This document shows positions 1 through 40,324 of a DNA stretch of 40,324 nt, in pieces. The stretch covers positions 1 to 40,324 of the forward strand of contig NZ_QPJE01000019.1 in NCBI RefSeq assembly GCF_003337245.1, in the 5' to 3' direction. Origin of the DNA: Halanaerobium sp. MA284_MarDTE_T2 (GTDB taxonomy: Bacteria; Bacillota; Halanaerobiia; Halanaerobiales; Halanaerobiaceae). Position 1 is the first letter of the stretch. Each line of letters opens with the position of its first letter. The notes beneath the pieces were generated by a model. The model saw only the letters and a list, made by a program, of their open reading frames with translations. It was not told the origin of the DNA and did no database searches. A program made the position numbers and the translations under genes.

Positions 1-89
1 AACACCCTGTCACTGTTGACTTCTACATGATACATGCCACAACATAGATAGGACTTTCACCTATTATCAGAATAATTTACGGAGCACAC
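1..89 (-). mobile_element. 5' end of a group II intron (class C-like), cut by window edge
   Basis: Read on the minus strand from 89, the sequence begins GTGTGCTCCG, matching the GUGYG start of group II introns. It then forms a small stem (GATAATAGG, loop TGAAAG, TCCTATC) and later reaches CAGTGACAGGGTGTT, resembling the AGGGTGT segment of domain I in class C introns such as the Oceanobacillus one. Immediately upstream (90-125) lie a GC-rich hairpin and a T-run, the preferred insertion context of class C introns, which home to rho-independent terminators. The reverse transcriptase/maturase would lie left of position 1. Recognition is from remembered intron features; no covariance search was run. 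Confidence 0.7.
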
Positions 90-125
90 AAAAAATAGGG
101 CCGGGAAAAGTAAACTTCCCGGCCC
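90..125 (-). terminator. Intrinsic terminator, probable intron target
   Basis: A perfect 10-bp stem (98-107 with 116-125, loop 108-115) is followed on the minus strand by TATTTTTT (97-90). The plus strand has no T-run after it. No minus-strand gene ends here within the window, so the terminator's original gene appears lost or replaced. It directly abuts the intron-like 5' end at 89. Confidence 0.75.
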
Positions 126-135
126 ATGGCCCCAG

Positions 136-375
136 GTGAAACTTATAAGATTGTTGAACTTTCATTCACATAAAATTTCCGATGCTTTAGACTGCAGTAT
201 TGATTCTTTACTTGCTCCTGATTATGATAACTATACTGCTAGTGAAAATAAGATTTCTGAAGAAATTTTAAATAATAAAGAACTTAAATCTTTGTTTAAT
301 GAAATGAGAAAAATGGATTCAAATAATATTAACTTCTATAAAAGGTTAATTAAATTTATTGAAACAGAAAAATAA
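136..375 (+). pseudogene. C-terminal remnant of an Xre-type regulator
   Basis: The 79-codon frame from a GTG without a convincing ribosome site reads KISDALDCSIDSLL near its start. That matches the last helix of an Xre/cI-type DNA-binding domain (compare ALNVNVSFLLGE in the intact regulator at 562). An acidic helical tail follows, ending in a YKRLIKFIE helix like the tail of the intact gene. The first three to four helices, including the recognition helix, are missing. It is therefore most likely the decapitated end of a second phage-type repressor, cut at the junction with the intron/terminator segment at its left. Confidence 0.6.
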
Positions 376-409
376 TTTTTATGGTTATATTTCGTGACAT
401 TTTATGTGT

Positions 410-449
410 TAATATAGAACTTTAGCTGGAAATTCTATGTTAATTTTTT
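410..449 (+). terminator. Probable intrinsic terminator after the Xre remnant
   Basis: A 10-bp stem with one G-T pair (410-419 with 433-442) precedes a six-T run at 444-449. It lies 35 nt after the stop of the remnant and separates it from the intact regulator. Confidence 0.5.
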
Positions 450-477
450 GACTGTCAGGTAGGAGATATTCTGGTTT

Positions 478-561
478 ATGAAAAGGATAAATAAAATTTC
501 CCGTTACAAATTTTCTAGTTTTTTTTGTAGGCTTAACTACTTTTTTCTAGGATGTGAGTAA
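478..561 (+). CDS. Possible 27-residue leader ORF abutting the Xre gene
   Basis: ATG at 478 is preceded by AGGAGATATT at a workable distance. The frame runs to TAA at 559-561, and the next three bases are the ATG of the Xre regulator. The peptide is basic and aromatic (MKRINKISRYKF...) and matches nothing recognised. The regulator itself has only a weak ribosome site (AGGATGTGAG), so translational coupling through this leader is conceivable. Chance is equally possible at this length. Confidence 0.25.
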   Translation: MKRINKISRYKFSSFFCRLNYFFLGCE

Positions 562-918
562 ATGAATTTAGGAGAAAGAATAAAAAAGCTTCAGAAAATG
601 AATAATTATTCTTTACGGGAATTAGCTAGTAAAGTTGGAATTTCTCATACCTTTTTAAGTGATATTGAAAACAATCGCAGTAATCCTTCATTGGAGAGAT
701 TAAAAGACATTGCAGAGGCATTAAATGTTAATGTTAGTTTTCTCCTGGGAGAAAAAGATGAAATGGATAACTGGCTGACTAATGATGATTTTATTTCATT
801 ATATTCAAGATTTCATAAAAATCCTGAATTTAAAAAAGTAATGGAAAAAATAAATAAACTGGATTCTGATCAAATAAAGGATTTAAACAAATATATAAAT
901 AAAAAGTTTGGGATTTAA
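562..918 (+). CDS. Xre-family transcriptional regulator (phage repressor-like)
   Basis: This 118-residue protein has an N-terminal helix-turn-helix domain at about residues 5-62 (GERIKKLQKMNNYSLRELAS, then GISHTFLSDIE, then PSLERLKDIAEALNVNVSFLLG), typical of the SinR/cI group of Xre repressors. A short helical tail (about 70-118) probably dimerises. It sits just upstream of phage-type replication genes on the same strand, which fits a prophage immunity or replication repressor. The ribosome site is weak. The gene is followed by a small ORF and a terminator at 1102-1134. Confidence 0.85.
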   Translation: MNLGERIKKLQKMNNYSLRELASKVGISHTFLSDIENNRSNPSLERLKDIAEALNVNVSFLLGEKDEMDNWLTNDDFISLYSRFHKNPEFKKVMEKINKLDSDQIKDLNKYINKKFGI

Positions 919-969
919 TATAATAAGAATTTTTTTTATTTAAATCGAAAGCCGGAGGGCTGGGCAATA

Positions 970-1068
970 ATGTACCTGTATCAATATATTATTCCCCACT
1001 ATGAAAGTGATGCAGAAAATAGCAGAATTGATTATCTGGAGATTAAAAAATCAGCTTATCTATTATGA
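970..1068 (+). CDS. Small ORF, 32 residues, function unknown
   Basis: ATG at 970 is preceded by a strong GGAGGG site (954-959, 10-nt spacing) and ends at TGA 1066-1068, 34 nt before a good terminator. The peptide (MYLYQYIIPHYESDAENSRI...) is not recognised. Its position between the repressor and the terminator suggests it is translated from the repressor transcript. The strong Shine-Dalgarno is the main evidence. Confidence 0.4.
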   Translation: MYLYQYIIPHYESDAENSRIDYLEIKKSAYLL

Positions 1069-1101
1069 AAAATAAAAAAATCTTATATTGTATATTTATT
1101 T

Positions 1102-1134
1102 GTTCTCTAGCTAAAATGAGTAGAGAACTTTTTT
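1102..1134 (+). terminator. Intrinsic terminator of the regulator unit
   Basis: GTTCTCTA (1102-1109) pairs perfectly with TAGAGAAC (1121-1128) and is followed by six T residues (1129-1134). It closes the 562-1068 unit before the promoter at 1235. Confidence 0.85.
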
Positions 1135-1234
1135 ATTTGCTGATATTTTTTAAATTTTAGATATTTTTCTTCTTAAAAAACTATTAATCGACATAAAAAG
1201 ATAAAAAAGTTATATATTTTTCTATAAAATGGTA

Positions 1235-1263
1235 TTGAAAGAAAATATAATATCTGCTATAAT
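1235..1263 (+). promoter_or_regulatory. Sigma-A type promoter for the replication genes
   Basis: TTGAAA (1235-1240), a 17-bp spacer and a consensus TATAAT (1258-1263) lie 33 bp upstream of the ATG at 1296, with GGAGGTG between. The 919-1295 gap therefore holds the small ORF, a terminator and this promoter. Confidence 0.75.
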
Positions 1264-1295
1264 ATTAATAAAATAATGGAGGTGCTGGTAAAAAT

Positions 1296-2216
1296 ATGAA
1301 GTATAGGTACAACGTTATTTCAAATGACTTTTGGACAGATGAGAAGGTTATAAAATGGGATCTGGATACAAAACTGCTTGCTGTATATCTATTAAGCTGT
1401 CCCCACAAAATGACTGAAGGTATTTTCCGGCTTCCTAAAGAATATATTGCGGCTGATTTAGATATGGGAAAAGAACGGTTGGACAAAGCGTTTACTAAAC
1501 TGTTAGAAGATGATTTTATAAAATATGATGAAGAAGCCAAGATCCTTTTTATAACAAAGTCCTTAAAATATAATGCACCAGATAATCCCAATCAGGAAAA
1601 GTCTGCAATAAAGTGGCTGGAAAGGCTGCCTAAAACTTATTTGTTAAATGAATTTATTGCAAGTGCTAAAAAGTATAAAGAGTCTTTTTTTGAACGGTTA
1701 GTGGAACGGTTCGGGGAACCTCAAACTCTAACTCTAACTCAAGAACAAACTCAAACTCAAATAAAAAATAAATGTTCTGATTCGAAATCAGAACGAGATC
1801 AGCAGGTTGAAAATTTAAAATTCGACCGGAAATCAATGCCCTTCAAAACAGCAGTTATGTTTATCGATCTGATTTTAGAAAATAATCCTCGTGCAAGAAC
1901 ACCAAAAAAAGATCCGGCTGATAAAAAAATGGCTGACTGGTGTACAGAGCTGGAAAGACTTCACCGACTTGGTCCTGTTGGAGCAGTTGAAAATGAGAAC
2001 AAGGGCTACAGCTGGAAAGAAATCTGGAATATTATCAACTTCTGTCAGCAGGATGATTTCTGGAAAACAAATATTTTGAGTCCAGGGAAGCTGCGCAAGC
2101 AGATCATTAAGCTTGAAAACAAGATGAAAAGAGCTGAAAATTTCAAAAAAGATGAGGAAATCAGCATTCTTCAGGCTGTTTATGCTGGTGCCAAAAAAGA
2201 AGAGGAGGGAAGTTGA
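1296..2216 (+). CDS. Phage-type replication initiation / replisome organiser-like protein
   Basis: This 306-residue protein follows a strong GGAGGTG site. Residues 1-95 (NDFWTDEKVIKWDLDTKLLA, CPHKMTEGIFRLP, DMGKERLDKAFTKLLEDDFIKY) match the winged-helix N-terminus of phage replication proteins from low-GC Gram-positives. A low-complexity linker (TLTLTQEQTQTQ, about 145-156) leads to a C-terminal helical region. The next gene resembles a helicase loader, supporting a role in replisome assembly at a phage origin. No origin iterons were identified in the gene. The 3' end abuts the next gene, implying co-translation. The exact family is uncertain. Confidence 0.65.
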   Translation: MKYRYNVISNDFWTDEKVIKWDLDTKLLAVYLLSCPHKMTEGIFRLPKEYIAADLDMGKERLDKAFTKLLEDDFIKYDEEAKILFITKSLKYNAPDNPNQEKSAIKWLERLPKTYLLNEFIASAKKYKESFFERLVERFGEPQTLTLTQEQTQTQIKNKCSDSKSERDQQVENLKFDRKSMPFKTAVMFIDLILENNPRARTPKKDPADKKMADWCTELERLHRLGPVGAVENENKGYSWKEIWNIINFCQQDDFWKTNILSPGKLRKQIIKLENKMKRAENFKKDEEISILQAVYAGAKKEEEGS

Positions 2217-2217
2217 G

Positions 2218-2769
2218 ATGAAAAAAACAAATGTTGTAAAGCTTTTGACCTTTTTAAGCCACGCCTATGCTCAAAGGATGAAATTTCCACTTAAAGGGCA
2301 GAAGCAGACAGAGATGATGGTTGAAGTGTGGCATGAATTTCTGGAAAGATATGAAGATAGATTAATTTTAACTGCAGCTAAAAAGCTGGCTGTAAATAAT
2401 TCAGACTGGCCTCCCAGTGTTGGAGCTATTGTTAAAGAGGCTGAAGATATTGTAACTCCTGCTGAAGATAAAATAACAGGTGATGAGGCATGGAAATTGG
2501 TGCTTAAAGCAGTAAGAAAGTACGGCTATTACAAGCCGGATGAAGGGATGAATTCTCTGCCGGAAAAAGTACAAGAAGCTGTTAAGAATTTTGGAGGATT
2601 TAGAGCTATCTGCCACAGTAAAGCTAATAGTTCTTATGTCAGAAAACAATTTGTTGAAATTTATGACAGCATTGCAGAAAGGTACAGGAAATATAATTAT
2701 CTGCCGGAATCTGTAAAAGAAAATTTAAAAAAGTTAAATGATGACTGTGATCAGAATTACCTTGAATAA
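2218..2769 (+). CDS. Phage replicative-helicase loader, G39P-like
   Basis: The start is ATG 2218, directly behind GAGGAGGGAAGTTGAG; frames opening further upstream overlap the previous gene and lack such a site. The 183-residue product has the pattern of the G39P 'loader and inhibitor' family: an N-terminal helical bundle (W..FLERYEDRLILTAAKKLA) followed by the SDWPPSVGAIVKEAE motif at about residues 62-76. The C-terminal part carries GDEAWKLVLKAVRKYG and a VRKQFVEIYDS helix also common in these loaders. It would deliver a DnaB-type helicase to the initiator encoded just upstream. Assignment is by motif memory. Confidence 0.65.
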   Translation: MKKTNVVKLLTFLSHAYAQRMKFPLKGQKQTEMMVEVWHEFLERYEDRLILTAAKKLAVNNSDWPPSVGAIVKEAEDIVTPAEDKITGDEAWKLVLKAVRKYGYYKPDEGMNSLPEKVQEAVKNFGGFRAICHSKANSSYVRKQFVEIYDSIAERYRKYNYLPESVKENLKKLNDDCDQNYLE

Positions 2770-2807
2770 AAACCTGTTCCATCAGATAGTTTTTAGGAGG
2801 ATTAAAT

Positions 2808-3128
2808 GTGTCCCAAAATTATCATTACTCAAGAAAATATTTGATAAAAAAATATGTTGAAAAAGCAGAAAAAATTAAAGATATTCCATCAGTAAAAAAC
2901 ATAGAAAAAGATCCGGATATGCCTTCATATCGTACATATAAGAGAAGATTTGGTGATTTGGATAAAGTTAAAGAACTGAAAAAAGTAAGAGATAGATTTA
3001 AAAATAAGAATAAAATTGATAGGCTAATTTGTGAATTTTGTGTTAAAAATCCAAGGAATTGTGATAGAGATGTGGAGGAGTGTAAAAAAGAAGCAGATTT
3101 ATTTTTGGAATTTCAAAATGATAAATAA
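2808..3128 (+). CDS. Homing-endonuclease-associated repeat protein with Cys cluster
   Basis: GTG 2808 is chosen because AGGAGG (2795-2800) is 7 nt away and the overlapping ATG at 2806 gives only a short frame. Residues 6-52 (YSRKYLIKKYVEKAEKIKDI, then DPDMPSYRTYKRRFGDLDKV) match the HNH/homing-endonuclease-associated repeat, a helical DNA-binding module. Residues 74-92 hold four Cys (CEFC, NC, EEC), a possible metal site. No HNH nuclease motif is present, so it is probably a DNA-binding accessory protein or regulator. It is last in the phage-like operon and followed by a terminator. Confidence 0.65.
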   Translation: MSQNYHYSRKYLIKKYVEKAEKIKDIPSVKNIEKDPDMPSYRTYKRRFGDLDKVKELKKVRDRFKNKNKIDRLICEFCVKNPRNCDRDVEECKKEADLFLEFQNDK

Positions 3129-3145
3129 TCTTTTCAGCATTAAAA

Positions 3146-3176
3146 AACTCCCCCATCATGAGGGAGTTCCCTTTTT
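3146..3176. terminator. Bidirectional terminator between convergent genes
   Basis: AACTCCC (3146-3152) pairs with GGGAGTT (3162-3168). The plus side continues CCCTTTTTAG and the minus side runs into a T-tract (complement of 3142-3147). It can stop both the rightward phage genes and the leftward YvrJ-like gene. Confidence 0.75.
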
Positions 3177-3360
3177 AGTTAAAATTTTTATATTTGCTGA
3201 TATCTTTTAGTTTATTTTCGTGCTGCAGATTTGTTACCATAATTAGTGTATCAATTGAATTTTTTAATTCTTTGATAAGTGGTTCAAATCTTAAGAGAAG
3301 ATATACGGAAAGAACCATCGGAAAACCATAAGTACTGACAAGTTTAAATATTTCTTCCAC
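3175..3360 (-). CDS. YvrJ-family small membrane-associated protein
   Basis: This 61-residue protein starts at GTG with AGGGGTGAT upstream. It begins MEEIFKLVSTYGFPMVLSVY, then LLLRFEPLIKELKNSIDTL: a single hydrophobic segment (about residues 10-24) followed by an amphipathic helix, the signature of the YvrJ family. These proteins are common near phage holin or regulatory genes; their function is not established. It ends in the bidirectional terminator. The 3361-3585 interval upstream holds no recognisable gene apart from the repeat at 3502-3532. Confidence 0.65.
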   Translation of the reverse strand: MEEIFKLVSTYGFPMVLSVYLLLRFEPLIKELKNSIDTLIMVTNLQHENKLKDISKYKNFN

Positions 3361-3501
3361 CTGATCACCCCTAAACTTATGTTTGATTTAAGGATATCAG
3401 TAAGAACGGTATTTTTCAACCAGGTATATGGACATTTAAAGCTGATATACAACTGTTTGCGGCAGTATGGCGGCACAGCAGGGCGTTAAACCTTTCTAAT
3501 G

Positions 3502-3532
3502 TTTTGGACAAGATTTAATATAATTTATTAAA
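3502..3532 (+). repeat. 31-nt dispersed repeat, copy 1 (inverted relative to 33465-33495)
   Basis: TTTTGGACAAG followed by an AT-rich dyad (TTTAATATAATTTATTAAA) matches the reverse complement of 33465-33495 at 29 of 31 positions. It lies 54 nt beyond the stop of the sugar transferase gene; the other copy lies 10 nt beyond the stop of wzx. Confidence 0.7.
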
Positions 3533-3585
3533 CATAGTTTTTCAGTAAAAATTAACTAATTATGCAGCAAATTTAATTCCTGAAA

Positions 3586-4953
3586 CTAATTTGCCTTATG
3601 CCCCATAAAAATAACTTTTAGAGTTTCTAATAAGATCTTTAAGTCAAAGACAAATGACCGCTTGTTGGCATATAAGAGATCCATTCTTAGCTTATCTTCA
3701 GCATCTGTATCATAATAACCATAAACCTGAGCTAAACCTGTAATCCCTGTTTTTATAAAGTGGCGGTATTTGTAATAAGGTATTTCTTTTTCAAACTGTC
3801 CTACAAAGTGTGGCCTTTCCGGTCTCGGACCAACCAAACTCATATCTCCCTTTAAAACATTGAGCAGCTGTGGAATCTCATCGATTCTGGTCTTTCTTAA
3901 AAACTTACCTATTTTAGTTACTCTGCTGTCATTTTTTTGAGCCAGGACAGGCCCTGTATTTTCCTCTGCATTATTAACCATTGTCCTAAATTTATAGACT
4001 TTAAATTTTTCTCCCCGGCGACTTACCCGTTCCTGTGTAAAAAAGAGGGGGCCTCTGCTTTCCAGTTTTACAGCTATAGCAGCCGGCAGAGTTAAGGGCA
4101 AACTCAAAATTAAACCAATTGAAGCAAGTAAAATATCTGTTAAACGCTTAAAGAAAAAACCTATAGAATTGTGAGGTGGAACAATCTCAAAAACAGGCAT
4201 TTCTCCAATCTGCTCCAGTCTGGAGCCGGATAGCATAATCTCATAAAATTCTGGTACCAAAGATGCTTCCCAGCCTTTCTCTAAAGCTGCATAAAAGGCA
4301 GCTTTCTTTTCAGCTTCATTTAAATTGGAAGCTACAAATATTATATCTGCCTCCATCTCCATTAATTTTTCTTCTAGATTATTTAAATCAGTGGATAAAT
4401 TAAAATCTACAAAATCTAAATCTTTAAGATAATCAGGATCATCTATTATTACATCTTTTATGTTATAACTTTTATGCATCGAATGAACTATGTTTTTAAT
4501 CAATTTAGCCGTATTTTCTCCCCGACCAACAACAATAATCTCTTCTTTTTTAGAAATCAGGCGCTCTAAGGCAATTGTTAAATAACGCCAACTAACCATA
4601 ATTACAAAAAGGGCAGGAAAAGACATTAAATAAACTGAGCGCGGGAAGGCTAAAGAATGAGTTAGATAAGTAACTGCACCTGTAAATAGGACAATGATAA
4701 AGGTTGCGGGGATAAAGGTATAGAATACTTCATCTAATCTTCTTTTTAACTGATTGCTGTAGAGGTTATACATCTGGAATAAAAGCACAGAAAATATTGA
4801 AGTGTATGGAATGATATTTAAATAGTCATTGTAGTTTTGAGCTGGTATTCCCCCAATGAAACGCAGTTTAAAAGCCAGCAAAAAAGCTAAATTAACGAAA
4901 ATAACATCCCCGATAATGCGGATAGTGTTTATAATTAATTCCTTAGTTTTCAT
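3586..4953 (-). CDS. Undecaprenyl-phosphate sugar-1-phosphate transferase (WbaP/EpsL-like)
   Basis: This 455-residue protein would initiate repeat-unit synthesis by moving a sugar-1-phosphate onto undecaprenyl phosphate at the inner membrane. Four to five hydrophobic segments occupy residues 1-130. A CoA-binding-like Rossmann domain follows (VVGRGENTAKLI, about 140-245). Another membrane segment (TDILLASIGLILSLPLTLPA) precedes the catalytic domain with KVYKFRTM, RKTRIDEIPQLLNVLKGDMS and VGPRPERP. The start follows CAGGGGGATATT. It is the only initiating transferase seen, yet lies 15 kb downstream of the main locus, separated by the accessory island, and has its own upstream region. A weak hairpin without a clear T-run follows the stop. 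Confidence 0.9.
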   Translation of the reverse strand: MKTKELIINTIRIIGDVIFVNLAFLLAFKLRFIGGIPAQNYNDYLNIIPYTSIFSVLLFQMYNLYSNQLKRRLDEVFYTFIPATFIIVLFTGAVTYLTHSLAFPRSVYLMSFPALFVIMVSWRYLTIALERLISKKEEIIVVGRGENTAKLIKNIVHSMHKSYNIKDVIIDDPDYLKDLDFVDFNLSTDLNNLEEKLMEMEADIIFVASNLNEAEKKAAFYAALEKGWEASLVPEFYEIMLSGSRLEQIGEMPVFEIVPPHNSIGFFFKRLTDILLASIGLILSLPLTLPAAIAVKLESRGPLFFTQERVSRRGEKFKVYKFRTMVNNAEENTGPVLAQKNDSRVTKIGKFLRKTRIDEIPQLLNVLKGDMSLVGPRPERPHFVGQFEKEIPYYKYRHFIKTGITGLAQVYGYYDTDAEDKLRMDLLYANKRSFVFDLKILLETLKVIFMGHKAN

Positions 4954-5071
4954 AATATCCCCCTGTTTGTAGATCGCTAACGAATAAGAAATTACATCTG
5001 TATTCGCTTTTATTATACTTTAAATAACAAGGTAATTCAATGGATTCAACAAAAATAGCGGTTATGAAATG

Positions 5072-5110
5072 AAAAACTCCCACCATAATTTTTAAATATT
5101 AGTGAGAGTA
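5072..5110 (-). terminator. Terminator of the Xre-ImmA-PIN unit
   Basis: On the minus strand ACTCTCAC...GTGGGAGT forms a stem followed by TTTTC. It is closely similar in sequence to the hairpins at 7773-7808 and 17599-17632. The rest of the 4954-5280 gap contains AT-rich sequence with a palindromic GCAATTGC near 5200 but no recognisable gene. Confidence 0.7.
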
Positions 5111-5280
5111 ACAATCTAAAGTAATATTTAATTCGACAAAGTTCTAAATAAATCGGGTGGTACATTTTTCGCTTGACAATAGCAATTGCAATGTATACTA
5201 AAATGATAAAAATTTAATATTTTCAATAGACATGATCTGAGCGCTCCGTGGAATAATTACAACATTTGGCTAGATAATTA

Positions 5281-5838
5281 TCAATAAATAGGTTTTCCTT
5301 TCCCATTTTCAAACCAATCTAGAATCTGCTGAAAATTAGTAACTGGAATTCTATTCCCCTGACTAATAATCTTTCTAATCATATTATTTCCTTTTTTATA
5401 ACTAATATAATCTTCTAGATAAGCATCATATATAATACTCAAAGTTGTTTTCAATGGCATATTATGCCTTTTAATGTATGGCATAACATCACTAAGATTA
5501 TCACTACATACTGTTCCAGAAAAAATTTCAGCGATAGTTAATACTGCAGCTTCTCCTTTTGCCTGATATTCTCCATTGTCTTTAAACCTTCTTTCAAGTT
5601 TAGCAAATCTTCTAATCTCATTTAGCTTAGTAATTTGATAAATTTTAAATACTTTTTCTTCAATCATTTTTGTTAATTCAGTATAAAGTTCAGATTTTAA
5701 AGTAGCTTCTTCAAGTACATGGGTTGGAATAATTATGTTATCTTTATATAATAAAGGAAGTAAATAATAAAGTCCATCAGCAGAATAAAGATTGCCTAGA
5801 ACACAGTTATCAATAATCAAAGGAGGATTCTTCAACAA
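5281..5838 (-). CDS. PIN-like domain protein (putative RNase toxin/effector)
   Basis: This 185-residue protein starts at TTG 5838, justified by a strong AAGGAGGAGG 8-9 nt upstream, so it overlaps the end of the ImmA-like gene by 29 nt. It shows PIN-fold acidic positions: D10 in LIIDNCVLGN, E96 in KGEAAVLTIAEI, and D113/D117 in CSDNLSDV, in the usual order. PIN proteins cut RNA with Mg2+. Translational overlap with an Xre/ImmA pair suggests a toxin or effector controlled by proteolysis of the Xre partner. The substrate is unknown. It is somewhat longer than standalone VapC (about 130), so it belongs to a larger PIN group. Confidence 0.7.
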   Translation of the reverse strand: MLKNPPLIIDNCVLGNLYSADGLYYLLPLLYKDNIIIPTHVLEEATLKSELYTELTKMIEEKVFKIYQITKLNEIRRFAKLERRFKDNGEYQAKGEAAVLTIAEIFSGTVCSDNLSDVMPYIKRHNMPLKTTLSIIYDAYLEDYISYKKGNNMIRKIISQGNRIPVTNFQQILDWFENGKGKPIY

Positions 5839-6580
5839 TATCCTCGACCTCCTCCTTTACCAGTATGTCTTTGATTGATAAACCAACATCAGCTAAATAT
5901 TCTTTATAAGCATTTTCTGTTATTTTATTTTGTTCATAATTGTCATTTAATATTTCAAGATAACTCTGAGGTATATAAATATCATTTGTAGGAAGAATTA
6001 ACTCTCTAGAATATCCAAGTTTAGCAAAGGTAGAATTTAAATGAATATTAGAAAACTCATTATATTGATCTTCATCTATTAATTCTAAAACTTTTAATCT
6101 AACCAACATCGCTTTAAAACTAACTTTAAAATAATTTTGCGCTTTAATAATTTTATTGATATTAATTACTTGATCACCTACAATATTAAAAAATTTATAT
6201 ATTCCATCTTCAGGCATTAAAAAATGAACAGCAAAATAATCAGCTAGAGTTTCACTTTCATTCCTTTGATTTTTAAACTTAAAAGTATCACAAATAGTCC
6301 CGTTTAATTCTTTATCAAAATAATAATGATAAATTTCATGAGCAGCTGAAAAATGCTGTCGCCCCAGAGTATGGGCACTGTTTATAAAAAATAAATAGTT
6401 GTTTTTATAATGGAGAAAATAAGCAGATATTGAAGAGTTGTTTAAAGGTTTTTTGGTTAATAAAATATTTAATGATTCAATTAGTTCAAAAATATTAGTA
6501 ACCGGTTCTTTAAAAAATCCAAGTTTTTCTCTTATTTGATTAGCTCGTATTTTGGCTTTTTGCTCTAATAAATTGGGCAT
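5810..6580 (-). CDS. ImmA/IrrE-family metallopeptidase
   Basis: This 256-residue protein starts 3 nt after the Xre gene's stop, behind GAAGGTGATTAATT. HEIYH at 81-85 gives the zinc ligands and catalytic Glu; NESETLADYFAVHFLMP (about 107-123) supplies the third ligand and the conserved helix. The family (ImmA of ICEBs1, IrrE of Deinococcus) cleaves Xre-type repressors in response to a signal. Here the natural substrate is the Xre protein encoded immediately upstream. A helical C-terminal extension (about 150-256) is of unknown role. Function as a de-repressing protease is inferred from the family and the operon. Confidence 0.85.
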   Translation of the reverse strand: MPNLLEQKAKIRANQIREKLGFFKEPVTNIFELIESLNILLTKKPLNNSSISAYFLHYKNNYLFFINSAHTLGRQHFSAAHEIYHYYFDKELNGTICDTFKFKNQRNESETLADYFAVHFLMPEDGIYKFFNIVGDQVININKIIKAQNYFKVSFKAMLVRLKVLELIDEDQYNEFSNIHLNSTFAKLGYSRELILPTNDIYIPQSYLEILNDNYEQNKITENAYKEYLADVGLSIKDILVKEEVEDIVEESSFDY

Positions 6581-6582
6581 AA

Positions 6583-6933
6583 TTAATCACCTTCTTTCAT
6601 TATTTCCTGAAGATCATTGAAATTAAATAATAATTTTTTTGTCCAGTTTATATTTTCTTTTTCTTTATCGTTAAGACCATCAGTTCTAAAAGCAATAGAT
6701 ATTTCCTCAAACTCCTCCGGTTCCTCTAAAAAATACATTAAAGAATAACCATAAAGATCAGCCAATTTTTTTAGTAATAAAGAATCAATTTTTTTCTGTC
6801 CTCTTTCAATGTTAGAAATAGTTACTCTATTAATACCCGTCAATTCTTCAACTTCTGACTGTGTAAAAGCAGATGACTCACGAGCCTCTTTAAGCCTTTT
6901 TCCAATCTCAGTAAAAGTTAATTTGGAAGCCAA
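6583..6933 (-). CDS. Xre-family repressor of the ImmA/PIN operon
   Basis: The start is placed at TTG 6933, 5 nt after AAGGGGTGG; an in-frame GTG at 6942 overlaps that site and is less likely. The 116-residue product has a clear helix-turn-helix (EIGKRLKEARESSAFTQSEV, then ELTGINRVTISNIERGQKK). An acidic tail (EEPEEFEEISIAFRTDG) follows; the IAFR segment resembles the region ahead of ImmA domains in fused Xre-ImmA proteins, suggesting a split version. It is first in a three-gene operon and probably autoregulates it. Confidence 0.85.
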   Translation of the reverse strand: MASKLTFTEIGKRLKEARESSAFTQSEVEELTGINRVTISNIERGQKKIDSLLLKKLADLYGYSLMYFLEEPEEFEEISIAFRTDGLNDKEKENINWTKKLLFNFNDLQEIMKEGD

Positions 6934-6986
6934 TATACCCACCCCTTTGTTTTATATTATTACATTATCATTTTATTATAGTTTAA

Positions 6987-7006
6987 TTGTAGCATTATAG
7001 TTACAA
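6987..7006. promoter_or_regulatory. Candidate operator upstream of the Xre gene
   Basis: TTGTA (6987-6991) and TACAA (7002-7006) form a dyad with a 10-bp spacer, 54 bp upstream of the Xre start and beside several TATAAT-like sequences. Xre repressors bind such short dyads. This is suggestive only. Confidence 0.3.
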
Positions 7007-7065
7007 AAATACAACATTTTTTTATAATATTTTGTAGAATATTTATATAAAATTATTTGTTTAAT

Positions 7066-7084
7066 ACTAAAATTCCCTATTATT
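7066..7084 (+). repeat. 19-bp direct repeat flanking the AbiEii fragment, left copy
   Basis: ACTAAAATTCCCTATTATT is identical to 7703-7721. The pair encloses the truncated AbiEii gene and may be a scar of the event that brought in or cut that gene. It stands next to the 7-bp palindrome at 7092-7106. Confidence 0.75.
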
Positions 7085-7114
7085 GCAGTACAAGATTTAA
7101 AATCTTAATGAACG

Positions 7115-7144
7115 AAAAGTGTAAAATATTATTTGACATTCACA
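7115..7144 (+). repeat. 30-bp perfect direct repeat bounding the island, left copy
   Basis: From AAAAGTGTAAAATATT at 7115 to CATTCACA at 7144 this is identical to 17649-17678. Inside is a dyad of the form TGTnAAATA-T-TATTTnACA. The copy lies 31 bp beyond the stop of the AbiEii fragment. Possible roles are a recombination site, an operator duplicated with a module, or homology used for island exchange. Confidence 0.8.
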
Positions 7145-7175
7145 CTTACAATAATTAATAAACTTTTCTTTGGTT

Positions 7176-7679
7176 TTATCTATAATTATCTTCAATTGCA
7201 TTCCATAAATTAATTATCTGTTCTTCCAAATTAGAAAACTCGATTTCCTTTGCATATTGAAATTTATTCCTATATCTATTCCAATGACTTAATATAATAT
7301 CACTTTTGAAAATATCAATGATTATATTTTTGTCGTTCTTAATAGCTTTATAAGTCCCTCGATTTTTAGCCGTTTCAGTTAAAGAAGCTGCTAACAATTC
7401 TATATTTATCTTTTCTTTAAGTTCTAAAGTTAAAATATATATATCGTAAAAATCACGCATTCTAGTGTTTGTTTTTGACCTGCTAACTATAGTTTCCAAT
7501 TTTTCTGCCAGTAAAGTCTCTAAATTATAAGATAAAATTTCAATTTTTTTATCTTCAAATAATAATTGATATCTATAATTGATTTCAGATGGAGTCAATT
7601 TATCTCCTGTTGTTAAGTCTATTTTCAAAGGTATCCTGGCTGTATATTTGTTGTATAATAAAATCCCCGGGAATTGCAA
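7176..7679 (-). pseudogene. 5'-truncated AbiEii-type nucleotidyltransferase toxin
   Basis: The frame (about 167 codons) matches the second half of AbiEii toxins: KIDLTTGDKLTP, ILSYNLETLLAEKLETIVSR and RMRDFYDIYIL, the characteristic core around the AEK and RDFYD motifs. The N-terminal segment with the GS...D.D nucleotidyltransferase site is absent, and no AbiEi antitoxin gene precedes it. The frame opens with a TTG lacking a ribosome site, only 24 bp from one copy of a 19-bp direct repeat. It is almost certainly inactive as an enzyme. An internally translated C-terminal fragment cannot be excluded. Confidence 0.75.
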
Positions 7680-7702
7680 AGTAGTATTCCAGTAAGTTGC
7701 AA

Positions 7703-7721
7703 ACTAAAATTCCCTATTATT
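7703..7721 (+). repeat. 19-bp direct repeat flanking the AbiEii fragment, right copy
   Basis: Identical to 7066-7084. It lies just upstream of where the AbiEii reading frame is cut off. Confidence 0.75.
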
Positions 7722-7772
7722 TCTCAAAAACTCACTGCAACACAGGGAGCACTTTGTTGAGGTAAAATAAAA

Positions 7773-7808
7773 AACTCCCACTAGAAACTTTAAGTTCTAA
7801 TGAGAGTT
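7773..7808 (-). terminator. Terminator of the three-gene unknown operon
   Basis: On the minus strand AACTCTCATTAGAACTT pairs with the sequence ending TTCTAGTGGGAGTT, followed by TTTTATTTT. The upstream arm of the stem reaches the stop codon of the last gene (7808). It is the same hairpin family as 5072-5110 and 17599-17632. Confidence 0.85.
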
Positions 7809-8263
7809 CAATTTAAAATATCAGATATCTCAAATTCATCTTGAGAGTCATTATAATTGAAATAAGATATTATATTAACTAGATAATCACTTACTGCCCG
7901 CTCAGCATCTGAATTATCAAAATAATTATAAGCTGCAATTGCTCCATTGTTCATTAAATACCGGGCCTGCATTGACATGGTATATAATTGTTTATAACTA
8001 TGAGCAGTGCTTCTATTTGTATTCTTTTTTACTAGATCAGATCTAATCTTATGAATGGATTTTTTAACATTATTGCTATTCTTATATTTAACAGCACTTA
8101 CCATTTCAGTAGTTGATAACCACGCCTCAACAAAATGCAGTGCAGCATAAAAACTTACCGTGATTACCCAATCACGATAGTGAACCTGCTTTTGATCAGA
8201 TAATTCTTTACTTAAAATTGTATTATGCCAGGCCTGTTTAAGATGTTCCTTTTCAGCTGCCAT
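7808..8263 (-). CDS. HEPN-like helical protein, third gene of unknown operon
   Basis: This 151-residue helical protein starts behind AAAGGGTGATTGG. It resembles HEPN-superfamily proteins in layout: HLKQAWHNTILSKEL, then DWVITVSFYAALHFVEAWL, then a long helix ending KKNTNRSTAHSYKQLYTMSM and QARYLMN. The usual RX4-6H RNase motif is not evident (only NRSTAH, an R-X3-H arrangement), so catalytic activity is doubtful. It may be a structural or binding HEPN. It is co-directional with two unrecognised genes at 4- and 14-bp gaps and ends in a terminator. Whether it is a toxin or an immunity/defence component is inference. Confidence 0.5.
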   Translation of the reverse strand: MAAEKEHLKQAWHNTILSKELSDQKQVHYRDWVITVSFYAALHFVEAWLSTTEMVSAVKYKNSNNVKKSIHKIRSDLVKKNTNRSTAHSYKQLYTMSMQARYLMNNGAIAAYNYFDNSDAERAVSDYLVNIISYFNYNDSQDEFEISDILN

Positions 8264-8267
8264 CCAA

Positions 8268-8774
8268 TCACCCTTTAAAAATTATATAATATTTTTCAGA
8301 TAAAACGTCTTTGGGGCTAAGATATTTAGCAGGTAAATATTCAAAGTTAAAATTTTCAGTTCCCATTACTTCAAAAATAGTATCTTCAATGTTAAATAAC
8401 TGTTCCATAAGTTCAGCATCATATTTATCATTCGTAGTAAATATTTTAATGTCATAATAGCCATTATCATATTTAGCATAAATAGATTCTACTCTATCTA
8501 TTTTTGAAAACAAACTAACTACAATACTTATTTCTTTCTCTTCTTCAGCTACGGTAGTTTGTACCTTATAAATATTAGATAAATTTTTTAGTAAATTTGA
8601 AGTAGAAAAATTAAATTGGTCAGTAATTTTTAACCCTTCTGTAATACGCTGAAAAGAATTTATATTATCTCTTATCTGAGCAGTTAAATTGCTGTAATCA
8701 AAGAACTCACTTACATAAGAAATACTATTATTAATTGAATAATTTTCAGGCAATTTTGAAGTTGTTCTTTCCAT
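8268..8774 (-). CDS. Unknown protein, second gene of the operon
   Basis: This 168-residue protein has a strong ribosome site (AAGGAGGTAGAATATA) before ATG 8774. I do not recognise the family with confidence. The N-terminal half is helical and hydrophilic. The C-terminal half looks alpha/beta: SIVVSLFSKIDRVESIYAKY, then DIKIFTTNDKYDAELMEQLF, then EDTIFEVMG and FNFEYLPAKYL. No signal peptide, transmembrane segment or Cys cluster is visible. Tight spacing on both sides argues that it works with the 217-residue protein upstream and the HEPN-like protein downstream. Confidence 0.6.
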   Translation of the reverse strand: MERTTSKLPENYSINNSISYVSEFFDYSNLTAQIRDNINSFQRITEGLKITDQFNFSTSNLLKNLSNIYKVQTTVAEEEKEISIVVSLFSKIDRVESIYAKYDNGYYDIKIFTTNDKYDAELMEQLFNIEDTIFEVMGTENFNFEYLPAKYLSPKDVLSEKYYIIFKG

Positions 8775-8788
8775 TATATTCTACCTCC

Positions 8789-9442
8789 TTACTGATCCGG
8801 TAAATTACTAATTATTTCTTTAATTTTTTCACTGGAGATTTCTAAGTATTGAAAGATATCACTTTTACTTAAATCCCTATCATCATCTGGAACTAGATTT
8901 CTATCTACAACAATATTCAAATAATTAGCATCAGCTTTTAAACGCAGCCACTGATTAACTTTTTCATCTTCCCAGACATCTTCAATCAATGAATGAATTT
9001 CTTTCTGTTTTTCCTGGCTCTGTAAATTATTGCTGAAGTAATGCTTATCTAAAAATTTTAAAGCATTATTATTAAATTCTTTTTTAGCATTAATTACTAA
9101 CCCAATTCTATTAATCGACCAGTTATAATCGTTAAGCGAAACTGCTGCAATTTTTTTAGCAAAATCAACTGCTTTATTAATTTTAGAAGAAACTTCACCC
9201 TGGATAATAAAGTTAGCACGAAGCAAACTCAGCTGAAACTGATATTCTCCATCCTGTGAAGACATAATAATTCGAGGTACTTCAGGAGGGGTCTGATCAT
9301 TTACTGGCAGAACTGATTTTTGCCCGCCATCAAATATATTAGCAAAACTTTTATCAAAAGAATCAGCTATTTTAAAAAGATTAGATGACTTCCAAAAATT
9401 ATAAAATAATACCACCTGTACCTGCTGGATATTAGCATCCAT
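8789..9442 (-). CDS. Unknown protein (faintly TIGR04255-like), first gene of the operon
   Basis: This 217-residue soluble protein starts behind AGGGGGAAAAGCT with a good promoter 100 bp further up. The stretch PPEVPRIIMSSQDGEYQFQL (about residues 52-71) followed by SLLRANFI and a region of alternating strands recalls the sporadically distributed TIGR04255 proteins, but this is a weak impression. A charged helical C-terminus follows (DDDRDLSKSDIFQYLEISSE). It opens a three-gene operon placed between a SIR2 defence gene and an AbiEii fragment, so a role in defence is plausible by association only. Confidence 0.55.
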   Translation of the reverse strand: MDANIQQVQVVLFYNFWKSSNLFKIADSFDKSFANIFDGGQKSVLPVNDQTPPEVPRIIMSSQDGEYQFQLSLLRANFIIQGEVSSKINKAVDFAKKIAAVSLNDYNWSINRIGLVINAKKEFNNNALKFLDKHYFSNNLQSQEKQKEIHSLIEDVWEDEKVNQWLRLKADANYLNIVVDRNLVPDDDRDLSKSDIFQYLEISSEKIKEIISNLPDQ

Positions 9443-9540
9443 AGCTTTTCCCCCTAAGTTTAAACTAGCATTATAAAAGCTTAGTAAATAATGCAGTCTG
9501 TAAAATTATATCGATAAATTACAATTACAACCTTTATTAA

Positions 9541-9569
9541 ATTATACCTCAAATAAAGACTGCAATCAA
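9541..9569 (-). promoter_or_regulatory. Promoter of the three-gene unknown operon
   Basis: On the minus strand TTGATT (9569-9564), a 17-bp spacer and a perfect TATAAT (9546-9541) precede the ATG at 9442 by about 98 bp. This gives the operon its own promoter, independent of the SIR2 gene, which is closed by a terminator at 9642-9666. Confidence 0.7.
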
Positions 9570-9641
9570 TATCTATTTCAAAAAAATTCCATTATTTAAT
9601 TAGCGACTGATATATTATTCAGTTCTACTGTCCTGCCGAGC

Positions 9642-9666
9642 AAAAAACTCTGACTAAATTAGAGCT
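9642..9666 (-). terminator. Probable terminator of the SIR2 gene
   Basis: On the minus strand AGCTCT...AGAGTT forms a short stem (about 6 bp, one G-T pair) followed by a T-run. It lies 25 bp beyond the SIR2 stop. The stem is weak. Confidence 0.5.
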
Positions 9667-9690
9667 GAAACACAGTTTAATAATGATTTT

Positions 9691-12600
9691 TTAAATATCC
9701 ATAGCTCTTATTCGCCCAGGACAAATCTGAGATAACTTATCCAGATAATCTCTCATTTTTGAAGATTTCTTATAATCAACATCACCATTCTCAATAAGCT
9801 CCACTAAATCTGAACAATATAAAACTGAAGGTTTATCGTATTCAAATAAACATATTAACAAATCTACAGACAACTCTGGCATATTATTAAACATTTTATT
9901 TTCAGTAAATTCTCTATAAAAAGAATTAAGACTAATATCAAATTCTTCATCTAAATTCTTAATTCTATTTATGATTTCTGAAATATACTCTTCTTTTTCT
10001 GTTAAAAATAAAAGACGAATAAGCTGTTCAAATTCTTTAGATTTCATATTTGAATACGAACTGATCCTTTCCAAACTATAATCTTTAAGCCAATTCTCCC
10101 AAATTGTTTCTCTAAACTTGTAAGTACCATTATCCAATTTAACTGAAATATGCTGCAAAAAATATTTCTTTAATTCATCATCTGCTTTATTGATGAATTT
10201 CTTCATCCAATCATTTTCCATAGGGTTACTAATGAAAAAAGAAATTATTTCTGCAAAACGATAAGCAAAAAATCTTTTAGGATCTTCTGACTCTAAATTA
10301 AATTTCTTGAAACAGCCTTTTATATAAAACAATAGTTTTTGGGTTAATTTTTCTGATCCGATATTACCTAGAATATAACTTTTCCAACATATACGTGCTG
10401 TTTCAACATCGTTCTTCCAGCTAAATAATATCAATAAGTTCTCTTTAACCCAGGAAGAATCAATCTCAAATAAAAAACTAATATTTTTAGAAAGAGTTAT
10501 CTTTGCTAATTGATTTTTAGAATCTTCTCCAGAAATTATTTTAGTCAAAATTTCCTCATAACCCATAAAACTCTTTTTACTGTATGGTTTATCCTCATTT
10601 TTTATTTTTATTATTTCCAGATATAGATTAATTATTCTACTAATTAGAGTATCTGAATAACTTAAAGTATCATCAGCAATTTCTTCTTTAGTAATGGTAA
10701 TTTCAAAATCAGTCCAAATCCTATCAATCAGTTGGTCTAGATCATCACTTAATTCATTAATCAGGTTACTTTTATAATTATTTAATAAATATTTAAGCAG
10801 TAATAGTAATCTCTTATTAATTTGTCCAGATTGAATTTCAATCTTTAATAGTTTACTAATTATATTTTTTAAATCTTGATCACTATAATTTTCTTTTTTT
10901 AAAGCTTCAAAAAGATAAATTATAAAATTATCATCCTTTAGATCTTCCAAATTAGAATTATAATAATCCAGTAAATTTACAGCAAATTTTTTGTTTTCAT
11001 TGGCTGCTTTTTCTGCTTCTAAATAAAAACTATGTTTACTCTCGAAATAATCTCTATCGAAGTCATAGTTTATAATAATATCAAATACTTCTTCAGACGC
11101 CATATTGCTAATTTCTTCTTCAGTAAAAGGACTTTTAAACTGCATAGTTTCACTATTTATTTCCATATGTTTAGAACTGTGGCTCCTTTCACCTTCGAAT
11201 TCTGGATAATTTAATATAATCCTGCTGATTTCATTTTCAATTAACTGATATTCTTGATCCTCTTCTACTATATAAGTTAGCAGATCAAATTTTGCAAATT
11301 CAGCAGTTTCTTTATCTTTAAAATCTGAAAGTTTATCATTACTGATAACATTTTCTAATAATTTTTTTCTACTTTCATTATCACTATTTTTATAACACTC
11401 TTTTATTAAATCATAAAGTTCAGCATTTACCATTGGGGAATATAAAAGAAAATTATTAAGTATCCAGTTAATTTTCTTATCAAAAGAATAATCATCAACT
11501 TTATTCATCATATTAATAGATAATCTCTGGATTAAGTGGGAATTGCTTTTAATCCAGTCATTTAAAACAGTAATTAGATGTTTAGAGTCTTCATTTTTGA
11601 TATATTCTAAAATATCTCTACCTAACAGAATAAAAAGATTTATATTATTATATTTAATATCCTCTTTTGAGGTTTCTTTTATATCATCAATCATAAAAGA
11701 TAATGCAGAAGATTTATTATCAGCTGCTCCACAAGCTGATAGCAGAGTAAAAGATTTTTCTAATTTCTTTTTTATAATATTTTTTAAAGCTAAAATTAAA
11801 TTATAGTTATTATTAGAGATTATTTTCCCCATTAATTCTAGTAAAAGTTTGCAATTATACTCATCTAACTCTAATATTATCTTAGACTGTAATTCCCAAT
11901 TCATTTCATCATGCTCATCAAAGGTAAAGGGAGGCATATTTTGAGTTACTAATCTTATCTCTAAAACATAATCAATGATATTTATAATTATCTGATCATA
12001 ATCCCCTTCAGAATTATGCTCAATAACACCTGACAAAATATCAATAAAACTATTTCTAACTAAATTGTTAGATTTCAAATTTTTTTCAAGAATGATTATT
12101 AGATAGCCTAAATCATTTTTAGAAAACATGTCACTATTTTTTGATAGTTTAAACAATAATTTTTGAGCAAAATCTGGATTAAGTTCTTCCTTTTCTTTAT
12201 TTAATATTTCTAAAACCTGATTTGTATTTTTAACTAAAAAATTATTACTGATCCAATTAGCAAACAATAATTTATCATCCGTTAATCTCTCTTTACTATT
12301 AAATAAATCATCCAGGTAATTATTATTATAAAACCAATTAAGCCAGCAATTAGATTCAATTTCATCAAGAAAAATTTTCAGGTTATTATCTAACTTAACT
12401 GCTGTTTCTAAATAGTTAAATTCTTCTTTTCCTACTTGATCAAATTCTTTATCTGCTATATCAAATAGTCTTTTGCGATGATCGAAAAAATCCATTTTTT
12501 TAAATTCAACTAATTTATCAAGAAGTAGATACAGGTCTTTGTGAGTTGGAGTATTAGGATATAAAATAGGGTTAATACCAAGTTCCTCAATTTCTTTCCC

Positions 12601-13284
12601 GCTTCCGTCTTCAATAAGAGCAAAATGAGCTTTTTTATTAGGCATTCCTCTTGTTAAATACCTCATAACAACATCATTCAAACTATAACCGATAAATAGT
12701 ACATTATAAGTTTCAAATAATTTTATTGCAAATTCTCTTGCAAAACCCTGGGTAAAATATGCCTGTCCAAAATCTTCATCAGTTAAAATTAAATTAGTTC
12801 TCGAATTATCTACTTCAACTGCTCCATGTAAATATACTAGCCCAGTAAAATCTTCTCCTCTTGGAAGTGCAGGAGCATAATATGGTTGAATCTCTTCTCC
12901 ATAAATATCTTTAAATGCTGTTGTGAAATGAGGATCAAAATTAGTAGTTACTAACTTTATAGAATTTTCTTTTTCAAATAATTTAATAATATTTCTGTGC
13001 AATTTATTAGGTTTCGATGAAGAATCACTGAAAATATCTCTAGCAATTTCATGAACTGCTATATCTTGATATTTAAGTCTTCCCAAATATGAATCAGGAG
13101 ACTCATTTTCTTTTCTTTTGAGTTCAGAATCACTTTTAGATTTTATGCTATCTACCAATCCCTCAAATAAAGGGAAATTTGATGGTGGCCCTTTAGAAAC
13201 ACCACTACCAGCAAAAATAACAAGTTGATTATTTTCTAAACTATTCAATAATTTTTCAGGTAATTCAATATCATTAATAATCAT
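9691..13284 (-). CDS. Large SIR2-domain defence protein (Dsr1-like)
   Basis: This 1197-residue protein starts behind AAAAGGAAGATTCT. Residues about 15-260 are a SIR2 NAD-binding/hydrolase domain: FAGSGVSKG (24-32), TTNFD (113-117), YLHGAVE (151-157, candidate catalytic His) and LFIGYSLNDVVMRYL near 200. The remaining 900 residues are predicted helical repeats without a recognised enzyme motif, probably the phage-sensing part. This layout and size match stand-alone defence-associated sirtuins (Dsr1/DUF4020-type), which deplete NAD+ when a phage protein binds the C-terminus. Activity here is inferred from the family. It lies 55 bp after the ASCH gene and may share its transcript. Confidence 0.8.
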   Translation of the reverse strand: MIINDIELPEKLLNSLENNQLVIFAGSGVSKGPPSNFPLFEGLVDSIKSKSDSELKRKENESPDSYLGRLKYQDIAVHEIARDIFSDSSSKPNKLHRNIIKLFEKENSIKLVTTNFDPHFTTAFKDIYGEEIQPYYAPALPRGEDFTGLVYLHGAVEVDNSRTNLILTDEDFGQAYFTQGFAREFAIKLFETYNVLFIGYSLNDVVMRYLTRGMPNKKAHFALIEDGSGKEIEELGINPILYPNTPTHKDLYLLLDKLVEFKKMDFFDHRKRLFDIADKEFDQVGKEEFNYLETAVKLDNNLKIFLDEIESNCWLNWFYNNNYLDDLFNSKERLTDDKLLFANWISNNFLVKNTNQVLEILNKEKEELNPDFAQKLLFKLSKNSDMFSKNDLGYLIIILEKNLKSNNLVRNSFIDILSGVIEHNSEGDYDQIIINIIDYVLEIRLVTQNMPPFTFDEHDEMNWELQSKIILELDEYNCKLLLELMGKIISNNNYNLILALKNIIKKKLEKSFTLLSACGAADNKSSALSFMIDDIKETSKEDIKYNNINLFILLGRDILEYIKNEDSKHLITVLNDWIKSNSHLIQRLSINMMNKVDDYSFDKKINWILNNFLLYSPMVNAELYDLIKECYKNSDNESRKKLLENVISNDKLSDFKDKETAEFAKFDLLTYIVEEDQEYQLIENEISRIILNYPEFEGERSHSSKHMEINSETMQFKSPFTEEEISNMASEEVFDIIINYDFDRDYFESKHSFYLEAEKAANENKKFAVNLLDYYNSNLEDLKDDNFIIYLFEALKKENYSDQDLKNIISKLLKIEIQSGQINKRLLLLLKYLLNNYKSNLINELSDDLDQLIDRIWTDFEITITKEEIADDTLSYSDTLISRIINLYLEIIKIKNEDKPYSKKSFMGYEEILTKIISGEDSKNQLAKITLSKNISFLFEIDSSWVKENLLILFSWKNDVETARICWKSYILGNIGSEKLTQKLLFYIKGCFKKFNLESEDPKRFFAYRFAEIISFFISNPMENDWMKKFINKADDELKKYFLQHISVKLDNGTYKFRETIWENWLKDYSLERISSYSNMKSKEFEQLIRLLFLTEKEEYISEIINRIKNLDEEFDISLNSFYREFTENKMFNNMPELSVDLLICLFEYDKPSVLYCSDLVELIENGDVDYKKSSKMRDYLDKLSQICPGRIRAMDI

Positions 13285-13339
13285 AGAATCTTCCTTTTAA
13301 TAAATTTTTAAAGTTAAAGATTACTCTATCTATTCTTTT

Positions 13340-13741
13340 TTACTTTACAACCGAATTTTTTTGAATAAAATCATCATCCACATACTTAAAAGATTGTGGT
13401 GCAGTGAAATTACTTAAACTATCTCTAGAAACAGCTTTCTCGTAAAGGTTTAATTTATCAATTTTCATCGCATAACCCTGATCTTTATCTTTAAAATAAT
13501 CACTAAAATAATCAAACCCAATACCAGATTCATTCTTTGTCTCCGACCAGATATTTAAAGGGGTATCATTAATTATCTTATCAATGGTAAATTCACCAAT
13601 AATCTTACCTACCGGCATAGTACAATAAATGACAACTGACTCTATTTTCTGTTTGAAAATTCTTTTTCTATACTCATATTTCTTTTCTCCAGAAATAATT
13701 TTATCTACAAATTCTGGTTTAATCGATAATAAGGCTTTCAT
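13340..13741 (-). CDS. ASCH/PUA-like domain protein
   Basis: This 133-residue protein opens MKALLSIKPEFVDKIISGEK and continues KYEYRKRIF, the hallmark start of ASCH-domain proteins. Further strands (VVIYCTMPVGKIIGEFTIDK) and the GYAMKIDKL segment follow. ASCH domains are PUA-like folds thought to bind RNA or modified nucleosides; some members are ribonucleases. The start overlaps the end of the GNAT-PUA gene by 23 nt, showing translational coupling. Such GNAT/ASCH pairs are seen as a unit in other genomes (from memory), so the loss of the partner's acetyltransferase core may leave this protein orphaned. Confidence 0.75.
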   Translation of the reverse strand: MKALLSIKPEFVDKIISGEKKYEYRKRIFKQKIESVVIYCTMPVGKIIGEFTIDKIINDTPLNIWSETKNESGIGFDYFSDYFKDKDQGYAMKIDKLNLYEKAVSRDSLSNFTAPQSFKYVDDDFIQKNSVVK

Positions 13742-14643
13742 CGGCTTGACCTTCCTTTACTATATCTTTAAATTGTTGATCAGTTAATCTAACTACTCCC
13801 CAGTAGTTAGAAGTAATTCCAAGTTCTTCAATTAATTTTTTTCTTATTAATCTTTTCTCCAGAGCAATATTATAGGTCATTTTTATTACATATAGCGGAT
13901 CAAAATCTCTATAATAACTTCTTAATTCGCTTTCATTAAAAATACTGTAATCACTGGTATAATTAAGATAATCATTTAAATCAACAAAATCACTTCCAGT
14001 TTTTACTTCCTCAACTACCGCTATAGAAGTTACTACTGAACGCCATTTAGCCTGAAACTTCCTATCCGTAGTTCTATAGATAACTATAATATCACCTGAT
14101 CTAATATTTCTAACACCACTCATTTTGCAAATATAAATCTTATGAATGCTATTTGTATGGGTTTTATCTTCTAGCAAATCAAAGTTCTCATTATTTAAAA
14201 GTGAATCTGGAAACATCTTGCTATGAAATTCAGGACGAATTGATAATATAAATTTATTGTTATTCCTACTCTTGACAAGCGGATAATTTAATAAAATATC
14301 GCCCTGGTCTTCAAATTCTTTAGTTAATACTAATTCAGTCCCGTTAACTGACTCTTTTTGTCCATGTTCTTTAAATCCATATTTCAAAAACAAATTAACA
14401 AGTGCCCGATATTTTTCAAAAACTGTAACATATACAATATCAGAATTGAGTTTCACTGCATGATCAAAGGCCTTTTTAAATATAAAAGCCCTGAACTCCG
14501 TTATCTTCTAGAATATAAGCTTCTTTCTCTGCCTTTCTAGAAAACCAATCTTCAAAACCAGCATAATCAGATTTTAAAGAATCAAAAAAAGGATCATTAA
14601 TGTCAATTTCACTAAACTTTTTTACTTTAAGATAATTGCTCAT
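13719..14643 (-). pseudogene. GNAT acetyltransferase with C-terminal PUA-like domain, broken by internal deletion and frameshift
   Basis: The original start is ATG 14643 behind CTGGGAGGTATAAA. It gives 55 residues (MSNYLKVKKFSEID..., ending NGVQGFYI) before TAA at 14476-14478. The +1 frame then resumes with KKAFDHAVKLNSD, then IVYVTVFEKYRALVNLFLKYGF, the last GNAT strands, followed by a PUA-like domain (FILSIRPEFHSKMFPDS...IRSGDIIVIYRT). Full-length relatives carry roughly 25-35 residues between these parts, including the acetyl-CoA pyrophosphate loop, which is absent here. The acetyltransferase is therefore dead. The C-terminal frame (13719-14456) could still be translated from an internal start as a free PUA domain coupled to the ASCH gene. 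Confidence 0.75.
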
Positions 14644-14712
14644 TTTATACCTCCCAGAAATATTTTTGTGATCTGTTAAATTATATTTCTAGATTAGTAT
14701 AATTTTTCCTTC

Positions 14713-16257
14713 TTATTGTAATGAAAATTTCAATAATTCCAACAACATATCCAAATTAATCCCATAACATATTAATGAAATCGAAAAAATAATAGACAAG
14801 AAAATATTTATCCAAAAATAAGCATTAAACATCATATTCTTTTTATCCATTATACTCCTGTCATCATTATTTTCACCTGTAATTTTATTGATTTCATCTT
14901 CATCTAAAATTGACTTGCAATGATCTTTAAAATTTTCATAAGTATAAATAATATGTTTTCTATTTCCCCAGATATAAATTGAATGATATAAAGTATTAAA
15001 AACTATGAAAATTCCAGATCCAACCATTATTAATTTTATAAAGTTAACGGGTATATTCCTAGTCAGATATGATAATAATACAGTAATAATTGCACCAACT
15101 ACTCCCAATATATTGCTAGTAAGCACTTTCATTAATTCCTTTATTTCACTATCCAAATCTTTAATCCTATCATAAATTTGCAATTCAATATTATTTCTTT
15201 CTTCAAAATAGACTCTCATTTTATCTTGAATATAAGTTTTAAAAATGCTCCTAGATGAGTTATAAATATTCTCAATATTATTTAAAAACTTTTCGAAAAT
15301 ATTCTCAGTTTTTGACAAGCTGGAGTTTCGAGTTATAACATTTCTTACAATTTCTATTCTATCGGGAATTTTAACATCATAGATCCAATTATATAAATCC
15401 ATTGCTATTTTTATATCATCTGCAGCAATATCTAACTTATCAATTTTATCTATATTAATTTTGATTATTTTGTACCCTTCAATAACAATAAACTTTTTTC
15501 CTTCTCTTTCCTCCAGTCTATTTGCAATAAAAATAAATATTGTCTTTAAAACAATTTTATTAAAATAATTAATTAACCACTTTTCAAGATCATTAGTTAG
15601 ACTTTTATCAAAAAAATAAAAAATATCTGGTGGTAAATTGGATAATGAACTATAGTAGCAATTTTCTTTTTGCTTTTCGATTTTATAACTTAAATTTTTT
15701 GTATCTCCATTAGATTTAATTTCTAACTGATCTAAATTATTTCCGCCTAAAATTTTAAAATAACTATTTGATAAATCAATTTCATTCTCCAATAGTAAAA
15801 TCCAGTTGTCTTTAGAAAAGTATCTGCATAATTCACTGTAGCTAATGTCATTGAGCCAACTTTTTAGTTTATCTTCAAAGAAAAATAAATAACTTTTTCC
15901 ATTAGAAATATTATGATTTCTTTTCTTTAAAAATTTATTTTTATCAATACTAATTTTAAACTCAAAATTAGTATCTGTATACCTTTCAAGTCGTTCGGTG
16001 TAAGTATCCAGTTTCTCTTTATTATAAGTAATGGTATTAAAGCTTTTATTTCTACCACTAATTTCGCTTGTATTTATATGGATAGTAACAGCTTTTTTTA
16101 ATAGTGCAAAAAGTTCATCATAATTAATATTTAATATTTCATTAATTTCATTCCCGGTTAATTGACTTGTTATTTCTAAATATTCATCATCTTCATTATA
16201 GGCAGTATCAGGTAATTTATCTAAGATATCTTTTATAATTTTCATTAAATCTCTCAT
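14713..16257 (-). CDS. Membrane protein of unknown family, partner of the NdpA-like gene
   Basis: This 514-residue protein starts behind AGGTGGTGTTTAT, 11 bp after the stop of the NdpA-like gene. About 370 N-terminal residues are soluble, mixed alpha/beta and highly charged. The C-terminal part has three hydrophobic helices: near 380-400 (ILGVVGAIITVLLSYL), 405-428 (FIKLIMVGSGIFIVFNTLYH) and 480-503 (YFWINIFLSIIFSISLICYG). No signal peptide or known catalytic motif is visible. A soluble sensor plus C-terminal helices is a layout common among membrane-disrupting defence effectors, which is the basis for the guess. The family is not recognised. Confidence 0.6.
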   Translation of the reverse strand: MRDLMKIIKDILDKLPDTAYNEDDEYLEITSQLTGNEINEILNINYDELFALLKKAVTIHINTSEISGRNKSFNTITYNKEKLDTYTERLERYTDTNFEFKISIDKNKFLKKRNHNISNGKSYLFFFEDKLKSWLNDISYSELCRYFSKDNWILLLENEIDLSNSYFKILGGNNLDQLEIKSNGDTKNLSYKIEKQKENCYYSSLSNLPPDIFYFFDKSLTNDLEKWLINYFNKIVLKTIFIFIANRLEEREGKKFIVIEGYKIIKINIDKIDKLDIAADDIKIAMDLYNWIYDVKIPDRIEIVRNVITRNSSLSKTENIFEKFLNNIENIYNSSRSIFKTYIQDKMRVYFEERNNIELQIYDRIKDLDSEIKELMKVLTSNILGVVGAIITVLLSYLTRNIPVNFIKLIMVGSGIFIVFNTLYHSIYIWGNRKHIIYTYENFKDHCKSILDEDEINKITGENNDDRSIMDKKNMMFNAYFWINIFLSIIFSISLICYGINLDMLLELLKFSLQ

Positions 16258-16268
16258 ATAAACACCAC

Positions 16269-17297
16269 CTATTTAATATTATAATCATAATTATCAGTTT
16301 TAATAGAAATCTCATAACCGCCATCTTCCAGAGATTTAACTTTGATATATCTTTCCTCATCATATAAAACTTTATCTAGTCTAATTTGAATATCTTCTCT
16401 GGTTTTTATTACTACTTTTTTATTATTAATAATTTCTTCATCAGGTTTAAATTCATAATCTCCTATATCCTCTGATATTAAAAATTCAACATATTCTTCT
16501 TGATTTTCCTCAGATATTACATCAGAAAACTCTCTAATATTTATTTGAGATTTTCTTTCCAGGGTATTATACATATAACTAATAATCTCTTCGCGCTCTT
16601 TACTGTCTTCATACTTTTCATTTACAAAATCAATTGTAGAATTTTTAAATACTCTGGTTTTATGTTTATCATCTTTTTCTAATTTTGCATTTAAAAAATT
16701 CCTTAGAAAAAACTGAGCAATATCTTTATCAGCAGACTTAGAATTGGTCTGTTTATCTAATATAACAATATCAAAATTATTATCATTATTTTCAGGTTGA
16801 ATAAATGCTGATTTTTGTAATTTCTGATTTAAGTTGGGGAGACTACTTCTTTCATCAACAACTAATTTTGTTTTTGTTTTTCCATCTTCAGTTTCTTTAA
16901 CATCATGTATATAAATTTCATTATAATCCATTTTTAATAATGCTAAATAATTATTATTATTAGATTCAAAGCTAACCACAATTAAATCAGCCGGAGATAT
17001 TGTTTTATTTGACATAGATATAAATAACTGATTCGCGATTTCTTTACTACTTTTTACAAATGTATCTGGATTTTCAAAAATATTATTACAACTTATTTTA
17101 ACGGAATTATTTTCTCCTTCAAATTTAGCTGCCCTAGTTTTGTCATCATTAACAGATTTTAAAATATGCTTTTTTATAAATTCTTTTATTTTATCATCTA
17201 ATTCCAGAGTGTAATCACTCATTTTCTTGAATTCTTCTCTATTATTTAATATATGTAATATAGCATTTTTTATTACCGGCTCTTTAATATTTCTCAT
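16269..17297 (-). CDS. Nucleoid-associated protein (NdpA/YejK-type)
   Basis: ATG 17297 is preferred: GGGGAGG lies 13 nt upstream, whereas the in-frame ATG at 17339 has no ribosome site. The 342-residue product matches the 37-kDa nucleoid-associated family: AILHILNNRE near the start, then IANQLFISMSNKTISPADLI and VVSFESNNNNYLALLKMDY, the conserved 'DL.vv.f....yla.lKldY' core, then IVILDKQ and AQFFLRNFLNAKL. YejK binds nucleoids. In accessory islands such proteins occur beside partner genes and may sense DNA. Here it is first in a two-gene unit with a membrane protein. Confidence 0.8.
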   Translation of the reverse strand: MRNIKEPVIKNAILHILNNREEFKKMSDYTLELDDKIKEFIKKHILKSVNDDKTRAAKFEGENNSVKISCNNIFENPDTFVKSSKEIANQLFISMSNKTISPADLIVVSFESNNNNYLALLKMDYNEIYIHDVKETEDGKTKTKLVVDERSSLPNLNQKLQKSAFIQPENNDNNFDIVILDKQTNSKSADKDIAQFFLRNFLNAKLEKDDKHKTRVFKNSTIDFVNEKYEDSKEREEIISYMYNTLERKSQINIREFSDVISEENQEEYVEFLISEDIGDYEFKPDEEIINNKKVVIKTREDIQIRLDKVLYDEERYIKVKSLEDGGYEISIKTDNYDYNIK

Positions 17298-17598
17298 CTT
17301 TTTGTTTATGCCTCCCCTGTTGAATTCATTATAATACATTTGTTCGTTATTATCAATTTTTCTTTTGCTTTTTTTAGTATCAAATGATCAATATAATGTC
17401 CATATGTACCTTTTTATAATAATCTTTACATTTAAGCTAATTTTAAGCTATTACTATATTTCTCTATATTTATAAGTTTTCCTGCCATTATTTAATATTC
17501 ATAGCAAAATAGCAACCTTATAAAATTGCAAATTAAGCTTCCCTGCAGCCTTAAGCGCTAAAATTTATGAAAGTACTCGGCTTCACCAAAATAAAAAA

Positions 17599-17632
17599 AC
17601 TCTCACCAGATTTTATGCCTCCAGTGAGAGTA
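17599..17632 (-). terminator. Terminator of the HD/YwgA unit
   Basis: On the minus strand ACTCTCACTGGAG pairs with TCTGGTGAGAGT, followed by TTTTTTTATTTT. It is the third member of the terminator family at 5072 and 7773. The rest of the 17298-17697 gap holds the 30-bp repeat, AT-rich sequence and presumably the NdpA promoter, which I could not place. Confidence 0.85.
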
Positions 17633-17648
17633 GTTGCTTTTGTCAAGC

Positions 17649-17678
17649 AAAAGTGTAAAATATTATTTGACATTCACA
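17649..17678 (+). repeat. 30-bp perfect direct repeat bounding the island, right copy
   Basis: Identical to 7115-7144 over exactly 30 bp; flanking bases differ on both sides. It lies 19 bp beyond the stop of the YwgA-like gene and just before the terminator at 17599-17632. Confidence 0.8.
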
Positions 17679-17697
17679 TCCCCAGCTAAATTTAATT

Positions 17698-18243
17698 TCA
17701 GATTAGTGAGTTTTCTGTTTCGTTATCATATTGTTCTAATTCCTCAGCTGCAGATTTAGCATCCTCTAAACTAACATGTGGTTTTAATTCAACAATTTTT
17801 TTTGCAATGTCAATATTGTCAGTAACACCTTCAGTATTTCTAACATATAAAGCAGTTGCTACCTTTTCAAGTTCTTTAACAGATTTATTAGCTAATCTGT
17901 CAACTACAAAACTAAGTTCTCTATCATATTCTCTAATTAAATCATTATATTTGTTCTCCAATAAATCAGCTCTTTTACTCGGTTTAAATGAAGCACCAAA
18001 AGGTCTACGGGGTTCCATTAATATAAAATCATCTGCCCTTAAAGCACCAAGTTCATCCCTTAAATGAAAAGAAAATGGACCATGTTTATATAAAATAAAA
18101 TCGTAGTTTAAATCTATATTGAAAAATTCTTCCAAAAAATATGTGCATTTTTGTATATGAGTTTCTCCAGTCCAGCTGCCTGCATCCTGCATTTTACGAA
18201 TTAAAGCAACAGTTAAAGCCTTCTTTTCCTGGATATTTAACAT
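17698..18243 (-). CDS. YwgA-like protein partner of the HD phosphohydrolase
   Basis: The start at ATG 18243 follows the HD gene's TAA by one base and uses AAGGAGG 12 nt upstream; an in-frame ATG at 18255 would sit directly on that site. The 181-residue product contains GETHIQKCTYFLEEFFNIDL, then YDFILYKHGPFSFHLRDEL, similar to Bacillus YwgA and distantly to DUF4065/Panacea-type proteins. In Bacillus subtilis ywgA neighbours ywfO, an HD phosphohydrolase, the same pairing as here. The biochemical role is unknown. The arrangement suggests a regulator or antitoxin-like partner of the nucleotide hydrolase. Confidence 0.6.
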   Translation of the reverse strand: MLNIQEKKALTVALIRKMQDAGSWTGETHIQKCTYFLEEFFNIDLNYDFILYKHGPFSFHLRDELGALRADDFILMEPRRPFGASFKPSKRADLLENKYNDLIREYDRELSFVVDRLANKSVKELEKVATALYVRNTEGVTDNIDIAKKIVELKPHVSLEDAKSAAEELEQYDNETENSLI

Positions 18244-18244
18244 T

Positions 18245-19543
18245 TTAAATATCATCCTCCTTTAAAATTGCCTTTTTATTAGCTTTTAACCATTCATCTG
18301 CATCTTTTTTTAAATCAGAATTTATAAAAACAAAATCCACTTTCACAACTGGAATATTATTTAAAGCATCAGATATGTTAACAGAAGATTCAACTTCTCC
18401 GTTATTTAATAAAACAGGAAAATCATATGTACCTCCGGTAGGATGATAACTATCAGCTCTAACATTCTCTTTCCCAAATTCTTCTTTGGCAGCTTCATAA
18501 ATAGCTGTGTTTGGATCAATGTTAATCTCCATATCGCCCGGATTAGGAGAATATAATACTTTAAAGTGATTTCTTTCTAAAATTATTTCTGCATCCTTAT
18601 GACCTGGTTTATCCTCATTGTTTAATGCTTCCCGCATAACAACTAAGATTTTATTATCAGTTAAATTTAAATGAAAATCCAGATCGTCAGTAATTTTATC
18701 TTTCCCTAACCAGGATTTCATAAAATCTTTTAAATGAATATCATAAATTCTTCTAACTCGATGCATATAAACATGAGTAAACATATAATATCTGGCCAGT
18801 AATAAAGATTCGGCTGTATGAATACCTCCAATTTCAATCCCCAGTGCTGGTTCTTCAGTATCTGCATATTCTTTGGGTAAAATTCTTAAGGTATCAATTA
18901 AACGAAAATGATCAAAATTTCCATAAGCAACCCCAGCATGATAAGAATCTCTTAAAAGATAATCAATTCTATCTACACCAAAAGAATCACCAGTTATTAT
19001 TTCTGTTAAGATGCTTTCCCAGTCTGAAAAAGTAAGGTCAGGCAGTTCTTTAGGCCCGACTGCTAATTTTTTGATATCATCTGTTCTCAAAGGTGGAGTC
19101 ATTCCCTGCCAGATTCCTTCAAGCTCATCTATGATATTTGCAGTAAAAGTTTCATGACTGCAGCCTTCTTCCATAAGTTCTTTTTCTGCTGCATGTGAAA
19201 AGGGAATATGACCAAGATCATGACATAAAGCAGCCATTCTAATAACTTCTTTCCAATAATTCCTTTTGACTGAATCATTTACTTCCGGGAATTTATCTTT
19301 TATTTCATTATGAATATTTTCAGGATCAGTGACAACATCATAAACTCTACTTGCCAGTTCCATGACACCTAATGAATGTTCAAAGCGATTATGAGTCGCT
19401 CCTGGATAAACTAGATATGTTAATGCTAATTGGTGAATATAGCGCAAACGCTGAAATTGTGGAGAATCTAAGACTTTTCTTTCTTCCGAAGAAAGTTTAA
19501 TAAAAGTATGTATAGGGTCTCTAATCTCATGAGTTAGATTCAT
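18245..19543 (-). CDS. HD-superfamily phosphohydrolase (dGTPase-related, YwfO-like)
   Basis: This 432-residue protein starts behind AAAGGGGAAATTAT. It has the metal-binding HD signature: HNRFEHSLGVMELA (His at 56), ALCHDLGHIPFSH (HD at 108-109) and DRIDYLLRDSYHAG further on, as in dGTP triphosphohydrolase relatives of COG1078. The opening IRDPIHTFIKLSSEE and SPQFQRLRYIHQLAL are typical of that group. It probably hydrolyses a nucleotide; substrate unproven. dGTPase-type enzymes can act in phage defence by depleting dNTPs, and this one sits at the edge of a defence island, but housekeeping relatives also exist. Confidence 0.85.
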   Translation of the reverse strand: MNLTHEIRDPIHTFIKLSSEERKVLDSPQFQRLRYIHQLALTYLVYPGATHNRFEHSLGVMELASRVYDVVTDPENIHNEIKDKFPEVNDSVKRNYWKEVIRMAALCHDLGHIPFSHAAEKELMEEGCSHETFTANIIDELEGIWQGMTPPLRTDDIKKLAVGPKELPDLTFSDWESILTEIITGDSFGVDRIDYLLRDSYHAGVAYGNFDHFRLIDTLRILPKEYADTEEPALGIEIGGIHTAESLLLARYYMFTHVYMHRVRRIYDIHLKDFMKSWLGKDKITDDLDFHLNLTDNKILVVMREALNNEDKPGHKDAEIILERNHFKVLYSPNPGDMEINIDPNTAIYEAAKEEFGKENVRADSYHPTGGTYDFPVLLNNGEVESSVNISDALNNIPVVKVDFVFINSDLKKDADEWLKANKKAILKEDDI

Positions 19544-19580
19544 ATAATTTCCCCTTTCACATTAACTAATTTATAAACAA

Positions 19581-19609
19581 ATTATAAAACAAATGTTCAC
19601 AAAAAGCAA
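19581..19609 (-). promoter_or_regulatory. Promoter of the HD/YwgA operon
   Basis: On the minus strand TTGCTT (19609-19604), 17 bp, then a perfect TATAAT (19586-19581), 38 bp upstream of the HD gene's ATG. No clear terminator is seen between manC (stop at 19782) and this promoter. Confidence 0.7.
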
Positions 19610-19781
19610 GTTTATTTTTAATTTTCTGAAAATAAATTTTCCGATTAACTCTCCTCATTAACTAATCTAATGGAAGGTAGTCTACCACATAAACAAATGA
19701 CAGCCCACTAATTATTATAATTGGAGTTATTATAATACATTAACATAATTAAATCAACTCTTAGAAAATTATCAATTTTTT

Positions 19782-20858
19782 TTACAAACAATCCTCAAGA
19801 CCTTCTGCTTCCAAAATATTTCTGATCTCTTTAACTTCCTGGGCTCGCTTTTTATCACAGATTAAAATAGCATCTTCAGTATCAACTATCACTACATCAT
19901 CAAGGCCAATAGTAGTTACTACTTTATTTGGACTGTGAATAATAGAGTTAGTAGTATCTATCCCGTAATGTTTACCGATCACTACATTACCATCAGCATC
20001 TACTTTTTTAACTCTTTCTAAAGCCGGCCAGCTGCCGAGATCATCCCAGCCAAAAGAACCAGGAATAACAAAGATATCATCTGCTTTTTCCATAATTCCA
20101 TAGTCAATGGAAACACTCTGCATCTTTTCGAATTCATCTCTAATTACTTTTTTAGCTAAATCTGTTCCTAAAGCATTTTTTATTCTTTCTAAGGACTGAT
20201 ACATCTCAGGTAAATGTCTCTCTATATTAGCTAGAATACTGCTTAACTGCCAGATAAACATCCCACTGTTCCAGAGATATGTTCCTTCTTCTAAAAACTC
20301 TTTAGCAGTGCTTAAATCAGGTTTTTCAGTAAAGTTACGAACTTCAAACACCTGATCTCCATCTATAGTATGTAATTGATCACCAAAGTGAATATAGCCA
20401 TAACCTGTTTCTGGATGAGTTGGTTCTATACCAATAGTAACTAAGTTTTTACCAGTAGCTGCAGTCATAATTGATTTTCTTAAAATATCTACAAATCTTT
20501 TTTGATCTTTAATTAAATGGTCAGCCGGTAAAACAATCATTGTTGATCCAGGATATTTATCTTCAATTACTACTGAAGATAAACCTATACAGGCAGCTGT
20601 ATTTCTTTTCATTGGTTCTACAATTATGTTTTCTGAAGGTATACCATCCAATTGTTTTTTGATTGCTTTTTGATAGGCTTCATTAGTTGCAATAAAAACC
20701 TGTTCTAAAGGAACAAGTTCATTTATTCTTTCTACAGTTTCCTGCAGCATTGTTTTTTGATTGTCATTTAACTTTAAAAACTGTTTGGGATGGTCTTTTC
20801 TGCTTAAAGGCCAGAATCTAGTTCCTTCTCCTCCAGCCATAATTAAAGCTGTTATCAT
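19782..20858 (-). CDS. manC: Mannose-1-phosphate guanylyltransferase
   Basis: This 358-residue cytosolic enzyme makes GDP-mannose from mannose-1-phosphate and GTP. It opens ALIMAGGEGTRFWPLSRKDH (about residues 4-23), continuing PKQF, the nucleotide-binding signature of the GMP branch of sugar-nucleotidyltransferases. VLPADHLI, FTEKPD and GSFGWDDLGSW appear later in the correct order. There is no C-terminal mannose-6-phosphate isomerase domain (bifunctional forms are about 470). It is the last gene of the polysaccharide operon. No GDP-mannose dehydratase is present, so mannose itself is the likely product sugar. Confidence 0.93.
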   Translation of the reverse strand: MITALIMAGGEGTRFWPLSRKDHPKQFLKLNDNQKTMLQETVERINELVPLEQVFIATNEAYQKAIKKQLDGIPSENIIVEPMKRNTAACIGLSSVVIEDKYPGSTMIVLPADHLIKDQKRFVDILRKSIMTAATGKNLVTIGIEPTHPETGYGYIHFGDQLHTIDGDQVFEVRNFTEKPDLSTAKEFLEEGTYLWNSGMFIWQLSSILANIERHLPEMYQSLERIKNALGTDLAKKVIRDEFEKMQSVSIDYGIMEKADDIFVIPGSFGWDDLGSWPALERVKKVDADGNVVIGKHYGIDTTNSIIHSPNKVVTTIGLDDVVIVDTEDAILICDKKRAQEVKEIRNILEAEGLEDCL

Positions 20859-20880
20859 TTGAAATCAACTCCAAATATAA

Positions 20881-21645
20881 TTAATATAATTTAAATCCCC
20901 ATTTTTTAAAATAATAAAATAAAGACTCAATATTAACCCAGGTTAACTTAAAACTTTTATGAGATCCTCGCTGCCATTCATGAATAACATAATTATCAGG
21001 AAAAAATATAGTTTTAGAAATTTTATTTACTCTTTTGGTAATATCGGCATCTTCTAAATACATAAAAAAGTTCTCATCAAAACCCTCTAATTCCTTATAA
21101 ATATCTGTTCTGAAAAACATAAAACAACCTGTCGCGTATGGAACTTTAAAATAACTATTATAATTTGTATCTCGCATTTCAAAATAATCCTGCCTTTTTT
21201 TGAAAAAACCTGACAGAAATCTTCTGATTAACAAATCAATAAAGGTAACTTCTCTTTTGGCAAGATATTGGATTTCATTATCCACCCCTTTAACTAGAGG
21301 AGTTAATAAGCCAACATCTTGATTCTGTTCCATATAATTATACATATCTATTATAACTTTATTTTCAATAACAATATCTGGATTTACCACTATATGATAT
21401 TTAGAATTTAACCTATTGAGAACTTTATTATGGGCTTTACCAAAACCTTCATTATCAGCGTTTTCAATAAGCTCAATATTTCCATCAATTTCTTTAACTA
21501 TATCACAAGTTCTATCAGTTGAGTTATTATCAATAACATAAATTTTATAATTAACATCATAAATATGTTCTACAATACTTTTGATAGTCTTCCCTATTAT
21601 TTTTTCGTTGTTATAAGTAACTATTGACATTGTAATATCAAACAT
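20881..21645 (-). CDS. Family 2 glycosyltransferase (rhamnosyltransferase-like)
   Basis: ATG 21645 is preferred (GGTGA with short spacing); a TTG at 21657 is an alternative. The gene overlaps the end of rfbD. The 254-residue product has a GT-A fold start (MSIVTYNNEKIIGKTIKSIV, VIDNNSTDRT), the HIVVNPDIVI region (VNPD as the DXD-like site), and GCFMFFRTDIYKELEGFDEN with FFMYLEDADITKR, features shared with WbbL-type rhamnosyltransferases. Its placement directly after the dTDP-rhamnose genes supports transfer of L-rhamnose at the cytoplasmic face of the membrane. Acceptor unknown. Confidence 0.85.
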   Translation of the reverse strand: MFDITMSIVTYNNEKIIGKTIKSIVEHIYDVNYKIYVIDNNSTDRTCDIVKEIDGNIELIENADNEGFGKAHNKVLNRLNSKYHIVVNPDIVIENKVIIDMYNYMEQNQDVGLLTPLVKGVDNEIQYLAKREVTFIDLLIRRFLSGFFKKRQDYFEMRDTNYNSYFKVPYATGCFMFFRTDIYKELEGFDENFFMYLEDADITKRVNKISKTIFFPDNYVIHEWQRGSHKSFKLTWVNIESLFYYFKKWGFKLY

Positions 21646-22477
21646 CTTTTTCACCAACTAAATAATCTTTTAAAGCTTCTTCCCATTCCCGCATCTTATA
21701 AATATCCTGACTCTCAAGAGCGAAATTATCCATCACAGAATAAGCTGGTCTTTCAGCAAGACTACCAAATTCTTCAGCAGTCGTAGGATTAACTACTATA
21801 TCAATACCTTTTATTTCAAATATCTTTTTTGCAAAATCATACCAGCTGCAGCTTCCACTATTTGAAACATGATAAGTTCCATATAATCCAGAGTCAATTA
21901 TTTTAGAAATAGCAATAGCTAAATCCTTAGCAAAAGTTGGAGTACCCTGTTGGTCGCTTACAATATTTAAACTATCTTTATTTTCTGCAAGAGATAACAT
22001 TGTTTTAACAAAATTATGACCATCACCATACAACCAGGCAGTACGAACTATATAAAATTTATTTAAAAGTTCTTTAACCAGCTTTTCACCTTCCAATTTG
22101 CTTTTCCCATAAACACTTAAGGGAGAAGGGATATCAAATTCATTATAATTTTCATCTTTATCTCCAGCAAAAACAAAATCAGTGCTAACATAAAGCATTT
22201 CTGAGTTAGCTTTCTGGCAGGCCAGAGCAACATTTCTTGTTCCTAAAGTATTAACTTTATAAGCTGCTCCTTCATTTTTTTCACAGCCATCTACATCAGT
22301 CATTGCAGCAGCATGAATAACTATGTCAGGGTTTAACTCTCTAATTAAGTTGACTGTTTCTTCTGCATTTGTTATATCCATCTCATCTATATCAACACCA
22401 GTAATATTCTGATCACTGTATAGCTTTAATAATTCTTTTCCAAGCTGACCTTTAGATCCGGTAACAAGTATTTTCAT
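21638..22477 (-). CDS. rfbD: dTDP-4-dehydrorhamnose reductase
   Basis: This 279-residue short-chain dehydrogenase performs the last step to dTDP-L-rhamnose. MKILVTGSKGQLGKELLKLY gives the NAD(P)H-binding motif, VIHAAAMTDVDGCEK follows, and SPLSVYGKSKLEGEKLV holds the YxxxK catalytic pair. The ribosome site is TTGAGGTGTGAAAA. A strong terminator-like hairpin lies just upstream (22510-22541), so this gene and those after it may be expressed at a lower level than rfbB. Confidence 0.95.
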   Translation of the reverse strand: MKILVTGSKGQLGKELLKLYSDQNITGVDIDEMDITNAEETVNLIRELNPDIVIHAAAMTDVDGCEKNEGAAYKVNTLGTRNVALACQKANSEMLYVSTDFVFAGDKDENYNEFDIPSPLSVYGKSKLEGEKLVKELLNKFYIVRTAWLYGDGHNFVKTMLSLAENKDSLNIVSDQQGTPTFAKDLAIAISKIIDSGLYGTYHVSNSGSCSWYDFAKKIFEIKGIDIVVNPTTAEEFGSLAERPAYSVMDNFALESQDIYKMREWEEALKDYLVGEKDV

Positions 22478-22500
22478 TTTTCACACCTCAATTTCATTAA

Positions 22501-22541
22501 TAAAAGAAAAGCTGGAGCTGCTTAATAGCATCGCTCCAGCT
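22501..22541 (-). terminator. Intrinsic terminator/attenuator inside the rhamnose operon
   Basis: A perfect 9-bp stem, AGCTGGAGC (22510-22518) with GCTCCAGCT (22533-22541), is followed on the minus strand by TTTTCTTTT. It lies between rfbB and rfbD, in the middle of a pathway operon. Confidence 0.75.
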
Positions 22542-22550
22542 CAATAAAAA

Positions 22551-23588
22551 TTATCTATCAGTATACATTTTTTGATAATAATCTCTATAGTCACCAGATT
22601 TAATGTTCCGCCACCAATCTTCATTATCTATATACCACTGAATAGTTTCAGCAATTCCTTCTTCAAATGTATATTCAGGTTCCCAGTTCAATTCTTCTTT
22701 CATTTTGGAAGAATCAATAGCATATCTGCGATCATGTCCCAATCTATCTTTAACAAATTTTATTAAGTCTTTAGGTTTATCTAAAGTATTTAAAATTGAT
22801 TCAGTTATTTCTAAATTGGTTTTTTCATTATTACCACCAATATTATATACTTCCCCAACTTCCCCTTTTCTCAACACTATATCTATAGCTCTACAGTGAT
22901 CTTTAACATGCAGCCAGTCTCTAACATTTTTCCCATCACCATAGATAGGCAGTTCTTTATCTTCCATAGCATTTGTTGAAAATAGTGGGATTAGTTTTTC
23001 CGGAAACTGGTAAGGACCATAATTATTAGAACATCTTGTTATATTCATCGGGAAGTTATATGTTTCATTATATGCTCTAACCATCATATCTGCACTTGTT
23101 TTGCTGGCAGAATAAGGACTATTAGGTGCTAATGGAGTTTCTTCGGTAAAGTAACCTGTCTCTCCCAATGAACCATATACTTCATCAGTAGATACCTGAA
23201 GAAATTTAACCCCTTCTTTATATTGATTTTCATCCACTTGCCAGAATTTTTTAGCAACATCCATTAAATTTTGAGTTCCTAAAATATTAGTTTCCAAAAA
23301 GATCTGTGGATTTTTTATTGAACGATCAACATGAGATTCCGCAGCAAAATTTACTACATAATCAATTTCAAATTCTGTGAAAATATACTCTACTAACTCT
23401 TTATTACTTATATCACCTTTAACAAATTCAATATCATTTAATTCATCTTTTAAGTTCGCTAAATTTCCAGCATATGTAAGTTTATCTAAAACAACAAGAT
23501 TAAATTCATCACCATGTTCATTAAGCATATATTTAACGAAATTAGTGCCTATAAATCCTGCACCACCAGTAATTAAACAGTTCTTCAA
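22551..23588 (-). CDS. rfbB: dTDP-glucose 4,6-dehydratase
   Basis: The start is placed at TTG 23588: AAGGGTGAT stands 5 nt before it, giving the usual opening MKNCLITGGAGFIGTNFVKY. An in-frame GTG at 23597 lies inside that ribosome site. The roughly 345-residue enzyme shows the NAD+ motif GGAGFIG, NFAAESHVDRSI, STDEVYGSLG and the YSASKTSAD active-site motif (Tyr/Lys). RDWLHVKDHCRAID and EVYNIGG complete the family pattern. It converts dTDP-glucose to the 4-keto-6-deoxy intermediate. It is followed by a terminator-like hairpin. Confidence 0.95.
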   Translation of the reverse strand: MKNCLITGGAGFIGTNFVKYMLNEHGDEFNLVVLDKLTYAGNLANLKDELNDIEFVKGDISNKELVEYIFTEFEIDYVVNFAAESHVDRSIKNPQIFLETNILGTQNLMDVAKKFWQVDENQYKEGVKFLQVSTDEVYGSLGETGYFTEETPLAPNSPYSASKTSADMMVRAYNETYNFPMNITRCSNNYGPYQFPEKLIPLFSTNAMEDKELPIYGDGKNVRDWLHVKDHCRAIDIVLRKGEVGEVYNIGGNNEKTNLEITESILNTLDKPKDLIKFVKDRLGHDRRYAIDSSKMKEELNWEPEYTFEEGIAETIQWYIDNEDWWRNIKSGDYRDYYQKMYTDR

Positions 23589-23589
23589 A

Positions 23590-24159
23590 TTAATCACCCT
23601 TATTATATTCTTTTAAAGTTGGTAGTTCCTTATCTTTATCTGATAATAACAAATCAGCTTCTGTTAAGTTAAATCTTTCTAAAGGCCAATCTATATCTAT
23701 ATCAGGATCATTCCAGGCTACTCCTGCATCGTATTCTGGATGATAATAATCAGTTGCCTTGTATAAAAACTCAACTTCATCGCTTAGTGCTACAAAACCA
23801 TGGGCAAAACCTTCTGGAATATAAAACATTTTTTTGTTTTCTTCTGATAAGATAACTCCAAAATATTCTCCATATGTATCAGAGTCTTTTCTTAAATCAA
23901 CTCCAACATCATAAACAGTACCTTTAACAGCCCTTACTAATTTACCCTGGGCATGTTTAGTTTGAAAATGAAGCCCTCTTAATGTTCCTTTTTCTGATTT
24001 TGAATGGTTATCCTGAACAAAATTCAGATCAAGATCAATCTCAGCAAATTCTTTTTTATTATAACTTTCCATAAAAAAACCTCTATGATCACTAAAAACA
24101 GTTGGTTCAATTATATAAAGATCATTTATAGGGGTAGATATTTTTTTGAATTTAGACAT
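23590..24159 (-). CDS. rfbC: dTDP-4-dehydrorhamnose 3,5-epimerase
   Basis: This 189-residue cupin-fold enzyme acts after RfbB. It has the family landmarks EPTVFSDHRGFFMESYNKKE, SKSEKGTLRGLHFQ (catalytic His within RGLHFQ), VGVDLRKDSDTYG and IPEGFAHGFVALSD. The end (WNDPDIDIDWPL) is complete. The ribosome site is TAGAGGTGAAAA. It sits between rfbA and rfbB. Confidence 0.95.
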   Translation of the reverse strand: MSKFKKISTPINDLYIIEPTVFSDHRGFFMESYNKKEFAEIDLDLNFVQDNHSKSEKGTLRGLHFQTKHAQGKLVRAVKGTVYDVGVDLRKDSDTYGEYFGVILSEENKKMFYIPEGFAHGFVALSDEVEFLYKATDYYHPEYDAGVAWNDPDIDIDWPLERFNLTEADLLLSDKDKELPTLKEYNKGD

Positions 24160-24177
24160 TTTTCACCTCTACTAAAT

Positions 24178-25053
24178 TTAGTTTCTTTTTCCTTCTGAAA
24201 TATCATATAGATATTTACCATAATTAGTTTTCATTAATGGTTCTGCAAGTTTTTTAAGCTGTTCAGAATCAATATATCCCAATCTGTAAGCGATTTCTTC
24301 TATACAGGATATATATAGGCCCTGTCTTTTTTGAATAGCCTCTACAAAATTTGAAGCTTCTAATAAACCATCATGAGTACCAGTATCTAACCAGGCCATT
24401 CCGCGGCCAAAATGTTCTACCATTAAATTTCCTTCTTCTAAATATAATCTATTTAGATCTGTAATCTCTAATTCTCCACGTTCAGATGGTTCTAAATTTT
24501 TAGCTTTTTCTACAACGGTATTATCATAAAAATAAAGTCCAGGCACTGCATAATTAGACTTCGGTTCATCTGGTTTTTCTTCTAAAGATAATACTTTACC
24601 ATTATCATCAAATTCTACTACTCCAAAACTTGTAGGATCTTTAACATAATAGCCAAAGATAGTAGCTCCTTCTTCTAAAGAAGCAGCTCTTTCTAATATC
24701 TCAGTAAAACTCTGTCCATAAAAAACATTATCACCAAGAATTAACGCTACATTATCATCTCCAATAAAATCTTCTCCAACAATAAAAGCATCTGCAAGCC
24801 CTCTTGGTTTTTCCTGAACTTGATATTCTAAGTTTAAACCAATATCACTTCCATCACCTAACAAATCTTTAAATACCGGTAAATCTTCTGGTGTAGAAAT
24901 TATAAGTATATCTTTAATGCCAGAGAGCATTAATACAGATAATGGATAATAAATCATTGGTTTGTCATAAATAGGTACTATCTGCTTTGAAATTGATTTT
25001 GTAACTGGATAAAGCCTTGTTCCTGAACCACCAGCTAAAATTATTCCTTTCAT
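24178..25053 (-). CDS. rfbA: Glucose-1-phosphate thymidylyltransferase
   Basis: This 291-residue enzyme makes dTDP-glucose, the first step of the rhamnose branch. [20 protein letters not shown] opens the protein, followed by [48 protein letters not shown] and [15 protein letters not shown] are further family signatures. The start follows TAGGAGGTTTTTAATA. rfbA, C, B and D together give a complete dTDP-L-rhamnose pathway. Confidence 0.96.
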
Positions 25054-25066
25054 TATTAAAAACCTC

Positions 25067-26164
25067 CTATTCTTCTAACAATATATTAAACAAATCTTCC
25101 CAAGTTTTAACATAAGGATTATCAATTGTTAAATCTTTATGATTATCAAATTTAATATCATTATTAATATAATTTATAATTACATCTGATAATTGTTCTG
25201 GTTTCAAAGGATCAAAAAATTTACCTTTGGAATAATTTCCTAATGTTTCATGAGCGTATTCTAAATCAGAAAGAAAAATAGGTTTATCGAATTCTTTAAA
25301 TTCAGTTATTGGCATCCCCCAAGTTTCTAGTTTGGAAGGAAATATTAAAGCATCAATTTTACTATACATTTTAAATACTTCTTCTCGAGAAATCAAACCA
25401 ATAAATTCTAATAGACTATTTTTTTTATATTTTTTATATATATATTTAGAATATTCATTCTCAGTTCCATCTATAGTTAAATAAATTTTAACATTTTTTA
25501 TTCCTTTTTCTTTTAAAATTTCTGCAGTTTCACATATAACTTCAAAATTTTTAAATACTCTCGGAAATGAAGGGTAAAAAAAAGCAAAATCTTTTTTTGG
25601 GATTTCATTTCCATCTATTTCAACTATCTCATTAGGTATTTTAATATTTGGATTTGCAACAATAACGTTATCTATCTTAAAACGTTTTTCAAATTCACTA
25701 CGCAACCAATCTTGTTGCACAATAACATGGTCATTTTCATCTATATTAATTCTATATATGTATTCATAATACTTTGTAAATAACCAAAATTTCTTGTTGA
25801 ATTTTCTTTCCAATCTATTTGTTTGATAAAAAGGAGATGGATTATGACAATAAACAGCTTTTTTCTTTGCTTTAATATTTGGAGTCATATCATGAAGTGA
25901 TAACCAGAGATAAGGTTTAATCTTTTTAGATAAAAAATAAAAATAAATATATTCGTAAAACAAACGATTTATCCAGCTATTTTTAGAATTGGAAAACTCA
26001 TAATATTTAATATTCTCCACATCAAATAAATCTTTATTATGAACTAAAGCAACAATTTCATATTTATTTGAAAGATTTTTTCCTATGTAACCTAAAGCAT
26101 CTTGTAACACTGATAATGGTCCCCCACTAGAAAAGTTAATTGCTGACACAACGATTTTTTTCAT
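25067..26164 (-). CDS. GT4-type glycosyltransferase
   Basis: The ATG at 26164 overlaps the acyltransferase stop as ATGA and follows AAGGTGGGAAAAAGT, better than an in-frame GTG at 26176. The 365-residue GT-B protein opens [20 protein letters not shown], with [13 protein letters not shown] mid-protein. The C-terminal half has [20 protein letters not shown], then [20 protein letters not shown], then [20 protein letters not shown]: the E...G...E nucleotide-sugar-binding pattern of family GT4. Its donor and linkage cannot be told from sequence. Confidence 0.85.
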
Positions 26165-26766
26165 ACTTTTTCCCACCTTTCTGTTTTAGAATTATATTTT
26201 TTAATAACCTCGGCTGGGATACCAACAGCTATCGAATTAGGAGGGATATTATGAGTTACAACAGACATCGCACCAATTATTGACCCTGCTCCAATTTCTA
26301 CTCCAGGTAATATAGAAACAAATTCTCCTAACCAAACATTATCACCTATCGTAACTTTTTCAGAATACAAAGTTCTATTATTAGGTGAAATATAAGGAGG
26401 ACTGTTAAAGTCTTTATTTCCATAATAACCATGATTATGATCTGTTATGAATACTTTACTTGCTATTAAAACATTATTTCCTATGATAATTTTTTCAATA
26501 GCACCAATATGAACATAATCATTTAACTGACAATTTTCCCCTATCTCAATGATCGCTGAATTATTTTTCTTTGGATAAGCTTCTAGTCTTAATCCAACTC
26601 CTGTAGTGAATCCTTTAGAGATTCTAATAAAATGTTTACCTCTGATATAAATTGGTCTTCTAATTAATCGTGAATTCCAAAAAATAAATTTTGAAGTTAT
26701 AAATTGGTAAAGTAATTTTAAACTACCTAATAATCCATAATCATTCCATAATTTATTGATTTTCAT
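26161..26766 (-). CDS. Hexapeptide-repeat acyltransferase (O-acetyltransferase-like)
   Basis: This 201-residue protein has left-handed beta-helix repeats (IIEIGENCQLNDYVHIGAIE, then KIIIGNNVLIASKVFI). The active-site region TDHNHGYYGN follows, with VTIGDNVWLGEFVSILPGVE and IGAGSIIGAMSVV as later coils, as in WcaF/maltose O-acetyltransferase relatives. The conserved His of the DHNHG motif is present. It likely acetylates a sugar of the repeat unit. The start follows AAGGAGCTTAAA. Confidence 0.9.
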   Translation of the reverse strand: MKINKLWNDYGLLGSLKLLYQFITSKFIFWNSRLIRRPIYIRGKHFIRISKGFTTGVGLRLEAYPKKNNSAIIEIGENCQLNDYVHIGAIEKIIIGNNVLIASKVFITDHNHGYYGNKDFNSPPYISPNNRTLYSEKVTIGDNVWLGEFVSILPGVEIGAGSIIGAMSVVTHNIPPNSIAVGIPAEVIKKYNSKTERWEKV

Positions 26767-26811
26767 TTTAAGCTCCTTTTTTTAAAATAAGTACTACCAA
26801 AAATAAATCTT

Positions 26812-27864
26812 TTATTTTAATGAATTATACAGTTCTTTATATTGCTGACTAATTATTCTATAAGAATAATTAGTTTCATAAAAATTTATGAACTTTTTAT
26901 TGTAACTATTCTTTAAGACCTCTTTTATTTTTGTCTTTATGTTTGTTGCATTATTTTCAAACAAAAAATTTTTATCAATAATAACTTCTGGTATTGCACA
27001 TTTATTAGAAGCAATAACTGGTTTGTTAAATAAATAACCTTCAATTATAGGCAACCCAAAACCTTCTCCATATTCAGCTGGCATTATTACTAAATCACAA
27101 TTATTATAATAATTGATTAAATCATCATCATCAACATATCCAAGAAAGGTTATGTTTTTTATATTTTTAGCTTTAGATTTAAAATGTTTAAGTAAAGGGC
27201 CTTTACCTGCTATATATATATAATATTTGTTTTTATTTAATAATTTAGCAGTTTCGATCAACAGATCTATTCTTGCTCTTTCTTCTATACTTCTAACTGC
27301 AAAAATATTAATTTTAGTATTATCAAATTCATCAAATTTATCTTTTGCTTTGGTATATATTTCTTCAAAAGGAGTAGTATTATTAATAATTACAAATCCG
27401 CTATCATTATTAAACAGAGACTGTTCTTTTGCAAAATTTGAAATAAAATGAATTATATTAGATCTATAATAAACTATTTTTTCAATAATTCTAAAAAGGA
27501 GTAATTTATTACTATTAATATTCTTTTTATAATAATATAATCCGTCATGTACAGTAAAAATATCTGTCTTATATAATAAAAAAAAGCTCATTAAATAATT
27601 ATGAGAATGTATTACTATATTTTTTCTCGCATTCTTTTTAATGATTTCTCTTATCAATTTATTTAATTTTAAAAATCTCAAATTATTATTTTTTATTCCA
27701 ATACATTTGATAGAACCCCATTTAAATTTAGATTCAGTATCATCAAAAAAAATATAATATTTATAATAATTTTTGGCAGATTCAGATTGGAATTTTATTA
27801 CATTTTCTACACCTCTTTTGTGTTTATTAGGATTATTAAAGCCTAAATATATTATAGTTTTCAT
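26812..27864 (-). CDS. GT4-type glycosyltransferase
   Basis: This 350-residue GT-B protein begins KTIIYLGFNNPNKHKRGVEN, with an HSHNYLMSF segment and IHFISNFAKEQSLF. NIFAVRSIEERARIDLLIET starts the C-terminal domain. YIAGKGPLLKHFK, LGYVDDDDLINYYNNCDLVI and PAEYGEGFGLPIIEGYLFNK give the donor site (EGFGLPIIE). The ribosome site is AGAGGTGGATTTTTT. Substrate not deducible. Confidence 0.88.
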   Translation of the reverse strand: MKTIIYLGFNNPNKHKRGVENVIKFQSESAKNYYKYYIFFDDTESKFKWGSIKCIGIKNNNLRFLKLNKLIREIIKKNARKNIVIHSHNYLMSFFLLYKTDIFTVHDGLYYYKKNINSNKLLLFRIIEKIVYYRSNIIHFISNFAKEQSLFNNDSGFVIINNTTPFEEIYTKAKDKFDEFDNTKINIFAVRSIEERARIDLLIETAKLLNKNKYYIYIAGKGPLLKHFKSKAKNIKNITFLGYVDDDDLINYYNNCDLVIMPAEYGEGFGLPIIEGYLFNKPVIASNKCAIPEVIIDKNFLFENNATNIKTKIKEVLKNSYNKKFINFYETNYSYRIISQQYKELYNSLK

Positions 27865-27910
27865 AAAAAATCCACCTCTTACTATTCTTTGTTTTATATT
27901 AAATATTTGA

Positions 27911-29263
27911 TCATTCGGTTATGAAATCAACTAATTTTGAAATCGACTTAATATCAGAGTTTTTCCAATATATTTCTTTAAAATATATAAATCTTAAATA
28001 AAATAAAAATCTTTCAATTAATTCTTGGTTAACACTTTCTTCTAAAGCTTTTTTTATATATTCTGGTAATAATTTTATTTTAGAACAATGTAAAACAATA
28101 TCTTCAATATTATAAAAAGATTTACCTAAAGTGATAACTGATTTTTTTTCAATTAAAGCTTCAATTCCTACTGTTGAATTAATTGTTATAACCAATTCAG
28201 AGTTTTTAATATATTTTTTTGTATTTCCTTTTACAATCAAATAACTATTTTGATATTTATTTACTTTATTTTTTAATTCATACAAGTCAACTCGTGAGTC
28301 TTTTGGATGAGATTTGAAAATTACATCTATATTATCATTAAATTTATTGTTGTATTCTTTAACTTTTTCACTCACTTTAACAACTAATTCTTCCATATCT
28401 TTAATGGAAGGAGAAAAAAATATGATCTGAGAATCTGTTTCGACTTGTAATGGAACAAAAATATATCTTTTATTAAAATTTATAGATTGATTATTAGTTA
28501 TTTTATTTTTTAACTTATTTTTTTTATTATTAATTAATTTACTAACTAAATTTGTAAAAAAATTAATATAATTTGGTTCTAAATATCCCCCACTAATAAC
28601 TTTTTTACAAATGTTTAAATAAACCATTATTTTATATAAATTGTTATTATAATATTTTGTTTTATCTTTAGTAGCCTTTATAGGAGTCTCTAAAAATGAA
28701 TTATAAAGTTGTTTATCAAAATTAAGATTCTTATAAAACTCACTTGTTTTAGGTATAGAACTTTCAAAGTTGACACCTTTTTTATCAATGGCTAAAGTAA
28801 ATGGTCTAAAGCTACCTTGTTCAATAACAAATATATCCTTATTGTTTTTTTTAGCATAATAATATGCAATTCTATCAAACAAAAAATTATTGTTCCACAT
28901 TAAAAAAGCATCATAAGAATATAAATTATCTAGTTCCTTTAGTTTTTCCATAAAACATTTAGTTATTTTAATTAACTTATCTTTGTTTGACTGACCAAAC
29001 ACTTTTTCATTAAATTTTTCCTCAAAATATATGATATTATTCATTTCTTTTGAAGAGTATTTATTAAATTCACTAAAATGATCTACTTTAATATCACTAA
29101 CTTTTAAAGTTTCTATGTTATGACAATTATATAAATATTCTTCTATAATATCAAAAGTCAAATTAGTACATTCAATATCTCTTTTGTTTAATTGATGAGT
29201 TAACTTAGAAAATAAATTGATTTTATCATGCTGGGCTCCTCGTAAAAATAAAATGTTATTCAA
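27911..29263 (-). CDS. Capsule polysaccharide biosynthesis protein (KpsS/KpsC-like transferase)
   Basis: This 450-residue protein starts at TTG 29263 behind AAGGAGAG. It matches the Capsule_synth group: YIFVPLQVETDSQIIFFSPS, then VIFKSHPKDSR, then LVITINSTVGIEALIEKKSV and ITLGKSFYNI. These are the HP and E...G donor-site elements of the retaining Kdo transferases KpsS and KpsC and relatives. With kpsF, kdsA and kdsB in the same locus, a Kdo-transferring role is attractive, though some family members use other sugars. The left end of the ISL3 element begins 20 bp upstream, just behind the ribosome site, so its transcription from upstream is interrupted. Confidence 0.8.
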   Translation of the reverse strand: MNNILFLRGAQHDKINLFSKLTHQLNKRDIECTNLTFDIIEEYLYNCHNIETLKVSDIKVDHFSEFNKYSSKEMNNIIYFEEKFNEKVFGQSNKDKLIKITKCFMEKLKELDNLYSYDAFLMWNNNFLFDRIAYYYAKKNNKDIFVIEQGSFRPFTLAIDKKGVNFESSIPKTSEFYKNLNFDKQLYNSFLETPIKATKDKTKYYNNNLYKIMVYLNICKKVISGGYLEPNYINFFTNLVSKLINNKKNKLKNKITNNQSINFNKRYIFVPLQVETDSQIIFFSPSIKDMEELVVKVSEKVKEYNNKFNDNIDVIFKSHPKDSRVDLYELKNKVNKYQNSYLIVKGNTKKYIKNSELVITINSTVGIEALIEKKSVITLGKSFYNIEDIVLHCSKIKLLPEYIKKALEESVNQELIERFLFYLRFIYFKEIYWKNSDIKSISKLVDFITE

Positions 29264-29283
29264 TTTTTTCTCTCCTTATTCTT

Positions 29284-30416
29284 GGTTGTATAATTAATGT
29301 TGTGAAGAAAAAACTGTAAATCTAAAAAAATCTAAATAAAAAAAGGCATTTGCCTAATTCTGTTGAATTAATTAGTTTGCACATTAAAAATTCAATGAAG
29401 GAGTCAAGCAAATGCATACTAATCTTATCACAGATTTACCAGACCTTGTGGCAACAGAATTAATCCAAACAGAAGAATATTTAACTTTTATCGTTGATTA
29501 CAAAACAGATCATGTTAAGTGTCCTAGCTGCGGTAGAAAGGTAGGGAATATTCATGACAGGCGTCCTAAAAGTATTCAAGATGTTCCTTTTAGAGATAAA
29601 AAAGTTGTTATTAAAATAGTTAAAAAGCGCTATAACTGCAAACATTATGACAAAAGAGCAATACCAAAAAATCTTAAGAGTATTCCTGGTTATTCCAGGA
29701 AAACTTAGCATTTTAAATTCTATCTTTTAAAACAGACTGATGGTCGTGATTATTCAAGGGTAGCAAGAGAAAATGGCTTAAGTTATACCAGTATTAAAAA
29801 CTCAGTTAATACTCAAATAGATACTATGATAGAAGAGGCTCAGCTAAAAACTTTAGATAAAGTTGAAGCCATCAGTATTGATGAATTTGCAATCAAGGAA
29901 AAGGAGAAACAGACTGCTGCCAATAGAAAGAAATTTTACAAATCAAGACTCACTTTTTTAAGGGCTGGCGAAAAACTTGATGAATACGGACACCAGCAAC
30001 TGATAGAGCTCTTCAAATTATCTCCTGCTTTAGAAAAAGCATGGAAGCTAAAAGAAAAATTTAGAGACTCACTCCAGATACCTGATGTTAAAGAATCTAT
30101 TCAACCTTTAGATAACTGGTATGAAAATGTTAGTCAGTCTACACTAAATCTTTTCTGTAGAACTAAAGGAACATTAAAACGCTTGGAACAACACAGTATT
30201 AACTATTTTAAAACTAGAATAACTAACGGATTTGCTGAAAGATTAAACAACAAAATCAAACTAGTCAAAAGAATTGGCTACGGTGTTCCAAAGTTAAAAA
30301 CTTGAGACGGCGAGTATATTTATCATTGCTAAGTATTTAAGAGTAATTCAAAAAATTAAAGAGCTAACATAATTCAATGGTTGCTATTTAGATTTCACAA
30401 TATTTGTTAAAGAACC
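29284..30416 (+). mobile_element. Decayed ISL3-family insertion sequence
   Basis: The terminal inverted repeats are GGTTGTATAATTAATGTTGT (from 29284, continuing GAA) and, as reverse complement of the right end at 30416, GGTTCTTTAACAAATATTGT (continuing GAA); 18 of 23 positions match. Flanking 8-mers TTATTCTT and TTATTTCT are similar but not identical, so a degenerate target duplication is possible. Inside is one transposase pseudogene. The element lies between wzy and the capsule transferase gene, opposite to their direction. Confidence 0.8.
29412..30305 (+). pseudogene. ISL3-family transposase remnant
   Basis: ATG 29412 follows AAGGAGTCAAGCAA. The N-terminal zinc-finger region (VKCPSCGRKVGNIHDRRPKS, DVPFRDKKVVIKIVKKRYNC) is clear. 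An in-frame TAG at 29706-29708 interrupts it. The same frame continues QTDGRDYSRVARENGLSYTS, then AISIDEFAIKEK, where the first catalytic Asp lies. It then jumps to RKKFYKSRLTFLRAGEKLDE near the C-terminus, so the middle of the DDE domain is deleted. Near 30300 a further frame change leaves the NLRRRVYLSLLSI tail out of frame. Inactive. Confidence 0.88.
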
Positions 30417-31846
30417 TTATTTCTTTTAATAAAATTAATAAAAATTATTATTAAAAAATATACAAAACTCATTCTCCAAATATATCTGAAAAACCCTAAT
30501 GCATTACCTCTTGGAGACATGAAAATATGAGGTAAAATAAAATATAGTATATATATCCCATATCGATGTCTTATTGCTTTTTTCAATAATAAACTAAAAA
30601 AGAAACCAAAAAACAGACTGAAAATTATAACACCCTTATATCCATAATAAGTATAAAATTCTGCTAAATAGTTTCCGCCAAGACCAGCTCCAGATTTATA
30701 TAGATAAGGGTTTATATAATATGAAAGATTATAAGCTAATCTATTAGAATAATCTAATATTTGAACAGGGGTAAAATTAATAGAAAAACTTTCAAAAATT
30801 CTATAATTCAAAATATAAAAATAGTCGGTAATAGGCGCTATAATATACTTTAAATTATTTATCTGAAATTTTTCTTTATACTTAATGGTAAAGGCCAGAA
30901 CATTTATTGAAACTCCTTGACTGTATATAAAATCCCTTATTGTTAAAAATAAATTATTATTGCTTGCAAAAAAATAAATATTTTCTCTAAATTTTGAAAT
31001 TAAATCTCCAATAAATATTAACACTAAAGAATTTAAAAAAACATTAACATAATACTTAAAATTTGTTTTTTTTACTCTATAAATATAATGATACATGCTT
31101 AAGGAAGCTAATACTCCAGAAAAAAATTGGGTCCTTTGGCCTCTTAACATGCTAAATGAAAGACCAATTAAATAAATAATAGTTATTTTTTTAGCCTTAT
31201 CTTTTTTTATATTATTAGACATCAATAATGGATAACTAACCAAAAAAAGATTTTTAAGAAGTCTTATTATGATTGGTATCTTGATTTTATTACCTAAAAA
31301 CAAAGATAAATACCCATTTTTAGTGACAAACTTAAAATAAATAATACTTTCATATAAGTATCCTATTATGCCTAATATTAAAAATAAATATCCTATTTTT
31401 AGGATTAATTCGTTAGTTTTAATTATACCTCTGTTTTCTTTATTATAAACAAATGCTAAATTCAATAAATATCCTATGTGCAAACAAGTAAGACCTAAAC
31501 CCAAAACTTCAAGTGTTTGAATTTGAACTGAAACTGACAAGTTTGTTTGTAAAAACCAAACTGTTTTAGAAAAATCAACTCCCCCTAAAAGATCGACAAG
31601 TATTCTTGAAAAGTTAAAAAGTAATAAAGAATAATATAATCCTAAATAAGGATGAAGTAAATTTTTATAATAAAATACAATTTGAATAAAATAAAAAAAA
31701 GAAAAAAATACCAATTCATATTTCAATAATTCAACTTTATTAATCTCATTAACAAACTCTATTCTCGTTTGAAATATGAATAATAACAAAATAAAAATAT
31801 TTATAAAATTAATCAAAGTTAAATATTTGTTAATTTTTATTTTCAT
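30407..31846 (-). CDS. wzy: O-antigen/exopolysaccharide polymerase (Wzy-like)
   Basis: About 479 residues with 11-13 hydrophobic segments and a large loop in the C-terminal half. GAGLGGNYLAEFYTYYGYKG and MSPRGNALGFFRYIWRM match the Wzy-type polymerase group that joins repeat units in the periplasm. I start it at ATG 31846; the open frame reaches 31879, but its first codons come from the inverted repeat of the insertion sequence whose end is at 31861. The ribosome site is poor (GTGGTGTCTT). The last two sense codons and the stop (GTT CTT TAA) belong to the ISL3 right end at 30416. Both ends of this gene have thus been modified by insertion sequences. Confidence 0.8.
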   Translation of the reverse strand: MKIKINKYLTLINFINIFILLLFIFQTRIEFVNEINKVELLKYELVFFSFFYFIQIVFYYKNLLHPYLGLYYSLLLFNFSRILVDLLGGVDFSKTVWFLQTNLSVSVQIQTLEVLGLGLTCLHIGYLLNLAFVYNKENRGIIKTNELILKIGYLFLILGIIGYLYESIIYFKFVTKNGYLSLFLGNKIKIPIIIRLLKNLFLVSYPLLMSNNIKKDKAKKITIIYLIGLSFSMLRGQRTQFFSGVLASLSMYHYIYRVKKTNFKYYVNVFLNSLVLIFIGDLISKFRENIYFFASNNNLFLTIRDFIYSQGVSINVLAFTIKYKEKFQINNLKYIIAPITDYFYILNYRIFESFSINFTPVQILDYSNRLAYNLSYYINPYLYKSGAGLGGNYLAEFYTYYGYKGVIIFSLFFGFFFSLLLKKAIRHRYGIYILYFILPHIFMSPRGNALGFFRYIWRMSFVYFLIIIFINFIKRNKVL

Positions 31847-32040
31847 AAGACACCACGCTGTTATATAAGCGAATTTCATAATACGCTTAATTTAGTTTAA
31901 TTCAAAAAAATATTGTCTGCGAATCATAAAAATAAGCCTTTTAACTTGAATTTGTAGATTTTAATGATTTACCATAGATTTACTGCTAAATTTAGACGCA
32001 CTTAGCTTGGGTATCTTAAAATCTTGCTTTAAAATGCTTT

Positions 32041-33234
32041 TTAAGCAGCTAAAGTCTGATTTTGAAGCTTGATCTTTTCGGCTGCGATTCTTGCAGCTAT
32101 CAAACTGATTGAACTTAATAGCAAATGAGTTTTGACTTTTTTGGCTCCCATTACAGTTAAGTTCTCTAAATTTAGATGCTCTTTTAGTCTGGAAAAAGTT
32201 CTCTCAACACTGGTTCTCTTGTTGTAGATCCTTCTCCAGGTTCTAGAGTCTCTATGTGGTGTTGATATATATCTGGGGTTCTCTTTTGGTCTGGTTTTAG
32301 TTACCTGACCGTAGTTGCTGTCAGAACACCATTTAGTTCCATGAATACAATCAACTTTACCACATACATGTGGGCATCTAAATTTGTTGACTCCTTTGTA
32401 ATGACCCCAGTAATACATTTTGTGTCCGCCACTGCAGACTGGTGTTCCTTTAAAATCATAGAAACCAGCTGGTGGCTGTTTAGCATTACGCTTGTTGATT
32501 GGGATAATGGCCTGAGAATCCTGCTCAAAGAGAATATGCTCATAGATATCAGTAGTATCATAACCTGAATCCATAGTCCAAAATTTTGGTTTAATCAAAT
32601 CTCTTTCAGCTAAAAAGTCATTAACCTTTTCAACTAAAGGTATTGCCTGGGTTTTATCTGCATGATTGGCTGGAGTTAAAGTTAAAGCAATCGGTAATTC
32701 TGATTTAGTTTCAACTGCAGCATGTATCTTCCAGCCAAACCAGGTTATCTGATTTTTATGGGAGTCGAATTTAGTACCCCAATCAGGGGTAAAATCATTT
32801 TCCTTGTCTATCTTTGACTTTGGCTTAGCTCGTTCATAAGCTTCCAGTTTTGAAGCATCAACAGCCATTGTATCTGTGTCTAATAGATTTAGTTCTATAC
32901 TTTGATCTAAGAGATCATTCATTAGTAATTCCAGACCATCAGTCTCAGATAATTTGCTGTAATATCGGCTAAATGTTGCTTCACTGGGCACCCTACCAGT
33001 GGTAGAAAAACCGCAGACATATCTGAGATAAGGACTTCTATCAATTTTGCTTACTAAGTCTGCTCTGGTAGGAATCTTTTCAATCTGTTGGACCAGAAAA
33101 GCTCTTAAAATAGCTTCTGGATTGTATCCAGTTGGTCCTTTATTGGACTTAGGTTTTATCTTTTCAACAACAGGTTTAAGATCAATAGGATCTAAAATAC
33201 AAATTAATTTGTCTGTTTCCGATAAATTTAGCAA
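32041..33234 (-). CDS. Transposase, DDE type (IS5/IS1182-like)
   Basis: About 397 residues from TTG 33234; the same frame is open further upstream and could start at an unusual ATT (33276) preceded by AAGGTGA, adding INNIRQECLFPFEE, which matches the usual family opening. A DUF772-type N-terminus (GYNPEAILRAFLVQQIEKIP, YLRYVCGF, VPSEATFSRYYSKL) leads to catalytic motifs: MAVDASKLEAY, IHAAVETKSELPIALTLTPA, MDSGYDTTDIYEHI and TSVERTFSRLKEHLNLENL. The reading frame is intact. The start region lies in strong RNA secondary structure (33254-33344), suggesting translational control. Confidence 0.88.
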   Translation of the reverse strand: MLNLSETDKLICILDPIDLKPVVEKIKPKSNKGPTGYNPEAILRAFLVQQIEKIPTRADLVSKIDRSPYLRYVCGFSTTGRVPSEATFSRYYSKLSETDGLELLMNDLLDQSIELNLLDTDTMAVDASKLEAYERAKPKSKIDKENDFTPDWGTKFDSHKNQITWFGWKIHAAVETKSELPIALTLTPANHADKTQAIPLVEKVNDFLAERDLIKPKFWTMDSGYDTTDIYEHILFEQDSQAIIPINKRNAKQPPAGFYDFKGTPVCSGGHKMYYWGHYKGVNKFRCPHVCGKVDCIHGTKWCSDSNYGQVTKTRPKENPRYISTPHRDSRTWRRIYNKRTSVERTFSRLKEHLNLENLTVMGAKKVKTHLLLSSISLIAARIAAEKIKLQNQTLAA

Positions 33235-33253
33235 TTCTTCAAAGGGAAAGAGA

Positions 33254-33344
33254 CACTCTTGTCGAATATTATTAATAGGGCTTCACCTTCTTTCGAGTTT
33301 TTTGGGTGTTACTATTAAATTCGACAAGAATGGGGTGAAGCCCT
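33254..33344 (-). promoter_or_regulatory. Pseudoknot-like leader sequestering the transposase ribosome site
   Basis: On the minus strand two inverted-repeat pairs interlock. A1 (33344-33334, AGGGCTTCACC) is the exact complement of A2 (33287-33277), which overlaps the AAGGTGA ribosome site. B1 (33332-33319) pairs with B2 (33267-33254) at 13 of 14 positions plus one G-U. The order is A1-B1-A2-start-B2. A likely native promoter is TTGATA/18 bp/TATAAA (-10 at 33351-33346), which would start transcription inside A1 and break the A stem. Read-through transcripts keep it. On the plus strand the A stem followed by TTTTT could also terminate transcription. Confidence 0.6.
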
Positions 33345-33464
33345 TTTTATATCATTAAAATCTTTGTTATATCAAGGCTTATTTTTATGAAATTCGCTTA
33401 TATAATTATTGTTCGATAAAAATTGTTTTAAAAAAGAATTGACAATCCAGAAATTGCAATTCTA

Positions 33465-33495
33465 TTTAATATATTATATTAAATTTTGTCCAAAA
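33465..33495 (-). repeat. 31-nt dispersed repeat, copy 2 (inverted relative to 3502-3532)
   Basis: Its reverse complement begins TTTTGGACAAAA and contains a perfect 9-bp dyad around one base (TTTAATATA-A-TATATTAAA). It differs from 3502-3532 at two positions. It lies 10 nt beyond the wzx stop. Confidence 0.7.
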
Positions 33496-33504
33496 GTTGT
33501 GAGG

Positions 33505-34974
33505 CTAGCTAAAAAATTTATTTTTGAATTTATCAATACCATATAAAAAAACTTCATTTTTTAGTTTATATAAAACAAAAAAATAAATAATAGAAGAGGT
33601 CAATATAATAAAACTAATACTAAAAATGTTATTCATATAATTAAAAAATACATGTTTAAAAAACAATATAAATATATACATTAAAAATGAAGACATTACA
33701 ACCTGAATAATATTTTTAATATCATAAATATTCCTAATAATTTTTTTAACTAAAAAATAATCTAAAACAGCTATTATGACCTCCGCTATTAGTGTTGATA
33801 TAGCTGCTCCATTATAACCAATTCGCTTTATTAGAAATAAATTTAATGTGAAATTTATAATAGCTCCAAATATAATAATCAGACTAAATTCTTTTTCTTT
33901 ATTAAAAGGTAATAAAATTTGTGTTCCATAAACACTACTAAATCCTATTACAATAAGTAATGGAGATAATATTCTTAAAGTAAATACAGATTTATATTTA
34001 ACACCAAAAATCAATGGAATTATTTGATCAGATAATAAAATAAGGCCTAATGTTGCCGGCACTGATATCATTATCATAATTGAAATAGATTTTCTTAAAT
34101 AGCCTCTAATTTTTTTATAATTATTTTTTTCTTTTAATTTTGAAATTTCAGGAAGTAAAACAGCTCCAGTTGCAACAACAAATGGTAATATTATTTTAAC
34201 TAATCTATTTGCAACATAATAATGTCCTACACTTTCTTCGTTTTGTATATATCCAATCATTACACTGTCTAAATTAGTATAAACTAATACTGCTAAACGC
34301 GAAAAAAGAAACCACCCAACAAATTTGAAGTGAATTTTAAGATTAATTTCTTCCCAAGAAAGTTTATTATAATCTAATTTATATCTTGCAACAAAGAACA
34401 TCAAACAGTTGAAAATCAAATCAGATAACAAAATAATACTTGCATAATTATAAATATCTTGTCTATTTTTAATTGTTGTAAAAATTAAAAATAAATATAT
34501 AAATTTTGAAAAAAGAAGAGTATTTGATATAAAATTAAACTTACCTAAACCTTTATAAAACCAGTCAATATTAAAAAATGAAGAAATAATTAGACCACTA
34601 AAAACTAAAGATAACTTAATGTGCCCCTTTACAATGTTTGGGAATTTTAAAACAAGTAAAATAAAAAAGAATTCTACTATAACTATTGTAATAAATCTTA
34701 AAGCTTCGATTTCAATAAAGAATTTAGTCCTTTTTTGAATATCATCTTTAATTTTAGCTATTTCTCGACTGGCATAAATTGGAATTCCCAATCCAGCAAT
34801 AATAATAAAATAGTTTATAATAGAACGAATAAAATTGACTGTTCCAAGTTTCTCAGGACCTAAAATTCTAGAAATATAAGGAATAGTTAACAAAGGAATT
34901 AACACTTTTATTATATTAATTAATAAATTAAAAAAAGTATTTTTAGAAACTGAATTTTCTTTATTTTTTTTCAT
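33505..34974 (-). CDS. wzx: Oligosaccharide flippase (Wzx-like)
   Basis: About 489 residues with 12-14 hydrophobic segments, beginning MKKNKENSVSKNTFFNLLIN and continuing PLLTIPYISRILGPEKLGTV, the typical MATE/PST-type opening of O-unit flippases. VMIGYIQNEESVGHYYVANR and GATGAVLLPEISKLKEKNNY-like segments (here VVATGAVLLPEIS) support the family. ATG 34974 is preferred over TTG 34983 because AAAGGTTGAT precedes it. It moves the lipid-linked repeat unit across the inner membrane and works with wzy, now separated by an insertion sequence. Confidence 0.9.
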   Translation of the reverse strand: MKKNKENSVSKNTFFNLLINIIKVLIPLLTIPYISRILGPEKLGTVNFIRSIINYFIIIAGLGIPIYASREIAKIKDDIQKRTKFFIEIEALRFITIVIVEFFFILLVLKFPNIVKGHIKLSLVFSGLIISSFFNIDWFYKGLGKFNFISNTLLFSKFIYLFLIFTTIKNRQDIYNYASIILLSDLIFNCLMFFVARYKLDYNKLSWEEINLKIHFKFVGWFLFSRLAVLVYTNLDSVMIGYIQNEESVGHYYVANRLVKIILPFVVATGAVLLPEISKLKEKNNYKKIRGYLRKSISIMIMISVPATLGLILLSDQIIPLIFGVKYKSVFTLRILSPLLIVIGFSSVYGTQILLPFNKEKEFSLIIIFGAIINFTLNLFLIKRIGYNGAAISTLIAEVIIAVLDYFLVKKIIRNIYDIKNIIQVVMSSFLMYIFILFFKHVFFNYMNNIFSISFIILTSSIIYFFVLYKLKNEVFLYGIDKFKNKFFS

Positions 34975-34996
34975 TAAAATCAACCTTTGATCTTTT

Positions 34997-35989
34997 TTAT
35001 AAAACCCCAGCTTTTAATAAATCTTGAAAATTAATTAATCCTAACGGCTCATCATTTTCATTTATTACCGGTAAATCTTTAATCTCATTGTCCTGCATTA
35101 ATTTTAATGCTTCAGCAGCTAACTTTTCTTTAAAAATTGTTTTTGGATTAACTGTCATTATATCTCCAGCATTTTTATTTAATAAATCAGGTGATTCTTC
35201 CAGATGACGTCTTATATCTCCATCAGTAATTATACCAGCTAATTTTCCATCATCACCAACAATATTAACTGACCCCATACCTGTTGAAGTCATAGTAAAT
35301 AATGTTTCCTTAAGATTAGTCTCTAAATTAACAACTGGATTCTGCTCTCTAACATGTAAAACATCATCTACCTTTAATAGAAGTTTCTTGCCTAAGGAAC
35401 CTCCTGGATGGTATAAAGCAAAATCTTCAGGTTTGAAATCTCTAACTTTGAGTAAAGATATTGCAAGAGCATCACCTAAAGCTAAAGTTGCTGTAGTACT
35501 TGCAGTTGGAGCTAAATCTAAAGGACAGGCCTCTTCTTTAACTCCTGTATTTAATATATAATCCGAATTTTTTGCTAAAGTAGAATCAAGCCCACCTGTC
35601 ATTGAAATTATTTTAGCTCCAATTCTTTTTATAGCAGGAACTATATTTAAAACTTCATTTGTTTCACCACTATTTGATAATGTAATAACAATATCATCAT
35701 TAGTAACCATGCCTAAGTCTCCATGTATGGCTTCAGCTGGATGAAGAAAAAAAGAAGGCGTACCAGTACTCGCTAAAGTAGCTGCCAATTTCTTTGCAAT
35801 CAAGCCTGATTTTCCCATACCGGTCATTATAACTCTACCTGGACAATTAAGAATTTCTTTTACTATTTCAACAAATTGTCCATTTATAGATTCTTTTAAA
35901 TTTAAAATTGCTTCAGACTCAATGTCTAAAACATCTTTGGCTTGCTTTTTAATTTTTTGAGAACCCAACTCTGAATCCAGTAATACCAT
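34997..35989 (-). CDS. kpsF: Arabinose-5-phosphate isomerase (KdsD/KpsF type)
   Basis: This 330-residue enzyme converts ribulose-5-phosphate to arabinose-5-phosphate, the first committed step of Kdo synthesis. A SIS domain covers about 40-180 (VIMTGMGKSGLIAKKLAATL, FFLHPAEAIHGDLGMV, LSNSGETNEVL, ACPLDLAPTASTTATLALGD). Two CBS repeats follow (about 205-330: MTSTGMGSVNIVGDDGKLAG, IITDGDIRR, EIKDLPVINENDEPLGLINF). The gene follows GGAGGATCTATAAGG and starts 2 bp after the kdsA stop. Confidence 0.94.
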   Translation of the reverse strand: MVLLDSELGSQKIKKQAKDVLDIESEAILNLKESINGQFVEIVKEILNCPGRVIMTGMGKSGLIAKKLAATLASTGTPSFFLHPAEAIHGDLGMVTNDDIVITLSNSGETNEVLNIVPAIKRIGAKIISMTGGLDSTLAKNSDYILNTGVKEEACPLDLAPTASTTATLALGDALAISLLKVRDFKPEDFALYHPGGSLGKKLLLKVDDVLHVREQNPVVNLETNLKETLFTMTSTGMGSVNIVGDDGKLAGIITDGDIRRHLEESPDLLNKNAGDIMTVNPKTIFKEKLAAEALKLMQDNEIKDLPVINENDEPLGLINFQDLLKAGVL

Positions 35990-35991
35990 CC

Positions 35992-36822
35992 TTATAGATC
36001 CTCCTTAACAAGTTTATCAATAGCTTTAGCCTGTTTTAATATTTTCTCTAAATTCTCCAACCTCACCATATTAGCACCATCAGACAACGCCTCTTCAGGT
36101 TGATCATGTACTTCTAAAAACAATGCATCAATCCCAGCACCGACTGCTGCTCGTGTAAGATAAGGCACATACTGTCTATCGCCGTCTGAAGAATCTCCTG
36201 CCCCTCCAGGTAATTGAACACTATGAGTAGCATCAAAAACTACTGGATAACCTGTTTTCCTCATTCGCGGCAAAGATCGCATATCGACAACTAAATTATT
36301 ATATCCAAAAGTAACTCCTCGTTCTGTTAATAATATTTTTTTATTACCAGTACTTTCAATTTTTTTAACTACCTGGTCAATGTCCCAGGGAGCTAAAAAT
36401 TGACCTTTTTTAACATTAACAATCTTATTAGTTTTTCCAACTGCAGTTACTAAATCAGTTTGTCTACATAAAAAAGCAGGTATCTGTATAACATCTAAAA
36501 AATCTGCAGCCATTTTTGCCTGTTCTTCTGTATGAACGTCAGAAATTACCGGTAAATTAAACTCGTCTTTTACTTTTTGTAGTATATTTAACCCCTTTTC
36601 AATCCCAGGTCCACGATATGAATCAATAGAAGAACGGTTAGCTTTATCATATGATGATTTAAAAACATAAGGAATATTTAACTTATCTGTAATCTTTTTA
36701 ATTCCTTCTGCTAATTTCAAGACTCTTTCTTCACTCTCAATTGCGCAAGGTCCCGCAAATAATACAAAAGGTCTGTTATTCCCAAAAATAACATTTTCAT
36801 TCAATTTAATTTCTTTTACCAT
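35992..36822 (-). CDS. kdsA: 3-deoxy-8-phosphooctulonate (Kdo-8-P) synthase
   Basis: This 276-residue enzyme condenses arabinose-5-phosphate with phosphoenolpyruvate. PFVLFAGPCAIESEERVLKL (about 18-37), YVFKSSYDKANRSSIDSYRG, ILLTERGVTFGYNNLVVDMR and VFDATHSVQLPGG are complete family motifs. TERG, DATHS and the absence of a leading regulatory domain distinguish it from DAHP synthase. It starts 2 bp after the kdsB stop, part of a tight kdsB-kdsA-kpsF run. No kdsC phosphatase gene is in the window. Confidence 0.96.
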   Translation of the reverse strand: MVKEIKLNENVIFGNNRPFVLFAGPCAIESEERVLKLAEGIKKITDKLNIPYVFKSSYDKANRSSIDSYRGPGIEKGLNILQKVKDEFNLPVISDVHTEEQAKMAADFLDVIQIPAFLCRQTDLVTAVGKTNKIVNVKKGQFLAPWDIDQVVKKIESTGNKKILLTERGVTFGYNNLVVDMRSLPRMRKTGYPVVFDATHSVQLPGGAGDSSDGDRQYVPYLTRAAVGAGIDALFLEVHDQPEEALSDGANMVRLENLEKILKQAKAIDKLVKEDL

Positions 36823-36824
36823 TT

Positions 36825-37547
36825 CTATTCCCCCAATATATTTCTAACTTTATTTAAATCTTCTTCGGTATCTACCCCAATAGAATCGTATTCTGTTTCT
36901 ATCACTTTAATTTTATATCCATTTTCTATAACCCGTAATTGCTCTAATGACTCCTGCACTTCAAGAGGTGTTGAGCTCATTTCTGCAAACTTTAATAAAA
37001 AGTTCCTTCTATAGACATACAATCCAATGTGTTTGTAATAGTTAAATTTTTGACTATTTCTTGAAAATGGAATTTTAGACCTGGAAAAATATATTGCATT
37101 ATTATTTCCATCTGTAATAACTTTTACTATATTTGGATTATTTATATCTTTTTTATCTTTAATTAAATGTTTTAATGTGCTTATTTTTAAAGAAGCATCT
37201 AACAATAATGGTTCTATAGCTGACTTTATAACTAAGGGATTAATTAATGGTTCATCTCCTTGAACATTAACAATAATATCCGAGTCTATTTTTGCAGCTA
37301 CTTCTGCTAACCGGTCAGTTCCAGTTTTATGATCTTTTGTAGTCATAATAACATTACCATCAAAATTTTTGATTTCATCATAAATTCTTTGATCATCAGT
37401 AGCAACAATAATTTCATCTATTAAACTAACTTTTTCAACTTGTTCATAAACTCTACGCACCATTGTTTTACCACAAATATCTTTTATTGGTTTTCCTGGT
37501 AACCTACTAGAGCTATATCTAGCAGGTATTATTGCTGTAATCCTCAT
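36825..37547 (-). CDS. kdsB: CMP-Kdo synthetase (3-deoxy-manno-octulosonate cytidylyltransferase)
   Basis: ATG 37547 is chosen (GGGGTG upstream and the family's standard opening MRITAIIPARYSSSRLPGKP); the frame is open 13 codons further without better signals. The 240-residue enzyme activates Kdo with CTP. IIVATDDQRIYDEI, DIIVNVQGDEPLINP, YKHIGLYVYRRNFLLKF and ESLEQLRVIENGYKIKV are diagnostic. It is the first structural gene of the locus; the 418-bp upstream region holds two palindromic sites that may control it. Confidence 0.95.
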   Translation of the reverse strand: MRITAIIPARYSSSRLPGKPIKDICGKTMVRRVYEQVEKVSLIDEIIVATDDQRIYDEIKNFDGNVIMTTKDHKTGTDRLAEVAAKIDSDIIVNVQGDEPLINPLVIKSAIEPLLLDASLKISTLKHLIKDKKDINNPNIVKVITDGNNNAIYFSRSKIPFSRNSQKFNYYKHIGLYVYRRNFLLKFAEMSSTPLEVQESLEQLRVIENGYKIKVIETEYDSIGVDTEEDLNKVRNILGE

Positions 37548-37766
37548 AAATTTCAACACCCCAAAATATTTATTCTCCAAACACAAAAAAATAGTTTTTT
37601 ACATATAAACTCAATCCCTTAAGTTCATATACAAAAAACTGTATATTCTTTATCTATATTTTTTTCTCTACCCCTATTCAACACTATGTCCACTTTGTTG
37701 AAGTCGGTCATCAATAATAAAAAAATAGTTTTTCATAAAAAATGAACTTGTTAAATAAATAATATA

Positions 37767-37781
37767 TGACATCCGCTGTCA
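37767..37781. promoter_or_regulatory. Palindromic operator-like site, copy 1
   Basis: TGACATCCGCTGTCA is nearly identical to the site at 37935-37949 and lies in the gap between the MarR-like regulator and kdsB. The paired palindromes are likely protein-binding sites, most simply for the adjacent regulator. The rest of the 37548-37965 gap is AT-rich, with a short stem (ATATACA...TGTATAT near 37630) and no gene. Confidence 0.5.
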
Positions 37782-37934
37782 CATATTAAATAGTTTGTTA
37801 TATTTCAGTATTTAATTTTGCTTAAATTTAATCAATTTACTGCTAATTTTTTTGCATCCACATCCTTTATTTTATATCACTAATATAAAGAATTCAATTG
37901 ATATCATACTCGGATTTTGTCGAAATATATTTTA

Positions 37935-37949
37935 TGACATCCGATGTCA
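37935..37949. promoter_or_regulatory. Palindromic operator-like site, copy 2
   Basis: TGACATCCGATGTCA is a perfect 6-bp dyad around CCG. It lies 17 bp beyond the stop of the MarR-like regulator. The two copies are 168 bp apart centre to centre, about 16 helical turns, which would allow looping. Confidence 0.5.
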
Positions 37950-37965
37950 TTTCCATAAAATTACA

Positions 37966-38481
37966 TCAGTATCTAAATATATTAACTTCATCTAACCCAG
38001 AAAAATCTGTTTCCAGATCCCAGTGGTATAAAATATCTTCCTCACTGTTTAAAGAATCCAATTCTTTGGGATCATAAATAACCTCATAATCGATATTATT
38101 ACCTTTAAAAATCGTCTCAATCAGATCAAGTATCTCACTTTCTTCTCTATTAGCCTCATAAAGATAAATGTTTTTCTCTTCCTTCTTGTTCTCTTCAACC
38201 AGCTTTAAAACCCTGGCTTCAATTTCCTTTACAGCCCTGTATGATTTTTTTATATAATTTAAGGTTTTTTCAGTTTTTTCTTTGATACCAGCTGGAGTCA
38301 ATATATATTTAATATTTCTAGCATTGAGTCTTTCAATCTTAACCAGACCTTTTTTAGCACATTTTTTAATTAAAGTATTGACCAGACCTAAAGAAATTCC
38401 AGTTTCTTTTGCTATCTCTCTCTGTGAGGGATTATCTCTATCATCTAACACGTTTAAAATATCTGTTATATTTTTTTCCAT
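37966..38481 (-). CDS. MarR-like winged-helix regulator of the polysaccharide locus
   Basis: This 171-residue protein has a winged helix at residues 5-70 (ILNVLDDRDNPSQREIAKET, GISLGLVNTLIKKCAKKGLV, KIERLNARNIKYILTPAGIK), as in the EPS-associated MarR-type regulators found at the head of exopolysaccharide operons. The C-terminal half (about 85-171) is an acidic alpha/beta region (KNIYLYEANREESEILDLIE, then IIFKGNNIDYEVIYD-like TIFKGNNIDYEV) whose ligand is unknown. It starts behind AAGGGAGCTGCA. It is the most upstream gene of the locus and presumably acts on the palindromes between it and kdsB. Confidence 0.75.
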   Translation of the reverse strand: MEKNITDILNVLDDRDNPSQREIAKETGISLGLVNTLIKKCAKKGLVKIERLNARNIKYILTPAGIKEKTEKTLNYIKKSYRAVKEIEARVLKLVEENKKEEKNIYLYEANREESEILDLIETIFKGNNIDYEVIYDPKELDSLNSEEDILYHWDLETDFSGLDEVNIFRY

Positions 38482-38579
38482 TGCAGCTCCCTTAACTTGT
38501 TCAATTCCTTAACATCTTTAATTGTAATATACTTTACAATAAAAATCAATAAAAAATAGGTTTATTTTAGTCAAATTTT

Positions 38580-38608
38580 TTGAACATATATTTAAGTTGT
38601 GATATTAT
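38580..38608 (+). promoter_or_regulatory. Promoter of the Rpn-like gene
   Basis: TTGAAC (38580-38585), a 17-bp spacer and TATTAT (38603-38608) precede the ATG at 38667 and its AAGGAG site by about 58 bp. Confidence 0.6.
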
Positions 38609-38666
38609 AATTATAGAACACATGTTTGTTTTGAATAATAAATCCTACATAAAAGGAGTTGATTTA

Positions 38667-39158
38667 ATGATTTCTCCACATGATAAGTTTTTTAAAGAAA
38701 TGTTCAGCAAAAAAGAAGTGGCAGAAAGTTTTATCAAAAGCTATCTTCCTAAAGAACTTTTAGAAATAATGGATAGTTCTCATTTAGAAATTTCTAAAGA
38801 CTCATTTGTAGACAAAAAATTAAAAGAATATTTTTCTGTAGGACTAAGGTATATTTTAGAAATTGTAGACTATGATGTGGATATTATGAAACAAAAAGTA
38901 GATACTATTATTCCTGAAAGGAGTGAAGCATTCATGTCTACTGCAAACAAATTGCGTGAAGAAGGTCGTGAAGAAGGTAAAAAAGAAGAACTTATAGAAA
39001 CTATCATAGGATTAACAGCTCAAAAACTTAATATTGAGGACTTCCCTCCTGTCCTGAAGAAAAAACTTAATAATTCTCAATTAGAAACATTAAAAACTAT
39101 TAGAAACAATATCCTTAATATTGAATCACTTAAAGACCTGGAAGGATACTTAAATTAA
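38667..39158 (+). pseudogene. Rpn-family recombination-promoting nuclease with core deleted
   Basis: ATG 38667 follows AAAAGGAGTTGATTTA. The 163-residue frame starts SPHDKFFKEMFSKKEVAESF and IKSYLPKELLEIMDSS, the standard Rpn/YhgA opening, up to KKLKEYFS. It then passes directly to a C-terminal region (VGLRYILEIVDYDVDIMKQK, EEGREEGKKEELIETIIG). Family members are about 290-310 residues; the missing 120-130 residues contain the PD-(D/E)xK catalytic core (the EHKS region). The frame is intact and has its own promoter and terminator, so a non-catalytic protein could be made. I call it a deletion derivative. Confidence 0.75.
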
Positions 39159-39183
39159 GAGCAGATTATTCTGCTCTTTTTTT
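39157..39183 (+). terminator. Intrinsic terminator of the Rpn-like gene
   Basis: AAGAGCAGA (39157-39165) pairs perfectly with TCTGCTCTT (39170-39178), loop TTAT, followed by a continuous T-run to 39183. The stem starts within the stop codon of the Rpn-like gene, and the T-run meets the stop of the convergent hepT. Confidence 0.9.
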
Positions 39184-39604
39184 ATTGAAAATAATCATCA
39201 ATAATTATTTCAATAAAAGTATCTATATCTTCTAAATTATTTTTTATAATATGATAAATATATTCATCATCAATTTGGTCATACAGATGTACTATTCTAT
39301 TCCTAAATTTGGTCATCTTAATAAAAGTTGATAATAGTTCTTCCTCTATTAAACCAGTATCTGCAATTATTCTAAAAGAATCAGCATTTGTATCCGGATT
39401 CCCTAATTCTTCACGAGATATTATATGATTAGCAATATCTATCATTGCTTCAATTATTGACTGTAAATTATATTTTGCAGTATCATAATTCCTATAATCA
39501 CTCAAAAAATTTTCCTTAGGAAGTTCTGCTAATTCTCTTAATTTTTTCATATTACTTCTTATGAATTGTATTTTTTCTGTTAATCGATTATAATCAAGAG
39601 TCAT
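39182..39604 (-). CDS. hepT: HepT-type HEPN RNase toxin
   Basis: This 140-residue all-helical protein carries the catalytic RX4HXY motif as RNRIVHLY (101-108), preceded by TFIKMTKF, and a conserved NLQSIIEAMIDIANHIIS helix. The family (HepT, DUF86-related) cleaves RNA and is neutralised by AMP-ylation of the motif tyrosine by its MntA partner. The gene overlaps the end of mntA by 11 nt, the standard MntA-HepT layout. All key residues are intact, so an active toxin is expected. Confidence 0.92.
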   Translation of the reverse strand: MTLDYNRLTEKIQFIRSNMKKLRELAELPKENFLSDYRNYDTAKYNLQSIIEAMIDIANHIISREELGNPDTNADSFRIIADTGLIEEELLSTFIKMTKFRNRIVHLYDQIDDEYIYHIIKNNLEDIDTFIEIIIDDYFQ

Positions 39605-40028
39605 TATGTTCCTCCTTTAAACCTTCAATATAATCTTTTTGAATTTTATATTTATATATTCTAGCATCAGGACCAAACTTTAAAACATATTCTACAAAAT
39701 CTGCTGTTTCAATTTGGTCTCTACTATATATTTTTTCTCCTTTTGTAATTATTTCATGCTTAAAAGCCATGTTAACATTATTTAAATTAATTAAATCAAT
39801 TTCATAATTTTGTATTTCTAGCTCAATTTCTCCAGCCAACTCCAATTGTTCTGATGTATTTGGAGAATCTTCAAAAAGGACGGCTAAATCTAAATCGCTA
39901 TTTTCTCTTTCATATTTGGTCCCATATGATCCAAATAAAAAAGCTGCCTTAACATTCTTTTTTTTCTCTAAAAACATTTCTATTTTCTTTTTCAATTTGC
40001 AGTCAATTTTTCTTATTACTTTATCCAT
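39594..40028 (-). CDS. mntA: MntA-type minimal nucleotidyltransferase antitoxin
   Basis: This 144-residue protein has GSYGTKYERENSDLDLAVLF (33-52): the GSxG loop with two acidic residues (D45, D47) and a third acid in YEIDLINL (D78). That is the minimal nucleotidyltransferase site. MntA antitoxins add AMP groups to HepT. It is a little longer than many (about 100-140), with a helical tail ending KDYIEGLKEEHNDS. The ribosome site AAGGAGGTTAATT is near consensus. Confidence 0.92.
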   Translation of the reverse strand: MDKVIRKIDCKLKKKIEMFLEKKKNVKAAFLFGSYGTKYERENSDLDLAVLFEDSPNTSEQLELAGEIELEIQNYEIDLINLNNVNMAFKHEIITKGEKIYSRDQIETADFVEYVLKFGPDARIYKYKIQKDYIEGLKEEHNDS

Positions 40029-40065
40029 AATTAACCTCCTTCCTCTAAATTATATCACTTATGCT

Positions 40066-40230
40066 GTATTTTATAAATTCAATCCGCAGAATAATCAATT
40101 TGTAATTTTTATTCTAAAATATATGACAGAAATCTGGGATCAACATTTAAAGCAAAATAATTCAGAAAAATTACCGCTAATACTTCCACTCTTGATTTAC
40201 CACGGTGATAGAAGGTATAATATGAATTAA
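40066..40230 (+). pseudogene. Middle fragment of an Rpn-family nuclease
   Basis: In the plus frame, VFYKFNPQNNQFVIFILKYM, TEIWDQHLKQNNSEKLPLIL and PLLIYHGDRRYNMN match the central part of Rpn proteins (EHKS.P...QLLKYM..IW...L...LP.I.P...YHG..W). There is no start; the left side runs into the mntA promoter region and the right side is cut by the IS200/IS605-like end at about 40231. The EHK catalytic segment is degenerate (FYKF). It corresponds to the part missing from the gene at 38667. Confidence 0.7.
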
Positions 40231-40324
40231 TTGACGCTCCTCGGGGCAAGCCCACGAGGATTCCTTATTCATAGAACCTAGCCTTTTTACAGTTAATCTC
40301 ACAAATCTTTCTTTTGTAGCAGAT
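40231..40324 (-). mobile_element. Probable right end of an IS200/IS605-type (TnpB) element, cut by window edge
   Basis: On the minus strand the sequence reads GGAATCCTCGTGGGCTTGCC, then CCGAGGAGCGTCAA. This is a hairpin (CCTCG-T-GGGC-TT-GCCC-CGAGG) followed by GAGCGTCAA, the usual layout of IS200/IS605 right ends. The frame entering it reads ERFVRLTVKRLGSMNKESSW, reminiscent of TnpB tails (GSMKQE-). The element interrupts the Rpn fragment. If correct, an omega-type guide RNA would span this end with its guide reading into the Rpn flank. Confidence 0.55.

Follow-up and report, generated by a model that had tools for sequence, protein, structure and literature searches.

A far-diverged Dsr1-like SIR2 protein with a long helical solenoid, a probable single-gene anti-phage protein, in Halanaerobium sp. 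MA284_MarDTE_T2

One of the known systems closest to the protein considered here is DSR2 of B. subtilis (PDB 8wyc, 8y3m and others), a chain of about 1005 aa in which a helical region with HEAT repeats is fused to a SIR2 NADase domain. As set out in PMC11087589 and PMC11263360, DSR2 is a tetrameric NADase that becomes active once its helical region is bound by phage tail tube protein; in the former, the N133A/H171A exchange abolished NAD+ cleavage. Dsr1 (NF041818; PADLOC PDLC02183/PDLC04167) is likewise encoded by a single long gene, with an N-terminal SIR2 domain bearing GxGxS, TTNxD, LHG and GYS motifs, and a long C-terminal region in a protein of about 1275 aa. According to a review (PMC10952713), DSR1 blocks phage without killing the cell. 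A literature search that covered few subscription journals found Dsr1 mentioned briefly, and found neither a trigger nor a structure for it, nor experiments on the present protein or its clade. In the Thoeris system, ThsA joins a SIR2 domain to a SLOG domain that reads the ThsB signal, according to PMC10973363.

The window analysed here is the whole stretch of 40,324 nucleotides from contig NZ_QPJE01000019.1 of Halanaerobium sp. MA284_MarDTE_T2. On its minus strand, an uninterrupted open reading frame of 1197 codons (13284..9691) runs from ATG to stop and encodes the protein labelled P0001. An earlier note on this DNA had placed a 1197-residue SIR2 protein at 9691-13284, which is exact; the strand, which it had not named, is minus. 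The plus-strand frame across the same interval is riddled with stops, and among 50 shuffled versions of the window the longest open stretch reached 132 codons, so that the reading frame lies far beyond chance. A ribosome-binding-site-like AAAAGGAAGATTCT, with a Shine-Dalgarno-like AAAAGGAAG, stands ahead of the ATG (13285..13298, minus strand). Residues 1-265 (12490..13284) make up a predicted SIR2 domain of the NADase type, recognised by Pfam SIR2_2, structure match and motifs, and residues 266-1197 (9691..12489) an almost all-helical solenoid, the presumed sensor or regulator, outlined by AlphaFold2 models, fold search and family profile. PADLOC and NCBIfam both match the intact reading frame to Dsr1. 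The gene is present once in its own genome by whole-genome search, and P0001 is the only Pfam SIR2_2 match there.

Relatives of P0001 came to light with an alignment as query, which was needed since single-sequence searches of genome_contigs, viral_contigs and phages with P0001 returned nothing. When genome_contigs was scanned with a pattern from the multiple alignment, 424 pattern matches came up, 306 of them relatives; the best 80 relatives (L037-L116) were taken further. Among these 80 of 306, 72 match to query residue 1000 or beyond, and the record titles span more than a dozen phyla. Most of these Dsr1-like proteins are about 1140-1245 aa long and are collinear with P0001 over the whole length, as exemplified by L038 (BLASTP 25%, query 2-1189, E 1e-125). 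The alignment-based scan of viral_contigs found 28 relatives, many of about 1275 aa like canonical Dsr1, and 58 of 72,556 plasmid records match, though 80% of the query is never reached at a single site. Closer to home, the class-level search matched one of 59 genomes, which is the own genome, and a phylum sample searched with the Dsr1 model gave matches in 16 of 398 genomes, none above the cut-off, and in 0 of 14 controls. A relative close enough to P0001 for a selection test was not found. One clade member, L002, is annotated merely as 'SIR2 family protein'. As judged from sequence, P0001 is a far-diverged member of a large and widespread Dsr1-like clade.

The SIR2 domain is recognised by Pfam at residues 111-228 (SIR2_2, E 1.6e-16) and carries the motifs GSGVS (26-30), TTNFD (113-117), YLHG (151-154) and GYS (199-201), the first of which reads GAGVS in the family (Ala at 0.97). 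Deacetylase sirtuins have a Cys4 zinc module in the SIR2 domain; residues 1-265 of P0001 contain no cysteine, and the zinc-binding cysteines of deacetylase sirtuins are therefore absent. The GAGxS and TTNxD motifs are described as contacting NAD in PMC12931631. N115, D117 and H153 are invariant in all 61 rows of an alignment of P0001 with 60 relatives, and stand at 1.00 in a 93-row alignment. In the family profile alignment, N115 falls on the catalytic N133 of DSR2, and the LHG containing H153 on the LHG of ThsA (7uxt); PMC11087589 pairs this ThsA His with DSR2 H171. N115 and H153 are thus the predicted counterparts of the catalytic Asn and His of DSR2, the His by way of ThsA. The Asp of TTNFD had been proposed earlier as a target for mutation, and this needs amending: the catalytic pair reported in PMC11087589 consists of the TTNxD Asn and the His (N133/H171 in DSR2), and D117, although invariant (61/61), is not the catalytic residue in the reports.

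Beyond residue 228, Pfam gives no match to P0001 at E 0.1, which is why the C-terminal region had seemed unassigned over some 900 residues in the earlier note; that description applies to Pfam only. The NCBIfam Dsr1 model matches P0001 in three collinear stretches (profile positions 6-230, 578-745 and 975-1228), the latter two of which fall in the C-terminal region. A C-terminal profile built from 54 clade rows matched that of six canonical Dsr1 proteins with a probability of 100% (E 1.1e-44) over 804 columns. The C-terminus of P0001 as a single sequence matched the Dsr1 C-terminal profile with a probability of 61% (E 8e-5, 170 columns), and the multiple alignment of P0001, an annotated Dsr1 (L004) and relatives spans the full length. 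By profile comparison, the C-terminal region of P0001 is homologous to that of Dsr1. The same 54-row clade profile found no match in the DSR2 sequence at E up to 1. Modelled alone with AlphaFold2, the C-terminus forms an almost all-helical superhelix (mean pLDDT 86.0) with a beta hairpin at residues 443-471. The fold search puts generic HEAT/ARM proteins (karyopherins, CAND1, PP2A scaffold) on top, with Z no higher than 14.4, which speaks for the type of fold and not for kinship, as unrelated helical repeats can reach such Z-scores; DSR2 is absent among the 50 Foldseek matches listed for the C-terminus alone.

The earlier note had also judged the C-terminal region divergent, and the divergence proves greater than sequence alone could reveal. 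Of the 73 C-terminal positions that show conservation in 80% or more of the 61 aligned rows, P0001 keeps 38, against a median of 66, the lowest of any row; these counts describe the aligned rows and not the whole clade. The alignment holds P0001 and 60 relatives from the best 80 loci, taken from near-full-length open reading frames only, and omits some full-length relatives too; the clade profile mentioned above uses 54 of its rows. The A-I-N...G motif of the family reads S877-D878...S882 in P0001, the C-terminal AINHPxG motif of Dsr1 is not kept, and the family Trp at 395, 485 and 788 (W395, W485, W788) is replaced.

Such losses would also be expected of a decaying gene, in which the SIR2 domain is still recognisable while the sensor arm has become functionless and defence has been lost. 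This reading is further favoured by the splitting of the gene into two open reading frames in some relatives (L094, L090/L032, L087, L039, L116), and by other genes of the island that appear broken. It is nevertheless unlikely, as the gene retains 1197 stop-free codons, 1107 of 1197 residues are modelled at a pLDDT of at least 70 in the whole-chain AlphaFold2 model (mean pLDDT 87.5, pTM 0.68), and in the SIR2 domain 68 of 83 conserved positions are retained (median of the 61 rows: 79), as are the active-site Asn, Asp and His.

The predicted structure of the SIR2 part bears on what this domain may do. Residues 1-263 of the model superimpose on DSR2 (8wyc_C) with Z 23.4, at 2.9 A over 247 residues, followed by ThsA (Z 23.3) and KomC (Z 22.1) among the best rows; the intact NADase-type SIR2 motifs recognised earlier are thus present on a DSR2/ThsA-like predicted fold. 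A comparison with Dsr1/DSR2 structures had been suggested at the same time and, on the DSR2 side, predicts a SIR2 fold, a non-SIR2 fold not being seen. With the whole model as query, Foldseek gives DSR2 in every one of its 42 best rows (E 2.4e-9 to 8.1e-7); the whole-chain superposition is poor (TM 0.22/0.26, rmsd 36 A in the top row). By sequence, P0001 alone gave a single weak phmmer match among solved structures (E 0.047). Viral structures yielded no match within a limit of E 0.001. Weaker structural matches of the SIR2 part include the FAM118B filament (9r0p, Z 17.1) and SAMD9 (Z about 12), and would fit a SIR2 domain that makes a signal or uses a substrate other than NAD+, in the manner of FAM118-like or nucleotide-signal sirtuins, or a regulator outside defence. 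There is little probability in this, since DSR2, ThsA and KomC are the better matches and P0001 shares with DSR2 the layout of a fused helical region. By sequence along its whole length P0001 is akin to Dsr1, and by its SIR2 domain and overall architecture to DSR2, which has a shorter chain and gave no C-terminal sequence match. ThsA shares the SIR2 fold; in P0001 a solenoid stands in place of the SLOG domain, and no partner is known.

A defence-like island spanning about 5.3-19.5 kb contains the gene; around the island lies a cluster of polysaccharide genes, whose functions were read by eye. An ASCH-domain gene (PADLOC PDC-M11B) on the same strand ends 55 bases upstream of the SIR2 gene; it is preceded by a PDC-M11A match that begins at profile position 115 of 357 and has a protein-like segment in another frame ahead of it. 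Three small genes (7808-9442), also on the same strand, start 248 bases downstream. This spacing, and the match of the upstream pair to a PADLOC candidate system (PDC-M11A/B), could indicate that P0001 belongs to a multi-gene system with the ASCH/GNAT pair or with the downstream genes. In addition, one of 12 loci compared, L035, matches two genes of the window, the ImmA-like gene at 5810-6580 (30% over 122 aa) and an HTH gene at 562-918, though its long protein was not matched by P0001 in that BLASTP. Such a system is improbable. The three-gene module recurs at 94.8-96.2% DNA identity in another genome (G026), where a transposase-like gene (identified by eye) breaks it up, and neither the fetched stretch nor the genome of G026 contains a relative of P0001; the homology stops at window position 9591, which leaves 100 bases to the SIR2 stop codon. 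At the remaining 11 loci of the 12, two of which (L033 and L034) are cut or masked, no gene of the window other than the SIR2 gene is matched. Across the 80 loci of relatives, the commonest neighbour family (among open reading frames of at least 80 aa within 4 kb) occurs at nine, and when the window's own 13 flanking proteins were compared with these loci, just the HTH repressor at 6583-6942 was matched, at one locus. Because no conserved neighbour was seen and the downstream module is separable, P0001 is best regarded as the product of a stand-alone gene, and the stand-alone layout of a defence sirtuin proposed in the earlier note is upheld, with no conserved partner gene among the 80 loci. 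Promoter-like sites in 7000-14800 number 51 against a mean of 51.9, which is chance level, and no operon is claimed from them. The defence context of the clade is drawn from annotations and from a few neighbours read by eye.

Within the Dsr1-like proteins, P0001 stands apart from canonical Dsr1. A tree of 44 hand-picked rows, from which L036 was left out, contains a branch supported at 100/100 that divides ten Dsr1-side rows (four canonical and six grouping with them) from the other 34, including P0001. The same split was seen in a quick tree of 86 of 93 rows, from which seven near-copies of canonical Dsr1 had been dropped. Given the long branch of P0001 (2.05 in the 44-row tree), its exact position is uncertain; the quick tree sets it next to two further long branches, including L036, by a join marked as doubtful. 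Five clade members score 227 to 337 bits on the NCBIfam Dsr1 model, all below the equivalog cut-off of 1400; L006, on the Dsr1 side of the tree, scores merely 342 bits, so that a low score on this model does not by itself separate the clade. The PADLOC label is broad, as it includes the far-off L036 (PDLC04166, 1678 bits), a third group under the PADLOC name Dsr1, which has no match to the NCBIfam Dsr1 model at E 0.001. That P0001 is a Dsr1 in the strict, equivalog sense has very little likelihood, for although Dsr1 is its top PADLOC family (E 1.2e-43), it reaches 183.7 bits (E 4.4e-54) on the NCBIfam model, far from 1400 and from the 2056 bits of canonical Dsr1 (L118), and lies across the 100/100 branch from the Dsr1-side rows. 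The curated NCBI cut-off, which leaves P0001 outside the Dsr1 equivalog, is strict, as the score of L006 indicates, and a wider definition of Dsr1 would include P0001.

Taken as far as sequence and fold tell, P0001 most likely acts like the Dsr1/DSR2 effectors. It is probably a single-gene Dsr1-like anti-phage protein, in which the solenoid would sense phage and the SIR2 NADase would destroy NAD+. By analogy with DSR2 and Dsr1, from which NADase activity, oligomer, autoinhibition and phage trigger are all inferred, the N-terminal SIR2 domain would be an NAD+ hydrolase kept inactive, probably within an oligomer. The HEAT/ARM-type solenoid would bind a phage component produced during infection; the SIR2 domain would then be released from self-inhibition, NAD+ would drop and phage replication would halt. 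Counted against this explanation are the 38 of 73 C-terminal positions kept, so that the regulator could be degenerate, the GSGVS of P0001 in place of the family GAGVS, the poor whole-chain superposition on DSR2, the generic HEAT/ARM fold matches of the C-terminus with DSR2 absent from the 50 listed, and the weak single-sequence match of the C-terminus.

A more tentative suggestion is that the solenoid, having left the constraint shared by the rest of the aligned clade, might read a trigger read by no studied Dsr1 or DSR2, an example of which could be a structural protein of the phages of this low-GC bacterium. If so, the clade would represent one NADase equipped with many different sensors. 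DSR2 has been worked out by cryo-EM, unlike Dsr1 in the literature searched, and a comparison of the conserved SIR2 domain with the variable arm may help to explain how many phage signals come to be coupled to a single NADase. Dsr1-like proteins below the naming cut-off may moreover be under-annotated, as all five of the clade members tested, and P0001 itself, fall below it.

Downstream of the SIR2 gene, on the minus strand, lies a three-gene module (7808-9442) encoding proteins of 217, 168 and 151 aa, for which a family search returned nothing convincing. The module is also carried, at 94.8-96.2% DNA identity, by a genome that has no relative of the SIR2 protein (G026, stretch L150), where a transposase-like gene interrupts it, and part of it is present in a further genome (G024). 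Given this recurrence and the lack of a convincing family, it is possibly an uncharacterised mobile or defence operon. Upstream of the SIR2 gene, PADLOC places a PDC-M11 candidate system (13340-14715, minus strand), in which the ASCH gene is intact and the M11A match is without its N-terminal part. This truncation, together with a protein-like segment in a different frame ahead of the match, makes the M11A gene look broken.

Elsewhere on the minus strand of the window, an AbiEii-like ORF (7176-7679) is apparently all that is left of a type IV toxin gene, as its match begins only at profile position 94. On the same strand, consecutive HTH, ImmA/IrrE-type peptidase and PDC-S70-like ORFs (5281-6942) resemble a toxin-antitoxin or phage-repressor set, and a HepT-like/nucleotidyltransferase pair (39182-40028) is of the HEPN-MNT toxin-antitoxin type.

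Among relatives of the SIR2 protein, a methyltransferase-like gene, recognised by eye, follows on the same strand 15 bases downstream at locus L055 (1201 aa) and 8 bases downstream at L092 (1249 aa); its BLAST-linked family occurs near 9 of the 80 loci holding the best 80 of 306 relatives. Two ORFs replace the single SIR2 gene at L094, L090/L032, L087, L039 and L116, which may reflect decay, phase variation or sequencing error. PADLOC names a 1227-aa protein of locus L036 (6774-10457) Dsr1 (PDLC04166, 1678 bits), yet this protein does not match the NCBIfam Dsr1 model (NF041818) at E 0.001; Dsr1 as a label therefore spans quite different proteins.
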